A DNA stretch of 64,000 nt from Halostagnicola sp. A-GB9-2 (GCF_030068615.1 NZ_JASJOC010000001.1:434001-498000); one strand, 5' to 3'; positions 1-64,000 are shown, counted from the stretch's first letter. A program made the numbers and translations. Notes: generated from the letters alone by a model not told the origin.

Positions 1-57
1 ACTCGCACCGACGCCAATGTGACTTCGATGAGATTGGCATTCTGAGAGTACCGTCCT

Positions 58-103
58 GAAACGGAGGCTCGAAATGGAGGCCCAAAACGGAGGCCCGAAA
101 CGG
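58..103. repeat. 13-base imperfect tandem repeat, about 3.5 units
   Basis: Units start at 58, 71, 84 and 97 and share the core AAAYGGAGGCYC; the last unit decays after GAAACGGC. The period is 13, so it does not look like coding repetition. No function is visible. Confidence 0.6.
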
Positions 104-178
104 CTTCAACAGAAACCGCGAGGAGTTGGTAGTATTTATCGCATGTGAACTGCGTCTCACGAAACGCATTTACGACTG

Positions 179-192
179 ACTGACTAGTCAGT
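179..192. promoter_or_regulatory. Palindrome upstream of the MATE gene (possible repressor operator)
   Basis: ACTGACTAGTCAGT is a perfect 14-base palindrome, 154 bases upstream of the MATE start codon. Its size and symmetry fit a dimeric TetR/MarR-type repressor, which often control efflux pumps, but no such regulator lies in the window. It could instead serve a gene to the left. Confidence 0.4.
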
Positions 193-300
193 TACTATGT
201 GGCAACTGACGAACTGGTTCGGGCCGATCGGCTCGAGTCGGTCTCTCGAGCGATCGAATATCCCTCCCAGTTCTCTTTTTGGCAGTAGCGAACCCTCATC

Positions 301-318
301 CCGACGACGAGTCGTCGG
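301..318. promoter_or_regulatory. Inverted repeat in the MATE leader
   Basis: CCGACGAC and GTCGTCGG flank a 2-base spacer, ending 27 bases before the MATE start codon. It could be an operator near the transcription start or a leader hairpin. Nothing here decides between them. Confidence 0.4.
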
Positions 319-345
319 TTTCGGAACTCAAGTTACAGGTGGAAA

Positions 346-1818
346 ATGAGCGCGCCGGGCGAGGATCGGTCCGTCGACGTCACCGACGGTGAGCTGTTGA
401 AGCCGATCGTCTTCCTCGCAATTCCGCTCGTCCTCACGCAGCTGCTTCAGGTGGCCTACAACGTCGCCGATACGTTCTGGGTCGGGCGCGTCGGCACGGA
501 CGCCGTCGCAGCGATTTCCTTTGCGTTTCCGATTATCTTCCTGGTGATCAGCGTCGGTGGCGGCTTTACGGTCGCCGGCACGATCCTGATCGCTCAGCAC
601 AAGGGGGCTGAAAATCACGACGAGGTCGACCATGTCGTCGGCCAGACGATGTCGTTCGTGTTGCTCGTCTCGATCATCGCCTCGATCATCGGCTACGTCT
701 TCGCGCCGCAACTGCTCACGCTGGTGGGCGCGGAGGCCGGAAGCGCGGTCCACGAGATGGCCGTGAGCTACACGCGAACGTGGTTCATCGGGACGGTGAC
801 GGTCTTCGCCTTTTTCATGTTCCAGGCGCTGTTGCGCGGCTGGGGCGATACGCGCACGCCGATGTATCTGATGACCGTCAGCGTCGTCCTCAACGTCGTG
901 CTCGATCCGTTCCTCATTCTCGGATTCGAAAACAATCCCGTCTTCAGCGTGCTCGGACTGTCAGCACTCGAGTCGTCGCTGTACTCGATGACCGGCTTTG
1001 CCGGCCTCGAGATCCAGGGCGCTGCGATCGCGACGGTGTTCAGCCGCGCGGTCGGTGCCGTCATCGGCATCTGGCTGCTGTTCTCCGGTCAGCTCGGCAT
1101 CCGCCCGACGCTCAAGCAGTTCCGCCTGAAACTCGAGACGGTCCGAACGATCGTCCGGCTGGGGATTCCCGCCGGAATCGAACAGAGCACTCGAGCGCTC
1201 GGCCTCTCCGTGTTGACAGCGCTGGTCGCCATCGCCGGCTCGGACGCCGTCGCGGCCTTCGGCGTCGGAAGCAGAGTCTACGCGGTGTTCACGCTTCTCT
1301 CGCTGGGGATCGCACAGGCGACCGAGGTCGTCGTCGGCCAGAACCTCGGCGCGGAACAGAGCGAGCGCGCTCGTCGCGGAGTTCTATTGAACGCGGGGAT
1401 CATCGGGGGTGCGTTCGCGGCGATGAGCGTCGTCGTATACGCGTTCGCCCCGGAGATAATCGATGTCTTCCTGACGGGCGAGGAGGAGTCGGCCGAAGTC
1501 ATCCAGATGGGTGCGGAGTTCCTCATGATCGTCGGGCCGACCTTTGCCTTCCTCGGTGTGTTCCAGATCCTGATGGGCGCGTTCCGCGGCAGTGGGAGCA
1601 CGAGAATCGCGATGGGCTTTTCGATCCTCTCGCTGTGGATCATCCAGATCCCCATCGCGTACGGACTGATCCAGTGGGCCGGAATGGGCGAAACCGGCGT
1701 CTGGATCGCGATGGCCGTCTCGAACGTGGTCAGCGTCCTCATCGCCGGCGTCTGGTTCCTCCGGGGGACCTGGACGGACGGCGTTGTCGAACAGCCGCCG
1801 TCGGCGCCCGCGGACTAA
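346..1818 (+). CDS. MATE family multidrug/Na+ exporter (DinF/NorM-like)
   Basis: 490-residue integral membrane protein, the usual MATE length, with about twelve hydrophobic segments in two similar halves. The opening segment (ELLKPIVFLAIPLVLTQLLQ, then VADTFWVGRVG) is the characteristic first-helix motif of the family, and the start of the second half repeats it (VRLGIPAGIEQSTRALGLS). MATE proteins expel organic cations or metabolites in exchange for Na+ or H+. The ATG at 346 is chosen because the protein begins shortly before the conserved first helix. It faces the carboxylase gene tail to tail. The substrate cannot be told from sequence. Confidence 0.9.
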   Translation: MSAPGEDRSVDVTDGELLKPIVFLAIPLVLTQLLQVAYNVADTFWVGRVGTDAVAAISFAFPIIFLVISVGGGFTVAGTILIAQHKGAENHDEVDHVVGQTMSFVLLVSIIASIIGYVFAPQLLTLVGAEAGSAVHEMAVSYTRTWFIGTVTVFAFFMFQALLRGWGDTRTPMYLMTVSVVLNVVLDPFLILGFENNPVFSVLGLSALESSLYSMTGFAGLEIQGAAIATVFSRAVGAVIGIWLLFSGQLGIRPTLKQFRLKLETVRTIVRLGIPAGIEQSTRALGLSVLTALVAIAGSDAVAAFGVGSRVYAVFTLLSLGIAQATEVVVGQNLGAEQSERARRGVLLNAGIIGGAFAAMSVVVYAFAPEIIDVFLTGEEESAEVIQMGAEFLMIVGPTFAFLGVFQILMGAFRGSGSTRIAMGFSILSLWIIQIPIAYGLIQWAGMGETGVWIAMAVSNVVSVLIAGVWFLRGTWTDGVVEQPPSAPAD

Positions 1819-1917
1819 GGGGGCACTCGACGGGAACTGGCCCGTGCCTCGAGCGGGGGCGTGTTCCCGACTCGAGTCGGCCGCCCCCTCGGGATACCGA
1901 TCCGGGACACTGATTTT

Positions 1918-3618
1918 TCAAAACAACACGGTTCCGTGATATCGATCCCGTTCCGTTCGACGCTTGGACCGAAGCGTTCGAAGCCGCGCCGCCAACTGAT
2001 TGCGGAGCTCACCCGCCGGCAGTAACTCGTCGACCTGCATCGACGAGGCCTGCGCGCGGATATCGATGTGTCGGTCGTACTCCTCGCGCATGCTCTCGAG
2101 GAACGCTTCGCGGCTCTCGTCGTCCATCTCCTCGAGTTGCTCCGCGAAGAGCGCGTTTACCGCGGCGTCGGGCCCCATCACGGCGATTTCGGCGCTCGGA
2201 AGGGCGAGGGTCGCGTCGGGATCGAAGGAGGGCCCGGCCATACCGTAAATTCCCGCACCGTAGGCTTTGCGGGTGATTATGCAGATTTTCGGCACCTGCG
2301 CGTTCGAGGTCGCGTAGATGAACTTTCGTCCCTTCTGGAGGACACCCTGTCGTTCAACTGCCGAACCGACCATAAAGCCCGGCGTGTCACAGAGGTACAC
2401 CAGCGGAATCCCGAAGGCGTCGCAGGTCCAGACGAACCCCGCTCCCTTCTCCGCGGAATCGGGAAAGATCGCGCCGCTCTTGACGGCGGGCTGGTTAGCG
2501 ACGAAGCCGACCGGTCGGCCCTCGATCCGCCCGAAGCCGGTCACGAGCTCCGGCGCGAACTCGGGTTTGAGTTCGAACCACGAGTCTTCGTCGACCAGCC
2601 GCTCGAGGGCGTCGTGAACGTCGTAGGCCTCGTTTGGCTCCTCGGGAATCTCCGTATCGAGGCCCTTCGGATTCGCCGCCGGGGACGCCGGCTCTCTGGT
2701 CGGCAAGTCGGCGTCGTGACGCTGTGGCAAGTAGCCCAGGAGGTCGCGAACGGCGTCGGCCGCCGCTCGCTCGTCCTCGACCACGAGATCGGCACTTCCC
2801 GACTCCGTGGCGTGGACGCGGGGACCCCCGAGTTCCTGCATGGTCGTCTCCTCACCCGTAACGGCCTCGACGACTCGAGGGCTGGCGATCGCCATCCCGC
2901 TGATCTCTTCGACCATAAGGAGGTAATCACAGAAGACCGGTGTGTACGCGGAGCCGGCGATGTTCGGGCCGTAGAGCACGCCGATCTGTGGAACCTGGCC
3001 CGAGTGGATACACTGGTTGTAGAACATCCGCCCGCCGCGATAGCGGTCCATGTGCGTGTCGCCGGGCTCCCGATCGTCGAGGTTCAGTCGTGCGCCTGTT
3101 GAGTCAATCAGACGGAGGATCGGAGCGCCGACCTCGACGGCGCGTTCGGCGAGCCGGATCTCCTTCTCGACGCCCATCTGGCCGAGCGATCCGGCTTTGA
3201 CCGTGTAGTCGTGAGCTGCGAAAAAGACCGTCCGACCGCGAATCGTTCCGACGCCGGTTAGCAACCCGTCGGCGGGTAACTCCCCGTCGGCGTCGTGACG
3301 GGCGAAGGTGCCGTCCTCGTACTCGATCTCGTCGAAGATCAGCTCGAGTCGATCCCGGACGAAAAGCTTCCCGAGTTCCTCGATCTTCTCGTGGCCGCGT
3401 TCGGGCCCGCCCGAGAGGATTTCTTCGATATCCTTGCGCAATCGCCGCTCTCGGTCCGTGATTACCGGATCGTCGAACTCGTCGTCGCCGTTTCCGGCCG
3501 TCACGAGCGCCTCGCCGTCGACGACGAGTTCGACCGACCGGCCGAGATGGGTCGCCATCGCGCTGGCGATCGCTCGAGCGGACTCCTCGTCCGGCGGCTC
3601 CTCGAGGGTGAGCTTCAT
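1918..3618 (-). CDS. Acyl-CoA carboxylase, carboxyltransferase (beta) subunit with an extra N-terminal segment
   Basis: 566 residues, crotonase-fold carboxyltransferase of the propionyl-/methylcrotonyl-CoA carboxylase group. It moves the carboxyl group from biotin to an acyl-CoA. Both oxyanion-hole regions are visible: NIAGSAYTP (about residues 219-227) and KAYGAGIYGMAG in the C-terminal half; GGRMFYNQ resembles methylcrotonyl-CoA carboxylase beta chains. Residues 1-45 precede the normal family start, and the segment 10-26 (DEESARAIASAMATHLG) looks like the small PccX/acc-operon protein of haloarchaea. No biotin carboxylase/BCCP gene is adjacent, so the partner must be elsewhere. It is divergent from the acyl-CoA dehydrogenase, suggesting a role in branched-chain acyl-CoA metabolism (inference). 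Confidence 0.88.
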   Translation of the reverse strand: MKLTLEEPPDEESARAIASAMATHLGRSVELVVDGEALVTAGNGDDEFDDPVITDRERRLRKDIEEILSGGPERGHEKIEELGKLFVRDRLELIFDEIEYEDGTFARHDADGELPADGLLTGVGTIRGRTVFFAAHDYTVKAGSLGQMGVEKEIRLAERAVEVGAPILRLIDSTGARLNLDDREPGDTHMDRYRGGRMFYNQCIHSGQVPQIGVLYGPNIAGSAYTPVFCDYLLMVEEISGMAIASPRVVEAVTGEETTMQELGGPRVHATESGSADLVVEDERAAADAVRDLLGYLPQRHDADLPTREPASPAANPKGLDTEIPEEPNEAYDVHDALERLVDEDSWFELKPEFAPELVTGFGRIEGRPVGFVANQPAVKSGAIFPDSAEKGAGFVWTCDAFGIPLVYLCDTPGFMVGSAVERQGVLQKGRKFIYATSNAQVPKICIITRKAYGAGIYGMAGPSFDPDATLALPSAEIAVMGPDAAVNALFAEQLEEMDDESREAFLESMREEYDRHIDIRAQASSMQVDELLPAGELRNQLAARLRTLRSKRRTERDRYHGTVLF

Positions 3619-3713
3619 CGACCCCTCTCCACGTAAGGTGACCTCTCCGCGCGCTTGCGAGTCCGCTGAATCGACTGAATCATATTCTGTTCATTGTGAC
3701 CAATTATCAAAAT

Positions 3714-3730
3714 CGTTCGGCCACCGAACG
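3714..3730. promoter_or_regulatory. Palindrome between divergent acyl-CoA genes
   Basis: CGTTCGG, a 3-base spacer and CCGAACG form a perfect 7+3+7 inverted repeat in the 185-base divergent region between the carboxyltransferase and the acyl-CoA dehydrogenase. The position fits an operator acting on both promoters. The binding protein is unknown. Confidence 0.5.
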
Positions 3731-3753
3731 TCGTTCAACTCTGTTCGCGTTTC

Positions 3754-3770
3754 ATGGTATGTGTAACCAT
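3754..3770. promoter_or_regulatory. Second inverted repeat before the acyl-CoA dehydrogenase
   Basis: ATGGT and ACCAT flank 7 bases, 34-50 bases upstream of the dehydrogenase start, so it overlaps the expected BRE/TATA zone. The arms are short, so support is weak. Confidence 0.3.
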
Positions 3771-3803
3771 AACGATATAGGAGCTGTGTCTGGATGACGA
3801 CGT

Positions 3804-5015
3804 ATGGACTACACCGAGACCGACGAGCACGAACTCATCAGGGACAGCGTGGGATCGATCGCCGAGGACTACGATCGGTCGTACTGGAAAGAGTGCATCG
3901 ACGAAAAACGGTTTCCCGAGGAGTACTGGAGCGACCTCGCTCGAGACGGCTGGCTCGGCGTCACCATCCCCGAGGAGTACGGCGGGGCCGGGCTGGGTAT
4001 GCTCGAGATGGCGATGGTCATTGAGGAACTCTCTCGGGGCGGCGGACAGGGCGGCATCATCTTCGTCCTCACGCCCGTCTTCGGCGGAATAAGCATCCAG
4101 CGCCACGGCACGGAGGCCCAGAAGGAAGCGTACCTGCCAGCGATCGCCGAGGGCGAGATGCGCTTTTGCATGGGTCTCACCGAAGCCGGCGCGGGGACGA
4201 ACACACTAAACATCGACACTCGAGCCGAGCGAGTCGGCGACGGTGCTACCGACGGAAGTACCGACGATACCGGAGACGGTGGCGACGAGTTCGTTCTCTC
4301 AGGCCAGAAGATGTGGATTAGCGGCGTCAAGAACGCCGACGAGATGCTCCTGGTCGCAAGAACCTCCGAGTTCGACTCGAGCGATCCGACCCACGGCGTC
4401 TCGCTGTTTCTCATCCCCGAACCCGCCGAACAGGAGGGCATCTCGCTCACTCCACTCGATGTCGAAGTGCCGTGGTTCGAAACCCAGTACCAGGTCGATA
4501 TCGACGGCCTCCGCGTCCACGAGGACCGAATTCTCGGGACTGAAGACGGCGGTCTCTACCTGCTCTGGGACACCTTGAACACCGAACGGATCGCGGGCGC
4601 GGCCAGCGCCATCGGCGGCGGACTCCGAGCCATCGATCTGGCTGTCGACTACGCGAACGAGCGCTCGGTATTCGGACAGAAGATCGGCGGCCACCAGGCT
4701 ATCCAGCACCCGATAGCCGACGCCTACTCCCAGTTGATGTGCGCCCGCGAGATGACCTACAAGGCCGCTTCGAAGTGGGATCAAGACGAAGATGCGGGTG
4801 CCGAAGCCAACATGGCGAAACTGCGCGCGAGCGAGGCCGCGACCTACGCCGCCGACCGGGCGATCCAGACCCACGGGGGGAACGGCTTTTCGACGGAGTA
4901 CGAAGTCTTCGACATCTGGCAGAACTCGAGGTTGCTCCAGACGGTGCCAGTGACCAACGAGATGGTTAAGAACTTCCTGGGCGAGCACACGCTCGGATTG
5001 CCGCGATCGTATTGA
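3804..5015 (+). CDS. Acyl-CoA dehydrogenase family flavoprotein
   Basis: 403 residues, a normal length for this FAD enzyme family, which oxidises acyl-CoA to enoyl-CoA and passes electrons to ETF. Order of parts: N-terminal helical domain (to about 120), beta domain with MGLTEAGAGTN (FAD/substrate loop) and KMWISGVKNADEML, then a C-terminal helical domain with ERSVFGQKIGGHQAIQH and QTHGGNGFSTEYEV. The IYEGT segment that usually carries the catalytic glutamate reads TVPVTNEM, so the base is either in helix G or the activity differs. Divergent from the carboxyltransferase, with two inverted repeats between. Substrate unknown; a short branched-chain acyl-CoA is plausible from context. Confidence 0.88.
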   Translation: MDYTETDEHELIRDSVGSIAEDYDRSYWKECIDEKRFPEEYWSDLARDGWLGVTIPEEYGGAGLGMLEMAMVIEELSRGGGQGGIIFVLTPVFGGISIQRHGTEAQKEAYLPAIAEGEMRFCMGLTEAGAGTNTLNIDTRAERVGDGATDGSTDDTGDGGDEFVLSGQKMWISGVKNADEMLLVARTSEFDSSDPTHGVSLFLIPEPAEQEGISLTPLDVEVPWFETQYQVDIDGLRVHEDRILGTEDGGLYLLWDTLNTERIAGAASAIGGGLRAIDLAVDYANERSVFGQKIGGHQAIQHPIADAYSQLMCAREMTYKAASKWDQDEDAGAEANMAKLRASEAATYAADRAIQTHGGNGFSTEYEVFDIWQNSRLLQTVPVTNEMVKNFLGEHTLGLPRSY

Positions 5016-5220
5016 TCTGCGGAAATGATTCCTGAAAGATACTTAAGAGATAGTAGCAAGACAATGGAATAAGCAGTATAAACGCGAGAAGTGGCAAAAT
5101 TACACGAAAACTATATGACGTTCCTCGAATATATTTTCCTCTCTACTTGTTCGTTCGCGAGAAATAATACGAATGACATGAGAAGATTTACTTGGGACCC
5201 AGCAAGTTTCACTGGCGAGT

Positions 5221-5880
5221 ATGTCCCTCCAGTTAGACCGTCCGACGAACCCTGTCGATTCGCCCTCCAGCGCCTCACAGACCGATACGTCGATCGCGCT
5301 TTCACGCGATGATATCTTCCACCTCCTCCAGACAAGCCGGCGACGGGAGACGATTCGGTATCTCCTCGAGAAAAACGGCCCCGTCAAGATGCGCGACGTC
5401 GCAGAACACGTCTCCGCTCGAGAGCACGAGACCACCGTCCAGCAGTTGAGTTCGAAACAACGTCAGCGCGTCTACATTCCACTCTATCAATCACACCTGC
5501 CAAAGCTCGATAAGAAGGGGGTTATCGAGTACGACCAGTCTCGAGGAATCATCCGTTCGGGGGACCAACTCGAACTGTTTCGTCCGTACATCGAGGTCTT
5601 AGCGGGTGAAGACACTCAGTCGGAAGCCGACTCCGGGGACCAAAACCGGATGTTCAACACGAGCGATAAGGCACAGTACGCGACGGGAGCGGCGTTAGCC
5701 GTCAGTTTAGTTCTCGTCTCGGCGGCTGAACTCTTCGAGATTTCGGACGCCGCCGTCGTCACGATCGTGAGTCTGCTGTTCGGTGCTTCCATACTAACAC
5801 TGACTCGCATCGATCGAGTCCTTCCCGATCGCCTCACGGAAATCAACTGGAGAACACGCTCTCGAACGGACGAGTTATGA
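5221..5880 (+). CDS. DUF7344 winged-helix protein with membrane tail
   Basis: 219 residues. Residues about 28-125 match the haloarchaeal DUF7344 winged-helix type (LLQTSRRRETIRYLLEKNG, the AEHVSA segment, YQSHLPKLDKKGVIEYD). The C-terminal part has two hydrophobic segments (around 155-200), so it is probably a membrane-anchored DNA-binding protein. It is monocistronic, after a 205-base AT-rich promoter region, and convergent with the acyl-CoA ligase. It resembles the shorter protein at 39415-39786. Target genes are unknown. Confidence 0.75.
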   Translation: MSLQLDRPTNPVDSPSSASQTDTSIALSRDDIFHLLQTSRRRETIRYLLEKNGPVKMRDVAEHVSAREHETTVQQLSSKQRQRVYIPLYQSHLPKLDKKGVIEYDQSRGIIRSGDQLELFRPYIEVLAGEDTQSEADSGDQNRMFNTSDKAQYATGAALAVSLVLVSAAELFEISDAAVVTIVSLLFGASILTLTRIDRVLPDRLTEINWRTRSRTDEL

Positions 5881-5920
5881 CATCCTCCCGGCGTGGCACT
5901 GCCGGCGAACCGAACGCAAA

Positions 5921-5936
5921 CTCTCGAATTCGAGAG
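5921..5936. terminator. Palindrome between convergent genes (possible terminator)
   Basis: CTCTCGAATTCGAGAG is a perfect 16-base palindrome in the 68-base gap between two convergent genes. As RNA it can form a short stem on either strand. No U-run follows, so termination is a positional inference. Confidence 0.35.
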
Positions 5937-5948
5937 CTCCCGAGCCGT

Positions 5949-7601
5949 CTAGAGGTCGTCCGTTCCTGACTCGAGCGGTTCGTCCAGCCGCTCCTCGAGA
6001 TCCTCCTCGAGCTTGTAACGCTGTACCTTCTGCGTGGCGCTGCGAGGCAGTTCGTCGACAGTGAAGATCCGCCGCGGGTGGGCGTAGGTCGCGACGTAAT
6101 CCAGGGAGAACTCCCGCAGTTCGCGTTCCGTGATGTCCGCCCCCTCCTCTAAAACGACGTAGCCGACCGGCGCTTCGCCTTTGACCTCGTGTGGCGCGGC
6201 GACGACGGCAGCTTCGGCGACATCGGGGTGCTCGTAGAGCGCGGATTCGACCTCCGCGGGATAGATGTTCTCGCCGCCGGCGATGATCATGTCATCGGCG
6301 CGGTCAACCATCCAGAAGTAGCCGTCGGCGTCGACTCGAGCGATGTCCTCGGTGTAGAACCAGCCCTCGTCGTCGAGCACTTCGGCGGTCTTCTCGGGCT
6401 GGTTGTAGTAGCCCTCGAAGACGTTGTCGCCCCGAATCGCGAGTTCGCCGGTGACCGCCTCCTCGTCCTCGAAGTCGATCTCCTCGCTGGGCGTCGGGTG
6501 GAGATCGTCGTGTCCGACCATCGTCTCCCTGGTGTCCGGATCGACGATCTTCAGGTCGATTCCCGGCAACGGCGGACCGATACAGCCGGCTTCCTTGTGG
6601 ACTCCGATGGAGGGCTCGAGCGTTCCCGCAGGGGAGGTCTCGGTCATTCCCCACCCTTCGAGGACGGGCGTCTCCCAGGCCTCTTCAATCGTCCGGCGAA
6701 CGTCCTCCGCGAGCGGTGCCGCCGCGCAGGTGACGTCCTCGAGCGAGGAGAGGTCGTACGCGTCGGGGTTCTCTCGGTACTCGCGGAACATCATGGTGTA
6801 CATCGCCGGAACGCCGGCAAATTTGGTGATCTGATGCTCGTCGATAGCGGTCAGCATGTTCTCGGGTTCCGGCTTCGGCTGGAGGATCATCTTCGACCCC
6901 GAGTAGACGAACGAGCCCAGCAAGGCGTTGAGCGCGTAGATGTGAAAGAGCGGGAGGACGAGCAACAGCGAGTCCTCGGGACCGACGGCGAGCCCACCCT
7001 TGCTGTAGCTGCCGATCGTCGACAGCAGGTTTCGATGGGAGAGCATCACGCCCTTGGGCTGGCCCGTCGTCCCGCTGGTGTAGGGCTGGGCGGCGATGTC
7101 GCCGTACTCGCGCTCGACCTGTTCGAACTCGTCGTCGGCCTCCATCAGCGCGTGCGAGTAGTTGATGATTCCCCGTTCGACGTCTTCGACGCCGGGGAGA
7201 AACAGCGTCTCGATACCCGCCGCGTCCGCCAGCCCCTGGGCCTCGTCCGCAAGGAACGCCGAGGCGATCACCACGTTGGCACCCGCGTCGTTGATAACGT
7301 AGGCTAGCGTCTCGGGATCCATCCGGAGGTTGAGCGGTGTCGCGACGGCACCGGCTTTGATCGCTCCGAAGTACGCTGCCGGAAACTGGTTCGTGTTCGG
7401 GATGAACAGTCCGACTCTGTCGCCGGGTTCGACGCCGTGGTCGACCAGCACGTTCGCGACCGTGTTCGACTCGGCCTCGAGTTCATTGTAGGACTGCTCC
7501 GTCCCCATGAACGAGAACGCCGTCTTGTCACCGTACCGGTCCGCCGACATCGTCGGGAGCGTTCCCATGTGCTCGACCCGCTCCCCGTGATGGTACATCA
7601 T
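5949..7601 (-). CDS. Long-chain fatty-acid/acyl-CoA ligase (AMP-forming)
   Basis: 550 residues from the ATG at 7601; an in-frame TTG at 7625 is less likely. ANL-superfamily enzyme that activates a carboxylic acid with ATP and CoA. Motifs: P-loop YTSGTTGQPKGV, the A5-type GWGMTE, the hinge region DGYFWMVDRADDMI followed by AGGENIYP, and the C-terminal catalytic lysine in SATQKVQRYKL. Acidic throughout. Its own promoter fits in the 264 bases before purB. The chain-length preference is not visible; with the dehydrogenase and carboxyltransferase nearby it fits a fatty/branched acid catabolic group. Confidence 0.88.
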   Translation of the reverse strand: MMYHHGERVEHMGTLPTMSADRYGDKTAFSFMGTEQSYNELEAESNTVANVLVDHGVEPGDRVGLFIPNTNQFPAAYFGAIKAGAVATPLNLRMDPETLAYVINDAGANVVIASAFLADEAQGLADAAGIETLFLPGVEDVERGIINYSHALMEADDEFEQVEREYGDIAAQPYTSGTTGQPKGVMLSHRNLLSTIGSYSKGGLAVGPEDSLLLVLPLFHIYALNALLGSFVYSGSKMILQPKPEPENMLTAIDEHQITKFAGVPAMYTMMFREYRENPDAYDLSSLEDVTCAAAPLAEDVRRTIEEAWETPVLEGWGMTETSPAGTLEPSIGVHKEAGCIGPPLPGIDLKIVDPDTRETMVGHDDLHPTPSEEIDFEDEEAVTGELAIRGDNVFEGYYNQPEKTAEVLDDEGWFYTEDIARVDADGYFWMVDRADDMIIAGGENIYPAEVESALYEHPDVAEAAVVAAPHEVKGEAPVGYVVLEEGADITERELREFSLDYVATYAHPRRIFTVDELPRSATQKVQRYKLEEDLEERLDEPLESGTDDL

Positions 7602-7865
7602 GGCTTGTGAGATAATTCCACACAATTGTTAATAAACGTACGTACAACTCGAGTAAACTCGTCTCGAGTGAAAACGGAGGAGTCGGTACGGAATTCAGTG
7701 CGTCAGGAAATCCGTCCGACTTCGGCGCGTCGTCGATCGGATTTCTCGAGACGATTGGTGTGCTGATCCCAGGAAATCGACCCTCGATCGTATTCTGAGT
7801 GCTCCACGTCAAACGGGAGTACGCCGATTATCTGATAAAGAGGACAGCCGACACGTCGAGCTCGA

Positions 7866-9251
7866 CTACTCGAGATCGTCGACCAGATCGCCAGCAACGC
7901 CGGTGTACCCCGCCGGCGTTAGCGCGTGTAGTTCTTCCCTCACGTCCTCGTCGACCTCGAGTTCGTCGAACATCGCACGAAAGTCCTCGAGCGAGACGTC
8001 TTTACCGCGGGTAACTGCCTTAACACGCTCGTAGGCGTCTTCTTGTCCTTCTCGTCGCAGGATCGTCTGGACCGCCTCGCCGATGATCTCCGGCGTCGAC
8101 TCGAGTTCTTCGCGCATAACCGTCTCGTTCGGGACGACCTTCCCGAGGCCGGCGGCGGTCTTCTTGTAGCCGATGAGACAGTGTCCGAACGCCGCGCCGA
8201 TGTTCCGCTTGACGGTCGAATCCGAAAGATCCCGCTGGAGCCTCGAGGTCGTGATGTAGTCCGCGAGGAAGGTCAGATCCGAGTTCGCCTTCGAGAGGTT
8301 GCCCTCGCTGTTCTCGAAGTCGATCGGGTTGACCTTGTGGGGCATCGTCGAGGACCCCGTCTCGCCTTCGACGGTCTTCTGTCCGAGATAGCGATCGGAG
8401 ACGTAGAGCCACATATCCAGGTCGAGGTCGAGGAGCACATCGTTGACGCCGCGGAAGGCGTCGAACAGCGCCGCGAGGTCGTCACAGGGGTTGACCTGCG
8501 TCGTGAGCGGTTCGAACTCGAGGCCGAGGTCGGTGACGAAGTCCTCTGCGAAGGCCTGCCAGTCGACCTCCGGGTACGCCGCGACGTGTGCGGCGTAGGT
8601 GCCACTCGCACCGCCGAGTTTGCCCCGGAGGTCGCCGCTCGCTTTGCGGACGCGGGCGGTCGCTTTGCCGAGACGAGCCGCGTAGACGGCCAGTTCCTTG
8701 CCGAACGTCGTCGGCGTCGCGGGCTGGCCGTGGGTTCGGGCAAGCATCGGAAGATCCCGGTGCCCTCGAGCCATCTCCGCCAGCGTATCCTGCAGATCGT
8801 ACAACTCGCCCAACAACACGTCCTCGACGGCGTCTCGGACGAGCAGGCGATGGGCGAGGTTGTTCACGTCCTCGCTCGTGAGTCCGAAGTGAATCCAGGC
8901 CGAGGCATCGCTGTCCTCGGGGAGCTTGTGCCGAATGAAGTACTCCACGGCTTTGACGTCGTGGTTCGTCGCCTCGAACTCCTCGTAGCCCTCGGTCTCT
9001 ATGGTCTTGATCAGCCTCGCGTCCTCCTCGGCGAAGTGGTTGTAGAGGCCGCCAAGCTGAGTCCGTTCGTCGGTGTCTATCTCGAGCGGCGTCGCCTCGC
9101 AGTCGGCGAGCGCGATCAGGTACTCCACTTCGACTCGGACGCGAGCGCGCATAAGTGCGGCTTCGCTCGCGTACGGCGATAGCGGTGCGGTGCGACCGCC
9201 GTACCGGCCGTCGAGCGGAGAGACGGCGTACAGCGCGTGGGTATCGGTCAT
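7866..9251 (-). CDS. purB: Adenylosuccinate lyase
   Basis: 461 residues from the ATG at 9251 (protein starts MTDTHALYAVSPLDGRYGG). It catalyses two fumarate-releasing steps of purine synthesis: SAICAR to AICAR, and adenylosuccinate to AMP. The family signature GSSTMPHKVNPIDFEN is present, together with ARTHGQPATPTTFGKE and the N-terminal SPLDGRY typical of PurB. It is divergent from the PurN-AICAR transformylase gene, whose product acts on AICAR, so the pair covers neighbouring steps and probably shares regulation over the 168-base gap. The frame stays open far upstream, but that is a shadow of the opposite gene. Confidence 0.95.
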   Translation of the reverse strand: MTDTHALYAVSPLDGRYGGRTAPLSPYASEAALMRARVRVEVEYLIALADCEATPLEIDTDERTQLGGLYNHFAEEDARLIKTIETEGYEEFEATNHDVKAVEYFIRHKLPEDSDASAWIHFGLTSEDVNNLAHRLLVRDAVEDVLLGELYDLQDTLAEMARGHRDLPMLARTHGQPATPTTFGKELAVYAARLGKATARVRKASGDLRGKLGGASGTYAAHVAAYPEVDWQAFAEDFVTDLGLEFEPLTTQVNPCDDLAALFDAFRGVNDVLLDLDLDMWLYVSDRYLGQKTVEGETGSSTMPHKVNPIDFENSEGNLSKANSDLTFLADYITTSRLQRDLSDSTVKRNIGAAFGHCLIGYKKTAAGLGKVVPNETVMREELESTPEIIGEAVQTILRREGQEDAYERVKAVTRGKDVSLEDFRAMFDELEVDEDVREELHALTPAGYTGVAGDLVDDLE

Positions 9252-9419
9252 ACTCGAGCATCCTCCAGCGCGGTCCAAAAGCGTATCGAAACGAGGGGCC
9301 ACGAGTGTGCATATCGACCGGGCTTGATCGGCAACTATCTCACATAGGTACCCACATTCGTGTATATATCCCCGCTCGAGACCGCAACCACTTTCCCGTT
9401 TGCGAGCGCGGGTCCGAGT
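9252..9419. promoter_or_regulatory. Divergent promoter region of purB and purN/purH fusion
   Basis: 168 bases between two start codons. A clear TATA-like stretch (GTATATAT, about 9361-9368) lies some 55 bases before the ATG at 9420, suggesting a leader of about 30 bases for the fusion gene. No strong palindrome was seen. Confidence 0.45.
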
Positions 9420-11057
9420 ATGACCCGAATCGCCGGGATGGCCGGCAACCGTGGACGGAACCTGCTGAATATCGCCGAACTCGCGCCGGGCGGCGCGGAA
9501 CTGGCCGTTATCCTCACCAACAACGAGGACGCGCCGATCCTCGAGTCGGCGGCCGACCGCGGAATCCCCACCGAGGTCGTCCCGCTCGAGGAGGAAATGG
9601 GCCGAACTGAACACGAAGAAGCCGTCCTCGAGGCGCTCGCCGACTACGAGTTCGACCTCGTTTGTCTGGACGGCTACATGCGGATTTTGACGGATACGTT
9701 CGTCGACGCGTCCCCCACGACGTTGAACGTTCACCCCTCCTTGCTCCCGTCGTTCCCCGGAATGGACGCCTGGGGCGACGCCCTCGAGGCTGGCGTCTCG
9801 ACGACCGGCTGTACGGTCCACGTGGTCACCGACGCGACCGACAACGACGGGAACGTTCTCGAGAGCGAGGTCGACGGTGGCCCAATCGTGACCCAGGAAC
9901 CGATCCCAGTCTACGAGGGCGACGACGAGGACTCGCTCGCGGATCGAATCCTCAACGAGGGCGAGTTCCGAGCGTACCCACGTGCAGTGAAGTGGTTTGC
10001 AGACGGCGCGGTCACGGTCGACGAGGACGCCGAGACGGTCTCCGTCGAGGCCGACGTCGCAAGTACCGATGCCGAGGACCACGACGGGCTTCCGGAACGT
10101 CGACTCGTCTCGAACGATCGACTCGCGACGCTTCGCTACGGCGAGAACCCGCATCAGGACGCGGCGGTGTACACCGACTCCACCTGCGACGAAGCCTCGG
10201 TGGTCCACGCCGAGCAGTTGAACGAGGGCGCGAAGGCGCTGTCGTACAACAACTACAACGACGCAGACGGCGCGCTCAACCTGATCAAAGAGTTCGACGA
10301 GCCCGCCGCGGCGGTCATCAAGCACACGAACCCGGCGGGCTGTGCGACCGCCGATTCGCTCGCCGAGGCCTACGAAAAGGCCCTCTCGACGGATCCGATG
10401 AGCGCCTTCGGCGGTATCGTCGCGCTCAATCGCGAGTGCGACGCCGAGACCGCCGAACAGGTGATCGACTCGTTCAAGGAAGTAGTCGTCGCACCCGGCT
10501 ACAGCGAGGACGCGCTCGAGATTCTCCGCGAAAAAGAAAATCTGCGGATCCTCGACGTGGGCGAACTGGGTGCGCGGTCCGACCGGTTCACCGAAAAACC
10601 CCTCGTCGGCGGTCGACTCGTGCAAGAACGAGATTTGCAGTCGGTCTCCGTCGACGACCTCGAGGTCGTCACCGAGCGCGAGCCGACCGAGGACGAACTC
10701 GAGTCGATGGTGTTCGGCTGGCAAACCCTAAAACACGTCAAATCCAACGGTATCTTGTTCACGAAAGGGACCGAAACCGTCGGCGTCGGGATGGGACAGG
10801 TCTCTCGAGTCGACGCCGTTCGACTGGCGGCAATGAAGGCCGACGAGCACGCCGAGGGCAAGGACGCCGAGGGAGCCGTGATGGCCTCGGACGCCTTCTT
10901 CCCGTTCCCTGATGGGATCGAAGAAGCCGCGGAGTCAGGCATCGAAGCCGTCGTTCAGCCCGGCGGCTCGGTCAACGACGAGGACGTGATCGAAGCCGCG
11001 GACGAACACGACATCGCGATGGCGTTTACGGGCCAGCGGTCGTTTAGACACGATTGA
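9420..11057 (+). CDS. purH: PurN-type GAR formyltransferase fused to AICAR formyltransferase (PurH transformylase domain)
   Basis: 545 residues, start ATG at 9420 (MTRIAGMAGNRGRNLLNI). Residues 1-200 are a PurN domain: catalytic N103 and H105 in NVHPSLLPSFPG, and D152 in VDGGPIV, with about ten extra residues before the aspartate. Residues 220-545 are the AICAR transformylase part of PurH, with LRYGENPHQ (238-246) and K301-H302 in IKHTNPAGCA. The N-terminal IMP cyclohydrolase domain of bacterial PurH is absent; archaea commonly use PurO for that step. One polypeptide thus joins two formyl-transfer reactions of purine synthesis. Confidence 0.9.
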   Translation: MTRIAGMAGNRGRNLLNIAELAPGGAELAVILTNNEDAPILESAADRGIPTEVVPLEEEMGRTEHEEAVLEALADYEFDLVCLDGYMRILTDTFVDASPTTLNVHPSLLPSFPGMDAWGDALEAGVSTTGCTVHVVTDATDNDGNVLESEVDGGPIVTQEPIPVYEGDDEDSLADRILNEGEFRAYPRAVKWFADGAVTVDEDAETVSVEADVASTDAEDHDGLPERRLVSNDRLATLRYGENPHQDAAVYTDSTCDEASVVHAEQLNEGAKALSYNNYNDADGALNLIKEFDEPAAAVIKHTNPAGCATADSLAEAYEKALSTDPMSAFGGIVALNRECDAETAEQVIDSFKEVVVAPGYSEDALEILREKENLRILDVGELGARSDRFTEKPLVGGRLVQERDLQSVSVDDLEVVTEREPTEDELESMVFGWQTLKHVKSNGILFTKGTETVGVGMGQVSRVDAVRLAAMKADEHAEGKDAEGAVMASDAFFPFPDGIEEAAESGIEAVVQPGGSVNDEDVIEAADEHDIAMAFTGQRSFRHD

Positions 11058-11088
11058 GCGAAGCGAAGAGCTACAAACGCGGGTTTGG

Positions 11089-11102
11089 ACGCTTCGGCGT
11101 CT
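11089..11102. terminator. UUCG-loop hairpin between convergent genes
   Basis: GACGC-TTCG-GCGTC, a 5-base-pair stem with a stable UUCG tetraloop, 32 bases after the purH stop and before a convergent gene. Placement suggests transcript-end protection or termination. Confidence 0.35.
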
Positions 11103-11164
11103 CAGACGACTTCTGTCGCGTCGAACGAGTTGTAAGTCAGCGCCGATAATCGACCCCTCGTTAG

Positions 11165-11524
11165 TTACCGAGACGCCGTTTTGAAACCCTCCAAGAGGAT
11201 CCGGAACCCGCGAACCAGAACGAGACTGAGAAGGTAATAAAATCCGAGCAACGCGGCGAAGACGGCAACCTGTTCGAGGATCGGAATCGAAAACAGAACG
11301 CTGAGTCGCAACGGTTCGAAAACGATCGCCCTGATCGCCGTCACCGGGACGTAGACGAACAGTCGGAACAGGAACTCGAGTTCGTCGAGAACCGTAGTCG
11401 GGAGGCCGAAGGGCTGTCGAAAGGAGAGGACGGCGAGAACGGTCGGAACGGAAACGAACAGGACGAACACGGAGATGACGGGGCGGTCGCGTATCCGATC
11501 CGAGAGACGCTCGAGTCGGCTCAT
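11165..11524 (-). CDS. Small membrane protein of unknown function
   Basis: 119 residues from the ATG at 11524 (MSRLERLSDRIRDRP). Three hydrophobic stretches can be seen: ISVFVLFVSVPTVLAVLSF, a segment rich in FVYVPVTAIRAIVF, and the C-terminal VAVFAALLGFYYLLSLVLV, which is followed by basic residues. No recognised domain. It is convergent with the purine gene and stands alone. Confidence 0.55.
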   Translation of the reverse strand: MSRLERLSDRIRDRPVISVFVLFVSVPTVLAVLSFRQPFGLPTTVLDELEFLFRLFVYVPVTAIRAIVFEPLRLSVLFSIPILEQVAVFAALLGFYYLLSLVLVRGFRILLEGFKTASR

Positions 11525-11729
11525 GCCGGCTGATTGGATCGCTGACACCAAATCGATTCCGTTCCGGGAATTCGTGACCAACCGGTGGTGTGACGAGAGA
11601 GACCGCTGCTGATCGGATAGACGCCCATACAACACCCTACAGAAACTCCATTTGTTACGAACGAGCCATACTTACTGGGTTTGAGAACGGTCTCGAGTAT
11701 TCAAATAGGGACGGTCCGTACGTTCGAGT

Positions 11730-12548
11730 ATGACTCCCCGCTTTTCGCGACTGCGCTCTCGACGGCGGTTTCTCGCCGGCCTCGGAGCAGGTGTCACGGC
11801 AGTCTCGGCGTGGGGATTGTCGCCGCTCATCACGTCGGGCGAGGTGCCGCGGGATCGACCACGGATCGTCGGTCACCGGGGTGCGGAGGGACTCGCGCCG
11901 CCGAATACGCGAGCAGGCGTTCGACGGGCCCTCGAAGTCGGCGTCGACGGAGTCGAACTCGATATCCGAGAGACCGCCGACGGCGAATTGCTCTTGTTTC
12001 ACGACCCCGTCCTCGACTGGGACTCCTCGGGAACGGGATGGGTTCAAAACACCGACTGGGACGATATCCGCGGTTCCGAGATCGATGGCGAACCGCTCAT
12101 CAGGCTGTCAGAGGCGCTCGAGTTGATCGCAGACGCCGACCGAGAACTGTCACTGTACGCGGAACTCAAGGAAGGTGGATACACTGATCAGGTGCTCGAA
12201 ACGGTCGCCGACTACGGCCTCCTCGATCGGCTGACGGTCATTTCGTTTTCCGCTGAGGCGATCAAGCCTGCACAGGAAGCCGGGATCCCGACCGGGCTGG
12301 TCGGATCGGCTCCGACACCGTGGCTAACCGACGATGCGGCCGCGGCCGGAGCCGATATCGCCTTCGCACACTACGCGCCACACGCCCTCCCGAGGTTCGT
12401 CAGGGACACTCAGGAAGAAGGACTCACCGCGGGCGTCTGGAAGCTCATCGATACGGAACAGACGATTCGCGACGCGATCGAAGCGGGCGCAGATATCGTC
12501 GTGACCAACTACCCGGACAAAGCCCTCGAGATCCTCGAGAACCACTAA
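11730..12548 (+). CDS. ugpQ: Glycerophosphodiester phosphodiesterase, Tat-exported
   Basis: 272 residues. The N-terminus has a twin-arginine signal (SRRRFLAGLGAGVTAVSA), so the enzyme is predicted to work outside the membrane in folded form. The GDPD barrel begins at IVGHRGAEGLAPPNT and continues with VDGVELDIRETADGELLLFH, giving the catalytic His-Arg, Glu-x-Asp and second His of the family. It hydrolyses glycerophosphodiesters to glycerol-3-phosphate (glycerol-1-phosphate in archaeal lipids is possible) and an alcohol. Monocistronic; convergent with the Usp gene. Confidence 0.85.
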   Translation: MTPRFSRLRSRRRFLAGLGAGVTAVSAWGLSPLITSGEVPRDRPRIVGHRGAEGLAPPNTRAGVRRALEVGVDGVELDIRETADGELLLFHDPVLDWDSSGTGWVQNTDWDDIRGSEIDGEPLIRLSEALELIADADRELSLYAELKEGGYTDQVLETVADYGLLDRLTVISFSAEAIKPAQEAGIPTGLVGSAPTPWLTDDAAAAGADIAFAHYAPHALPRFVRDTQEEGLTAGVWKLIDTEQTIRDAIEAGADIVVTNYPDKALEILENH

Positions 12549-12685
12549 TCCAGTGTTGCAGAATCGGATAGACAGCTGGTAGTACGAGCCCGGAAGGTAA
12601 CCGTACATAAAGCAGATCGGAAACCAATAGCGCCCGCAACTGCACTCACAGTGGTTGCTCCCGGACGGTACATTTTATACTATCG

Positions 12686-13546
12686 TCAGACCAACCGGTC
12701 TCGAATCCGCCTCCAGAGCGTTTCCGGGACGCCCTGTCGACGCTTTACCATAATAACCGCGCTATCGGCTTCTCGTCCGATTTCTTCCGGAACGTTGCCG
12801 ACGAGCACCCGCCGAAGGACGCCGCTTTCGGCCGCCCCGATGACGATAAGGTCGTGATCGTCCGCCCGCTCCGTGATCGTCTCGACCACCGGCCCCTCGA
12901 GGACCGTCTCGGAGACGGACTCGACCGCGCCGAGCTCGCTCGAGGTTCGGGTCAGCAACTCGCGGCCGGCTTCGACGGTTTCCTCGGTTCGGTCGGCGAC
13001 GACGTGAACCAGTTCGACGCTCGCGTCGTTCGCTCGAGCGAGGGTCCCGGCGACGGTCGCCGCGTCGGTCGTGTTCGGTCCGCCGGCGACGGGAACCAGA
13101 ATCGAGTCGACCGACGCTTGATCTCGATCGATTCGTTTGACGTACACGTCACACGGCGCGTTCGCGAGGACCTCGTCGATGTAACTCCCCAGAACGACGT
13201 CGCGGCGGCGAGGGCGACCGCGCCAGCCGAGCAAGACCGCGTCGACGCCCTGTGATTCAGCGACGTCGATGACGCCGCCTGCGACGTCGCGGCCGAATCG
13301 GACCCGGCCCATCACCGGAACGTCCGCCTCTCGAACGATGTCGACCGCGTACTGGACGATCTCCTCGTGCGATTCGACGTCGAGTTCGTCCTGTGCTTGC
13401 TCGAGCGTGAGCTGCATCGGTACGTCGACCACGTTGAGGACGAGGATCTCGAGGTCGCGGTCTCGAGCGATATCGACAGCGGTCGTGAGCAATCGATCCG
13501 CGGTCTCCGGATTGGCAACGGGCACGAGAAGGCGATTAGTCGGCAT
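12686..13546 (-). CDS. Tandem universal-stress-domain protein
   Basis: 286 residues made of two Usp-like domains (about 1-140 and 145-265). The first contains VLLGWRGRPRRRDVVLGSYIDEVL, a variant ATP loop; the second has VIGAAESGVLRRVLVGNVPEEI. The same two-domain layout, with a very similar GWGGERRRRDVLFGS segment, forms the C-terminal third of the amino-acid transporter at 43616-45943. This gene may therefore be a free-standing version of that regulatory module. It probably binds nucleotide and acts in the cytoplasm; no operon partner. Confidence 0.75.
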   Translation of the reverse strand: MPTNRLLVPVANPETADRLLTTAVDIARDRDLEILVLNVVDVPMQLTLEQAQDELDVESHEEIVQYAVDIVREADVPVMGRVRFGRDVAGGVIDVAESQGVDAVLLGWRGRPRRRDVVLGSYIDEVLANAPCDVYVKRIDRDQASVDSILVPVAGGPNTTDAATVAGTLARANDASVELVHVVADRTEETVEAGRELLTRTSSELGAVESVSETVLEGPVVETITERADDHDLIVIGAAESGVLRRVLVGNVPEEIGREADSAVIMVKRRQGVPETLWRRIRDRLV

Positions 13547-14029
13547 ACTCGACTCTCCGTAAGGGTGACACGCCTGCGGGCTTAAGTCTCCCGTCGAACG
13601 ACCTGACGAAAGCAGTGTCCACTCGAAGATGAGAGAGACGGGGCCGGGAGTGCGACTCTGCGAAACTCACGTGGAGCCGTACGACCCTACGGAAGAGTAC
13701 GCTCTTCCGAGCAGCGAGGGATCGGTGGTCCCTCGAGCAGTCGGCGTGCTCACAAATCGAAGGTTTGTGGCATCACGAAACGACAAAGCCGTTTCGAACG
13801 ACTTCGCGCCGACGACCTCGCGAACGCGTCGCGTTCGCTCAACGAGAAAGAGCAGGCCTGCGTTGTGGACTGCGGTGCTGTAACCCCTGGCGGAGTGAAG
13901 GGGCAAGAGCCTACACCGCCGTGTTGGCAGACTTCCGAGGACCAGAAGCGACAGTCCATTCTCAAATAACGGTCAAACGCCCGTTTCAGCTTGGGAAGGT
14001 GCTTTTTGTCAGTCCCTCGAGCGAACACC
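13547..14029. other. 483-base non-coding stretch with a hairpin array
   Basis: No gene is supported. The centre (13690-13838) has five consecutive short hairpins, listed separately. Downstream are another short stem (CCCCT at 84-88 of the 13800s pairing with AGGGG at 13899-13903) and the promoter of the SIMPL lipoprotein. An 84-codon frame over the hairpins (13629-13883) has no resemblance to a protein family and is not called. Confidence 0.55.
13690..13838 (+). ncRNA. Array of five tandem hairpins (candidate structured RNA or decayed IS200/IS605 guide-RNA end)
   Basis: Perfect stems: 13690-13709 (8 bp, loop TACG), 13715-13735 (7 bp), 13751-13769 (6 bp, extendable by wobble to a GAA loop), 13776-13796 (7 bp) and 13820-13838 (8 bp, 3-base loop). 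Starts are 25-44 bases apart. Regular small stems in non-coding DNA resemble the 3-prime ends of haloarchaeal tnpB (IS1341-type) elements, whose transcript end acts as a guide RNA, but no tnpB is present. Strand is assumed, since the hairpins are symmetric. Function is unproven. Confidence 0.35.
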
Positions 14030-14773
14030 ATGGACAGACGACAACTCCTCGCGGCGACGGCCGCCGGCGTGGCCGTAACGACAGCGGGATGTCTCGGCGA
14101 CATCGTCAGCGGTGGCGGCGGCGATAACGGCCAATTGACCGGTGCGGCCGACTCGAGCGACAACGAGATCGAAGTACAAGCGAGCGGCGAAGTCGAAACC
14201 GAGCCGGACGAGGCCGTCGCAAGCGTCGGGATCGAAGCGACCGGCGACAGCGCTGACGAAGTCAACGGCGAACTCGCGGAGCGATCCGAAACGCTCCGGG
14301 AGGCGTTCGAGGACCTCGAGATTCCAGATGAGAACATCGAGTCGGGTCGGTACAACATTCGGGAGGAACGCAACGGAACTGGCTACGAAGGGAGCCACAC
14401 GTTCCAACTCGAGATCAACGATGTGGACCGCGTCGGCGAAATCATCGACGCCTCGGTCGACGCCGGAGCCGACGATATCGGACGGGTGAGCTTCGGCCTG
14501 AGCGACGAGTTGCGCACGACAATGCGCGACGACGCGCTCGATCACGCCCTCGAGAACGCGGACGACGAAGCCGACCACATCGCCGACAATCGGGGCGTCG
14601 AGATTACCGGGACGAAATCGGTCTCGACGAGCAACGCCGATGTCGTGCCGGTGCGATACGACGCCGGCGCGGACGTCGCCGAAGCGGACGACGCGGCGGC
14701 CCCGAGTACGGATATCGATTCCGGACCGGTTAGCGTGAGCGCGAGTGCGACGGTCGTCTACTCGTTCGAGTGA
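14030..14773 (+). CDS. SIMPL (DUF541) domain lipoprotein
   Basis: 247 residues from the ATG at 14030. The N-terminus MDRRQLLAATAAGVAVTTAGC is a Tat signal with a lipobox (TAGC), so the mature protein should be lipid-anchored outside the membrane. It is followed by a Gly/Ser/Asp linker and a SIMPL domain starting at EIEVQASGEVETEPDEAVAS; the tail ISVSASATVVYSF pattern (VSVSASATVVYSFE) is typical of the family's last strand. SIMPL proteins are periplasmic or extracytoplasmic and their exact job is mostly unknown. Monocistronic, convergent with the next gene. Confidence 0.8.
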   Translation: MDRRQLLAATAAGVAVTTAGCLGDIVSGGGGDNGQLTGAADSSDNEIEVQASGEVETEPDEAVASVGIEATGDSADEVNGELAERSETLREAFEDLEIPDENIESGRYNIREERNGTGYEGSHTFQLEINDVDRVGEIIDASVDAGADDIGRVSFGLSDELRTTMRDDALDHALENADDEADHIADNRGVEITGTKSVSTSNADVVPVRYDAGADVAEADDAAAPSTDIDSGPVSVSASATVVYSFE

Positions 14774-14805
14774 CGGGCAACGTAACCGCAACCCTAATCA
14801 AAAAC

Positions 14806-15342
14806 TCAGTCGTCCGGCTGATCGACGAATTCGTCGTAAAACGCCTCCGAGAGGTGTTCGCGCTGCCACTGGTGTCTGTGCTCGTCCTCGAGTACCGACG
14901 CCCAGACGGTGAGCACGATCAGACACGCACCGAGTCCTGGAACGGCGACGACCACCGTCGTCACCAGCGGTTCGAAGACGAATAGCCCGACGAATCGATC
15001 GACGAGCCCGCCGATATCCGGGCCGAACAGCACCCATCGAGCCGGAAACGGGGCGACGGTGACGATCACGAGCGGGTAGGCGAGCGTGTTCAGGACCGGA
15101 CCGCCGTAGCCGCGGACGAACGCGAGCGAGAGATACGTCCAGACGGCGATCGAGCCCGCAACGCCGCCGACGCGCTGTTCCGTAATGTTCGTCTCGAGTG
15201 CGACCACCGACGGGTCGCCGTAGACGGCCCACACGCCGCCGAAGTAGCCGATCCAGAAAACGACGACCGCTCCCGCCACGGTGAGCGCGTGCTGGAGACG
15301 GCTCTGGGTGGTAAAGCTCTCGAGTCCGAGCGGCCGGTTCAT
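14806..15342 (-). CDS. Haloarchaeal multi-pass membrane protein of unknown function
   Basis: 178 residues with about five hydrophobic segments (ALTVAGAVVVFWIGYFGGVW, GSIAVWTYLSLAFV, TLAYPLVIVTVAPF, FVFEPLVTTVVVAVPGLGA and the following LIVLTVWASV). The C-terminus is acidic and cytoplasmic in character (EDEHRHQWQREHLSEAF). No known domain is recognised. It lies downstream of carA on the same strand with a 113-base gap. Confidence 0.6.
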   Translation of the reverse strand: MNRPLGLESFTTQSRLQHALTVAGAVVVFWIGYFGGVWAVYGDPSVVALETNITEQRVGGVAGSIAVWTYLSLAFVRGYGGPVLNTLAYPLVIVTVAPFPARWVLFGPDIGGLVDRFVGLFVFEPLVTTVVVAVPGLGACLIVLTVWASVLEDEHRHQWQREHLSEAFYDEFVDQPDD

Positions 15343-15455
15343 TACTCGGGGAGAGGGACGAGCGACTGTTGAAGGTTGCGAGTTCGACGCTCTCGAGATC
15401 GGTGGAAAACGGCGGATAAACCCCAGTGGTCGAACGAAGGAACGAACAGAACCGC

Positions 15456-16529
15456 TCAGTCGTCAGCGGGAACTGCTCGGGGGGATGTCTCGCCCATCGC
15501 CAGCACGTCGTCGAAGAAGTCGAACGTATCCTGCGGGCCGGGGTTGGCTTCGGGGTGGTACTGTCGGGTGAGCACGTCGTACTCGGTTCCGTCGAGTCCC
15601 TCCGGCGTGTCGTCGTTGACGTTGATCTGGGAGACCTCGAGGTGTTCGCCGGGTTCGGCGACGGTGTAGCCGTGGTTCTGGGTCGTCATGACGACCTGTC
15701 CGGACTCAAGGTCGAGCACGGGCTGGTTGACGCCGCGGTGGCCGAAAGCCATCTTTTCGGTCGAGCCCCCGAGCGCGCGGGCGACGACCTGCTGGCCGAG
15801 ACAGATACCCGCGACGGGCGTGTCTTCGACGAACTCTTCGACGAGTCCGACCGCCTGTTCGTAGTTTGCCGGATCGCCGGGGCCGTTCGAGATGAACAGG
15901 ACGTCCGGGTCGATTTCGGCGACTGTCTCGACTGACGAGTCGTGGGGCAGGACGTGAACCGTCGCGTTGCGTTCGACCAGCGAGGAAACGATCGAGCCCT
16001 TCGCGCCGCAGTCGACCAGCGCGACCGTTTCTCCGTCGTTGTCTTCGCCGTGGACGACGGGTTCGTCGACGCTGACCTGCTCGCCGATTTCGGTGTGATC
16101 GCTCATGCCCTTGCAGGCCTCGAGTTCCTCGAGTGCGTCTTCGGGGGTCACGTCCTCGCCGACGGCGATTCCGCACTTCATCGCGCCGCCGTCGCGGATG
16201 TCGGTGACGACCTCTCGGGTGTCGAGATGGTCGACCGCCGGGACACTTTCGTCTGCGAGCCACTCCGAAACGTCCTCAGTGAGTTCTCGGGCGATAACCG
16301 CTCGCGGGTGGACGCGATCGGACTCGAAGCGTTCCTCTCGGACGCCGTAGTTGCCGATCAGCGGGTACGAAAAGGCCAGGACCTGCTCCTCGTAAGAGGG
16401 GTCGGTGAGACTCTCTTCGTATCCTGTATAGGCTGTCGTGAAAACCAATTCCCCACGAGCTGTTCCCGGGGCGCGACCACGCCCCTCGAGAACGTGGCCA
16501 CCCTCCAGTGCTACGTAGGCAGCTGTCAT
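15456..16529 (-). CDS. carA: Carbamoyl-phosphate synthase small (glutaminase) subunit
   Basis: 357 residues. It splits glutamine and delivers ammonia to CarB for arginine and pyrimidine synthesis. The N-terminal CarA domain begins AAYVALEGGHVLEGRG; the class I amidotransferase domain has the nucleophile in GICLGQQVVAR and the His-Glu of the triad in QYHPEANPGP. carB is not adjacent here. The transcript may be leaderless: a TATA-like TTATGA lies about 27 bases upstream (16555-16560). A palindromic site overlaps the start codon and another lies in the shared region with the divergent Lrp gene. Confidence 0.95.
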   Translation of the reverse strand: MTAAYVALEGGHVLEGRGRAPGTARGELVFTTAYTGYEESLTDPSYEEQVLAFSYPLIGNYGVREERFESDRVHPRAVIARELTEDVSEWLADESVPAVDHLDTREVVTDIRDGGAMKCGIAVGEDVTPEDALEELEACKGMSDHTEIGEQVSVDEPVVHGEDNDGETVALVDCGAKGSIVSSLVERNATVHVLPHDSSVETVAEIDPDVLFISNGPGDPANYEQAVGLVEEFVEDTPVAGICLGQQVVARALGGSTEKMAFGHRGVNQPVLDLESGQVVMTTQNHGYTVAEPGEHLEVSQINVNDDTPEGLDGTEYDVLTRQYHPEANPGPQDTFDFFDDVLAMGETSPRAVPADD

Positions 16530-16543
16530 TACGAACTACGTAT
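16529..16543. promoter_or_regulatory. Degenerate Lrp-type operator at the carA start
   Basis: TTACGAACTACGTAT differs from the perfect palindrome at 16581-16595 at three of fifteen positions. It overlaps the first base of the carA start codon. The two sites are 52 bases apart, about five helical turns. Confidence 0.5.
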
Positions 16544-16580
16544 TTGTGCGACCATCATAAGTGTTGTCTTCGAAGCTGAG

Positions 16581-16595
16581 TTACGAAATTCGTAA
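16581..16595. promoter_or_regulatory. Perfect palindrome between carA and the Lrp regulator
   Basis: TTACGAAATTCGTAA is a perfect 7+1+7 palindrome, 34-48 bases upstream of the regulator's start codon. The position fits autoregulation of the Lrp-type gene and control of carA by its product (inference). Confidence 0.6.
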
Positions 16596-16628
16596 TCGGT
16601 AAGTGCTCGACGGTCGAAGGGAGACTCC

Positions 16629-17042
16629 ATGGACGAGTTGGACCGGCAGATCCTGAACGTCCTCCGGTGGGACGCCCGGACGCCGTACACCGAAATCGCG
16701 GACGAGGTGGGGACCAGCGAGGGAACGGTGCGCAATCGCGTCGAGCGTATGATGGACGAGGAGATCATCGAGCGGTTTACCATTTCGACGCGAACCGGGA
16801 ACGTCAAGGCGATGATCGAGGTCAGCGTCGCGGTCGACGTCGACACGGCGAACGTCTCCGACCGAATGGCTGAGTGGGAGGAAGTCGACTTCGTCTGGCA
16901 AGTCTCGGGCGAGCAGGACATCGTTCTCGTCGTCGACGCGGCGGACACTCGAGGCGTCAACGAACTCATCACGAACGCGCGCGAGCAGGACGAGGTCGTG
17001 AGTACGAAGACACGGCTGATTCTCGACGAAGAATTGGGATAA
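16629..17042 (+). CDS. Lrp/AsnC family transcription regulator
   Basis: 137 residues. The N-terminal AsnC-type helix-turn-helix (DELDRQILNVLRWDARTPYT, then TSEGTVRNRVERMMDEEII) is followed by a RAM ligand-binding domain (VAVDVDTANVSDRMAEWEEV and DIVLVVDAADTRGVNELI). Such proteins form dimers or octamers and sense amino acids. Divergent position from carA, with paired palindromes between, suggests it controls carbamoyl-phosphate synthesis in response to an amino acid such as glutamine or arginine. The effector is an inference. Confidence 0.9.
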   Translation: MDELDRQILNVLRWDARTPYTEIADEVGTSEGTVRNRVERMMDEEIIERFTISTRTGNVKAMIEVSVAVDVDTANVSDRMAEWEEVDFVWQVSGEQDIVLVVDAADTRGVNELITNAREQDEVVSTKTRLILDEELG

Positions 17043-17068
17043 CGGCGAACTAAGCCGCCCTACGGGTA

Positions 17069-17106
17069 ACTGACAGTAGCTGGCACTCATACGGACTGCT
17101 GTCAGT
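17069..17106. terminator. Strong hairpin between convergent genes (bidirectional terminator candidate)
   Basis: Stem of 11 base pairs (17069-17079 with 17096-17106; arms ACTGACAGTAG and CTGCTGTCAGT, one G-T wobble) and a 16-base loop. It sits in the 183-base gap between the convergent Lrp gene and the TRAP transporter. Confidence 0.5.
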
Positions 17107-17225
17107 CATTGCCGGTACAACCGCGACCGCCCTGTGGTTGCAACGGTTGACTCGCTTCGCTCCTCCACCGAGGCTCGTCTCACACGGTTCGACTCACCAC
17201 CGGTAAATCGTTACAGTAGACCGTA

Positions 17226-19946
17226 TCAGTCGTCGGCTTCACCGGTTGCTGGTCCGGAGACGCTCGAGTCGATTTCACCGGTCGTTCCCGAACGATTGCG
17301 AACGGAGAGTCCAACGAGTAGTCCCAACCCGACAAGCCGAAGCGGGAAGGTAATCGCGAAGATCGTCAGCATCGACGGGATACCCGCCAGTCCCAACAGA
17401 GCCTCGACGAGCAGCAAGAGCAGTTCCGGGACCATCAGCAGAATCGACGCGATCGAGTAGAGAGCACGAGCCATCACGCCGACCGAGGAGTACTGGTACC
17501 CGATGATCGTCACGCCGAGTGCGTACACGCCGAGGAACATACCGAGCACGGGAATCACGACCTCTGGAACGAAATAGCCGACATCAAAAACGTCGGACCA
17601 GCCGATGACGCCCCATCCCTCGCTCCCGTCTCGCAACAGGAGAATCCCCGGCGAGAAGACGAACGCGAACGGGACGAGTATTTTGTTCAGCGAGAGCAAG
17701 AACGCGGTCGTCGCAGTCTTGAACTCGTCGGCCTTGGCGACACCCGCACCCGCAAAGGCGGCGACGGCGACCGGCGGTGTCACGTCGGCCATCAGTCCGA
17801 AATAGAGGATGTAGAGGTGCGCGGCGAGAATCGCAATTCCGGTCCCCTGCTCGATCGGCGTCTCGAGCATCGCGATGAGGATGATGTACATGACCGTCGT
17901 CGGCATCCCCATGCCAAAGAGGATCGCCGCGAAGCCGGTGAGCAAGAGCAACACGAGCATTGAGTCACCGCTCACCGAACTGATGAGCGCGGCGAGGTTC
18001 GGCCCGAGTCCGGAGACGCTGATAACGCCCGGAATAACGCCGGCCGCGGCGACGGCGATGACGACCGTCGTCGCCGTTCGAGCCCCCGATTCCATCGATT
18101 TCAACACGAACGCGCCGAACCGATAGAACGAATTGTTCGCGAGCGACGAACGCCCGAGCGTCTGGGTACTGCGCTGGATCGTCGTCTCGACCGCGTCGTC
18201 GAGTTCGAGGAGCGGGGCGTCCATCCGGGGCTGGAACAACAAGACGACAACGCTGACGATAATCGCAATCGTGCCGAGATCTGCGGCCGCAGCGAACGCC
18301 GCAGCGGTCAGCGAGTAGGGCTCGCCGGCAGGTTCCATGCCGGTAATCGCCAGTACTATATCGGCGATTCCGCCGCCATATATCGCGTGTGCACCGAACT
18401 GGCCGACGAAGAGAAACGCGATCGTTCCGAATAGCGGAATCCGCGTCCGGTCGTTGTACGCGGCGACGACCGCGATGAGCGCTACGACGGTCACGATCGT
18501 GAACCACCCGGCGCGGTTGATCGAAAACCGCGCGATAACCAGGAAGTACAACAGGGCCACGAGCGGGAGGAGGTAAAACCAGCCCGTTCTGATATGCGAT
18601 CGCGGATCGGGAAGCTGATCCCGAGAGAGGCCGCCGATCCCGGCCCGCATCGCCTCGAAGTGGACCATCACCCACATTCCAAAGAAGAAGGCGATCGCGG
18701 GTAGGGTGGCGGCGACGATCACGTCGGGGTACGGCGTTCCCGTAAACTCGACGATGAGGAAGGCGGCCGCACCCATCACCGGTGGAAGCATCTGTCCGCC
18801 TGAGGAAGCGGACGACTCCACCGCACCGGAGAACTCCGGCGTGTACCCCGACCGTTTCATCAGCGGGATGGTAAACGCGCCCGTCGTCACCGTGTTCGCG
18901 ATCGAGGACCCCGAAAGCATTCCCATGAAGCCACTCGAGACGGTGCTCGCCTTTGCGGGACCACCCTTTCTGGTTCCCGTCAGCGAGTACGCCAGATCGA
19001 TGAACCACTTGCCAGCGCCGCTCATCTCGAGGAAGGCTCCGAACAGGATGAAGATGTAGATGAACCGAACGCTAACGGTAACCGGCGTCGAGAAAACGCC
19101 CGCTTCGACGGTGTACCACAGGTTGTATACGATTTCGCTCCACGATTCGGGCTGAATCGAGAGCGCTCCGATCGCCGAATCTCGAGGGACGAAGTGTCCC
19201 CACCTGGCGTAGACGATGAAGAGCCCGACCAGCGACATCAGCAGGAATCCGAGCGTTCGACGAGTCGCTTCCAGAACCAACAGGAGGCCGAGGACACCGA
19301 GAACGAAGGCGTACGATACCTCGTCTATCGGGATCCCTAACGTCACAACGGCGGTAACGACCGGCTCGAGTATCGGATACACGTCGTGAATCGGACGTGT
19401 CGCCGAGAAGCGTTGAAACGCGATCGTCCGGATCTCGTCAAATTCCGTGACGATGTAGTAAGTCGGCAACACCGAGAGCCCGGCCAGGCAGATATCGACC
19501 GGCGTGATCCGATTCAGTCCGGGGTCGACGGCCGCCCATCGAACGCCGTCACCCAGTCGTTCGACGACCCGCGTCGGGAGCGAATCCGTACCGAACCGGT
19601 TTCGCGTGGCTGGCTCGAGGCGTGCGACGCGCCTCGCGACGAATCCGTCGCCCTGAGTCGTCGGAAACAACAGGAACGCGAGGATCAACGCGAAGGTGAC
19701 GTGGATCGCGTTGACTTGCAGTTGCTGGAGTGAAAAAAAGCGATACTCGCCGAGCAACGGGAGCGTGACGCCGAACTGGTAGCTCCGAGCCGCGAGCCAC
19801 AGTTGAAACGCCGAGAACGTGATGCCGATCAGGGCGACGACGACGACCGCGACACCCTGAAGGGTACGACGCCGTTCGACCTCCTGAAGGATTTCCTCCT
19901 GTTCTTCGTCCGAAAGCGTCTCCGTCTCGTCGGAATCTATGCTCAT
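17226..19946 (-). CDS. Fused TRAP transporter membrane protein (4TM + 12TM, TAXI type)
   Basis: 906 residues, the length of a DctQ-DctM fusion as usual in TAXI-type TRAP systems. It imports an organic acid or amino acid driven by an ion gradient, taking substrate from the TAXI binding protein encoded upstream. DctM features include GSSIANTVTTGAFTIPLMKR, PPVMGAAAFLIVEFTG and the second-half counterpart GMGMPTTVMYI. A hydrophobic C-terminal extension of about 150 residues follows. It lies 9 bases downstream of the DUF1850 gene, so they are co-transcribed. Confidence 0.92.
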   Translation of the reverse strand: MSIDSDETETLSDEEQEEILQEVERRRTLQGVAVVVVALIGITFSAFQLWLAARSYQFGVTLPLLGEYRFFSLQQLQVNAIHVTFALILAFLLFPTTQGDGFVARRVARLEPATRNRFGTDSLPTRVVERLGDGVRWAAVDPGLNRITPVDICLAGLSVLPTYYIVTEFDEIRTIAFQRFSATRPIHDVYPILEPVVTAVVTLGIPIDEVSYAFVLGVLGLLLVLEATRRTLGFLLMSLVGLFIVYARWGHFVPRDSAIGALSIQPESWSEIVYNLWYTVEAGVFSTPVTVSVRFIYIFILFGAFLEMSGAGKWFIDLAYSLTGTRKGGPAKASTVSSGFMGMLSGSSIANTVTTGAFTIPLMKRSGYTPEFSGAVESSASSGGQMLPPVMGAAAFLIVEFTGTPYPDVIVAATLPAIAFFFGMWVMVHFEAMRAGIGGLSRDQLPDPRSHIRTGWFYLLPLVALLYFLVIARFSINRAGWFTIVTVVALIAVVAAYNDRTRIPLFGTIAFLFVGQFGAHAIYGGGIADIVLAITGMEPAGEPYSLTAAAFAAAADLGTIAIIVSVVVLLFQPRMDAPLLELDDAVETTIQRSTQTLGRSSLANNSFYRFGAFVLKSMESGARTATTVVIAVAAAGVIPGVISVSGLGPNLAALISSVSGDSMLVLLLLTGFAAILFGMGMPTTVMYIILIAMLETPIEQGTGIAILAAHLYILYFGLMADVTPPVAVAAFAGAGVAKADEFKTATTAFLLSLNKILVPFAFVFSPGILLLRDGSEGWGVIGWSDVFDVGYFVPEVVIPVLGMFLGVYALGVTIIGYQYSSVGVMARALYSIASILLMVPELLLLLVEALLGLAGIPSMLTIFAITFPLRLVGLGLLVGLSVRNRSGTTGEIDSSVSGPATGEADD

Positions 19947-19955
19947 AGTAGCTGT

Positions 19956-20588
19956 CTATGTGGTGGACGGCTCGATTACCACGGCCCCGATCGAATCCCG
20001 TATCTCTCTCCCGTGAGTTTCGACGGCCAGTTCCGTGTTCGGTCCGAGCGCGTTCGGTCCGAGCGAGTTTGATTCGCACGGACCGCTGGACGAACCGAGC
20101 GTGTCACCGACGATTCGGTCGCCAAGGGAGCGATCGCTGAGCGTGATCGAGACGGGTCCGTCGGATTTCTCGACCAGATCGTGCCGCTCGCCGTCGATCA
20201 CGAGTTCGTGTCCCGCGATCGAACCCGGAACGACCGAAAGCGCCTCGTACGACTCGTTCGACCGGACGACGAATCCCTCGCCGGTCCGTTCGATATCCGA
20301 ACTCGACGGCAACCCGGCCCCGTGGGAGTGAAACACCATTCGATCCGCACGGAGCACCGGATCATCGACGACGTAAACGTCTCTTACCGGCGTCTTCTCG
20401 ACGCTGTGCGTGTACGAGAGCGTCACTTCCGTACCGTCCTCAACGGGTACCTCGAGGATCTCTTCCCCGCTGTCGGCGTCCGTAACGACGAGAGCGTTCG
20501 AAGGCGATGCAGAGACGCTGAGCGCCGCTGTTGCGACGACGGTTGCGAGGATGGCGACAGCGACGAGCGATAATCGGAGTGTATCCAC
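19956..20588 (-). CDS. DUF1850 protein of the TRAP operon, exported
   Basis: 210 residues beginning with a GTG at 20588. An N-terminal hydrophobic signal or anchor (LSLVAVAILATVVATAALSVS) precedes the DUF1850 domain with its typical LSYTHSVEKTPVRDVYVV and FHSHGAGLPS segments. DUF1850 proteins are encoded beside TAXI-TRAP transporters and their role is not established; being extracytoplasmic, it may assist the binding protein. The C-terminal 60 residues are Ser/Gly/Asn-rich with a short internal duplication (SLGPNALGPN). Confidence 0.82.
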   Translation of the reverse strand: MDTLRLSLVAVAILATVVATAALSVSASPSNALVVTDADSGEEILEVPVEDGTEVTLSYTHSVEKTPVRDVYVVDDPVLRADRMVFHSHGAGLPSSSDIERTGEGFVVRSNESYEALSVVPGSIAGHELVIDGERHDLVEKSDGPVSITLSDRSLGDRIVGDTLGSSSGPCESNSLGPNALGPNTELAVETHGREIRDSIGAVVIEPSTT

Positions 20589-20600
20589 AATCGGTATTCA

Positions 20601-20678
20601 GTTCAGTGTGCGTTCGGTCGGGGGCTGTTCAGTGTGCGTTCGGTCGGGGGCTGTTCAGTGTGCGTTCGGTCGGGGGAG
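20601..20678. repeat. 26-base tandem repeat, three units
   Basis: Three head-to-tail units at 20601, 20627 and 20653, each starting GTTCAGTGTGCGTTCGGTCG; the first two are identical and the third differs only at its last two bases, followed by a decayed fragment. It lies in the 278-base gap between the TAXI binding-protein gene and the DUF1850 gene, so it is transcribed in the leader of the downstream part of the operon. Confidence 0.85.
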
Positions 20679-20866
20679 TTGTTCAGCGCGTATCCGGCCA
20701 GGGAAGCTGTTCGGCCGGTACCTCGAGCGGATTGTTGCCGAGACAGCCGCAGCGGCGGTCGTCGAGACAACCAGGGGCGATTACTGAGACGGTGATGGTG
20801 TTGGACGCCGAAACGCCGAGACAGTTCGCGGCTGAGCCCGCGGACCGGTGAGGACTGGTGATCGAC

Positions 20867-21886
20867 TCACTCGAAGTATGCCTCCGCACCCGGATGTAGA
20901 TCGATCGGCATCGCGTCCTGTGCCGAATCGACGTCGATAAAGTCCGATTTCTGCCCGACGTCGTCGGTGTTGTCGAAGATGGCGGTCGTGACTTCCTCGA
21001 CGATCCCATCGTCAACCCCGTCGTGGGTGGCGATCATCGCCTGCACCGAAACCGTCTCGACATCGTCGTCGACCCCGTCGTACGTTCCGCCTGGGATCGT
21101 ATCGTCGGCAAACCACTCGGCATCGTCTCGAATCTCCTCGCGAAGATCGTCCGAGAGCTCGATCAACGAAATCTCTTCGGTCGTCGCGAGTTCTTCGACG
21201 GAGCCGACCGGCCAACCGCCGACGACGAACGACGCGTCGACATCGCCGTCGCGGATCTGATCGGCGGCCGTCTCGAAATCCGCGTTCTGTTCGTCGAAAT
21301 CGCCCTCGTCGATCCCGGCGGTCTCGAGGATTTGCAAGGCGTTGACCTGCGTTCCGCTACCCAAGTCGCCGGTGTTGATCGACGCCCCCTCGAGATCCTC
21401 GATACTCTCGATGCCCGAATCGGCTGACGTAACGAGGTGGATCGTTTCCGGGTAGAGCGATGCCACACCGCGAAGGTTCTCGACTTCCTCGCCGTCGAAC
21501 TCGTCGATCCCGGTCCCCGTGGACGCGAAGTGTGCGATATCGTTTTGAATCAGGGCGAACTCGGCGTCCCCGCTGCTCAACCTCCCAACGTTTTCCACGC
21601 TCGCGCCGGTCGATTGGACCTGCAGGCCGTGAGGCGTGTGCTCCTCGACGATCGTTTTGAAGTCGCCGGAAAGCGGGTAGTAGGTCCCACTCGTTCCGCC
21701 CGCGTGCCACGAGAGGATCTCACCGTCTGCGTCCGGATCAGCCTCGCCGATATCCGTTTCACCGTCATCGTCTCCGCTGTTTTCCGCTTCGTCTTCGATA
21801 TCCTCACCGATACAACCGGCGAACGCTCCGATGCCGAGTGCGCCGCTCGTTGCGATAACCGCTCGACGTCTGATACGCTGAACCAT
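20867..21886 (-). CDS. TAXI-family TRAP transporter solute-binding lipoprotein
   Basis: 339 residues from the ATG at 21886. The N-terminus (RIRRRAVIATSGALGIGAFAGC) is a Tat-like signal with a lipobox, followed by an acidic linker, so the protein should be anchored outside the membrane. The TAXI family begins at ILSWHAGGTSGTYYPLSGDF and includes VQSTGASVENVGRLSSGDAE and NTGDLGSGTQVNALQILE. It captures the substrate (glutamate-like in characterised homologues) and hands it to the fused TRAP permease encoded downstream. First gene of the operon. Confidence 0.92.
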   Translation of the reverse strand: MVQRIRRRAVIATSGALGIGAFAGCIGEDIEDEAENSGDDDGETDIGEADPDADGEILSWHAGGTSGTYYPLSGDFKTIVEEHTPHGLQVQSTGASVENVGRLSSGDAEFALIQNDIAHFASTGTGIDEFDGEEVENLRGVASLYPETIHLVTSADSGIESIEDLEGASINTGDLGSGTQVNALQILETAGIDEGDFDEQNADFETAADQIRDGDVDASFVVGGWPVGSVEELATTEEISLIELSDDLREEIRDDAEWFADDTIPGGTYDGVDDDVETVSVQAMIATHDGVDDGIVEEVTTAIFDNTDDVGQKSDFIDVDSAQDAMPIDLHPGAEAYFE

Positions 21887-21949
21887 GACGCTGACATACA
21901 ACGGAAGAGAGTGATGGTTATTTGGCTACCCAATATCTATAGCCGATTA

Positions 21950-22246
21950 TTATCGGGCAATAATGTGAGTATTCACCGATAGCTTCCCACGTGATTGAAA
22001 GCTCGGTTTCGAGGTTCCGATGGTCTCGAGCGAGAGCCACCCCAGACTGTCCTGCTCGATATCCTCGAGAGCGTTCATCAACTCCTCGTAGTCGTGGAAC
22101 GCCTCGAGTGATCGGCCTTGTTCGTCGGGGAGCCACGGTCCGCTGGGAGTCGCGTCGTCCTCGGCCGCCGCTTCGCCGGCTGCCGATAGGAACGAACTAC
22201 CGACCGTCGTTGCGCCGATCCACACGAGTGCAGTTCTTCTATCCAT
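21950..22246 (-). pseudogene. N-terminal remnant of an M14 zinc carboxypeptidase
   Basis: 98 codons from the ATG at 22246. It has a signal-like start (MDRRTALVWIGATTVGSSF) and then GPWLPDEQGRSLEAFHDYEE followed by LMNALEDIEQDSLGWLSLETIG, which matches the start of haloarchaeal M14 carboxypeptidases just before the first zinc-binding region. After this the sequence is unrelated (PSFQSRGKLSV) and stops, so the catalytic domain with its His/Glu zinc ligands is missing. It is probably a broken gene. The remaining part is not seen nearby. Confidence 0.6.
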
Positions 22247-22453
22247 AGGTGTCAAAAATACACACAGTTGAATTAAAACTAGTACCATTCTACCGTTGTG
22301 ATAAGTACGTTGTAAGGTGTATTAGCGGGAGATTCCCGGATTCATCGTCCGATCTCTTCCGAGAGAAACACGCCTTCACGGAAAGATGAGTTCGGTGCCC
22401 GGCTGTATCCGGCCCGAGACTCGAATACTCGCCACAAGACAACCGGTAGAAAA

Positions 22454-22469
22454 TTCCGGATCCCCGGAA
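22454..22469. promoter_or_regulatory. Inverted repeat before the MFS gene
   Basis: TTCCGG and CCGGAA flank four bases, 51-66 bases upstream of the MFS start. Candidate operator. The rest of the 273-base gap shows nothing recognisable. Confidence 0.3.
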
Positions 22470-22519
22470 CCAGAAACGATTTCATTAGCGCGAGACAAGC
22501 CCCACTAACTGGCCTTCTG

Positions 22520-23722
22520 ATGAGTTACCTGAGTTTGGTTCGTCGCGAAGTGACCGGTCTCTGGGCGGGCGGGACCGGCAAAACGTTGATCGCCATCGCG
22601 CTCGGCTGGGGGCTGTTGAACGGGACCCGGATGATCTACCCGGTTTTGCTCCCGTACTTTAGCGAGGACTTCGGACTCACGCTCACCACCGCCGGGCTCC
22701 TCGTCACCATCATCTGGCTCTGTTATGCGATCGGACAGGTTCCCGGCGGGGTCCTCGCGGATCGGCTCGGCGAGCGAAAAATACTGACGGCGAGCGTTTC
22801 GTTCGTCATCGTCGGAGTGAGTCTCGTCCTCGTCGCACCGACGGCGCTCACCCTCTTCGTCGCGACCGGGGTAATCGGTCTCGGACTCTCCCAGTACCCT
22901 ATCGCGCGGATTACGGCCCTCTCCGAGCTCTATCCCGATCGTATCGGTCGTGCACTCGGCGTCACGATGGCGTCTGGGGATATCGGACAAACGATCCTCC
23001 CGCCCGTCGCGAGCGTCCTCGCGGTCGGAGTCGCCTGGCAGTTCGGGCTCGGATTCGTCCTGCCGCTTCTCTGTCTTACCGTCGCAGTGATCTGGCTGAC
23101 GCTTCCGAAACACGATTCCGGAACCCAGGACGCCGACGACCTCTCGAGCGAACACGTCACGTACGTCTTCTCCGAGCTTCGCGAGCCGAGGTTCGTCATC
23201 ATCGGGGTGATACTGTTCCTCTTTATCTTCGTCTGGCAGACGTTTTCGGCGTTCTACCCGACGTATCTGGTCAGCGAAAAAGGGCTCTCTACTACGGTCG
23301 CAGGAACCCTGTTCGGGTTGTTTTTCGCCGTCGGCGTCGTCGCCAAACCCGCCGCCGGCATGGCCTACGATCGAATCGGCCTCCGCGGTTCCTTACCGAT
23401 CGTTCTCGGCGGCTCGATTGTCGGTCTCTTCGTCCTCCCGTTCGTCGAGGGAATCTGGACGCTCGTCGGCGTGACCGTCCTCATCAGTACGATGCTGGGG
23501 TCGGGGGCGGTCACCCAATCGTACCTCGCCGAAGCGATCCCGCCGGACATCCAGGGAACCGGACTGGGGCTCATCCGCTCGAGCGCCTCGATGCTGGGTG
23601 CGACGGGGCCAGTTCTCTTCGGTCTGATCGCCGAACGCGGCTACTTCGACGAAGGCTACGTGATCCTGGCCGTACTCGTGGGAATCGTTACGCTTCTCAC
23701 CTTGTTGATGCCGCGGGAATAG
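22520..23722 (+). CDS. MFS family transporter
   Basis: 400 residues with twelve predicted membrane segments. The loop 2-3 signature is clear (GQVPGGVLADRLGERK) and a related motif occurs in the second half (AVGVVAKPAAGMAYDRIGLRG). MFS carriers move small solutes by ion coupling or facilitated diffusion; the substrate is not visible. It is about 115 bases upstream of aglM but is probably a separate unit. Confidence 0.88.
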   Translation: MSYLSLVRREVTGLWAGGTGKTLIAIALGWGLLNGTRMIYPVLLPYFSEDFGLTLTTAGLLVTIIWLCYAIGQVPGGVLADRLGERKILTASVSFVIVGVSLVLVAPTALTLFVATGVIGLGLSQYPIARITALSELYPDRIGRALGVTMASGDIGQTILPPVASVLAVGVAWQFGLGFVLPLLCLTVAVIWLTLPKHDSGTQDADDLSSEHVTYVFSELREPRFVIIGVILFLFIFVWQTFSAFYPTYLVSEKGLSTTVAGTLFGLFFAVGVVAKPAAGMAYDRIGLRGSLPIVLGGSIVGLFVLPFVEGIWTLVGVTVLISTMLGSGAVTQSYLAEAIPPDIQGTGLGLIRSSASMLGATGPVLFGLIAERGYFDEGYVILAVLVGIVTLLTLLMPRE

Positions 23723-23837
23723 TCGAGCGGAAACGTCTCTGACCGTCTCCGTTACGAAGACGATCGAACGGCTGATTGTAGCCTCCGAAGAGTCTCAACC
23801 CAAAACTAACTAATCGGTACCGACCGTTTGCACCCGC

Positions 23838-25127
23838 ATGAAGATCTCTATCATCGGGAGCGGCTACGTCGGAACGACGATCGCCGCCTGCCTCGCGGAC
23901 ATCGGCCACGACGTGATCAACGTCGAAATCGACGAGGAGATCGTCGAGTCGATCAACGCCGGCGACGCGCCGATCCACGAGCCGGGACTACAGGAGCGAA
24001 TTGCCGAACACGCCGGCTCGCGGCTTCAAGCGACGACCGACTACGACGCAGTCTGCGAGACCGACGTCACGTTTCTCTGTCTGCCGACGCCCCAGGCCGA
24101 CGACGGCAGCCTCGATCTGGCGATCATGGAAGCCGCTTCGGAGTCGCTCGGCGAGACCCTCGCCGACAAGTCCGACGACCACCTCGTCGTCGTCAAGAGC
24201 ACGGTTCTGCCGGGAACCACCGAGGAGGTCGTCGCACCGACCGTCACCGAGGCCGCCGAAACGCAGATCGGTGACGGGGTCGAGTTCGCCATGAATCCCG
24301 AGTTCCTCCGGATGAGCACGGCCGTCGCCGATTTCCTCGAGCCCGATAAGGTCGTGTTCGGGACGACTGACGACTCGGCGGCGGCGACGTTGCGAGAGCT
24401 TTACGCGCCAATTCTCGAGCGCGAGGAAACCGATCTCGTCGAAACCGACGTTCGCGAGGCCGAGTTGATCAAGTACGCGAACAACGCCTTCCTCGCGTCG
24501 AAGGTCTCGCTGGTCAACGAACTCGGAAACATCTCCAAGGAGTACGGCGCGGACGCCTACAAGGTCCTCGAGGCGGTCGGCCTCGACGACAGGGTCTCCG
24601 AGCGGTTCATGCGCTCGGGCCTTGGCTGGGGCGGCTCGTGTTTCCCCAAAGACGTCAACGCGCTTCGAGCGGGCGCACGCGAACAGGGGTACGAACCAGA
24701 CCTGCTCGACGCCGTCGTCGCTGTCAACGACAAACAACCCCGTCGACTCGTCGACGCGCTCGACGAACACGTCCCCCTCGAGGGGGCGAGGATCGCCGTT
24801 CTCGGGCTGTCGTTCAAACCCGACACGGACGATATCCGCAAATCTCGAGCGCTCGACGTTACCGAGTCCCTCCGCGCGAAAGGGGCAACCGTCGTGGCGT
24901 ACGATCCCGTCGCGATGGACAACGTCAGGGAGCGATACCCGGATCTCGAGTACGCCGAGACGGCCGAATCTGCCCTCGAGGACGCGGACGGGGCGGTCCT
25001 CGCGACGGACTGGGAGGAGTTCGACGACCTCTCGTTCGATGGCATGGCACGACGCGTCGTCGTCGACGGCCGGCGGGTCGACGTCGACACGCACGGGCTC
25101 GAGGTGTACGAAGGGCTGACCTGGTAG
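23838..25127 (+). CDS. aglM: UDP-glucose/GDP-mannose 6-dehydrogenase (AglM-like)
   Basis: 429 residues. It oxidises a nucleotide sugar twice to the uronic acid with NAD+, supplying glucuronic acid for the N-linked glycan of the S-layer. The Rossmann start MKISIIGSGYVGTTIAACLA, the middle domain (ELIKYANNAFLASKVSLVNE) and the catalytic cysteine in GGSCFPKDVNAL are all present, as is the C-terminal domain (VLGLSFKPDTDDIRKSRAL). The presence of aglJ next to it on the same strand supports a role in protein glycosylation. Confidence 0.9.
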   Translation: MKISIIGSGYVGTTIAACLADIGHDVINVEIDEEIVESINAGDAPIHEPGLQERIAEHAGSRLQATTDYDAVCETDVTFLCLPTPQADDGSLDLAIMEAASESLGETLADKSDDHLVVVKSTVLPGTTEEVVAPTVTEAAETQIGDGVEFAMNPEFLRMSTAVADFLEPDKVVFGTTDDSAAATLRELYAPILEREETDLVETDVREAELIKYANNAFLASKVSLVNELGNISKEYGADAYKVLEAVGLDDRVSERFMRSGLGWGGSCFPKDVNALRAGAREQGYEPDLLDAVVAVNDKQPRRLVDALDEHVPLEGARIAVLGLSFKPDTDDIRKSRALDVTESLRAKGATVVAYDPVAMDNVRERYPDLEYAETAESALEDADGAVLATDWEEFDDLSFDGMARRVVVDGRRVDVDTHGLEVYEGLTW

Positions 25128-25344
25128 CCGTGTCTCTCCAGTCGCCACCACTGCGAACCGGAACGTCCGCGGTTCGGGGCCGTCTGCGAACCGAAGCGAC
25201 CCCAGACTGCGGTCGTCTACGAACGCAGACCGTCCGTTCAGCGATCGATCAGTACTCTTTTGCGCTCTCGGGGGAGATTTGGTTGCGATGGCAAACGATG
25301 GCGCTCACGTGGATCCGATCGCTCGTGGCGGAGAGGTGGTGGCC

Positions 25345-26292
25345 ATGAGCGAGAAGTCGCGTGAGATCTCGCCCGAGGAGGTCTGTATTCTCATCCCGAC
25401 GCTCGAGGAGGCCGCAACTATCGGCGACGTGATCGAAGGGTTCCAGACGCACGGATACACGAACGTTCTCGTCGTCGACGGCGACTCCGACGACGACACT
25501 CGCGAAATCGCGAGCGAGCGCGGCGCTCGCGTCGTCGTTCAGTCGGGTTCGGGGAAGGGACAGGCCGTCCGCGAAGCGGTCGCGTACGTCGACGTCCCCT
25601 ACGTCCTGATGCTCGACGGGGACGGTACTTACGATCCGACAGACGCCGAACGGATGCTAGAACCCCTGGCCTACGGCTACGAGCACGTGATCGGCAACCG
25701 GTTCGCGGATATGGACGACGACGCGATGAAGGCGTTGAACGGCTTTGGAAACCGCATGATAAACCGGTCGTTCCGGTTCATTCACGGGGCCGAGTACGAC
25801 GACATCCTCTCGGGATACCGAGCGTTCACGACGGATTCGTTCGAGCGGCTCTCCCTCGATTCGGACGGCTTTACGATCGAGACCGAACTCGCCGTCGAGT
25901 GTGTCAAACACAACGTGAAGACGACGGTCGTCCCGGTTAGTTACAGCGCCCGGCCTGAGGACTCCGAAACGAACCTGCACCCGGTTCGGGACGGCGGGAC
26001 GATCATCTTGGCGCTGTATTCACTGGCAAAAACGAGCAATCCGCTGTTTTATTTCGGCAGTTTGGGCGTCGGTGGGATTATCTCCGGTGGCCTGTTATCG
26101 ATCTACGTCCTCACGCAGTGGATCTGGTACGGGGTCGGCCACGAAATCCTCGCGATGGTATCGGCCGCCGGCATCCTCCTCGGCGTCCAGTTACTGATGT
26201 TCGGCGTGCTCTCGGACATGATCGTCACGCTCCACCGCGAACAGCGAAATCACTTGGAGCAAGTGACGCGGGAAGCGAACCGAGAGGACTGA
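25345..26292 (+). CDS. aglJ: Dolichol-phosphate hexosyltransferase AglJ-like
   Basis: 315 residues from the ATG at 25345; in-frame starts at 25279 (TTG) and 25288 (ATG) are possible, and the latter fits a leaderless transcript. GT2 fold: VCILIPTLEEAATIGDVIEG, then the nucleotide-binding LVVDGDSDDDT and the DxD-like LMLDGDGTYDP. Two C-terminal membrane helices (GSLGVGGIISGGLLSIYVL; EILAMVSAAGILLGVQLLM). In Haloferax, AglJ adds the first hexose to dolichol phosphate for N-glycosylation. The aglM neighbour supports the call. Confidence 0.88.
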   Translation: MSEKSREISPEEVCILIPTLEEAATIGDVIEGFQTHGYTNVLVVDGDSDDDTREIASERGARVVVQSGSGKGQAVREAVAYVDVPYVLMLDGDGTYDPTDAERMLEPLAYGYEHVIGNRFADMDDDAMKALNGFGNRMINRSFRFIHGAEYDDILSGYRAFTTDSFERLSLDSDGFTIETELAVECVKHNVKTTVVPVSYSARPEDSETNLHPVRDGGTIILALYSLAKTSNPLFYFGSLGVGGIISGGLLSIYVLTQWIWYGVGHEILAMVSAAGILLGVQLLMFGVLSDMIVTLHREQRNHLEQVTREANRED

Positions 26293-26399
26293 GCCCCGAA
26301 TCGAACTCCGAAACTCGAACCGTCCAGATGAAACGAGCGGACGACCGATTTCTCGAGTTCGTTCCGTTCAGTACGTCAACGTTCGTTCTGTTCGGCGCG

Positions 26400-26729
26400 T
26401 CAAAACGGTAGTATCGACCGCATCTGCTGGACGACCCCGCCCGAGTGTTCTTCGCGATAGGCCTCGAACTCCGGATGCAAGGCGTTGAGCAGTTGTTGGC
26501 GCGATTCGAAGCGAGCCTGCGTGACTTCTTCGAGAATAACCCCGAGGGCGACGGCGTTTCCGTGGACGTCGTAGGGGATCTGTTCGTGGCCGAGCGCAGC
26601 CGACACGTCGTCCTCTGTCGCCGGAAAATCGAGGTCGGATCGCCGCAATCGGGCATCGACGGCGGCGATGCCGAACTCGACGCTCTCCGGGTCGTCATCG
26701 TCATTGTTCGATGGTGGCCGGACTCCCAT
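26400..26729 (-). CDS. DUF5789-type haloarchaeal protein
   Basis: 109 residues from the ATG at 26729. The core (VEFGIAAVDARLRRSDLDFP, then ATEDDVSAALG and RFESRQQLLNALHPEFEAYR) resembles the haloarchaeal DUF5789 family, whose function is unknown. Acidic and soluble, without membrane segments. It is divergent from the small ribbon-helix-helix gene. Confidence 0.65.
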   Translation of the reverse strand: MGVRPPSNNDDDDPESVEFGIAAVDARLRRSDLDFPATEDDVSAALGHEQIPYDVHGNAVALGVILEEVTQARFESRQQLLNALHPEFEAYREEHSGGVVQQMRSILPF

Positions 26730-26884
26730 ATACCCCTGTTCGGAGTTGGAGATAAAAATGGGTATGGATATCGGCGTCCCGGCCGTTTTCGATCGCGCCA
26801 CCGCCCCGTCTCGAGAACGTCGTGAGCGTTGCCGTGGCCGGTCGTGGCGACACGCCTTTGGGGCTTCCAGCGAACGATTCAGGT

Positions 26885-27094
26885 ATGACCGAATACACGA
26901 CCGTGTCCATTCCGAAAGAACTCGCGGATCGCGTCGACGAAACGATCGAGGGGACGAGCTTTCAGAGCACCAGCGACCTCGTCCGCTTCCTGCTCCGAAG
27001 TATCGTCATCCAGCACCAGCAGACGGGTGAACTCACCGAGGCCGAGTTCGAAGAGATCACCGAACAACTGAAAGGACTCGGCTACCTCGAGTAG
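26885..27094 (+). CDS. Ribbon-helix-helix (CopG/Arc-type) protein
   Basis: 69 residues from the ATG at 26885. The sequence TEYTTVSIPKELADRVDETI forms the expected beta strand and first helix; the second helix is STSDLVRFLLRSIVIQHQQ. The C-terminal tail is acidic. These dimers bind DNA as repressors or serve as antitoxins, but no toxin gene is adjacent. The upstream in-frame extension is rejected because the family starts at the chosen ATG. Confidence 0.75.
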   Translation: MTEYTTVSIPKELADRVDETIEGTSFQSTSDLVRFLLRSIVIQHQQTGELTEAEFEEITEQLKGLGYLE

Positions 27095-27202
27095 CGCTTT
27101 TCGGATACACTCGTAATCGGTTCGGAACGTACTTCTCGACCGGTCGAACCCGATAATACGACCGCTCACGAGCCGCCCTGACAACGCGCTCTCGAAGCAG
27201 AG

Positions 27203-27640
27203 TTACCCGAGGAAATGACCGCCGGGGAGCGATTCAGCCGGCGGTTCCGCGTCGATGATCTCGAGGGGAAGCCGGTCGCCGCGGCGGTTAAACGCGCCGA
27301 ATGAATCGGTGGCGTCCGTCCACGGCGGAACGGCGATAAAAATGACCTCTGCGAAGTCGTCGCGTTTGGTCACCTCGAGTTTGTGGATCGGGTGGGAATT
27401 AAACCGACCCTGTGACTGTCGAGCGGGCGTCGAAAGATCGACGCCGAAGACGGCGTTGACAGAATCGCCGATGTCGGGAAGCACGAAGTCGGTGAACACC
27501 GGCGTCTCGGGCGGCACCTCCCTCGCACCCTGAAGCTCACCAGCGGGTGTGACTGAGACCCCGGTCGTCACGTCGTCGGGGTCGGCGTCGCTGGCGAGAT
27601 CCAGCAGGATGTCGACCAGACCGCGTGTGATGTAGACCAC
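27203..27640 (-). CDS. Conserved haloarchaeal protein, possibly a degenerate JAB/MPN-fold protein
   Basis: 145 residues from a GTG at 27640. The opening VYITRGLVDILLDLASDADP and the later GRFNSHPIHKLEVTKRDDFA and VIFIAVPPW resemble the layout of JAMM/MPN metalloproteases (first helix, then S-H-P, then a strand). The metal motif is incomplete: there is no HxH-x7-SxxD pattern. A non-catalytic MPN fold is the best guess, but this is weak. Convergent with the RHH gene. Confidence 0.5.
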   Translation of the reverse strand: MVYITRGLVDILLDLASDADPDDVTTGVSVTPAGELQGAREVPPETPVFTDFVLPDIGDSVNAVFGVDLSTPARQSQGRFNSHPIHKLEVTKRDDFAEVIFIAVPPWTDATDSFGAFNRRGDRLPLEIIDAEPPAESLPGGHFLG

Positions 27641-27833
27641 GCAAACGTTTACGGCCGGATGCTAATTAGCTGTATCCCCCATACGAATTGGTTCTCGAGC
27701 CGCGAGTTTCGGACCAGTGCCGATTCCGTGCGATCGTAAACCGCTGCCGAAGCGACTCAGCCGTTACCAACCGTCCCGCAACAAAATCTACCCGCTGGCG
27801 ACAGTCGACCCGTTGGCGATAATTCGCCGCCGT

Positions 27834-28517
27834 TCACACGGGAAGGAGTCGCCTGACCATTCCGCCATAAAGCCACGGAGTTCGCCGTCGCGAGCCCGAG
27901 AGCGCGTCCTCGAGTGCGGCGTCGGCGTTTTCGAGCACGCTTGGTCCGTGGCCGACTAGCACGCGGCTCGGATCGAACTGCTCGAGTTGCGTTCGCGGCG
28001 GCACCGCACGAAGCATCGGGTGAACACCGAGTCGTTCACCGCGGGCGAGAAAGTACTCGGACGCGCCGACGGATTCGGGGACGACAAGCGTCCCGTCAGT
28101 CGGATCGGACAGTCCGACCTCCTGCCAAAATCGACTATTGCGGACCACGTGGGCCTCGAGTCCGGTATCCGCGAGTTTGGCACCGAACCGAACGATGGGG
28201 GCGTCGACGTCTTCGGCGACGCCCTCGAACCAGTCGGGCAGATAGACCTCGATACCGTGGCGGTTCGCAATCGTCGCCGCGTCGCGCTTGTGACGGTCAA
28301 GCAGGACAACGACGCCCGTTACCGTTCCTAGTTCGGCAAGCAACTCGTCGAGTCCGTCCACATCGACGGGATCGATCACCCAGACCTCCCCGTTGCGCTC
28401 GAGGGCGTGACTCGCCCGTTGCATCCGTTCGTCGGGGTGGGCGATCCAGCTCACGCCCCCGTCGAATCGGTCGACCGCCTCGAGACTAGACGCAGATTCG
28501 TCGACGCGAAAGGTCAT
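27834..28517 (-). CDS. Metallo-beta-lactamase-fold-like protein without metal motif
   Basis: 227 residues. The order of elements resembles an MBL-fold protein: GVSWIAHPDERMQRASHALE, then GEVWVIDPVDVDGLDELLAE, VVVLLDRHKRDAATI and the late strand RVLVGHGPSVLENADAALED. The usual HxHxDH zinc motif is replaced by DRHKRDAA, so zinc hydrolase activity is doubtful. Known haloarchaeal hypothetical family; role unknown. Divergent from the VOC gene with a strong inverted repeat between. Confidence 0.6.
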   Translation of the reverse strand: MTFRVDESASSLEAVDRFDGGVSWIAHPDERMQRASHALERNGEVWVIDPVDVDGLDELLAELGTVTGVVVLLDRHKRDAATIANRHGIEVYLPDWFEGVAEDVDAPIVRFGAKLADTGLEAHVVRNSRFWQEVGLSDPTDGTLVVPESVGASEYFLARGERLGVHPMLRAVPPRTQLEQFDPSRVLVGHGPSVLENADAALEDALSGSRRRTPWLYGGMVRRLLPV

Positions 28518-28574
28518 AGCACGTCGTACGAGTAGCTCCGTGATAAATCGAGGAGATCATCGACATGTGAAGGA

Positions 28575-28596
28575 CGAAACGAGGTTCCTCGTTTCG
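28575..28596. promoter_or_regulatory. 10-base inverted repeat in a divergent promoter region
   Basis: CGAAACGAGG and CCTCGTTTCG flank TT. The site lies between the divergent MBL-like and VOC genes (58 bases from the first start, 45 from the second), suiting an operator acting on both. Confidence 0.5.
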
Positions 28597-28640
28597 ACCC
28601 GGGCGACGCTTCTATGCGGCTGCCTGAAGTAAAGAGCCGT

Positions 28641-29336
28641 ATGTTAACTAGCCTCGCCTGGCTCGGACTCGAGGTGAAATACCGCTCGCCCGCCCGACGG
28701 TTCTACGAGGAAACGCTCTCGATGACAGTCCGGTCGGAGCGAGCGAACGAACTCGTCGTCGAGGCCGGCGAGACCGACCTCCTGCTCCGTCGGCCGACGA
28801 GCATTCCGCGGGGCGGTCTCCACACCCACTACGCGTTCTCGATTCCGTCCGAAACCTACGACGACTGGTGGGACCGGCTCGAGCCTGACTACGATCTCGA
28901 GGAGGTCCAGTTCGGATCGGCGAAGTCGCTGTACCTCTACGATCCGGACGGAAACTGCGTCGAACTCGGCCAATCCGACGTCGACGGGCCGGGGATCGAC
29001 GGGATTTTTGAGGTCGTTCTCGAGGTCGAATCGCTCGAACGTGCAGAATCACTGTACGCCGATTTAGGGTTCGAAACCGTCGATCGGGGGAACGAACGAA
29101 CCCGGGTTCGAATGGACGGGCCAATGGCCCTCGAGTTGTGGGAACCCCAGCTCGGAATCGCGGACGCTCGCGGCGGCGTCCACGTCGATCTGGGATTCGA
29201 AACGGCGAATCCCGAGGCCGCGGTTGCGGCAGTCGCCGACCGCGTTTGCCGACTTGAGCGCGTCGAAAGCGAGAATAGTGAGACGATGGCCGTCCGTGAT
29301 CCGGACGGCCATCACCTGACGTTCGTCTCCTCTTGA
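28641..29336 (+). CDS. VOC (glyoxalase/dioxygenase fold) family protein
   Basis: 231 residues from the ATG at 28641 (MLTSLAWLGLEVKYRSPARR). Two VOC modules can be seen: the first ends in LYDPDGNCVELGQSD, the second begins EVVLEVESLERAESLYADLG and ends AVRDPDGHHLTFVSS. VOC proteins bind a metal and act as dioxygenases, isomerases or binding proteins. The specific reaction is not visible. An upstream in-frame ATG at 28614 is less likely, as it adds nine non-family residues. Confidence 0.8.
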   Translation: MLTSLAWLGLEVKYRSPARRFYEETLSMTVRSERANELVVEAGETDLLLRRPTSIPRGGLHTHYAFSIPSETYDDWWDRLEPDYDLEEVQFGSAKSLYLYDPDGNCVELGQSDVDGPGIDGIFEVVLEVESLERAESLYADLGFETVDRGNERTRVRMDGPMALELWEPQLGIADARGGVHVDLGFETANPEAAVAAVADRVCRLERVESENSETMAVRDPDGHHLTFVSS

Positions 29337-29498
29337 GTTTGCTTACCGTCCGCGACGTTTGACTATCGTCGGCATCCACCGGCGTCTACAAAGGAACAAT
29401 GGCGACGCTCGAGGAGTCGACGATCGATCGACTGCTCGAGTCGAATCTTCAGAGCGCTACTCGAGAACGATTGGCCCGACCAGCGACGACGAGATGGG

Positions 29499-30485
29499 CT
29501 ATACCTGCGGGTTGGCGTTCGGCGAAAAGTCGTCGACGACGTGTTCGAACGTTCGGTTGATTTCTTCGATCTCCTCGGTCTGGGTTTGCACTTCGTCGGC
29601 GATCTCTCGAGTCTCCTCGGCGATGGTTTCGGCACTGGCGACGGTTCGATCAGCCATGCTCGCGACCTCCTCTGTACTGGCCGCCTGTTGGTCCGTCGCG
29701 TCCGCAACCTGGGCGATCCCCTCCGAAACGTCGTCGACGGTTTCGTGGATCTCGTCCAGAATGTCGATCGCCTGATCGACCGTCTCGATTCCCTCCTCGA
29801 TGCGGTCGTTGTTCGCACCTAGGTTTTCGACGGCCGTGCCCGTGTTCTTCTGGACGTCTTCGATCATCCCCTCGATTTCGGTCGCACGAGTCTGTGAATC
29901 CTCAGCGAGTGACTTTACTTCCGACGCGACGACGCCGAATCGGTCGCCGTTTCCGTCGGCTCCGGCAGCCTCGATGGAGGCGTTGATCGCCAGGATGTTC
30001 GTCTGGTCGGCGATATCGTTGATAACTTCGACCACTTTGTCGATCTCCTCGGCGCTTTGCTGGATCGCCTTGACATCCCGAGCGACGACATCCGCCGCTT
30101 CCTGAATTTCTTCCATCGCAGTCGCGAGGTCGGTTGCCGACTCCTGGCCCGTCTCGGCGAGATCCTGGGCCTTCTCGCTCGCGGCCGCAACCTCCTCCGA
30201 GGACGAGGCGATCTCCTCGACGGACGCGGAAAGGTTAGACGCCTCGTTAGCTACCTCCATGTTGGCGTCGTACTGTGCCGTCGCCTCGTCGTGAATCTCC
30301 TCGAGTCGATCACCGATTTCGACCGTGCTTTCGGTCAGCGCCTCAATCGAAGCCTCCATCTCCGTAGCAGCCTCGTGGTCGGCATCCGAACTGATATCCG
30401 TTTCAGCAACCGTATCGATGTCAGTTTCAAGGTCTTCAGTAATATCACCTGCTTCATCATCACCCTCGTGCGTATCAAACGACAT
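29499..30485 (-). CDS. Soluble methyl-accepting transducer without a sensor domain
   Basis: 328 residues, almost wholly coiled coil. The signalling hairpin is clear (INDIADQTNILAINASIEAA, then RFGVVASEVKSLAEDSQTRA), flanked by Gln/Glu-rich methylation helices such as SVEEIASSSEEVAAASEKAQ. There is no membrane segment and no PAS or HAMP domain: only an acidic 40-residue N-terminus precedes the helices. It should cluster with CheA/CheW in the cytoplasm and either sense through a partner or through adaptation helices. No che genes are adjacent. Confidence 0.88.
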   Translation of the reverse strand: MSFDTHEGDDEAGDITEDLETDIDTVAETDISSDADHEAATEMEASIEALTESTVEIGDRLEEIHDEATAQYDANMEVANEASNLSASVEEIASSSEEVAAASEKAQDLAETGQESATDLATAMEEIQEAADVVARDVKAIQQSAEEIDKVVEVINDIADQTNILAINASIEAAGADGNGDRFGVVASEVKSLAEDSQTRATEIEGMIEDVQKNTGTAVENLGANNDRIEEGIETVDQAIDILDEIHETVDDVSEGIAQVADATDQQAASTEEVASMADRTVASAETIAEETREIADEVQTQTEEIEEINRTFEHVVDDFSPNANPQV

Positions 30486-30757
30486 TCAAATATAAAGACA
30501 GTTCCAAATCGTAAATATATTCTGGCAAACCACCCAAATAAATGATGTACACTCGACAGCTTCAGGTTCTGTGAAATCACGCCATCAATAGTTCTTGTTG
30601 AAAACGATATCCAAGCAATAGGGAGCTGTACTACCGAGCCATAGTGGGTGAATTTGATACGAAATACTCCGATAACGATCACGGGTGCGACCGATATCGG
30701 TGTCGTAGTACCAACGCGCTCGCGGGACTACCGAATCGAAGATCGTTCTCGCCCTCC

Positions 30758-31051
30758 CTATCCAAGGCGGCTCGTATCCACGTCGATTCCGGGAGGCGTC
30801 ACGATCAGGAATCCGCGAAAGTGAACCAGGTTCCCGCCGGATTCTTTGACGTCTCGTGCAAAACCGGAAGCCAGTTCGTTGATGTCGCCCTCACCGCGAA
30901 GCACCAGCACGTTGCCGTTGGCAACGCCCTCGAGCCACGTGTTCGGGTCGGTACTACCGTCGAGCACCCCGAGGACGATACTCCCCTCGAGCTCGAATTC
31001 TTCGTCGATGTGATCCTCGACTGCCATCAGGTCGAGATCGAAATCGCTCAT
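30758..31051 (-). CDS. DUF5779-type conserved haloarchaeal protein
   Basis: 97 residues (MSDFDLDLMAVEDHIDEEFE, GSIVLGVLDGSTDPNTWLEG, NVLVLRGEGDINELASGFAR). It matches a small haloarchaeal family usually labelled DUF5779, function unknown. Soluble, alternating beta strands and helices. Preceded by its own promoter region; 160 bases downstream of the ferritin-like gene on the same strand. Confidence 0.7.
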   Translation of the reverse strand: MSDFDLDLMAVEDHIDEEFELEGSIVLGVLDGSTDPNTWLEGVANGNVLVLRGEGDINELASGFARDVKESGGNLVHFRGFLIVTPPGIDVDTSRLG

Positions 31052-31211
31052 GTGCTCTGGGTCGAAGCGCGACGAGAAAAACGTTCCCCACGGATGAGAC
31101 TATCGCGGCCGGCCGTCGCTCGTTGCCTGTGGATCGGTACCGACGAGAAACCGGTTTCGATTCGACGCGGCGCTCATCTCGAATCTCACTGGGAACTGGT
31201 CTCGAGCCGGG

Positions 31212-31667
31212 CTAATCCATCGGAAACTCCTTTTTGAATCCCCGAAACTCCGAGTGGTGGGCCTCCTCGTCGGTCAGAATCGTAACGGCGACGTCTTCGG
31301 TCACCGGATCGTTCGCCGCCTCTGCCGCCTCGAGTAACGAACGGTACGTTTCGATCGCGTCGTCTTCGGCCTCGAGCACGCCGTCGATAACTGATTGGAC
31401 ATCCGTCGTATCCGCCGGCGGCTGGAGCGAGGACTGGTGGGGCTCGAACTGCTCGGAACCCGGCGGCGACTGATCGAGCTGTTTGAGCCGCTGTCCGAGG
31501 AGCCGAGCGTGCTCGAGTTCTTCGTCGACATCCTCCTCGAGGCTCGTCTTGACTTCCTCGGCGTGAACGCCGTCGAGTACGATCGCGTTGGTCAGGTAAT
31601 TCATCACCGTCTCGAGTTCGTCGAGGTACGCTTCCGTGAGCAGGGTTGTGACGTCATCTGATGACAT
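31212..31667 (-). CDS. Ferritin-like (DPS-like/bacterioferritin-type) protein
   Basis: 151 residues from the ATG at 31667. Four-helix ferritin fold with metal-ligand pairs in each half: LDELETVMNYL and EELEHARLLGQRL in the first, EAEDDAIETYRSLLE and DEEAHHSEFRGFKKEF in the second. The E...ExxH spacing supports a di-iron centre. Likely an iron-storage or peroxide-detoxifying protein in the cytoplasm. Divergent from the DUF7475 gene. Confidence 0.82.
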   Translation of the reverse strand: MSSDDVTTLLTEAYLDELETVMNYLTNAIVLDGVHAEEVKTSLEEDVDEELEHARLLGQRLKQLDQSPPGSEQFEPHQSSLQPPADTTDVQSVIDGVLEAEDDAIETYRSLLEAAEAANDPVTEDVAVTILTDEEAHHSEFRGFKKEFPMD

Positions 31668-31838
31668 TGCGCTGGGGCCTACCACGAGGGGGATTAAAGA
31701 ACTACCAGCGGGATTCTCTCCCGGAATGGGGGGCCTTCCAACGAAGGGGGTCCCGCGATGTGAGTGATCTCCCAAAGAGCTGATAACCACCCAAAGAAGC
31801 TTTTTCCGCGTCGTGGATGGGGTCGGTATGGATCGTCT

Positions 31839-32243
31839 ATGGCCGGTATGACTCTCCCCGGCGGTCTCGAGGTAGCGGGGGGAACGCCGATAGAGTGGGC
31901 CGCCGTCGCGCTCGTCATCCTGAGCGGCGGCATCCACCTCGCCCTCGGAATCGCGTTTCTACCGGAACCGATGGCCGTCGCTTTCGTCCTCGCCGGTCTT
32001 GGATTCTTCGGCGCGCTGATTCTCTTTTTACTCGGGATTCGACGTCGCGCGCTGTACCTCGCCGGAATTCCGTTCGTCGGCGCACAGGTCGTCATCTGGT
32101 ACGCGTTCAATCAACCGTCCGGTCTCGGCGACCTCTCGAGCGGCGAAGCCGTCGACAAGGTCGCACAGCTACTGTTGATCGGGATACTCGTCGTTCTGTT
32201 GCTCCGTGGCGACGATGGCAATCAAACCAATCGGGCTCCGTGA
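31839..32243 (+). CDS. DUF7475-type four-helix membrane protein
   Basis: 134 residues from the ATG at 31839. Four hydrophobic segments (WAAVALVILSGGIHLALGIA; MAVAFVLAGLGFFGALILFL; ALYLAGIPFVGAQVVIWYAF; QLLLIGILVVLLL). The pattern, with SLGDLSSGEAVDKVAQ-like loop, matches a conserved haloarchaeal membrane family of unknown function. It lies 39 bases before the CDP-alcohol phosphotransferase on the same strand and may be its first operon partner. Confidence 0.65.
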   Translation: MAGMTLPGGLEVAGGTPIEWAAVALVILSGGIHLALGIAFLPEPMAVAFVLAGLGFFGALILFLLGIRRRALYLAGIPFVGAQVVIWYAFNQPSGLGDLSSGEAVDKVAQLLLIGILVVLLLRGDDGNQTNRAP

Positions 32244-32282
32244 GCGCTCCCGCCTCGCTCTCCACCAGTTACACGTCCTCCC

Positions 32283-33056
32283 GTGATCAAACCCATACTC
32301 GAGACCCGTTCCGCAACGCCGCTCGGACGCTGGCTAACGACCGTTCTCGGCAGCGCACTCATGGTCGCAGCGGCGCTATCCGTGGTCGGTATCGTCTGGT
32401 CGACGATCCTCACGCTCGAGTTTCTGGGCTGGGTCGTCCTCATCCTCGGGCTCGAACTGCTCGTGGTGGGTTCGGTGATCGAACGGACGCACCGTCGGAT
32501 CGGCCACCAGCGGATCACCCTTGCGTCGTGGATCACGATCGCGCGAGCCGGAACGCTCGCGGTGCTGGTCGGCTTCCTCGTCGTCGGGCCGACGACGGAC
32601 CTGATGGCCTGGGTGCCGAGCATACTATTCGGAATCGCCGCGGTTCTCGACGGCGTCGACGGGGCGATCGCCCGCGCGACCGAGTCGGTAACCGAACTCG
32701 GCGGCCGCCTCGACACCGAGGTCGACGCGCTGACGACGCTCGTCGGCGCGAGCGCGGTCGTCACCGCGGGGACGGCCCCGATCGCCTTCATCGCGGTCGG
32801 GGTCGCGCGGTACGCGTTCGCTCTCGGTCTCTGGTGGCGACGCCGTCGGGGACAACCGGTTCGGGAGCTACCGCCGAATCGGGCCAGAGCGCCGCTCTCC
32901 GCGGTCACCCTGCTCACGATCTGGATCGCGTTTCTTCCGGTCGTAGACGAGCACGTCTCAATGGTGCTCACCGCCGCCGTCGCGATCCCGTTCTTGCTCA
33001 ACTTCGCAATCGATTGGGTGCTCGTTACCAGACGATCCGGGAGACGAACCGGTTGA
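32283..33056 (+). CDS. CDP-alcohol phosphatidyltransferase family enzyme
   Basis: 257 residues from a GTG at 32283. Integral membrane protein with six or so helices. The family motif DGx2ARx8Gx3Dx3D is intact in VLDGVDGAIARATES and the following GGRLDTEVDALTT. It transfers a phospho-alkyl or phospho-polyol group from a CDP-activated donor to an alcohol, making a phosphodiester. The substrate is not clear: archaeal phospholipid head groups are possible, but the neighbours (pterin synthase homologue, dehydrogenase, glycosyltransferase, methyltransferase) suggest another conjugate. A 50-residue N-terminal extension adds two helices. Confidence 0.85.
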   Translation: MIKPILETRSATPLGRWLTTVLGSALMVAAALSVVGIVWSTILTLEFLGWVVLILGLELLVVGSVIERTHRRIGHQRITLASWITIARAGTLAVLVGFLVVGPTTDLMAWVPSILFGIAAVLDGVDGAIARATESVTELGGRLDTEVDALTTLVGASAVVTAGTAPIAFIAVGVARYAFALGLWWRRRRGQPVRELPPNRARAPLSAVTLLTIWIAFLPVVDEHVSMVLTAAVAIPFLLNFAIDWVLVTRRSGRRTG

Positions 33057-33331
33057 CTCGATCGGGACAGGACTGCTCGATCCGAAGACGGCGTCCGATG
33101 CCCCGGAAACGACTTCCGTTCGCCTCGGAAACGGCCTGCGGATTCGATCGGAGTCAGGCGCGCCCGCCGAAGACGTTTGGCCGTCCCAATCAGTCAAAAA
33201 CTGCAGTAACGAACCCCTACCAAAGTGGAGCCGTGGGGATGAGCAGACCACTGTGATACTCCCTTCCCTCGTTGTTTCTCCGACCGGACCCGCGGTACTG
33301 AGAGGCGATTTCCGATGAGGCGACTCGACCG

Positions 33332-34360
33332 ATGACCGCACGCCGACTCGAGTTCATCGGTCCCCGTTCCGTCGAGGTTCGTTCCCGTTCGATTCCCGAC
33401 CCTGGGCCGGACGAGGTTCGCGTTCGAACGACCCTATCGGCGATCAGTGCGGGCACCGAGGGACTTATTTACCGTGGCGACGCCCCGAGAGAACTCCCGG
33501 CCGACGAGTCGATCGATTCCCTCGAGGGCGATTTTTCCTTCCCGCTCTCCTACGGCTACGCCGCCGTCGGCCGGGTGACCGCCGTCGGTCGCAACGTCTC
33601 CGAGGAGTGGCTCGAGCGTCGCGTCTTCGCGTACAATCCACACGAGAGTCACTTCGTTACCGACTCCGAGTCACTGCTCGAGATTCCCGACGCCGTGAGC
33701 GCACGCGAGGCCGCCCTCTTCGCGAACGTGGAGTCGGCGGTTTCATTTCTCCTCGACGGCGAACCCCTGATCGGCGAACGCGTCGCGGTCTTCGGTCAAG
33801 GCGTCGTCGGCCTCCTGACGACGGCCTTGCTCGCACGGACGCCGATCGAAACGCTGGTCGCCGTCGACAGATACGAACATCGTCGAGCGCTCGCTCGAGA
33901 ACTCGGAGCCGACCGAACGCTTGAGCCGACCGCGGACGGGGCGGAGGGGGTCGAGATTTCGGACGCCTTCGAGTCGATCGCCGGCGGGCGAGCGGATCTC
34001 ACCTACGAGCTCTCAGGGAGTCCGGCCGCCCTCGACGACGCGATCGCGACGGCGGGGTTCGACGGCCGGGTGATCGTCGGCTCATGGTACGGCACCAACC
34101 CGGTTACGCTCGATCTCGGCGGGCGGTTCCACCGCGATCGGATCGACGTCCGAAGCAGCCAGGTGAGTACGATCCCGCCGAGACACGAGGGCCGCTGGTC
34201 GCGCGAACGCCGCCACGCCGTCGCCTGGAACTGGCTCGAGAAACTCGACCTCGACGGACTGTTCACGCATCGACTGTCGCTCGAGCGAGCCGGAGAGGCG
34301 TATCGACTGCTCGAAACAAGTCCGGACGAAGCGGTTCAGGTACTGTTGAGCTACGAATGA
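33332..34360 (+). CDS. MDR-type dehydrogenase without zinc ligands (BchC-like)
   Basis: 342 residues. The N-terminal GroES-like domain (DPGPDEVRVRTTLSAISAGT) has the usual position-38 cysteine replaced by serine, so there is no catalytic zinc. The Rossmann motif is VAVFGQGVVGLLTTALLA, followed by VDRYEHRRALARELGADR. It most resembles medium-chain dehydrogenases such as BchC that reduce or oxidise a side-chain hydroxyl. Start is 275 bases after the upstream gene, so the cluster may have its own promoter here. The substrate is unknown. Confidence 0.82.
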   Translation: MTARRLEFIGPRSVEVRSRSIPDPGPDEVRVRTTLSAISAGTEGLIYRGDAPRELPADESIDSLEGDFSFPLSYGYAAVGRVTAVGRNVSEEWLERRVFAYNPHESHFVTDSESLLEIPDAVSAREAALFANVESAVSFLLDGEPLIGERVAVFGQGVVGLLTTALLARTPIETLVAVDRYEHRRALARELGADRTLEPTADGAEGVEISDAFESIAGGRADLTYELSGSPAALDDAIATAGFDGRVIVGSWYGTNPVTLDLGGRFHRDRIDVRSSQVSTIPPRHEGRWSRERRHAVAWNWLEKLDLDGLFTHRLSLERAGEAYRLLETSPDEAVQVLLSYE

Positions 34361-34464
34361 CGGCCGTTAACGCACGAACGCACTCCACTCGCGACCTTCC
34401 TACCAGCCATCATCCCCACCCGGTGGGCCACCCGTTTATTGTGCCGGTCGATGTACGCGGGGCC

Positions 34465-34926
34465 ATGTACGAGGTCTCGGTCAGCCGATCGTTCGTCGCG
34501 CAACACGCCCTCACGGTTGCGGAGGCGGGTCCGGAGGGAACTCTTCACTCTCACCAGTACACGGTGACGGCGACCTTCGCCGGGCCGACGCTCGGCGAAC
34601 ACGGCTATCTCGTCGATATCGACGACCTCAACGACGCGGTCGACGCCGCAGTCGGCCGATTCCGCGACCAATCGTTGAACAAACTCGAGTCCTTCGACGG
34701 ACACAATCCGAGCGTCGAACACTTCTCGCGGATCTTCGGCGATCGGCTCCTCGAATCCCTCGAACCGCCAACGGCGACTCGGCTCCGGATCTCGATGGCG
34801 GAAGACGATATCGCGACGGTACGTCACGAGCGAGCGCTCAAGTCGGGCACCGATTCGGTACCGACAGATCACGAGGCGGAGCGGCACATGCGCGAACAAA
34901 CACCGATGGCATCGGACCGGAGCTGA
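34465..34926 (+). CDS. 6-pyruvoyltetrahydropterin synthase/QueD homologue with altered active site
   Basis: 153 residues from the ATG at 34465. T-fold: three zinc histidines are visible, H14 (VAQHAL) and H28/H30 (LHSHQY), with HSH in place of HGH. The catalytic cysteine four residues before H28 is glutamate (E24), the PTPS-III pattern ExxxH. The Asp-His pair reads RDQSLNKL (D68, Q69), and the substrate glutamate is kept in NPSVEHF (E85). PTPS-III enzymes make 6-hydroxymethyldihydropterin; QueD makes the queuosine/archaeosine precursor. It lies 7 bases before the glycosyltransferase. Confidence 0.82.
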   Translation: MYEVSVSRSFVAQHALTVAEAGPEGTLHSHQYTVTATFAGPTLGEHGYLVDIDDLNDAVDAAVGRFRDQSLNKLESFDGHNPSVEHFSRIFGDRLLESLEPPTATRLRISMAEDDIATVRHERALKSGTDSVPTDHEAERHMREQTPMASDRS

Positions 34927-34932
34927 TGGCGG

Positions 34933-36057
34933 ATGAACATCGGGCTGGTCGTCTACGGCGATCTCGAGCAAACGTCGGGCGGCTACCGGTACGATAGAAA
35001 ACTCGTCTCGGCGCTCGAGGCGCGCGGAGACGGCGTCGATGTGATCTCTATTCCGCGACGGTCGTCTCTCCGGAACCTTGCCGACGGGTTCTCCCGCTCG
35101 CTCCGTACGAGACTGGATCAGCCGTACGACGTGCTCGTCCAGGACGAACTGTGCCACCCGTCGCTTGTGTTCCTCAACTCGCGTCTCGAGCGACCGAATT
35201 CGATCGTTTCGATCGTCCACTCGCTTCGCTCCGCGGGGGCGAACGGGATCCGTGCTCCGCTCTCTCGAACCATAGAGCGGCGGTATCTCGAGAGCGTCAA
35301 CGCGGCGGTCTGTACGAGCCGAGACACGCGCGATCGGACGGTGGCGCTCGCGAATCTTCCAGCGACCGTCGCACCCCCGGGTGGCCGCGTCGAGGGTGCG
35401 GGCGTTCCGACAGCTCGAGTGAGCAGGCGAGCCACGAACGCCGCCGACCCGCTTCGAGTGACGTTCATCGGAAACGTGATCCGCCGAAAGCGCGCCAGGG
35501 CGGTGGTATCCGCGCTCGGCCGAGCCGACTGCGAGTGGCGGTTGACCGTCGTCGGAAGTCTCGAGGAAGAGCCGGCCTACGCCCGGTCGGTGGTCGCCGA
35601 GGTCCGCGATTGCGGCGTCGAGGACCGGGTGACCTTCACCGGCAGGGTGACCGATTCCGAACTCGAGTGCGTCCTCGAGCGAAGCCATGTCCTCGCGGTT
35701 CCCGCTCGCTACGAAGGGTTCGGGATGGTCCACCTCGAGGCGATGGAGTACGGCGTCGTGCCGATCGCGGGCACGGTCGGCGGAGCAGACGAGTTCGTCG
35801 ACCACGGTCGAAACGGATACCTCGTCGACCCGTCTCGCCCGTCGGCGATCACCGCGATAGTCGAGCATCTCGAGGCCGACAGAAACCGCCTCACGGCACT
35901 CGGTGTGGCGGCGCTGGAGACCGCGGTGAAACACCCGCCCTGGGCGGAGACGATGACTCGAGTTCGATCGTTCCTGATCGAACGGGCGTCGGACTCGGAC
36001 CGCTCCGAACCCGGATCGGCTCCGCGGTCGACCCTCGAGTCGGAGTCGTCCCCGTGA
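34933..36057 (+). CDS. Glycosyltransferase family 4 protein
   Basis: 374 residues, GT-B fold. The N-terminal half begins MNIGLVVYGDLEQTSGGYRY (acceptor-binding glycine-rich loop). The C-terminal half has FIGNVIRRKRARAVVSALGR, VTFTGRVTDSELECVLERSH and the donor motif ARYEGFGMVHLEAMEYGVVP, with its E-x7-E glutamates. It transfers a sugar from a nucleotide donor. It is packed between the pterin synthase homologue (7-base gap) and the methyltransferase (34-base gap), so all three are probably one transcript. The final 25 residues are Ser/Pro-rich and variable. Confidence 0.88.
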   Translation: MNIGLVVYGDLEQTSGGYRYDRKLVSALEARGDGVDVISIPRRSSLRNLADGFSRSLRTRLDQPYDVLVQDELCHPSLVFLNSRLERPNSIVSIVHSLRSAGANGIRAPLSRTIERRYLESVNAAVCTSRDTRDRTVALANLPATVAPPGGRVEGAGVPTARVSRRATNAADPLRVTFIGNVIRRKRARAVVSALGRADCEWRLTVVGSLEEEPAYARSVVAEVRDCGVEDRVTFTGRVTDSELECVLERSHVLAVPARYEGFGMVHLEAMEYGVVPIAGTVGGADEFVDHGRNGYLVDPSRPSAITAIVEHLEADRNRLTALGVAALETAVKHPPWAETMTRVRSFLIERASDSDRSEPGSAPRSTLESESSP

Positions 36058-36091
36058 CAAAAATATCAACCTCCACATCAGTATCATCACC

Positions 36092-37042
36092 ATGACACAG
36101 TCACTGCAAGCGTACCTCGAGCACAAACGTACCGTCGACGATCGCGCGCTCAACGACCGGGTCTGGTCGGCGTTCGTCGATGGCCTCGCGGAACTCGCGG
36201 CGTTCGAGGACTCGAACGGCCGACCGAACGAACCAGTTCGAGTTCTCGAGATCGGCGGCGGAGTTGGGACTATGGTCGCGCGACTCGCCGAGCGGGACGC
36301 GTTGGCGCCGTCGGTCTCCTATCGGCTGGTCGACCTCGACGAACGGAACGTCGAGTATGCCCGACAACACCTGCCGGAGTGGCTCGAGGAAGCCGGGTAC
36401 GAGGTCGAACGGAGGCGATCGAGCGTGTTGGCTCGATCGACAGACGAACGGAGCGCCGATCAAACGGTCGAGGTACATCTCGAGGCGGGCGACGCGTTCG
36501 AAGCTCCCGATCGAGACGGCGAACGTTCGGAGGCGGACGCCGTCATCGCAAGCGCCGTCCTCGACACCGTCGACCTCGAGTACGCGCTGGGTCGAATTCC
36601 GGATCTGCTCCGAACCGGCGGACTGTTGTACGCGCCGATCACCTACGACGGGACGACGACGTTCTCGCCCCCCGATCCGCTCGACGAGCGGCTCACGGAG
36701 CTGTACAACCGCCACATGGACGAGATTCGGGACCGACCGGGAAGCAGTCGGGCGGGGCGAGAACTGTTCGCGGCCCTCGACCGACCTGGGAGCGAGTTCG
36801 ACCTCCTCGAGGTCGGCGGCTCCGACTGGATCGTCCGACCCCGCGACGGGGCGTACCCGGCCGACGAAAAGGCGTTCCTCCGACAGCTTCTCGAGACGAT
36901 CGACGGGGCGCTGGCGGCGTATCCGGAGACGGCGCTCGCACCGACGGATCGACAGCGGTGGGTCGATACGCGGCTGTCCCAGCTCGAGCGAGGCGAACTC
37001 AGCCTGATCGCGCGCCACCTCGACGTGCTGGCTCGTCTGTGA
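36092..37042 (+). CDS. SAM-dependent methyltransferase-like protein
   Basis: 316 residues. A class I Rossmann fold is indicated by motif I (VRVLEIGGGVGTMVARLAER), the acidic end of strand 2 (YRLVDLDERNVEYARQHLPE) and strand 4 (AVIASAVLDTVDLEYALGRI) followed by LLRTGGLLYAPITYDG. The N-terminus (about 45 residues) and the C-terminal helical region (from about 190) are extensions that probably bind the substrate. It is the last gene of the 32.3-37.0 kb cluster. Methyl acceptor unknown. Confidence 0.85.
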   Translation: MTQSLQAYLEHKRTVDDRALNDRVWSAFVDGLAELAAFEDSNGRPNEPVRVLEIGGGVGTMVARLAERDALAPSVSYRLVDLDERNVEYARQHLPEWLEEAGYEVERRRSSVLARSTDERSADQTVEVHLEAGDAFEAPDRDGERSEADAVIASAVLDTVDLEYALGRIPDLLRTGGLLYAPITYDGTTTFSPPDPLDERLTELYNRHMDEIRDRPGSSRAGRELFAALDRPGSEFDLLEVGGSDWIVRPRDGAYPADEKAFLRQLLETIDGALAAYPETALAPTDRQRWVDTRLSQLERGELSLIARHLDVLARL

Positions 37043-37092
37043 GCGACCTCCTCTGCAAACGAGCCGGGAAGCCGCGTGGTATCCGGACGGAA

Positions 37093-37776
37093 TTACTCGC
37101 CGACAGCGGTCCTCTCGGCGTCGGTCGCCCCCAACCACCACGCGATTCGATCGATTTCGAGGCGACGAAACGACGTCTTCATCGCGAGCCACTCACAGGA
37201 TGCGATCGAACGGAGCGGATTCGACGCGTCGAGCGCCGGCGAATCGATTTCGGTAGAGATCGACTCGAGAAACGCCGCAACCGCAGGATCCGGTTTGACC
37301 GTGTCGACGCCGGCGAGGATCCGGAGGTACTGCACGCTCGAGGGGCCGACGCCGGAGATACCGCCGATCGGGTCGGCTTCGTACCGGTAGATGTCCGCCT
37401 CGGCCGCCCAGACCTGTAACGATTCGAGGTCGCCGTCCTCCGGACGACGCTCGAGTCGATCGGCGATCTCGAGTAGCACGTGGCGTTTGCGCCGAGCGCC
37501 GACGGCTTCGACGAGGTCGTCGTCCTCGAGCGTGAGCGACGCGAGATCCGACAGGGACGCGAGCCGACCGCTCTCGACGAACGAGTCGCGAAATCGCTCG
37601 ACGGTCGGCTGGATCCCGCCGGTGAAGCTCTGGCCGGTCGTCGAAGCGGCGGCCTCCGTAACCAGAAGGAGTGGGTTGGATCCGGTGAATCGATCGAACT
37701 CCAGAAACGCGTCTGCGAGCGCTTTGTAGGGTATCCCTTCCGCGCGTCGCTCGAGGATCGCCTCGACGGTACTCAT
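37093..37776 (-). CDS. HhH-GPD-like (endonuclease III fold) protein
   Basis: 227 residues from the ATG at 37776. A helix-hairpin-helix is visible in GGISGVGPSSVQYLRILAGV, followed by DTVKPDPAVAAFLESI, the spacing seen in endonuclease III/HhH-GPD DNA glycosylases (the aspartate of DTHV corresponds to DTVK). No 4Fe-4S cysteine cluster. It may bind DNA but enzyme activity is not assured, since the catalytic lysine position is not clear. Convergent with the methyltransferase gene. Confidence 0.6.
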   Translation of the reverse strand: MSTVEAILERRAEGIPYKALADAFLEFDRFTGSNPLLLVTEAAASTTGQSFTGGIQPTVERFRDSFVESGRLASLSDLASLTLEDDDLVEAVGARRKRHVLLEIADRLERRPEDGDLESLQVWAAEADIYRYEADPIGGISGVGPSSVQYLRILAGVDTVKPDPAVAAFLESISTEIDSPALDASNPLRSIASCEWLAMKTSFRRLEIDRIAWWLGATDAERTAVGE

Positions 37777-37892
37777 ACTGTTCGCTCGAGGGAATTCAGG
37801 TTGGAACGAAATAGTCCTATCGGCGAATCGAAGTCGGGGGTGGACGTTGCTCGAAGGGAGCAACTGGCGAAGCGTACGAAGTGAGCCGGGGC

Positions 37893-38876
37893 CTACTCGA
37901 GGCCCTCCGGGGCGTGATTCGTGATCGTCGTGTGTGCCCCGATGAGCGCACCCGCCAGATCCAAGTTCTCGAGGTGGGTCCCCTCGTCGATGATCGAGCG
38001 ACGAATATCGCCGTTTCGAACCGTGGCGTCGGGGAAGATGACGGCGTGGTCGAGATCCGTCTCCTCGAGCGTCGCGCCGTCCATCACGTGGACGTTGTCG
38101 CCGATCGTGGCGTTCTCGAGGGTGGCCGTGTCGGCGATCATCGACTTCCCGTTGAGGTGCCAGGCGACCGCGTTGAGGTAACTCTCCGGCGTGCCGATAT
38201 CGAACCACGCGTCCTCGAACGTGTACGCGTGCGTTTGCACCCGGTTCTGGAGCCACTGGACGAACCAGCCCGGCTCGTCCGGGTTGTTGCCGTCCTCGAG
38301 GTACGTCCCGAGGAGCGACAGCGCATCTTGGGGAAACGCATAGCACGCGATAGAGACGAGCGTGCTCTTCGGGTCGTCGGGTTTTTCCTGAAAGTCTACG
38401 ACTCGATCGCCCTCGAGTTCGACCAGGCCGTAGGACGACGCCTTCTCTCTCGAGCCGACGTCGTAGGCGGCGAGCGTCGGCGTCTCCTTTCGTTCGAAGT
38501 AATCGAGGAAGTCGGAAACGTCGAAGCTGATCAGATTGTCGCCGGCGATAACGAGCAGGTCGTCGTCGACTTCTTCTCGTTCGACGAGTTGGGCGAGCGC
38601 GCCGACGACGCCGAACTTGTCGGCTTCTTCGCTGGTATCTTCGATGGAGAGGCGGGGCTTTTCGAACTCGGTCTCTGCGAGATGGGTCTCGAAATCCGGC
38701 GCGAACCGTTCGTTCGTGCTCACGTAGACTTCGTCGATCCGATCGTCGTTCTCGAGGGACTGAAAGATCCGATCGATGACGGTGGAGTCGCCGATGGGGA
38801 GGAACATCTTGGGCCGATGTTTCGTAATCGGCCACATCCGGGTCGCGTACCCACCTGCAAGGACGACGGCCTTCAT
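37893..38876 (-). CDS. Sugar-phosphate nucleotidyltransferase with left-handed beta-helix tail
   Basis: 327 residues from the ATG at 38876. The nucleotide-binding signature is AVVLAGGYATRMWPITKHRP; DLLVIAGDNLISFD carries the metal-binding aspartate and FQEKPDDPKS the sugar-binding loop. The C-terminus from about residue 235 (GKSMIADTATLENATIGDNV, VIFPDATVRNGDIRRSII) has hexapeptide-like repeats of a left-handed beta helix. It makes an NDP-sugar (UDP-, dTDP- or GDP-) for glycosylation. It could supply the glycosyltransferase 2 kb away or AglJ. Divergent from the HTH-zinc-ribbon regulator. Confidence 0.85.
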   Translation of the reverse strand: MKAVVLAGGYATRMWPITKHRPKMFLPIGDSTVIDRIFQSLENDDRIDEVYVSTNERFAPDFETHLAETEFEKPRLSIEDTSEEADKFGVVGALAQLVEREEVDDDLLVIAGDNLISFDVSDFLDYFERKETPTLAAYDVGSREKASSYGLVELEGDRVVDFQEKPDDPKSTLVSIACYAFPQDALSLLGTYLEDGNNPDEPGWFVQWLQNRVQTHAYTFEDAWFDIGTPESYLNAVAWHLNGKSMIADTATLENATIGDNVHVMDGATLEETDLDHAVIFPDATVRNGDIRRSIIDEGTHLENLDLAGALIGAHTTITNHAPEGLE

Positions 38877-38984
38877 GGCACGGATTTCACCGGCTGGATG
38901 TAAGTCACTTACCCTTTCTACAGTTTCAGACCGCCCATCGAGCGAATACCAACACGTAAGCCGTCCCGGCCACTCCAAGCAACT

Positions 38985-39275
38985 ATGCGAGAGGCAGACG
39001 AAACGACCCGACAGCGTCTCGCAGACGCCCTCCGAAAAGACGCTGCGACGCCGAGCGAGTTGGCAGTTCAACTTGATCTAACACCCAATTCGATCGTTCG
39101 ACACGCCAAACACGTCGCTCGATCGGTCGACGGCGACGGCGAGGAGTTTCTCGTGGCACCGCCGACGTGTCGCGACTGCGGGTTCGACGACTACGACGAC
39201 CTGCTTAACCTTCCGTCGCGGTGTCCCTCCTGCAAGAGCGAGTCGATAGCCGAACCGACCTTCACCATCGAATGA
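38985..39275 (+). CDS. HTH + zinc-ribbon predicted transcription regulator
   Basis: 96 residues. An ArsR-like helix-turn-helix (TPSELAVQLDLTPNSIVRHA) is followed by a zinc ribbon (CRDCGFDDYDDLLNLPSRCP and a second CPSC pair), the arrangement of the archaeal COG3357 family. Role unknown; divergent from the nucleotidyltransferase with a 108-base promoter gap, so regulation of that gene is possible. Confidence 0.8.
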   Translation: MREADETTRQRLADALRKDAATPSELAVQLDLTPNSIVRHAKHVARSVDGDGEEFLVAPPTCRDCGFDDYDDLLNLPSRCPSCKSESIAEPTFTIE

Positions 39276-39414
39276 GCACCCCACGTTCCGTTACCGAGGA
39301 TGCTGTCTCGCTCGAGACAGTATCGAGAACCGGACGGAGATGGAAGCGTTTCGACACTAATATTTACCGGGCAGGCTAGAAGCTGTACGTGACCCGCCGC
39401 GGCTCGAGGAATTC

Positions 39415-39786
39415 ATGACTACGCCAGCCCACTCAACGACCGACTGCGCCGAGTTCGTCCTGGCAGCACTCGACTGGCTCGAGTCCCAGGAAGCGCCATC
39501 GACGGCAGTCGAAGACGGACTCGAACTGCTTGCCGATCAGCGCCGACGGCTCTTGCTCGAGGTGATGCAAAACTACGGCGAATCGATCACCCTCCCCGAC
39601 GCGGCAGAGGAAGTTGCGAAGCGAGAAACGGGCGAGCCCGTCTCGGAGATATCGGCCCAAACGGTCGCCAACGTCTACATCTCGCTGTACCACGATCACC
39701 TTCCGCGGCTCGTCGAAGCCGAGTTAGTCGAGTACAATCAGGATCGCGACCTCGTTTCGCCCGGCCCGCTTCGGTACTCGGAGTGA
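39415..39786 (+). CDS. DUF7344 winged-helix protein (short form)
   Basis: 123 residues. The core LELLADQRRRLLLEVMQNYG, VANVYISLYHDHLPRLVEAE and LVEYNQDRDLVSPGPLRYSE is the same winged-helix type as the protein at 5221-5880 but lacks the membrane tail. Haloarchaeal family, function not established. Its own promoter lies in the 139-base upstream gap. Confidence 0.75.
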   Translation: MTTPAHSTTDCAEFVLAALDWLESQEAPSTAVEDGLELLADQRRRLLLEVMQNYGESITLPDAAEEVAKRETGEPVSEISAQTVANVYISLYHDHLPRLVEAELVEYNQDRDLVSPGPLRYSE

Positions 39787-39896
39787 GGAGAGGCCTCGGT
39801 CGCGTTGGTGCAATTCTCGGTCGTGTGGGTGCGTTTGAGAAGCCGCTGGGCCCGAGGTCCGCGTTCACTTCTCGAGGACAACGGAGAGATACCCGA

Positions 39897-40322
39897 TCAG
39901 AACTCGACGTTCGAGGTCGAGGTGCGATCGACCTCGTCCTCCGGGATCGGGCCGGGGCCAAGCAGGTCGTAGGCATCGTCGGCGAGATACACGGCACCGT
40001 CGTCGACTGCGACCTCGATATCGGGGAGATGGGCCCCTTCGCAGGGCCCGAACGTGCACTCTCCCGAACCCGCCTCGAAGTAGGCGCCGTGGTTTTCGCA
40101 GATAATCTCGCCGTTTCGCATCGAAGCGCCCGATCCCTTGTCGAGTTTGATGTGCGTAAAGTGCTGACAGTAGTTCAGCCAGCACTCGATTCCGCCGTTT
40201 TCTCGAACGAGTATCGCCTCCCGGACCTCGTTCGCATCGCCGTCGGTCTCGACGACGCGAAATACGTACGTCGACTCGTCGGGAACAGCCTCGAGCGCTG
40301 CGATACGGCGTGTCGGATCCAT
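39897..40322 (-). CDS. Rieske [2Fe-2S] ferredoxin-like protein
   Basis: 141 residues. Rieske ligands are C52-x-H54 (YCQHFTHIKLDKG) and C75-x2-H78 (IICENHGAYFEAGSGECTFG), with the loop GPCEGAHLP. There is no membrane anchor, so it resembles the soluble ferredoxin component of dioxygenase-type systems or a regulatory Rieske protein. No oxygenase is adjacent. Convergent with the DUF7344 gene. Confidence 0.85.
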   Translation of the reverse strand: MDPTRRIAALEAVPDESTYVFRVVETDGDANEVREAILVRENGGIECWLNYCQHFTHIKLDKGSGASMRNGEIICENHGAYFEAGSGECTFGPCEGAHLPDIEVAVDDGAVYLADDAYDLLGPGPIPEDEVDRTSTSNVEF

Positions 40323-40679
40323 CAGCTATCGGTTTTTATCGTATTGTGGTGAACGTTACGGACCTCGTTTCGAGAGACGCAGGAGCGAACCGACGCGTTC
40401 GGGCGGTCTCCGACAACACGACCGGCCGAACGTTGAGCATTACGTGATAAATCCGACAGCGAAGTCCGTACGCTGGAGATGATCACTGTTACCTCCTTCT
40501 GTTAAAAACCGATCTCCGACGGGTTGAATCGGATTCGATCGTCACTGAGAACCGTCTTCTGTGGCTTCGGAGCGATTCGCGAAACGCCCTCGCCGGTCGT
40601 TTGCTCTCCGCACAAGTCGACGACAGGGTATCAAGCCGATGACCAGGGCCTACCCGAATCGGGATGAACTCGAGTCCCT
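40323..40679. other. Gene-free gap between the Rieske protein and TrkH
   Basis: 357 bases with no supported frame; short open frames here have no recognisable protein character. It contains the promoter of the Rieske gene at its left end and the transcript end of trkH at its right. No palindrome or repeat stood out. Confidence 0.5.
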
Positions 40680-42218
40680 TCAGGATCGCCAGTACGCGGC
40701 TGTGAGCAAAACCAACACCGGAAAAATCTCGAGGCGGCCGATCCACATATAGAGAATCATGAGGAGCTTTGAGCTCATCGGGAACTCGTTGTACCCTCCC
40801 ATTGGGCCAACGACACCGAAGCCTGGTCCGATGTTACCGAGCGTTGCGATGGACGCTGTTAGAAGGTCGAGCGTGTGGGGATCGAAGTCTGCCGTTCGAG
40901 ATGTGTCGGCAGCAAGCAATAGGAACCCGCTAAAAAACAGTATAAGGAATAGCAGTGTGAACGCGTAAATTCCTCGGATAGCTTCCTCGTCGAGCGTTTT
41001 TCCGTTCATTCGAACGGGCCGAACCGCTTCCGGATGGATCGTCGTGAAAATCTCACGTCGCAGTGATTTGATGATCACCAGCCAACGAAGAATTTTGATT
41101 CCGCCACCGGTCGAACCAGCTGACCCACCGAGGAACATCACGAACAACAGCAGCGCTTTCGCCGGATTGCCCCACGCGTCGAAGTCCATATTCGCATAGC
41201 CCGTCGAATTGGTCAACGACGCGATCTGGAACGCGGCGTACCGAGCCGATCGTTCTATGTTTCCGCCAATCTGGCCAGTTTCTGTAGTCTGAAGGGTTGC
41301 GTCGAAAAAGAGAAGAACGGTTCCGACGAGTGAAAACACCGTTACAGCACCGAAATAGAATCGGAATTCGTTGTCGCGTAATATAGCCCAGGGATCTCCC
41401 GAGATGACGTACCACCACAGCACGAAGTTGACGCCAGCGATGAACATGAACGGGATGATGAGCCACTGAACGATCGGCGAGAAAGCCTCAATGCTCCGGG
41501 CTTCCGGGGAAAACCCGCCGGTCGGAAGGGTCGTAAACCCGTGGGCAAACGCGTTGTACAGGCCCATATTCGGCGCGAGGCCTGCAAGATGGAGGGTGTA
41601 CAGTAACGCGATCAAGAGGACGGTAAATCCGATATAGGCGATCCACAGCACGCGAGCAGTTTCGGCGATGTGAGGGGTGAGTTTCGAAATCCCCGGACCG
41701 GGCACTTCGGCTTTCATCAATTGGGCACCACCGACAGCCATCTGCGAGAGGATTGCGACGGCCAGAACGATGATTCCCATTCCACCGAGCCACTGGGTCA
41801 GCTGGCGCCACATCATGATAGCCCGGGAGTGCGTATCAAACGAAATATCTCCCATCACCGTCGCCCCTGTGGTTGTGAAGCCACTCATACTTTCGAACAG
41901 GGCATTTACGGGATGGGCGATCGTCCCGTTTCCCGTCAGAATGTATGGAACAGCTCCGAAGACAGCCGCGAACAACCACGTGAACGCAACCACGAAGAAC
42001 GCTTCTCGAGCACCCGGAGTGGGATTGGGATCGAACCGTCGAAGTGATATGCCGAATCCGGCCGTGAGAACCATCGAGACGACGAATACCCAGAGATCTT
42101 CACCGCCGTACCCTAACGCAACGACTATCGGGACGACGAACGCAAGCGAAAGAAAAGTAAGGAGCGTCCCAACGAGGCTCAAACCGGCGCGCCAGTCGAC
42201 CCGGAAGTAATGGCGCAT
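40680..42218 (-). CDS. trkH: TrkH family potassium channel subunit
   Basis: 512 residues with four M1-P-M2-like repeats. Filter-loop segments are visible: MSGFTTTGATVMGD, AFAHGFTTLPTGGFSP, TNSTGYANMDFDAWG and ATLGNIGPGFGVVGP. It carries K+ into the cell, gated by TrkA. It overlaps the trkA gene by four bases (ATGA), so the two are translated together. The last helix is followed by LLMILYMWIGRLEIFPVLVL, typical of TrkH. Confidence 0.93.
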   Translation of the reverse strand: MRHYFRVDWRAGLSLVGTLLTFLSLAFVVPIVVALGYGGEDLWVFVVSMVLTAGFGISLRRFDPNPTPGAREAFFVVAFTWLFAAVFGAVPYILTGNGTIAHPVNALFESMSGFTTTGATVMGDISFDTHSRAIMMWRQLTQWLGGMGIIVLAVAILSQMAVGGAQLMKAEVPGPGISKLTPHIAETARVLWIAYIGFTVLLIALLYTLHLAGLAPNMGLYNAFAHGFTTLPTGGFSPEARSIEAFSPIVQWLIIPFMFIAGVNFVLWWYVISGDPWAILRDNEFRFYFGAVTVFSLVGTVLLFFDATLQTTETGQIGGNIERSARYAAFQIASLTNSTGYANMDFDAWGNPAKALLLFVMFLGGSAGSTGGGIKILRWLVIIKSLRREIFTTIHPEAVRPVRMNGKTLDEEAIRGIYAFTLLFLILFFSGFLLLAADTSRTADFDPHTLDLLTASIATLGNIGPGFGVVGPMGGYNEFPMSSKLLMILYMWIGRLEIFPVLVLLTAAYWRS

Positions 42219-43561
42219 CAGATCGCCTCAACGACCTCATCGAGGACTTCCGAGTCGACAAACACGACGATATGATCCCCTGGTTTGATGACCGTCGTGC
42301 CACGAGGTGTTACGAGTTCACCGCCCCGAGAGATCGCCCCGATGATGACCCCGTCTGGGAGGGCATCCATCGAATCCTGGATCTGCTGTCCGATGATATC
42401 GCTGTCGAGCGTGGCTTCGATTTCGATTACTTCCGCACGGTCGTGTTCGAGCATCGCGACCTTCTCGGTACGGTTCGTCCGTGTGAATCGAACGATCTCT
42501 TCGGACGTTTCTTCTCGGGGGTTGATCGCGACGTCGATACCGACGGTTTCGAACAATTCGGCGTACTCGAGATTCTCGATGATAGCAACCGTTCGATCGA
42601 CACCGAGCCGTCGAGCCAGTAGTGACACAAGCAGGTTCTTTTCGTCGCTACCGAGCGAAGAGATGACGATATCGGCTTCGTCGATGTGCTCTCGCCCGAG
42701 GAATTCGATGTCAGTTGCGTCACTCTTGAGAACCGTCGTGTGAGGGAGCTCCTCCGCGACTTCGCGAGCGCGATCGTGATCTTGCTCGATCAGTCGCGGA
42801 CGGTAGCCGTGATTCTCGAACTCTCGAGCCGCTTGATATCCGATCTCGCTCGCGCCGACGATGACGATCTCGTCACTGTCGGCCCGATTGTTCCTTGTGA
42901 TATCGTCTGCGAATGTAGTTACTGAATCGGCGCTTCCGATGACAACGACGCGGTCACCCGGCTGGATTACCGCCTCACCGGTGACGACGATCATGTCGTC
43001 GTCGCGGAAGATCGCCGCGAACGTCAGCGAGTCGTATCGATCGGCTTCTCGGACGGGCTGATTGGCGATCGGACTATCCGTGGCAATTTCGAACTCTGCC
43101 GTACGAACGAGTCCGCCGATGAACGTATCGACGTCCTGTGCCGCAGGAAGTCCCGAAATGCGGAAAATCGTCTGGGCGGTCAACAGATCCGTACAGACCA
43201 TGAAGTCGACGCCGAATCCGCCCTGGGATCCCTCCCAGGTTTCGAGCAAGGTCCGTCGCCTGACACGAGCGATGGTGAAGGCGTCAGTCGCCGTCTTGAC
43301 GCTCCCGCAGATGACGACGTTTGACTCGTCACTATCGGTACAAGCGATCACTAAATCAGCTCGCTCGACGCCTGCCTCGCGAAGCGTCTCTATCGTCGTC
43401 CCGTCTCCGTGGATGGCAAGGACATCGTGGGAGTACGTCAGTTCTTCGACGACCCGGTCATCACGATCGATCACGATCACGTCATTAGAGGGCGCGAGAT
43501 TGCTGGCGATCGACTGACCGACTTCACCAGCACCGACGACGATTACGCGCACAGGAACCAC
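42218..43561 (-). CDS. trkA: TrkA potassium regulatory protein, two RCK modules
   Basis: 447 residues with two tandem RCK_N-RCK_C units. The first starts RVIVVGAGEVGQSIASNLAP (NAD-binding), the second EIVIVGASEIGYQAAREFEN. RCK_C parts end VVVIGSADSVTTFADDI and GDHIVVFVDSEVLDEVVEAI. It binds NAD(H) and probably adenine nucleotides and gates the TrkH channel. Its stop codon overlaps the trkH start, so it is the first gene of this pair. Divergent or independent of the upstream transporter, which lies 54 bases away on the same strand. Confidence 0.93.
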   Translation of the reverse strand: MVPVRVIVVGAGEVGQSIASNLAPSNDVIVIDRDDRVVEELTYSHDVLAIHGDGTTIETLREAGVERADLVIACTDSDESNVVICGSVKTATDAFTIARVRRRTLLETWEGSQGGFGVDFMVCTDLLTAQTIFRISGLPAAQDVDTFIGGLVRTAEFEIATDSPIANQPVREADRYDSLTFAAIFRDDDMIVVTGEAVIQPGDRVVVIGSADSVTTFADDITRNNRADSDEIVIVGASEIGYQAAREFENHGYRPRLIEQDHDRAREVAEELPHTTVLKSDATDIEFLGREHIDEADIVISSLGSDEKNLLVSLLARRLGVDRTVAIIENLEYAELFETVGIDVAINPREETSEEIVRFTRTNRTEKVAMLEHDRAEVIEIEATLDSDIIGQQIQDSMDALPDGVIIGAISRGGELVTPRGTTVIKPGDHIVVFVDSEVLDEVVEAI

Positions 43562-43615
43562 CTTTGGACTAGCACGGTTGAACGATTACACTGAATATTT
43601 TGCTCCATCGATCAG

Positions 43616-45943
43616 TCACCTCTCTAACCGCTGTATAATGGCCTGACGGAACGTTCGTGGAGCTCTATTCTCTCCGCGAGCCATTAGTACTGTGCCATCG
43701 CTCTGTTGGACGATTTGCTGCGGTACCGATCCGTAAAGGGCCTGTGCGACGGTGCTCGATCCCGTAGCGCCGATACAAACGGTTTCGTACTCCGAGACGG
43801 CATCGATGAGCGTGCCGCGAACATCGTCGCTGACCAGAACGTGCGATTCGTACTCGTCCTCGTCGAGTTCGGCTTGTGTCGCAACGTTCCTGATTACATC
43901 TCGCCCGGCCGATTCTGGATCGCTCTCTTCCCTCCCGTCAGCCGTCGGTTGGACGTTCAACAAGGTAAGCGTACTCTCTGGGAATACCCGATGGAGTTCG
44001 CCGGCACGCTGTGCCGAGGCGGGTGCGTGTGGTCCACCTCCCGCAAGCGTGACGATCGACTCCGGATTGACGCTCGGATTCTGAACGAGCGTTACCTCGC
44101 ATGGAGCACGCTCGAGGAGCGGATCGATCGTCGATCCGAAGAGCACGTCCCGTCGTCTGCGCTCACCCCCCCACCCGAGAAGGACGTGATCGGCTTGTTC
44201 TTCGTCTAAAACCGACAGAAGCGTTTCACCCGCATCTCGACCGACAATAGCCCGCGTCCTGATCGAGACGTCGAGTTCTTCGGCGGCGTCACGAGCGTTC
44301 TCGAGGAGTGCCCGTTGGTTCTCGACCCGTTCCTCTTCGAACTCGATCTGGGAAGGGGACGTCTGCGGGGGGACTTCGATCACGTTGACTGCGACCAGTT
44401 CACCGGGTTGATCTCGATTTGCGGCGCTGGCAGCTGCATAGCGAATAAGTGGATGTTGGGTTTCCGGATTCGAAACGGGAACGACCACGCGGTAGACGTC
44501 GTCGTCGACCGCTTGGCTTCCGGCGGGTGCAACAGCCTCTCCGATGAGGGTTGTCGAAAGGGCCTGGTCCTTGGCATAGAACTGGTACCAGACGATTCCA
44601 AAGGCGACGATTCCGAGACCGATCAATTGCACCCATGAGAGCCACAGTGAAACCTGCGTGCCCCCGATTTCGACGGTGGCGACCGATTCCCCCATTTGAA
44701 CCATCACGATAAGACACGCGACGAACCCGACGACCGGAACGACCGGGTATAGAACGGACGGGATACGGAAATCCGGGTCGTAATCGTCAGGCTCCGCTCG
44801 TCGGAGGACGATGACGGCGACGTGAACCAGCGCGTACGTGATGAGGAACATGAAGCTAGCGACGTCGGCGAGCGTATCGATCGGGAGCGGGCTTATGATG
44901 AGTGCAAGAATGACAACCCCCGTCGCAACGATTGCGCGAAACGGCGTCTGATAGTCGCTGTGGATTTTGTTGAGCCAGTTCGTCAGGATCTGATCACGCC
45001 CCATTGCGAAGTTGACGCGCGCGGCGGACAGAATCGAGGCGTTCGCGGAGGAAATCGTCGCCAGAATTGCGCCGATGATCATGATACTAAAGCCGACCGT
45101 GGCGAACTCGAGGGTAAATCCTGCGATCGTTACCGAACCGAACGCTCCGGCCGCCACTTCTGCGACATCGGCGACGGGAACGTCGGTCTCGGCCAGGACG
45201 CCTATCGGAAGCGTCCCAGTACTCACTAACATCACGAGGACGTAGAGGATCGTCGGCGTGACGACCGCCGCAATCATCGACAGTGGGAGGTTCCGACCGG
45301 GATTTTTGATCTCTTCGGCGCTGGTCGCGATCACTTCAAAGCCGATGAACGTCACGAAGACGGTTCCAGCAGTCGCACCAACCGCCGGCCATCCACCGTC
45401 CGATGTGAACGGGACGAGGAGGTCCGTATCGACGTTCAACAGGCCGACTCCGATGAACGAAATGATCAGTGCGATGAGAAAGATGACGATTACGTTCTGT
45501 AGGGATCCAGTTTCCTTGACACCACGATAGTTGAGAGCGACGAGAAGCGACGACATGACCAGTGCCACGAGAACGACGGTAAGAGCGCTCGAGGGCTGGT
45601 CGAGCAGATATTGACCGAATCCGAGCATGTAAAATGCCGTCGCAAACATGAGCCCGGCCCACATCCCGAAGCCGACGATCGTTCCGAAAAAGCTCCCGAG
45701 CGCGTGATTGACGTAGTAGTAACTCCCGCCGGCTTTTGGCATTCCCGTCGCCAGTTCTGACAGTGAAAGTGCCGCGAGTAGCGCGATGATACCCCCGATG
45801 GTGAACGAAACCATACTTGCGGGGCCCGCGCTTTCGGCAACGATTCCTGGAAGGACGAAAATACCTGCACCGATCATGGTCCCGAGACCGAGCGTATAGG
45901 CTTCCAAGAATCCAAGATCGCGAGCGAGCTCTTGGTCAGCCAT
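43616..45943 (-). CDS. APC amino-acid/cation transporter with C-terminal tandem Usp module
   Basis: 775 residues from the ATG at 45943. Residues about 1-470 are an APC permease with twelve helices (TLGLGTMIGAGIFVLPG is the helix-1 motif). Residues 483-775 hold two Usp-like domains: the first contains LLGWGGERRRRDVLFGSTID, the second CIGATGSSTVAQALYGSVPQ. The module is like the free protein at 12686-13546, so it probably regulates transport by binding nucleotide. The position in a K+ locus allows a K+ or amino-acid substrate. A palindrome lies between its TATA box and start. Confidence 0.88.
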   Translation of the reverse strand: MADQELARDLGFLEAYTLGLGTMIGAGIFVLPGIVAESAGPASMVSFTIGGIIALLAALSLSELATGMPKAGGSYYYVNHALGSFFGTIVGFGMWAGLMFATAFYMLGFGQYLLDQPSSALTVVLVALVMSSLLVALNYRGVKETGSLQNVIVIFLIALIISFIGVGLLNVDTDLLVPFTSDGGWPAVGATAGTVFVTFIGFEVIATSAEEIKNPGRNLPLSMIAAVVTPTILYVLVMLVSTGTLPIGVLAETDVPVADVAEVAAGAFGSVTIAGFTLEFATVGFSIMIIGAILATISSANASILSAARVNFAMGRDQILTNWLNKIHSDYQTPFRAIVATGVVILALIISPLPIDTLADVASFMFLITYALVHVAVIVLRRAEPDDYDPDFRIPSVLYPVVPVVGFVACLIVMVQMGESVATVEIGGTQVSLWLSWVQLIGLGIVAFGIVWYQFYAKDQALSTTLIGEAVAPAGSQAVDDDVYRVVVPVSNPETQHPLIRYAAASAANRDQPGELVAVNVIEVPPQTSPSQIEFEEERVENQRALLENARDAAEELDVSIRTRAIVGRDAGETLLSVLDEEQADHVLLGWGGERRRRDVLFGSTIDPLLERAPCEVTLVQNPSVNPESIVTLAGGGPHAPASAQRAGELHRVFPESTLTLLNVQPTADGREESDPESAGRDVIRNVATQAELDEDEYESHVLVSDDVRGTLIDAVSEYETVCIGATGSSTVAQALYGSVPQQIVQQSDGTVLMARGENRAPRTFRQAIIQRLER

Positions 45944-45997
45944 CGCAGCCGACACCCCGTTGGGCGCGTAGGGAGACCGCTCCGGAGAGCCCACTGG

Positions 45998-46012
45998 TTT
46001 CGGATTCCGAAA
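45998..46012. promoter_or_regulatory. Palindrome between TATA box and start of the APC-Usp gene
   Basis: TTTCGGATTCCGAAA is a perfect 7+1+7 palindrome. The TATA box is at 46021-46027 on the reverse strand, so the palindrome covers roughly positions -1 to -15 of the predicted transcription start, a repressor position. Confidence 0.55.
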
Positions 46013-46257
46013 TTCTGCACATATAAAGGTGCCTGATTCGGCATTCAAATAAATGTATTGTCTTCCCAGTAGCTGCGGTAGCCACTTTCAGATACACAAT
46101 GCTCCGTTCAAGCTCACTTTTGAATTAGAAAGCCGACTCTCGCGTTAGCCAACTTCTCCGTCGTAGTGATCCACCACTGGGGAGATCGGGTTCTCGACCC
46201 AAGACGTATCTCATCTCCGGGGAATGTTCCATATTCTCCCCCCATATATAACTAGTG

Positions 46258-46272
46258 TTTCGGATTCCGATA
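46258..46272. promoter_or_regulatory. Second copy of the island palindrome
   Basis: TTTCGGATTCCGATA matches the first copy at 14 of 15 positions. It is followed by an AT-rich stretch (TTTATATTA, 46282-46290) and a GAATCC at 46293-46298 that pairs with GGATTC at 46262-46267. It lies about 110 bases before the rightward Usp gene. Confidence 0.5.
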
Positions 46273-46352
46273 TTAGATAGATTTATATTATCGAATCCTG
46301 AATGCTGTCAGTGTGGAGTAAGGTGACACTCACAACATCAATCGGACGGCAG

Positions 46353-46358
46353 TATAAA
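46353..46358 (+). promoter_or_regulatory. Leaderless promoter (TATA box) of the Usp gene
   Basis: TATAAA centred 28 bases before the ATG at 46384, the spacing of a leaderless haloarchaeal transcript. It supports the chosen start codon. Confidence 0.5.
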
Positions 46359-46383
46359 CGGCTTGTCGTCACGGAGGTTAGCG

Positions 46384-46839
46384 ATGGCTGATCCGCTATT
46401 GGCACACGTAGTCGTCCCAATCGGAACTGAGGACGATGCAACCGCTACCTGCGACGCCCTCGAGCCGTTCATCGATGAAGAAATAACGAAGATTACCGTC
46501 GTTCACGTCATCGAACGAACCGAAGGGTATCCCGACAAAGCACCCTTCGAAGCCCGAAAAAATGTCGCGGAACGAATTTTTCGCATCGTTGCGGACCGGT
46601 TTCAAGATCGGATCGATATTGAAAGCGAACTCCGATACGGGACGGACCCAGTCGAGGAAATCTTCGCCACCGCCGAATCCGTTGACGCAACAGCGATCGG
46701 GTTTACGCATCAACCCGATAGCCGCCTGAAAAGATTCCTCTCACGAACGGATCCGTACCAATTCGTTACCGAAAACGAACAGCCCGTAATCGCATTTTCA
46801 CGAGTCGAATCGAGTGACTCGAACGACACAGCGACCTAA
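46384..46839 (+). CDS. Usp-family protein of the potassium island (no ATP loop)
   Basis: 151 residues from the ATG at 46384. The Usp start (LAHVVVPIGTEDDATATCDA, TVVHVIERTEGYPDKAPFEA) is clear. The usual GxxGxxxxxxxxGS nucleotide loop is replaced by TAIGFTHQPDSRLKRFLSRT, so ATP binding is doubtful. A close relative is encoded at 49326-49757. It precedes trkA by 15 bases and is likely in one transcript with trkA-trkH, so it may regulate the channel. Confidence 0.82.
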   Translation: MADPLLAHVVVPIGTEDDATATCDALEPFIDEEITKITVVHVIERTEGYPDKAPFEARKNVAERIFRIVADRFQDRIDIESELRYGTDPVEEIFATAESVDATAIGFTHQPDSRLKRFLSRTDPYQFVTENEQPVIAFSRVESSDSNDTAT

Positions 46840-46854
46840 CGTGGTGATCCAAAC

Positions 46855-47523
46855 ATGTATATCGTAATTGTCGGCGCGGGAAGTATCGGCTCGAACTTGA
46901 TCGAGCGCGCAGTTTCAGATGGAAACGATGTCGTCGTCATTGAGAACGACGAGGAACGAGCAAGCGCTGTCGCTTCCGAGTACGACTGTCTCGTTCTGAA
47001 CGCCGACGCGACGAAAAACGGCACACTCCGGGATGCGGACATCAATCGTGCTGACGCCGTTATCACAACCACGAACGTCGATGCCGTCAATATCATGGTA
47101 ATGTTGCTCGCACAGGAACACGACGTTACGAACCTCGTCAGCGTCGTTCACGACCCGGAGAATCTACCAGTGTTCGAGAAAATCGGGGTCACGCTCATCG
47201 AAAATCCACAACGGCTGATCGCTGATTATCTCTATCACTCGGTTCGGTACCCCGGTGTCAGTGATTTCATCGAACTCGACGACAACACCGAGCTAGTCGA
47301 GTTAACCGTCGCCGAAGATGCGCCGATGAGCGGTCAGCTTCTCGAGGTGGCGACGGAATCCGGAGCGTTGCCCGACGGTTGTCTCGTCGTTGCACTCAAA
47401 CGAGGTGAAGAGATACGAGCTCCACGAGGGAATACGACGATTCGAGCAGGTGATCAGATTACGCTGTTCACGGACGATGTATCGCTCGCTGATGCGGTCG
47501 CGGCATTCACGGGCGAGTATTAA
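46855..47523 (+). CDS. trkA: TrkA potassium regulatory protein, single RCK module
   Basis: 222 residues: RCK_N (MYIVIVGAGSIGSNLIERAV, NAD-binding) and RCK_C (about 142-220, ELVELTVAEDAPMSGQLLEV). Half the length of the two-module TrkA in this island; it would form a ring of four or eight to gate the TrkH encoded next. Its stop codon overlaps the trkH start (TAATG), so translation is coupled. The RCK_C part is closely like that of the Lrp fusion protein at 49907. Confidence 0.93.
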   Translation: MYIVIVGAGSIGSNLIERAVSDGNDVVVIENDEERASAVASEYDCLVLNADATKNGTLRDADINRADAVITTTNVDAVNIMVMLLAQEHDVTNLVSVVHDPENLPVFEKIGVTLIENPQRLIADYLYHSVRYPGVSDFIELDDNTELVELTVAEDAPMSGQLLEVATESGALPDGCLVVALKRGEEIRAPRGNTTIRAGDQITLFTDDVSLADAVAAFTGEY

Positions 47524-49073
47524 TGGCTATCCAGTTCAAGACCGTGGTCCGGGATGTCGGACGGATCGTTCAGGTTGTCTCGCTCATGGCGTTCGTTTCC
47601 GTTCCGATCGCCGTGGTGCACGGCGAATACTATGCAGTGCCAGCATTCGTGATCTCTGGATTACTCATGCTCGCAATCGGCGTTGCTCTCGCCCGGAGTT
47701 TCACCGACGCGCCGGATCCCGGAAAGCTACACGGGATGCTCATCGCCGCGACTGCGTGGGGCGTCGTCGGTATTTTCGGCGCGCTACCGTTCTTGGTTAT
47801 CGCGTGGACGATTACGCTGGACCCGCTTCCAGCGTGGACGAACACGCCGTCGATAAACGACACGGTTGCTGTCTTTCGTCAACCGATCAACGGTATCTTC
47901 GAAAGCATGAGCGGCTTCACCAGTACGGGATTGACGATGGCGACAGTTGAAGACGACCTGCCTCGGTCGCTACACTGGTGGCGTTCGTTCACCGAGTGGG
48001 TCGGCGGCGTCGGCGTTATCGTCCTCACCGTCGCTATCCTCGCACGGCCGGGAAGCGGTTCCCTCACGCTTTACGAAAGCGAAGCGCGTTCGAAGAAAAT
48101 CCACCCCAGTATCGTTTCGACCGTCCGTGAAATCTGGAAAATTTACTTCGGCTTTACTATCGTTGCAATCGCTCTGTTTCTCGTCGTTGGAATGCCCGTT
48201 TGGGGGGCGGTCAATCACGCGATGACGGCTATCGCCACCGGCGGGTTTTCGATCCACGCCGATTCGATCGGCTATTATGGCGAGCCACTGATCGAGTACG
48301 CCGTCATCCCGGTGATGATAGCCGGCAGTATCGCGTTCCCGATCCACTATCTCATTCTCAAGGGCGAATTGCGGAACTTCTATGCCGATATTCAGACGCG
48401 ATGGGTATTCGTCTGGTTCGCCGCGGGTTCGATTACCCTCACTGCAGTCTTATCTCTGAACGGTCAATACGAAACCGTCGAGGAGACGTTTCGGACTGCG
48501 TTGTTCCAGTTCGTTTCCGCAACTTCGAACACCGGGTTCGGGACAACGACGATTGGAGATGGGACGGAACGTGCCTGGACCGCCGGTGCGACACTTTTTA
48601 TCTGCCTCGGCATGCTGACCGGTGCGGCAGCCGGATCGACAGTCGGCGGTCTCAAACTGATCCGTGTCATCACACTAGTCAAAGGAACAGTGTGGCAAAT
48701 CCGAAACGTATTCTCACCGGATAGTGCGATTCGACAGCTTTCCCTCGGGAAACGAACCCTCGGGGAGAATCAGGTCCAGCGCGAATACACTGAGGCTGCT
48801 GTCGTCCTCGTCCTTTGGATCGCCTTTCTTATCGTCGGCGTGGCTGTCCTCCTGTGGACGCTTTCCCCGGGGTATCCGGTCGAGTATGTGATATTCGATG
48901 TGATGAGCGCACAAAGTAACGTCGGGCTTGACGCAGGCATTACCGGGTCGAACATGCCGGAGACGGCCAAAGTTATGTTGCTGTTCAATATGTGGATTGG
49001 GCGTCTAGAGATAATACCCATTGCAGTGTTGATCGGCGCGGTCTTCAAGAGTGCCGGTCTCTACGAAACGTAA
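47523..49073 (+). CDS. trkH: TrkH family potassium channel subunit (second copy)
   Basis: 516 residues. Four pore-loop segments can be seen: MSGFTSTGLTMATV, AMTAIATGGFSIHA, SATSNTGFGTTTIGD and MSAQSNVGLDAGITGS, ending in LFNMWIGRLEIIPIAVLIGA. It carries K+ driven by the membrane potential. It shares a short overlap with trkA. It belongs to a different subgroup from the first TrkH: sequences differ widely, so it is not a recent duplicate. Confidence 0.92.
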   Translation: MAIQFKTVVRDVGRIVQVVSLMAFVSVPIAVVHGEYYAVPAFVISGLLMLAIGVALARSFTDAPDPGKLHGMLIAATAWGVVGIFGALPFLVIAWTITLDPLPAWTNTPSINDTVAVFRQPINGIFESMSGFTSTGLTMATVEDDLPRSLHWWRSFTEWVGGVGVIVLTVAILARPGSGSLTLYESEARSKKIHPSIVSTVREIWKIYFGFTIVAIALFLVVGMPVWGAVNHAMTAIATGGFSIHADSIGYYGEPLIEYAVIPVMIAGSIAFPIHYLILKGELRNFYADIQTRWVFVWFAAGSITLTAVLSLNGQYETVEETFRTALFQFVSATSNTGFGTTTIGDGTERAWTAGATLFICLGMLTGAAAGSTVGGLKLIRVITLVKGTVWQIRNVFSPDSAIRQLSLGKRTLGENQVQREYTEAAVVLVLWIAFLIVGVAVLLWTLSPGYPVEYVIFDVMSAQSNVGLDAGITGSNMPETAKVMLLFNMWIGRLEIIPIAVLIGAVFKSAGLYET

Positions 49074-49325
49074 TTCTGTGCGTCCAACTGAGCAGGTAGT
49101 GCTGAAGGCAACGTATCCCTCAATAAAGGTCTGGTTTTGAAATAGAATTCTGAAGGCATGTTATCTTTTTACTCCTGTGTGAGGGAGATATATATGGGCG
49201 TATCGAAGATACTGTCATATGGGAGGTAATTCAATCCAGTGCTGGGACCGACTTACTACAGACAACGAAGCTGTCACTCGTTCGCATTTCCCGCAAACGG
49301 GTGCAGTTACTGAGACCGACAGCCA

Positions 49326-49757
49326 ATGACGTCACAACTACTCGAGCAGGTCATCGTCCCGATTGCTACTGAGGAAGACGCTCAGAAGACGTGCGACGCG
49401 CTGAAAGTACACGTTGATGCTGACGCACAACTACACATTGTTCACGTAATCGAAAAGGGCGGTGGTTCACCTGACAAAGCCCCGATCGGGGCGCGACAGC
49501 GGCAAGCAGACGAGATATTCGAACGCGTTGAAAAATCTCTGGAGTCGGCCGGATACGAACTCGAAACCGAACTTCGGTACGGCACGAGCGTCATCGACGA
49601 GATTGTAGCGGCAGCTACCGAAAGCGATGGAACCGCGATCGCCTTCGTTCCACGAGAGGGAGGACGGATCACTCGATTGCTGACTGGGGACAAAACCCGA
49701 GATCTCGTTGCGATAGACCAAGTACCCGTAATCGCACTCCCTAACGAATCAACGTAG
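49326..49757 (+). CDS. Usp-family protein, paralogue in the potassium island
   Basis: 143 residues. It aligns along its length with the protein at 46384 (LLEQVIVPIATEEDAQKTCD, VHVIEKGGGSPDKAPIGARQ, ELRYGTSVIDEIV). The ATP loop is also degenerate (AIAFVPREGGRITRLLTGDK). Encoded 252 bases after trkH, with its own upstream region containing an AT-rich box (GATATATATG, near 49187). Possibly a transport regulator. Confidence 0.78.
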   Translation: MTSQLLEQVIVPIATEEDAQKTCDALKVHVDADAQLHIVHVIEKGGGSPDKAPIGARQRQADEIFERVEKSLESAGYELETELRYGTSVIDEIVAAATESDGTAIAFVPREGGRITRLLTGDKTRDLVAIDQVPVIALPNEST

Positions 49758-49906
49758 GACAGTTACTGCCCGCTATCCTCCGTGGACTGTCTTACAGCAA
49801 AAAGAGTGGGAAATCGACCAAATACTGGTAATCGAAGACGTGCCGCGTTCTACCGATTGATCGAGAGTACCGTAGATATATATTTCAAAGCACCGCAGAA
49901 CAACGT

Positions 49907-50701
49907 ATGGGAGACGGAACTGGTGGCAGTTATCGACTCGACGAAATCGATCGGCGGATTGTCTATGCGTTAATGTCCGACGCTCGGAACACGTCGGCTC
50001 CGGCGATCGCGGCGGACGTTAACGTCTCCGGTGCGACTATCCGAAACCGGATCGCACAACTCGAGGAGCACGGAATCATCGAGGGGTACCGCGCAACCGT
50101 TGACTTCGAACACGCGGACGGCTCGTTGATGAATTTGTTTCTGTGCCACGCGAAGTTCGGGGACGTAGAGGGGGTAGCCCGTCAAGTAGGTGCGATATCC
50201 GGCGTGATCAACGTTCGGGAGTTGATGGGCGGGCGCATGAACCTTCACGTACTCGCCGTCGGATCGGATACCACGGATCTCAGACGGATCGGGCGAGAAC
50301 TGGAAAAGTTAGCAATCGAAATCGAAGACGAATTTCTGTTACAGCAGGAACACAATTTCCCGTACACGCCGTACGGACCGGCAGACAGACGGCGTCTCGA
50401 GCCCCTCGCAGATTACATCAGCTTGAGCGGTGGTGCCGAAATCGTCGAAGTCACCGTTCACCAAGAGGCACCGCTTGCCGGCCGAACGCTCGAGCAAGCC
50501 GTCGATGAAGGTGTGCTCGAGGATCGGACGCTCGTCGTGGCGATCGAACGCGGCGACTCGATCATCACTCCCCACGGTGAAACCGAGGTTCGTCCGAACG
50601 ATGTCGTAACGGTGTTTTCACCCAGCGGGAACAACGGTCCCGAATTACGCGGGTTTCAGGGCCCAAACGAAGAGTTCGGTTCGTCGACGCGGGTCGATTG
50701 A
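49907..50701 (+). CDS. Lrp/AsnC regulator fused to a TrkA-C (RCK_C) domain
   Basis: 264 residues. AsnC-type helix-turn-helix (LDEIDRRIVYALMSDARNTS, then SGATIRNRIAQLEEHGII, about 11-60), a RAM-like segment (about 65-150) and an RCK_C domain (178-238, EIVEVTVHQEAPLAGRTLEQ). RCK_C domains bind ligands such as c-di-AMP or other nucleotides in K+ channels. The fusion thus looks like a transcription factor that reads the same signal as the Trk channel. A TATA-like GATATATATTT lies about 27 bases before the ATG, indicating a leaderless transcript. It likely controls the potassium island (inference). Confidence 0.88.
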   Translation: MGDGTGGSYRLDEIDRRIVYALMSDARNTSAPAIAADVNVSGATIRNRIAQLEEHGIIEGYRATVDFEHADGSLMNLFLCHAKFGDVEGVARQVGAISGVINVRELMGGRMNLHVLAVGSDTTDLRRIGRELEKLAIEIEDEFLLQQEHNFPYTPYGPADRRRLEPLADYISLSGGAEIVEVTVHQEAPLAGRTLEQAVDEGVLEDRTLVVAIERGDSIITPHGETEVRPNDVVTVFSPSGNNGPELRGFQGPNEEFGSSTRVD

Positions 50702-50822
50702 GTCCCCTCCCTCGACTTCTTAATCGAGATTGTTCGAAGCGGATCGGTCGTCTCCGACACTGCGAACATAACGTACGAATCGTCTGACTTAGATTTAACA
50801 GACGTCCCGCCCACAACAGCCT

Positions 50823-51920
50823 ATGGAAAGGCTCCTCATCTACGGCTCCTACGGATACACGGGTCGGCTGATCGTCCGAGAGGCCGTTTCGCGGGGCGAA
50901 TCACCGGCTATCGCCGGACGGGACGGAAAGCAGGTGAGCGAACAGGCCCACGAGAACGATCTCGAGGGGCGAACGTTCTCCCTCGAGGCCGACATGGCGT
51001 CCCACCTCGCCGAGTTCGACGCCGTCCTGAACTGTGCCGGGCCATTCGTCGAAACAGCCGAGCCGCTGGTCGAAGCGTGTCTCGAGACGGGAACGGACTA
51101 TCTGGACATCACGGGCGAGTTTCGCGTCTTCGATCGGATACGACGCCAGGACGACCGCGCTCGAGAAAAGGGGATTACCCTACTTCCGGGGGTCGGATTC
51201 GACGTGGTTGCGTCCGACTGCCTGGCCGCGTTTCTCTCCGAGCGACTGCCGAGCGCGGACGAACTCGCGATCGGCGTGGCGGGGATGGATTCGCGCCGTG
51301 GAATTCCAGCGCCGGGAGACGTATCACGCGGCACGGCGAAGACGCTCTTCAGCGGGAGCGCAACCACTAACGTCATCCGCAAAAGCGGCTCGCTCGTCCG
51401 GGTACCGATCGGCTTTCGAAGCCGAAAAATCGACTTCGGCGACGGCCCCGAACACGCGGTGACGATCCCGCTCGGGGACGTAGTCACCGCCGCTCAGACG
51501 ACCGGCATCGAGAACGTCGAGGTGTACGCCGCCATGCCCTCGTGGACCGACCCGGCGATGTCGGCCCTCGGGTCGGCCGCCTGGCTCCTCGAGAGTCGCC
51601 CGGTGCAAACACTGGCAGAGCCGGCGATCGACGCGCTGATCCACGGACCCGGCGAATCAACGCTCGAGACCGGCGAAACCGTCGTCTGGGGCGAAGTCCG
51701 AAACGGGGAACGGACCGTACGGGGCCGGATTCGAACGCCGAACCCGTACGCGTTGACCGCAAAATCAGCCGTCGAGGCCGCGAGAAGAGTCCTCGAGGGA
51801 ACAGTTCCGTCGGGGGCACAGACCCCGGCCAACGCGTTCGGGTCCGAGTTCGTCCTCGAGTGTTCCGACAGCGAACGGGAGCTCCTTGAGTCCCCGGCGG
51901 TCGTTGACGTTGAGAGCTAA
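50823..51920 (+). CDS. Saccharopine-dehydrogenase-like/trans-acting enoyl reductase family protein
   Basis: 365 residues. The Rossmann start ERLLIYGSYGYTGRLIVREA and the following SRGESPAIAGRDGKQV and LNCAGPFVETAEPLVEACLE place it in the family of saccharopine dehydrogenase-like oxidoreductases and mycobacterial trans-acting enoyl reductases. It binds NAD(P)H and may reduce a lipid or isoprenoid intermediate. C-terminal part has the DUF-like KSAVEAARRVLEG. Ends 100 bases before the opposite-strand pab operon. Substrate unknown. Confidence 0.82.
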   Translation: MERLLIYGSYGYTGRLIVREAVSRGESPAIAGRDGKQVSEQAHENDLEGRTFSLEADMASHLAEFDAVLNCAGPFVETAEPLVEACLETGTDYLDITGEFRVFDRIRRQDDRAREKGITLLPGVGFDVVASDCLAAFLSERLPSADELAIGVAGMDSRRGIPAPGDVSRGTAKTLFSGSATTNVIRKSGSLVRVPIGFRSRKIDFGDGPEHAVTIPLGDVVTAAQTTGIENVEVYAAMPSWTDPAMSALGSAAWLLESRPVQTLAEPAIDALIHGPGESTLETGETVVWGEVRNGERTVRGRIRTPNPYALTAKSAVEAARRVLEGTVPSGAQTPANAFGSEFVLECSDSERELLESPAVVDVES

Positions 51921-52020
51921 TTGCTCGAGTGCCGTCAAGCGGTTCGGAACGCGTGCCGAACAAGCCAACCAAGCCGCCAGTACCAGTCAATCAACCCGTC
52001 AGTACCAGTTAACCGAGCTG

Positions 52021-52944
52021 TCAGTAACACTGCGTCTCGACGCGTTCGTCGTACGCCCGCGAGAGCGTCTCGAGAACCCTCCCGTCGTCGTTCCCTCGGT
52101 TGCCGCCGGTTCCGTTGCTCTCGGCCCCGTCACCGCCGACGGCTCCCCCATCGAACGAGCCGACGGGTCGCAGTTCCCACGTCGTATTCGTCAGGAACAC
52201 GCTATCGGCGTTTCGGAGTCTCTCGGGCGTATACCGCCCCTCCTCGACGGGGACGCCAATTCTCTCAGCGCATTCGAGAACGACGCGCCGTGTGATCCCC
52301 GGGAGAACGGGGCCGTCGGTCGTCGGCGTGTACAACGTGGCGTCCTCGACGAAGAAGACGTTGCTCGTCGCTCCTTCAGCGACGAATCCTTCGCCGTCAC
52401 AGAGGAGCGCCTCGTCGCCGTCCTCGAGTTCCTGTCGCGCCAGAATCCCGTTGAGGTAGTTGTGGGTCTTCGCCGAAGCGGGCACTGCTTCGTCGGGAAT
52501 CCGCCGAGTGTCGACCGTCTCGAGAATAGCGGGCTCGTCCCAGACCGGTTCGCCGTCGATTCCACCTCGCGGAAGCGACCCGACGTAGACGACGACTGTC
52601 GGGTCGACGTCGGGATCGGGCGTCAGCTTGCCGGGCTGGACGCCGCGGGTGATCGAGAGCCTAACGTAGGCGTCCTCGAGTTCGTTGGCCGACAGCGTCT
52701 CGTCGATTCGCGACCGAAGGTCCACCCTCGAGAGCCCGTGGTTGAGCCCGAGCGCGTTGCAGGTTTCCTCAAGCCGATCCGCGTGGGCGTCCCACTCGAA
52801 AACCGTGCCGCCGTAGGCGCGGAGCGTCTCAAACGCGGCGTCGCCGTATCGAAAGCCCCGATCGTCGGCGCGGACGGTCGCCTTCGATGCGGGGACGAGG
52901 TCGCCGTCGACGTGATAGGTTACTTCTTCGGATGGGTCGGACAT
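52021..52944 (-). CDS. pabC: Aminotransferase class IV, probable aminodeoxychorismate lyase
   Basis: 307 residues from the ATG at 52944. Class IV PLP fold: TVRADDRGFRYGDAAFETLR, the Schiff-base lysine in VPASAKTHNYLNGILARQE and the cofactor-binding GFVAEGATSNVFFVEDA. A Gly/Asn-rich, poorly conserved stretch occurs near the C-terminus. In the pab operon it should release pyruvate from aminodeoxychorismate to give p-aminobenzoate for folate-type cofactors. It could instead be a branched-chain aminotransferase, but its location after pabA favours PabC. It is 4 bases after the pabA stop. Confidence 0.85.
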   Translation of the reverse strand: MSDPSEEVTYHVDGDLVPASKATVRADDRGFRYGDAAFETLRAYGGTVFEWDAHADRLEETCNALGLNHGLSRVDLRSRIDETLSANELEDAYVRLSITRGVQPGKLTPDPDVDPTVVVYVGSLPRGGIDGEPVWDEPAILETVDTRRIPDEAVPASAKTHNYLNGILARQELEDGDEALLCDGEGFVAEGATSNVFFVEDATLYTPTTDGPVLPGITRRVVLECAERIGVPVEEGRYTPERLRNADSVFLTNTTWELRPVGSFDGGAVGGDGAESNGTGGNRGNDDGRVLETLSRAYDERVETQCY

Positions 52945-52948
52945 CGTG

Positions 52949-53671
52949 TTACCTCGAGTCACCCCCGCTTGATTCTGCGGTTCGCTCCGTATTTTCCGCC
53001 GCAAACGTACAGAAGTTCCGGATCAGTCGTTTCCCGACCTCGAGCGAGATCGATTCGCCTCGAGTCCGAACATTACGGCTCCCGTTTTCGGAAGCTCTCT
53101 CAACCTCCTTCCTGACCTCCGAATCGGTTTCTCGAGTGAGGATGCTCTCGGGATGGAACTGCACGCCGATGTGGGGTTTCTCGCGATGGCGAACGCCCAT
53201 CAACACCCCGCGCTCGTCGGCCGTGCTGGCGGTTTCCTCGAGCGCGTCGGGAAGCTCCCCGCGTTCGACCGCGAGCGAGTGATAGCGCCCGACCCGAAAC
53301 GGTTCGGGGACGCCCGCGAAAATTCCTTTGCCGTCGTGAGTGACGAGCGAGGGTTTCCCGTGAACGACCTCGGGCGCGTGGACGACCGCCGATCCGTTAG
53401 CCGCACAGAGTGCTTGATGTCCCAAACAGACGCCGAGAACCGGATACTCGGTTTCTGCGAACAGTGGAATCGAAATCCCAGCGTCCTCGGGCGTTCCCGG
53501 CCCCGGTGAAACGACGATTCCGGAGGGGTCGAGCGCCGAAACGTCCTCGAGGTCGATCTCGTCGTTGCGCCGGACGACGACCTCGTCGGCGACTTCGCCG
53601 ACGTACTGGACGAGGTTGTAGGCGAACGAGTCGTAGTTGTCGACGACGAGAATCGTCGTTCCGTCACTCAT
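52949..53671 (-). CDS. pabA: Aminodeoxychorismate/anthranilate synthase glutamine amidotransferase
   Basis: 240 residues from the ATG at 53671. Class I amidotransferase: [20 protein letters not shown], the nucleophile in [10 protein letters not shown] and the His-Glu pair in [11 protein letters not shown]. It supplies ammonia to PabB. A 35-residue C-terminal tail follows the domain. The start overlaps the end of pabB by 8 bases, so translation is coupled. An extended in-frame N-terminus upstream is rejected as non-family. Confidence 0.92.
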
Positions 53672-55352
53672 CTTGATCACCCTCCGGCTCTCCAATGTCG
53701 CTCTCGAGTTCTTCAGCATCACCGACGCTCTCGAACACTCCATCGTCCCGATCCAGCTCCTCGCCATCACCGCCGCTCTCGAGTCCCATCTCGGCTCGCT
53801 CCCCGAGGGCCTCGTCGACAGCGGTCAGCAGGGCTCGAGCCTTATCGAGAGTTTCGTCGTACTCCCGATCGGGAACCGAGTCCTCGACGATACCCGCGCC
53901 GACCCGGAGGTGATACTCGTCTTCGTGGCGAACGAGGGTTCGAATCACGATGTTCAGCGTGGCGCGGCCGTCGAAGCCGAAAATGCCCACGCTTCCCGTG
54001 TAGGGTCCCCGTCGGGTCGCCTCGAGTTCGTCGATGATCGCCATCGTTCGGGGCTTTGGAGCGCCGGTGATCGTGCCGCCCGGGAAGACCGCCGCAATTG
54101 CGTCGGCGAGGGATTCGCCCTCCCGAAGCCGTCCGGTGATGTCCGAGACGAGGTGCATGACCTCGGAGTACCGATCCACGCGACGGTACTCCTCGACGTC
54201 GACGGAGCCGTAGGCACAGACCTTCCCGAGGTCGTTTCGCTCGAGGTCGACCAACATCGCGTGCTCGGCGCGCTCTTTCTCGTCGCCGAGGATGTCCGCC
54301 TCGAGCGCCCGATCCTCCACAGCGGTCTCGCCCCGAGGACGGGTGCCGGCGATGGGCTCGGTCCGAACGAACGAGTCTTCGCGCTCGAGTAAGAGTTCGG
54401 GGCTCGCACTCACCAAATCCGCGGCGCGGAACTCGAGCAGACAGGAGTACGGAGCCGGGTTTACGCGCCGGAGCGCGTCGTAGGCCGCGACGGGGTGGAC
54501 CGCGGCGGGAGCAGTGAGTCGCTGCGAGATGTTCGCCTGAAAGGTGTCGCCGTCGTGAACGTATTCTTTCACTTGACGTACCCGCTCGGCGAAGGACTCT
54601 CGGCCGCAATCGCTCTCGAAGGTCGCCTCAGGCGTCGAGACGGGCGGATCGGGTGAATCGATATCGCCCTCGATCGCGTCCCGTGTGAGTTCTAGCGCGC
54701 GATTCCGGCCGCGTTCGTACGCGGACTCGATGGCGTCGTCCGCGACGGCTTTTCCGCCAGCTTCGATATCGCCGTCGGGATCGATTCGCGGACAGGCGGT
54801 CACGCGGAGCGTAACCTCGCCGTCGGTCGGTTCCTCCCAGGCGGCGAGACGGTCGTAGAATTCCACCTCGAGTTGTGGCAGGTCTCTATCGTCGACGGCG
54901 GATTCGGGAAGTTCTTCGAGTTCGCGCACGATATCGTAGGAAAGCCAGCCGATCGCTCCACAGGGGTAAGGAACCGTACAGTCGCCACGAACGAGCTGAT
55001 CGCCCTCGAGCAGTCCCTCGAGAGCGGCGAGTGTGGGAGACGATGACTGATCGTCGTCTCCGTCTCGGGTCGCGACCGCCCGGCTAACGGTGAGTCTGTC
55101 GACCGGATCGACGCCGAAATAGCCCCAGCCGGGTTGTCCGCCGGTCGTCTCGAGGAACGCACCGCCAGCCCCCTTACGCGCTCGTCGGTACGCCAGAAAC
55201 GAATCGTCGACGGAAACGCGAACTTCGATCGGAACGCGAACGCCCGTCGTCTCGACTCTCTCACTCGTTTCGCCTCGGCCCGCCCGCTGCAGTTCGGATC
55301 GAACGGTCTCTCGAACGGACTCGAGCGATGTCACGACCCGCGGCGCAGTCAT
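53664..55352 (-). CDS. pabB: Aminodeoxychorismate synthase component I (TrpE/PabB family)
   Basis: 562 residues. Chorismate-binding domain in the C-terminal half: [10 protein letters not shown] is followed by the motif region [53 protein letters not shown] and [19 protein letters not shown], the last with the PIAGT and GAPK signatures. It adds ammonia to chorismate. Anthranilate synthase is possible, but the pabC gene in the same operon favours p-aminobenzoate synthesis. A low-complexity acidic C-terminal tail of about 50 residues ([18 protein letters not shown]) is unusual. Confidence 0.88.
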
Positions 55353-55543
55353 ACGTCCGGGAACGAGTCACCGAACTAATCATCTTGCGGTTTCGGGAAC
55401 GATTGCAAGAAAGAAGCAGGCGGACTCTGTGGAATCCAGATGGGAACACAACTCGTCGGGAGACAGCGGGTCGTCTCAAGGAGAGACGGGTCAAATTGAC
55501 TTCTGTAACGCGCCAAAGCGACCTGAACACGCCAAACTGACGG

Positions 55544-56407
55544 TTATCGGACCTGCGCTCTGTCGATCCAACCCTGCAGTCGTGTCTCCGAAATATCCGT
55601 GTCGTCGGCCAGTTCCGCTGCGTTGGCTTCCGCGAGCGCTTCAACGGTTTCGACGCCCGCCTCGGTGAGTCGGTCCGCGTAGGCCGGACCGATTCCCTTG
55701 ATCGAGTCGGTCGGCTCGCCGTCGACAGCCACCTCAGCCGCCGCCGATTCGGCCTCGTCGTCAGATTCGGAGTCGGCGGCTTGCTCATCTTCCGCCGGCG
55801 TCTTGTCGGCCGTCGGCGTCGCATCGGCTTCGGTCGGGCCGGTCGCTTCGGCCGGCTCTGCGGCCTCGGCCGCCGAGTCCGGCGTTTGGGTCATCGAATC
55901 GGTCGAACTCGAGGCCGCGGTGCCGGCCGCCGCGGCGTCCTCGACGGATTCGGAGTCGTCCGGTTCGCCGTCGTCGGATGGAGCCTCGTCCCCGTCGTCG
56001 GTGGTTGTATCGGCGTCGGTGGCCATCCCGTCGTCGTCTTCGACGGTCTCGGAGTCGTCGCTGGCTTCGGAGTCGTCGCTGGCTTCGGAGTCGTCGACAT
56101 CGTCCACCTCCGGCGCGGGGTCCTGTTCGGGTGTCTTTTCGGTCGTCGGCGTCGCATCGGCTTCGGTCGGGCCGGTCGCTTCGGCCGGCTCTGCGGCCTC
56201 TGCCGTCGAATCGGTCGACTGAGTCATCGAACCGGTCGAACTCGAGGCCGTCGATCCGGCGGCTGCAGCATCATCAGCCCCGTCCTCGTTCGTCTCGCTC
56301 TGGGTCCGCTCACGTTCGACAGTGACCCCGACGTCTCGAGAACGAGCCGATTCGGATCCCGAGTCACCGAGACCGAGCATCGACTTCAGCTTCTGAAGGA
56401 TTCCCAT
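55544..56407 (-). CDS. Acidic low-complexity protein with C-terminal helix-hairpin-helix
   Basis: 287 residues. A short N-terminus (MGILQKLKSMLGLGDSGSES) is followed by about 200 residues of Asp/Glu/Ala/Ser/Thr-rich sequence with an internal duplication of about 55 residues, and the C-terminus carries an HhH pair (DSIKGIGPAYADRLTEAGVE, then TVEALAEANAAELADDTDIS). The HhH resembles the topoisomerase/RecA-type helix-hairpin-helix domain in haloarchaeal proteins. Likely an extended, DNA-associated protein. Length depends on repeat copy number and may vary between strains. Confidence 0.7.
   Translation of the reverse strand: MGILQKLKSMLGLGDSGSESARSRDVGVTVERERTQSETNEDGADDAAAAGSTASSSTGSMTQSTDSTAEAAEPAEATGPTEADATPTTEKTPEQDPAPEVDDVDDSEASDDSEASDDSETVEDDDGMATDADTTTDDGDEAPSDDGEPDDSESVEDAAAAGTAASSSTDSMTQTPDSAAEAAEPAEATGPTEADATPTADKTPAEDEQAADSESDDEAESAAAEVAVDGEPTDSIKGIGPAYADRLTEAGVETVEALAEANAAELADDTDISETRLQGWIDRAQVR
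55812..55867. repeat. 56-base direct repeat, copy 1 (inside the HhH protein gene)
   Basis: Identical to 56145-56200, 333 bases (111 codons) away in the same frame. It encodes part of the duplicated AEPAEATGPTEADATPT segment. High DNA identity indicates a recent duplication or gene conversion. Confidence 0.85.
56049..56096. repeat. 18-base tandem repeat in the HhH protein gene
   Basis: Unit TCGGAGTCGTCGCTGGCT repeats twice and again in part (2.7 units), encoding the SEASDDSEASDDSE pattern. Period is six codons, so the frame is kept. Confidence 0.8.
56145..56200. repeat. 56-base direct repeat, copy 2
   Basis: Identical to 55812-55867. The two copies flank the more variable acidic part of the gene and could recombine to delete 333 bases. 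Confidence 0.85.
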
Positions 56408-56467
56408 TAACCGAACATTGTTGATTCGCTCACTTAAACCCGTTCGATCCGGAGACAGGAAAGGGAC

Positions 56468-57268
56468 CTACAGACGGTGTCGGAGGGCCTCGTTCATCGT
56501 CTCGACGGGGGCATCCTCCCCGGTCCAGATCTCGAGCGCTTCGACCCCCTGGTAGAGGAGCATCCACGCCCCGTCAATCGTCGTCGCGCCGGCCGCCGCG
56601 GCGTCGCGGAGCAGTCTCGTCTCGAGCGGTCGGTAGACCGCGTCCATCACCGCGAGGTCGCCGTGGAGCGCCCCGGCGGGAATCGGCGTCTCGTCCGTCT
56701 CCATTCCGACGCTCGTCGCGTTGACCACGATATCGGCGTCGGCGAGTAACTCCTCGAGCGACTCGAGGCCGTGTCCCGTTGCGTCCGGGACGACCTCGGC
56801 GAGTTCGTGAGCCGTCGACTCAGTTCGATTCGCGATATCGACGGTCGCACCCGCGTCGGCGAGCCCGAACGCGATCGCACGCCCCGCGCCGCCGGCGCCG
56901 ACGACAACGGCGGTTGAACCCTCGAGTGCAACGTTGTGATCGCGGAGTGCCCTGATCGCCCCGACCGCGTCGGTGTTGTGACCCGTCGGCGTCGGTCCGG
57001 AGAAGTCGATCGTGTTGACGGCTCCGATGCGCGTCGCGAGGTCGTCCGCGTCGACGACCTCGAGGACGTCCTGTTTGAACGGGATCGTGACGTTCATTCC
57101 CTCGATGCCGAGCGCATCCGCGCCGTCGACCGCGGCCTCGAGATCCTCCGGTTCTGGTTCGAAGGTAACGTATCGTCCCTCGAGGTCGAGTTCGTCGTAC
57201 GCCGCTTCGTGCATCGGCGGCGAGAGCGAGTGGCCGATGGGGTTTCCGATGATTCCAAAGACGTGCAT
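56468..57268 (-). CDS. aroE: Shikimate dehydrogenase
   Basis: 266 residues. It reduces 3-dehydroshikimate to shikimate with NADPH in the pathway that makes chorismate, the substrate of the pab genes nearby. Signatures: [20 protein letters not shown], the catalytic lysine in [11 protein letters not shown], the aspartate in [13 protein letters not shown] and the glycine-rich [20 protein letters not shown]. The end ([16 protein letters not shown]) is typical. Single gene with its own promoter. Confidence 0.95.
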
Positions 57269-57462
57269 ACCAACGCTCGTGACGGCGGGGATATAACCGG
57301 TGTGACTTCGGCAGCGTTTCGTCGCGCTTTCTTGGTTCGCACAATAGACGTTTCAGGGCTGGCGACCACCTGCCTGTGGTCGGCTCCTCGTCGTTGTTCT
57401 GGACAGCGGAGACAGCCTTCCATCCGGACAGCTTATACGCCGCTCTCGAGTATGCGAGGCCA

Positions 57463-58413
57463 ATGCCCGTCGGCTCGGAATTCCTCGTTGCCATCGCTCT
57501 ACTCGCGGCCGGTGTCGTTGTCCTCTACGCGGGTGCAGAGTTGCTCGTGGCCGGTGCAGGGCGGCTCGCGCTCGGGATCGGCCTCCGGGCGGCGACCGTG
57601 GGCGTCACCGTAATCGCCTTCGCGACGACCGCGCCCGAACTGTCCGTCGCGATGACCGGGGCGCTCGACGTTTCGACCGATATCGGTCTCGGAACTGTCC
57701 TCGGCTCGAATATCGCCAACATCGGACTCGTCCTGGGCGTTTCGGCGCTGATCCACCCATTGTCGATCAGCGAGGTGGCGATGAAGCGACACGTCCCGTT
57801 CATGGTGTTCGCCGCGTTTTTGCTCGTCACCATGGGCGTCGACGGCGTGATCGGTCGCCTCGAGGGAACGATCCTGCTCGCCGTGCTCGTCGGCTTTACC
57901 GCCTATCTCGTCTACTCGTCGAGAGCCGATCCGGCGCCGCTCGTCGACGATCCCGGCGCCGGAGACGGGATCGAGATCTCCGACGTCGCGTACGTTCTCG
58001 GCGGTCTGATCGCACTCGTCGTCGGTTCCCGATGGCTCGTCTCCGGCGGGACCGAACTCATGTCCGCGTTCGGGTTCTCGGATCTCGTCATCGGACTGAC
58101 GGTGCTCGCGGTCGGGACGTCGCTTCCGGAGCTCGCCGCCTCCGTCGTCGGTGCGGTCCGCGGCGAAACGGAGTTCGCAATCGGAAACGTCGTCGGGTCG
58201 AATATCTATAACGTGCTGGCGGTCATCGGCCTTCTCGCCCTTATTACGCCGATTCGAGTCTCCGAGAGCACGCTCTTGTTCGAATTTCCGATTCTGGTCG
58301 TCTTTACCCTCGTTCTGGTCGCGATGATGGGATACGGACGACAACTCTCGAGGCTGGATGGAGCCGGTCTCGTCGTCGGGTACGCGGTGTTCGTCTACCT
58401 CCTACTCCCCTGA
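57463..58413 (+). CDS. Ca2+/Na+ (CaCA) antiporter family protein
   Basis: 316 residues from the ATG at 57463, with about ten helices in two inverted halves. The two alpha repeats are VGVTVIAFATTAPELSVAMT (then LGTVLGSNIANIG) and IGLTVLAVGTSLPELAASVV (then IGNVVGSNIYNVLA), the cation-binding motifs of sodium/calcium exchangers. It exports Ca2+ or imports Na+; in a haloarchaeon it probably helps control Ca2+. Monocistronic, convergent with the opposite-strand context on neither side. Confidence 0.9.
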   Translation: MPVGSEFLVAIALLAAGVVVLYAGAELLVAGAGRLALGIGLRAATVGVTVIAFATTAPELSVAMTGALDVSTDIGLGTVLGSNIANIGLVLGVSALIHPLSISEVAMKRHVPFMVFAAFLLVTMGVDGVIGRLEGTILLAVLVGFTAYLVYSSRADPAPLVDDPGAGDGIEISDVAYVLGGLIALVVGSRWLVSGGTELMSAFGFSDLVIGLTVLAVGTSLPELAASVVGAVRGETEFAIGNVVGSNIYNVLAVIGLLALITPIRVSESTLLFEFPILVVFTLVLVAMMGYGRQLSRLDGAGLVVGYAVFVYLLLP

Positions 58414-58497
58414 AAACCACCCACGATCTAGCCGAAGTCACGCGACACCACGACCGAAAGCGTCACGTATTCAATCGAGCCCGACCGATTCCGTGGC

Positions 58498-59859
58498 GTG
58501 ATCGCTATCGTCGAAAGTCGGGCCGACCGCGCCTCGACTCACATCTGTTCGTTCCTCCTCGAGGAAGGGGACTGGGAGGCCAAGTCGGATGATTCGCGAC
58601 CAGACGCCGACGGCGGCGGCACCTATTACCGCACCGAGGGGTTCGAACTGCGCTCGTTCGAGACGCGTCATCTGGATCTCGAGCGCCCCGTCGACGCGTT
58701 CGAGTGCGACCCCGATCTGCTGGTGTTCGCCTCGAAACACGCCGGCGACACGGGCGCGCTGTTGACCGCACACTTCACCGGCAACTTCGGGCCCGCAGAG
58801 TACGGCGGCGACGACTACGCGCTCGCGGAGACGTGTCCGAACGCCCACGCGAAACTCCTCGAGGCGTTCGACGAACACGCTCCGGAGGCCTACGACGTGG
58901 GGATGGAGTGTACGCACCACGGCCCAACCGATGTCGGCTGTCCCTCGCTGTTCGTAGAACTCGGTAGCGACGAACCGCAGTGGGAGGATCCCGACGGGGC
59001 TCGAGCCGTCGCCCGTTCAATTCTCGAGCTCGGAGATCCAGAAAGGCGCGACGTCACACCCCATCGCAAGCGACAGGTCGTGGGGTTTGGCGGCAACCAC
59101 TACGTCCCGCGATACCAGCGGATCGTCGAGGAAACGCCGTGGGCGGTCGGCCACATCGCCTCGGAGTGGGCTCTCGAGGACATGGGAGACCCCGAACAGC
59201 ACCGCGACGTAATCGATTCGGCCTTCGAAACTAGCGGAACCGAACTCGCGGTCGTCGAAGGAACATGGCCGAAACTCGAGAGCGTCATCGATGATTTGGG
59301 CTACGAAATCGCGAGTGAAACGTGGCTTCGGGAAGTCGGCGACCGGCCGATCGATCTCGTCCGCGCGATCGAGTCCGAACTCGTCCGCGTCGAGGAGGGA
59401 ATCAGGTTCGGCGAGAAGCGAGTTGATCTCGAGGATGGCGAGGCGGCCGACGAGGCGTTCTCAGCGGTCCAGCTTCCGGCGGAGTTGATCGACACTGCGG
59501 AAGGAATCGACCCCGATCGGGTCCGCAAGAGCGTGGAGGCGAACACCATCGCGTTCACGACCGAGAACGGGGGCAGTCGAGTTGGATCGACCGCGGCGTT
59601 CACCTCGGAGACGGTTCCGCCGGCGCTGATCGAATCGCTCGCGAGCGTTCTCGAGGAAAAGTACGACCGAGTTCGACTCGAGGACGAAACCGTCGTTGCG
59701 GAGGAGCGAGCGTTCGATCCGGCACTCGCAGCCGAGGCGGGGGTTCCGGAGGGACCGAAGTTCGGCGCGCTCGCGAACGGGTCGTCGGTCACGGTCGACG
59801 GCAAAGCTATCAATCCTGAAGACGTTCGTACCGATCGGACAGAATACTTTCCCTTGTAA
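58498..59859 (+). CDS. dtdA: D-aminoacyl-tRNA deacylase, archaeal (DTD2/GEK1) type
   Basis: 453 residues beginning with a GTG at 58498 (IAIVESRADRASTHICSFLL). It removes D-amino acids from tRNA. Conserved blocks include MECTHHGPTDVGCPSLFVEL and VVGFGGNHYVPRYQRIVEET with the zinc-binding-type histidines of the family. Length agrees with haloarchaeal DtdA, including a C-terminal extension of about 170 residues with VTVDGKAINPEDVRTD. It lies 156 bases upstream of ftsZ1 on the same strand. Confidence 0.9.
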   Translation: MIAIVESRADRASTHICSFLLEEGDWEAKSDDSRPDADGGGTYYRTEGFELRSFETRHLDLERPVDAFECDPDLLVFASKHAGDTGALLTAHFTGNFGPAEYGGDDYALAETCPNAHAKLLEAFDEHAPEAYDVGMECTHHGPTDVGCPSLFVELGSDEPQWEDPDGARAVARSILELGDPERRDVTPHRKRQVVGFGGNHYVPRYQRIVEETPWAVGHIASEWALEDMGDPEQHRDVIDSAFETSGTELAVVEGTWPKLESVIDDLGYEIASETWLREVGDRPIDLVRAIESELVRVEEGIRFGEKRVDLEDGEAADEAFSAVQLPAELIDTAEGIDPDRVRKSVEANTIAFTTENGGSRVGSTAAFTSETVPPALIESLASVLEEKYDRVRLEDETVVAEERAFDPALAAEAGVPEGPKFGALANGSSVTVDGKAINPEDVRTDRTEYFPL

Positions 59860-60015
59860 ATTCATTCCAGCGACGGTAATATGTCCTTACAGCGCCCGTC
59901 AGGAAGCTTTTTCGCGATCAGCTGGCCGACACGTAAGAAGCGATTACTGCGTCAGACAGACGGCTGACGTGTAGGGGAAAGGTAATTATGCTCCATCGTT
60001 AAGTCAAGGGCAAGG

Positions 60016-61161
60016 ATGGACTCTATAATCGACGATGCCATCGACGAGGCCGAGGAGGGGGAGCCTGAGCACCTCCCCGACGAGGCCGAAGCGGTCGACG
60101 GCAATACTTCGGGGACGATGACCGACGACGAATTACTCGACGTACTCGACGATCTCCAGACTGATATTACAGTCGTCGGCTGTGGCGGTGCTGGCGGAAA
60201 CACCGTCAACCGGATGGGAGAAGAGGGAATTCACGGGGCGAAGCTGGTCGCGGCCAACACTGATGTCCAGCACCTCGTCGAAATCGAGGCCGATACGAAG
60301 ATCCTGATGGGCGAACAGAAAACCGGCGGCCGCGGGGCAGGCTCACTCCCGCAGGTCGGCGAGGAGGCCGCCCTCGAGAGTCAACAGGACATCTACGACG
60401 CGATCGACGGCTCCGATATGGTGTTCGTCACCGCGGGACTCGGCGGTGGAACGGGGACCGGCTCGGCCCCCGTCGTCGCGAAAGCGGCTCGAGAATCCGG
60501 CGCGCTCACGATTTCGATCGTCACGACGCCGTTTACGGCCGAAGGCGAAGTTCGACGAACGAACGCCGAAGCGGGTCTCGAGCGACTTCGAGACGTTTCC
60601 GATACGGTCATCGTCGTTCCGAACGACCGCCTGCTCGATTCGGTCGGCAAACTGCCGGTCAAACAGGCGTTCAAGGTCAGCGACGAAGTGCTGATGCGCT
60701 CGGTCAAGGGTATCACCGAACTCATCACGAAACCCGGTCTCGTCAACCTGGACTTCGCCGACGTTCGCACCGTGATGGAACGGGGCGGCGTCGCAATGAT
60801 CGGACTCGGCGAATCCGACTCCGAAGCGAAGGCCGAGGACTCGGTCAAAACTGCGCTCCGCTCTCCGCTTCTCGACGTCGACATTTCGGGCGCTAGCTCC
60901 GCGCTCGTCAACGTCACCGGTGGCAACGACATGTCCATCGAAGAGGCCGAAGGCGTCGTCGAAGAAATCTACGACCGCATCGACCCCGACGCACGGATCA
61001 TCTGGGGGACCTCGATCGACGAGAGTCTCGAGGGCAGCATGCGAACCATGATCGTCGTAACAGGCGTCGAATCGCCCCAGATTTACGGCCAGCCCAACGG
61101 CGAATCCGTCCAGCCACAGGGTGCGAGTGCCGAGGAAGAAGATATCGACTTCGTCGACTGA
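60016..61161 (+). CDS. ftsZ1: Cell-division GTPase FtsZ1
   Basis: 381 residues. The tubulin-type P-loop [10 protein letters not shown] lies at 143-152, and the catalytic T7 loop NLDFAD at 244-249. The N-terminus ([20 protein letters not shown]) and C-terminus (EEEDIDFVD) are of the haloarchaeal FtsZ1 type rather than FtsZ2. FtsZ1 polymerises as a GTP-driven filament and acts early in the assembly of the division ring; the characteristic acidic N-terminal extension precedes the GTPase domain at about residue 48. Single gene. Confidence 0.95.
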
Positions 61162-61261
61162 TTCTTCGAAAGCAGATTCGGTCTACTGCGTACTGTCAAG
61201 CCCGAGTAGCCGACCAGCTATGACCACGTTGTCACGATCTCAAGTCGGAGTGAAGCGGCCG

Positions 61262-61468
61262 TCAATCGTCGGCCGGATCGGCTTCGGCCCGGTCGTGATA
61301 TTCCTCGAGGCGACGGGTGTATTCGGCTTTCATTACGTGAAACGTGAGAAGAAGCGGGAATAACAACAGAGGCCACATCCACGACGCCAGCACGAGGACG
61401 ATCAGGGAGAACTGCACGGCAAAGAGCATGAGGAGGATGTCTTTTTGTCGCCGGGATTCGATCGTCAT
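61262..61468 (-). CDS. Small haloarchaeal membrane protein
   Basis: 68 residues (MTIESRRQKDILLMLFAVQF, then SLIVLVLASWMWPLLLFPLL). A basic start, one long or two short hydrophobic helices and an acidic, cytoplasmic-type tail (RRLEEYHDRAEADPADD). No recognised family. It lies on the opposite strand between ftsZ1 and rpl15e, convergent with ftsZ1. Confidence 0.6.
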   Translation of the reverse strand: MTIESRRQKDILLMLFAVQFSLIVLVLASWMWPLLLFPLLLTFHVMKAEYTRRLEEYHDRAEADPADD

Positions 61469-61778
61469 CTCATATTGTTTTTCACAGACATTTATGTATA
61501 CTTCGGTGCCTCTGAGGAGCGGAAAGCGGCTCGAGGCGTGGAATAAAAGTTCGGGTCACGGATTACCGTCCGGGACGAGCTGATGCGTGTAACTCGAGCG
61601 CACGACTCGAGGCGCGACGCTTCGAAGCCCTTATACTCGCAAGTTGGATAGTTGCACGTGACTCGCTGGTCCGCGGGCGACAGCGGGCACCTGTTCGACT
61701 ATCGTCACAGGTCGGGATGTGGAACGCACGAGATTGTCTCGATGAGTTCTGAACCAGGAAACGCCCGCAGATACACAA
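61469..61778. promoter_or_regulatory. Long leader region of rpl15e
   Basis: 310 bases without a gene. A TATA-like TTATAC at about 61632 implies transcription starts near 61660, leaving a leader of about 115 bases before the L15e ATG, which is long for haloarchaea. The leader has a hairpin at 61689-61712. Confidence 0.45.
61689..61712 (+). promoter_or_regulatory. Hairpin in the rpl15e leader
   Basis: ACCTGT pairs with ACAGGT and, inside it, GAC with GTC (loop TATC, a TC bulge on the 5-prime side). A possible autoregulatory target, as ribosomal-protein genes often carry leader structures. This is inference. Confidence 0.35.
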
Positions 61779-62369
61779 ATGGCACGAAGCTTCTACTCCC
61801 ACATCAAGGAGGCATGGAAGAACCCGGGCGACGGAAAGCTCGGTGAACTGCAGTGGCAGCGAAAACAGGACTGGCGCGACCAGGGCGCAATCGAGCGTAT
61901 CGACCGCCCGACGCGACTGGACAAGGCGCGCGAACTCGGCTACAAGGCCAAACAGGGAATCGTCCTCACACGCGTCTCGGTCCGCAAGGGAACCGCTCGG
62001 AAACAGCGACACAAGGCGGGTCGACGAACGAAACGTCAGGGTGTCAACCGAATCGGTCGACGCAAGAACATCCAGCGGATGGGTGAAGAACGCGTCTCCC
62101 GAAAATACCCCAACATGCGGGTTCTCAACAGCTACTGGGTCGGAGAAGACGGCAGCCAGAAGTGGTTCGAAGTGATCCTCGTCGATCCGAACCACCCGGC
62201 CATCGAGAACGACGATGATCTCGGCTGGATCTGCAACGATAACCACACCAACCGCGCGTTCCGCGGCCTCACCAACGCGGGTAAATCGAACCGCGGACTC
62301 CACACCCGTGGAAAAGGCGCAGAGAATGTCCGTCCGTCGAACAACGGCGGTAGCACCGACGCGAAGTAA
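61779..62369 (+). CDS. rpl15e: 50S ribosomal protein L15e
   Basis: 196 residues. Archaeal/eukaryotic L15e starts with MARSFYSHIKEAWKNP and continues with RDQGAIERIDRPTRLDKARE, VRKGTARKQRHKAGRRTKRQ and NAGKSNRGLHTRGKGAENVR. It is basic and binds 23S rRNA, being central to the large subunit. Single gene with a long leader. Confidence 0.97.
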   Translation: MARSFYSHIKEAWKNPGDGKLGELQWQRKQDWRDQGAIERIDRPTRLDKARELGYKAKQGIVLTRVSVRKGTARKQRHKAGRRTKRQGVNRIGRRKNIQRMGEERVSRKYPNMRVLNSYWVGEDGSQKWFEVILVDPNHPAIENDDDLGWICNDNHTNRAFRGLTNAGKSNRGLHTRGKGAENVRPSNNGGSTDAK

Positions 62370-62417
62370 GCCGCCGATTTCTCGATTTTGAGACACTGCC
62401 GGCTGTACGTCGTTCAC

Positions 62418-62446
62418 GATTCTCGTCGCCCCGAGGTACGAGAATC
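62418..62446 (+). terminator. Hairpin downstream of rpl15e
   Basis: GATTCTCGT (62418-62426) pairs with ACGAGAATC (62438-62446), a perfect 9-base-pair stem with an 11-base loop, 49 bases after the stop codon and followed by T-rich sequence. A transcript-end structure is likely. A further hairpin (62479-62500, CTCGAGAG/CTCTCGAG) lies nearby. Confidence 0.5.
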
Positions 62447-62640
62447 TTCACATAGTTACAGCCGACAGTATACCTCGTCTCGAGAGATTTCACTCTCGAG
62501 TGCCCGACACCACCCAACTGCCGCAGCGGTTCCACTCGAACCGTACCCCGACGCCGCGCGAGAGACATAGAGATACCGAGAAAGACAACCAGCCGGGAAT
62601 CGGGCAGACACTTATTTTGTTCCCGACCGTATTTTCGCGT

Positions 62641-63075
62641 ATGAGCAAACGCATTGTCGTCCCGGTTGACAACTCGGACCGTTCGACCGACGCACTCGAG
62701 TTCGCCGTCACCGAGTTCCCCGACGCCGACATTACGGCGTTAAACGTCCTCGACCCGGGAGACTTCTACGCGGCAACCGGCATGGAAGGCGGAGCGATGG
62801 CCAACTACGACCAGATCCAACAACACCACGAGAACCAGGCCGACCAGATCTTAAAAAACGCCAGCGAACTCGCCGCCGAACACGGGGTAGAGATCGACAC
62901 GGACCGCGTCATTGGTGGTATCTCTCGCTCGATCGTCGATTACGTCGAGGAACACGAGGCCGATCAGATCATCGTCGGGAGCCACGGCCGGACCGGTGCG
63001 AGTCGGATTCTCCTGGGAAGCGTCGCCGAAACGGTTGCGCGCCGATCACCCGTTCCGGTGACGATCGTCAGGTAA
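62641..63075 (+). CDS. Universal stress protein UspA family (ATP-binding type)
   Basis: 144 residues from the ATG at 62641 (MSKRIVVPVDNSDRSTDALE). The nucleotide loop is canonical: IVGSHGRTGASRILLGSVAE, so this protein should bind ATP, unlike the two in the potassium island. Acts in the cytoplasm in general stress resistance. Stands alone with a 270-base upstream region. Confidence 0.88.
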   Translation: MSKRIVVPVDNSDRSTDALEFAVTEFPDADITALNVLDPGDFYAATGMEGGAMANYDQIQQHHENQADQILKNASELAAEHGVEIDTDRVIGGISRSIVDYVEEHEADQIIVGSHGRTGASRILLGSVAETVARRSPVPVTIVR

Positions 63076-63250
63076 CCCCCGGTTCTCGAGCGGAAGTGAT
63101 GGGATTCGAGCCGAACGTCGGCAACATGAAGAAGAATCTGGCGACGATCGCGCCCAGTTTCCCGGCGGAGGCCCACCCCACGAATATGATCTCGTCCGCC
63201 CCGCCCCGATCGACGGTCAGGACGACTACGTTTCGCACAATAGCAGTCAT
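63068..63250 (-). CDS. Possible small protein of unknown function
   Basis: 60 codons (start MTAIVRNVVVLTVDRGGADE), opposite strand in the gap between the Usp gene (its end overlaps the Usp stop by 8 bases) and the arsenate-reductase-like gene. A moderately hydrophobic stretch (KLGAIVARFFFMLPTF) could be a membrane helix. No family is recognised; it may be a chance frame. Confidence 0.25.
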   Translation of the reverse strand: MTAIVRNVVVLTVDRGGADEIIFVGWASAGKLGAIVARFFFMLPTFGSNPITSAREPGVT

Positions 63251-63287
63251 ACGAACGGTTACGGTGGTCGACCCCCTGACGTCGATT

Positions 63288-63716
63288 ATGTCCGCAGATC
63301 CAGTTCGAATCGGATTCGTCTGCGTCCAGAACGCCGGACGGAGTCAGATGGCGACCGCGTACGCGGAACGCGAGCGCGACCGGCGAAATCTCGAGGACGA
63401 CATCGAGATCCGATCCGGCGGAACCCATCCGGCCGACTCCGTTCACGACATCGTTCTCGAGGCGATGGCCGAAGAGGGGATCGACCTCGCCCAGCGCGAG
63501 CCTCAAGAGATCTCCGAGGCGGAACTCGAGTCGTGTGCGTACGTCGCGACCATGGGCTGTTCGACGCTCGAGATCGACGCCGAAACGGACGTTCGAGATT
63601 GGGACCTAGCGGATCCTCACGGGCGAGCGCTCGAGGAAGTCCACGAGATTCGCGACGAGGTTCGAGGACGGGTCGAAGGGTTGTTCGACGAACTCGAGAA
63701 AGCCGAACTGCGGTAA
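63288..63716 (+). CDS. Arsenate reductase/low-molecular-weight phosphatase-like protein
   Basis: 142 residues from the ATG at 63288. The CX5R active-site loop is C12 to R18 (VCVQNAGRSQMA); the second region YVATMGCSTLEIDAETD and RDWDLADPHG match ArsC of the thioredoxin-coupled, phosphatase-fold type. It reduces arsenate to arsenite, or it removes phosphate from protein tyrosine. The two extra redox cysteines of thioredoxin-type ArsC appear in part (C82-like in MGCSTLE); the third is not clear. No ars neighbours, so substrate is uncertain. Confidence 0.8.
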   Translation: MSADPVRIGFVCVQNAGRSQMATAYAERERDRRNLEDDIEIRSGGTHPADSVHDIVLEAMAEEGIDLAQREPQEISEAELESCAYVATMGCSTLEIDAETDVRDWDLADPHGRALEEVHEIRDEVRGRVEGLFDELEKAELR

Positions 63717-63778
63717 CGAATTGCTCAAAATTGATTGATAGGAGCGAGCGCCCAGTTACGTAATCGGTGCGTTAGACA

Positions 63779-64000
63779 TTACACCGAAACGGTCTGGGTA
63801 CGTTCGCGCTCGGACTCGGACTCCGGTGGCCGAATGTCGAGATCAGCGCGCAGCGCCTCGATCGCGTCTTCGGGATCCGTTTCGGAGTTGAAGACGCGGT
63901 CGAAGCCCATCCCACGGAACTTCTCTTGGGTTTCCTCGAAATCGTTCTGGCCGACCGAGAGATTGCCGCCGATGTAGGTCGTCACGTCCTCGAGGTCCGC
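63779..64000 (-). CDS. Glutamate (methylaspartate) mutase S subunit, C-terminal part (runs off the window)
   Basis: Only about 74 C-terminal codons lie in the window; the gene continues beyond 64000. The sequence DVTTYIGGNLSVGQNDFEET followed by KFRGMGFDRVFNSETDPEDA is the end of the cobalamin-binding Rossmann domain of the small subunit, with the GGNL.VG motif. It joins glutamate and 3-methylaspartate with B12, a step of the haloarchaeal methylaspartate cycle for acetyl-CoA assimilation. The cobalamin ligand histidine lies outside the window. Confidence 0.75.
   Translation of the reverse strand, partial: ADLEDVTTYIGGNLSVGQNDFEETQEKFRGMGFDRVFNSETDPEDAIEALRADLDIRPPESESERERTQTVSV

Follow-up and report, generated by a model that had tools for sequence, protein, structure and literature searches.

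The analysed stretch (the window; 64,000 nucleotides) is part of the 4.68-Mb genome of the haloarchaeon Halostagnicola sp. A-GB9-2. Five ORFs, all on the plus strand, span positions 32283-37042, as the first-pass annotation had described, and the Pfam assignment agreed for each. The first encodes a CDP-alcohol phosphotransferase (32283-33056; PF01066 CDP-OH_P_transf, 2.4e-13). It is followed by the two core genes, for an MDR-family dehydrogenase (33332-34360; PF00107 ADH_zinc_N, 7e-12) and a non-canonical tunnelling-fold protein of the 6-pyruvoyltetrahydropterin synthase (PTPS) family (34465-34926; PF01242, 1.3e-20), and then by genes for a GT4 glycosyltransferase (34933-36057; PF00534 Glycos_transf_1, 4e-28) and a class I SAM methyltransferase with a C-terminal region of its own (36092-37042; PF08242 and others, 4e-9). 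A sixth gene, for a small DUF7475 membrane protein (31764-32243, plus strand; PF24287, 1.5e-8, above the cut-off), ends 39 bases upstream of the phosphotransferase gene and is part of the set in relatives; its real start is possibly 31839 or 31848. Of the tight packing noted earlier, the 34-base gap between glycosyltransferase and methyltransferase was confirmed, and the gap between PTPS and glycosyltransferase is 6 bases instead of 7.

By homology to its relatives, the PTPS gene starts at ATG 34465. An alternative in-frame ATG at 34357 overlaps the stop codon of the MDR gene (ATGA). A T/A-rich TTTATT stretch lies about 28 bases 5' of ATG 34465 (34436-34464); as a candidate haloarchaeal promoter box it could favour the shorter PTPS protein and a second transcript start. 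No GTP cyclohydrolase gene adjoins the cluster in the window, and the FAPy-type GTP cyclohydrolase of this genome (ArfA) is encoded on another contig (C35). Near the conserved cluster, without being members of it, are genes for a UDP-glucose/GDP-mannose dehydrogenase and a GT2 glycosyltransferase (24003-26292). From the right, a gene for a sugar-1-phosphate nucleotidyltransferase (37893-38879, minus strand) faces the cluster; it could supply an NDP-sugar, and was not found beside the cluster in the haloarchaeal relatives checked. The ORF between them (37093-37908, minus strand) gave no Pfam match.

The T-fold, the three zinc histidines (H14, H28, H30) and the pterin-anchoring glutamate (E113) place the PTPS-like protein in the PTPS tunnelling-fold superfamily. 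Its structure was predicted with a pLDDT of 90, and the best PDB match was 3d7j (SCO6650 of Streptomyces coelicolor), followed by QueD and PTPS. Fold, zinc histidines and anchoring glutamate are shared with QueD, whereas the catalytic residues and the genome context are not. The window motif reads GPEGTLHSH, with no cysteine, and neither the CxxxHGH motif nor the Asp-His dyad of QueD/PTPS-I is present; the catalytic cysteine was found in 15/15 QueD-type sequences compared. The TIGR03367 score was 41.7 bits against a cut-off of 89.25, and the same genome encodes, as a different gene, a QueD that has CxxxHGH and Asp-His. The CxxxxxHGH motif of the biopterin enzymes (PTPS-II; PMC5041015) is also missing. 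PTPS-III (Plasmodium-type, folate) likewise has a glutamate near the zinc motif, but comparison with the Plasmodium alignment placed the haloarchaeal residue at -4, the position of the QueD cysteine, and not at -3: instead of ExxHGH, the window protein has ExxxHSH, with the glutamate one residue further upstream and HSH in place of HGH. The earlier assignment to the PTPS family thus held (PF01242, predicted fold), but not its reading as a pterin synthase of a known type, and the active site on the preserved fold lacks both the cysteine and the Asp-His dyad.

Haloarchaeal and actinobacterial PTPS sequences formed one clade (support 0.999), apart from the QueD-type sequences. In this clade the Asp-His dyad is replaced. 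At the position of the QueD cysteine, glutamate was found in 77/78 haloarchaeal sequences (aspartate in one) and alanine in the actinobacteria. The pterin-anchoring glutamate is invariant across the clade and the first two zinc histidines are kept throughout; the third is kept in haloarchaea and most actinobacteria and is alanine in Streptomyces. Judged from these residues and the predicted fold, the protein should bind a 2-amino-4-oxo-pyrimidine or a pterin. Because the catalytic cysteine and the Asp-His dyad are gone, the known PTPS chemistry is not usable unchanged. With alanine for glutamate in actinobacteria and no third zinc histidine in Streptomyces, catalysis may differ between lineages, and in some of them the protein may lack enzymatic activity.

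The MDR protein keeps a GxGxxG Rossmann motif and contains no cysteine at all, and therefore lacks the usual zinc ligands, in agreement with the first-pass annotation; it is not a zinc-dependent MDR alcohol dehydrogenase. It resembles polyol dehydrogenases and scored 72 bits against the BchC-like model TIGR01202, below the cut-off of 291. The CDP-alcohol phosphotransferase has the intact catalytic motif DxxDGxxARx8Gx3Dx3D (DGVDGAIAR...G...D...D, residue 123), and the GT4 protein carries the EX7E motif as EGFGMVHLE at residue 261. The methyltransferase fold was predicted with a pLDDT of 95; profile search and fold search pointed to no single substrate. The phosphotransferase and methyltransferase were also considered as counterparts of the polar-lipid genes HVO_1136 and HVO_1135 of Haloferax, but the literature gave no PTPS link for these, and this reading was abandoned.

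Orthologues of the window PTPS were found in 171/292 Halobacteria genomes and 54/77 genera. Both MDR and PTPS were present in 169 of these genomes, neither in 120, PTPS only in 2 and MDR only in 1 (five weak MDR matches excluded); the Fisher test on these counts assumes independent genomes and, as the genomes are related, is only indicative. Within families, and even in the genus of the window, genomes with and without these genes alternate, MDR being gained and lost along with PTPS. In 77 haloarchaeal loci, genes within 5 kb of PTPS were counted by tblastn, since heuristic ORF calling missed some short genes. MDR was found in 68 loci, methyltransferase in 60, GT4 (downstream) in 48, CDP-alcohol phosphotransferase in 45 and DUF7475 in 44. 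MDR-PTPS(-GT4) is the part of the cluster that varies least; methyltransferase and CDP-alcohol phosphotransferase occur often without being obligatory, and each of these two, like GT4, is missing from part of the loci. The first-pass proposal of a conserved biosynthetic cluster, in which enzymes for sugar, methyl, redox and phosphodiester chemistry accompany a PTPS homologue, depended on the genes being neighbours in related genomes, and they are. ArfA (GCH_III by Pfam) was located within 5 kb of PTPS in 28/77 loci, always on the PTPS strand (P = 1e-46, only indicative because independent genomes are assumed). Its gene lies between the CDP-alcohol phosphotransferase and MDR genes or directly 3' of the methyltransferase gene, and often overlaps or nearly touches its neighbour (e.g. 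L063, L064, L067, L038, L059). A Gfo/Idh/MocA-aldo/keto reductase family was encoded near PTPS in 23 haloarchaeal loci (L066, L094, L103, L105 and others); in the one example examined, the oxidoreductase is fused to the aldo/keto reductase. PAP2 proteins are occasional neighbours of the cluster.

The best solved relative of the window PTPS is SCO6650 (profile E 6e-40). Streptomyces loci were collected by a scan of genome contigs with a SCO6650 fragment, and 80 were kept. All 80 have MDR, PTPS and GT4 in the haloarchaeal order, followed in 78 by a recognisable methyltransferase. They differ from the window locus in the CDP-alcohol phosphotransferase gene, which is divergent and upstream of MDR (80/80, within 5 kb of PTPS), and in their added genes for LPG_synthase_TM (77), a creatininase-family protein (75) and GTP cyclohydrolase II (75). 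When the window MDR was compared with five complete Streptomyces chromosomes, one copy, located at the cluster, matched with E of about 1e-40, and no other match was better than about 1e-11.

Among 296 sampled Actinomycetota genomes, 69 had a PTPS match, some of them QueD, and 20 neighbourhoods outside Streptomyces were fetched. These contained a PTPS match in 19 cases (that of L235 is QueD), MDR in 17 and GT4 in 18, and the order MDR, PTPS, GT4 was kept in most. GT4 was downstream of PTPS within 5 kb in 18/19 PTPS loci. A RibD_C reductase was encoded within 5 kb on the same strand in 17 loci, mostly directly upstream of MDR. In L228, GCH2, RibD_C, MDR, PTPS and GT4 form one run with gaps of -4, -14, -8 and 29 bases. 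A gene for a PHP-domain protein often comes next. A DUF7475 protein was found near the core in six loci. In ten loci (among L223-L240), a FolB-type dihydroneopterin aldolase is encoded divergently, some 2.2 kb upstream of PTPS. The gene order goes beyond chance, since it is met again in loci of haloarchaea, Streptomyces and other actinobacteria. Through its adjacent MDR and clade PTPS genes, with GT4 downstream as is usual, the segment 33332-36057 of the window belongs to this cross-domain cluster. The spread to actinobacteria and the GTP-entry enzymes beside the cluster in relatives go beyond the first-pass annotation.

GCH_III, GCH2, creatininase and RibD_C are four unrelated families from one segment of metabolism, and separate lineages have them next to the same core. 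In the archaeal entry to riboflavin and F420, GCH_III (ArfA), which serves both, forms FAPy-phosphate. ArfB, a member of the creatininase family, removes the formyl group, and RibD_C/ArfC converts the ribosylamino-pyrimidinone by reduction into its ribitylamino form. The same enzyme families (GCH_III or GCH2, creatininase, RibD_C) occur beside the cluster in relatives; unlike that entry, the cluster adds MDR, PTPS, GT4 and methyltransferase and is not universal in haloarchaea. SCO6655 of S. coelicolor is reportedly a homologue of GTP cyclohydrolase II whose reaction ends at FAPy. The variety of GTP-opening enzymes next to one and the same core speaks for FAPy or diaminopyrimidine substrates, not for dihydroneopterin triphosphate. 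Most simply read, the substrate of the core comes from the FAPy/diaminopyrimidine series.

With gene identity, conserved order, co-occurrence, residue pattern and linkage to GTP/diaminopyrimidine enzymes in relatives observed directly, we infer the substrate, step order, ring closure, lipid or phosphodiester linkage and product as follows. A FAPy-forming GTP cyclohydrolase, which adjoins the core in many relatives and would here be ArfA acting from the other contig, would open the imidazole ring of GTP. Deformylation would give a 2,5-diamino-6-(ribosyl- or ribityl-)amino-pyrimidinone phosphate, whose 2-amino-4-oxo-pyrimidine edge the PTPS-like protein would bind through the invariant glutamate. 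Together with the zinc-free MDR it would reshape the ribose-derived side chain and probably close the dihydropterin ring, side-chain redox being carried out by MDR with or without RibD_C/ArfC. The GT4 enzyme would then add a sugar, and the SAM enzyme would usually add a methyl group. A phosphodiester link between the product and a lipid or polyol may finally be made by the CDP-alcohol phosphotransferase together with DUF7475. A lipid-linked product would fit DUF7475, LPG_synthase_TM in the Streptomyces loci and the occasional PAP2 neighbours. The most likely product would be a pterin-like compound that carries a sugar, often also a methyl group, and is possibly linked to a lipid or through a phosphodiester. 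That the locus encodes the later part of such a GTP-derived pathway to a pterin-like conjugate, with these steps, is in our judgement probable, though well short of certain. The modified pterin carrying sugar, phosphodiester and methyl groups that had been proposed from the genes of the window remains plausible in kind, with methyl and phosphodiester steps that vary across loci.

Other readings were weighed against this one. In the window, the GT4 and CDP-alcohol phosphotransferase genes, with the UDP-sugar dehydrogenase (24003) and nucleotidyltransferase (37893) as further neighbours, would also suit a glycolipid or surface-glycan cluster, in which PTPS and MDR would act on a sugar or polyol and the GTP cyclohydrolase neighbours would be coincidental riboflavin genes. 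The likeness of MDR to polyol dehydrogenases and the Gfo/Idh-aldo/keto reductase family in 23 relatives agree with this. It leaves the GTP-opening enzymes unexplained, however: genes of four unrelated GTP/diaminopyrimidine enzyme families border this core in separate lineages, in many cases with overlaps, and the pterin-anchoring glutamate is invariant. We regard a glycan cluster as unlikely, with a small but real chance of being correct. A modular second pterin route that replaces GTP cyclohydrolase I/MptA and yields a new class of membrane-bound pterins in haloarchaea and actinobacteria appears rather unlikely too. In such a route, GCH_III or GCH2 would open GTP, creatininase would deformylate, RibD_C/ArfC would reduce C1' of the ribose and MDR would oxidise C2', in effect an Amadori rearrangement carried out as two redox steps; the PTPS-like protein would close the dihydropterin ring before glycosylation, methylation and lipid joining.

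An archaeosine, biopterin or folate enzyme (QueD, PTPS-II or PTPS-III) placed beside glycan genes by chance would account for PF01242 membership and for the conserved zinc histidines and anchoring glutamate. It is hard to reconcile with the separate QueD in the genome, with a clade that lacks Cys and Asp-His, with the motif HSH, the glutamate at -4 instead of -3 and the missed QueD cut-off, or with haloarchaeal neighbours that are not queuosine or folate genes, and we consider it improbable. A role in F420 (deazaflavin) biosynthesis could be suspected from ArfA, which also feeds F420 and adjoins the cluster in relatives. A review moreover places an unpublished PTPS-IV subfamily in F420 synthesis (PMC5041015). 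CofG was found in 292/292 Halobacteria genomes against 171/292 for PTPS, so that the cluster is not needed for F420, and this role is very improbable.

The cluster encodes an ancient pathway, probably to a GTP-derived, pterin-like conjugate, and many haloarchaea and actinobacteria share its gene order. A pathway that two domains of life preserve in this order, and that over half of the haloarchaea sampled possess, presumably makes something useful. In full-text searches by locus tags and gene combinations, which took in few subscription papers, no description of the cluster or its product was found. The closest known system, the SCO6650/SCO6655 locus, shares with the window the PTPS clade, the order MDR, PTPS, GT4, methyltransferase and the CDP-alcohol phosphotransferase; no published product of that locus was found in the literature searched. 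Phosphorylated or sulfated pterins have been reported from haloarchaea, and no gene cluster was linked to them in the full-text literature searched by name. Pterin glycosides are known from cyanobacteria (PMC13259868) and illustrate chemistry that the cluster could produce, a glycosylated pterin, perhaps with a phosphodiester. If the product is a pterin or pterin-like conjugate, the cluster would supply candidates for the genes behind the orphan pterins of haloarchaea and a context for the SCO6650 and SCO6655 enzymes of Streptomyces. The label '6-pyruvoyl-tetrahydropterin synthase', given automatically to proteins without the catalytic residues of that enzyme, would be corrected as well. Streptomyces, or a haloarchaeon amenable to genetics, would allow a direct test of the proposal.

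Two expression data sets touch on these genes. COG0720 was up in acid in three haloarchaea, in a report that does not state which COG0720 gene was meant (PMC4176423). SCO6652, close in number to SCO6650, was up in the second-stage mycelium of Streptomyces (PMC3610822). Both are weak hints of regulation.
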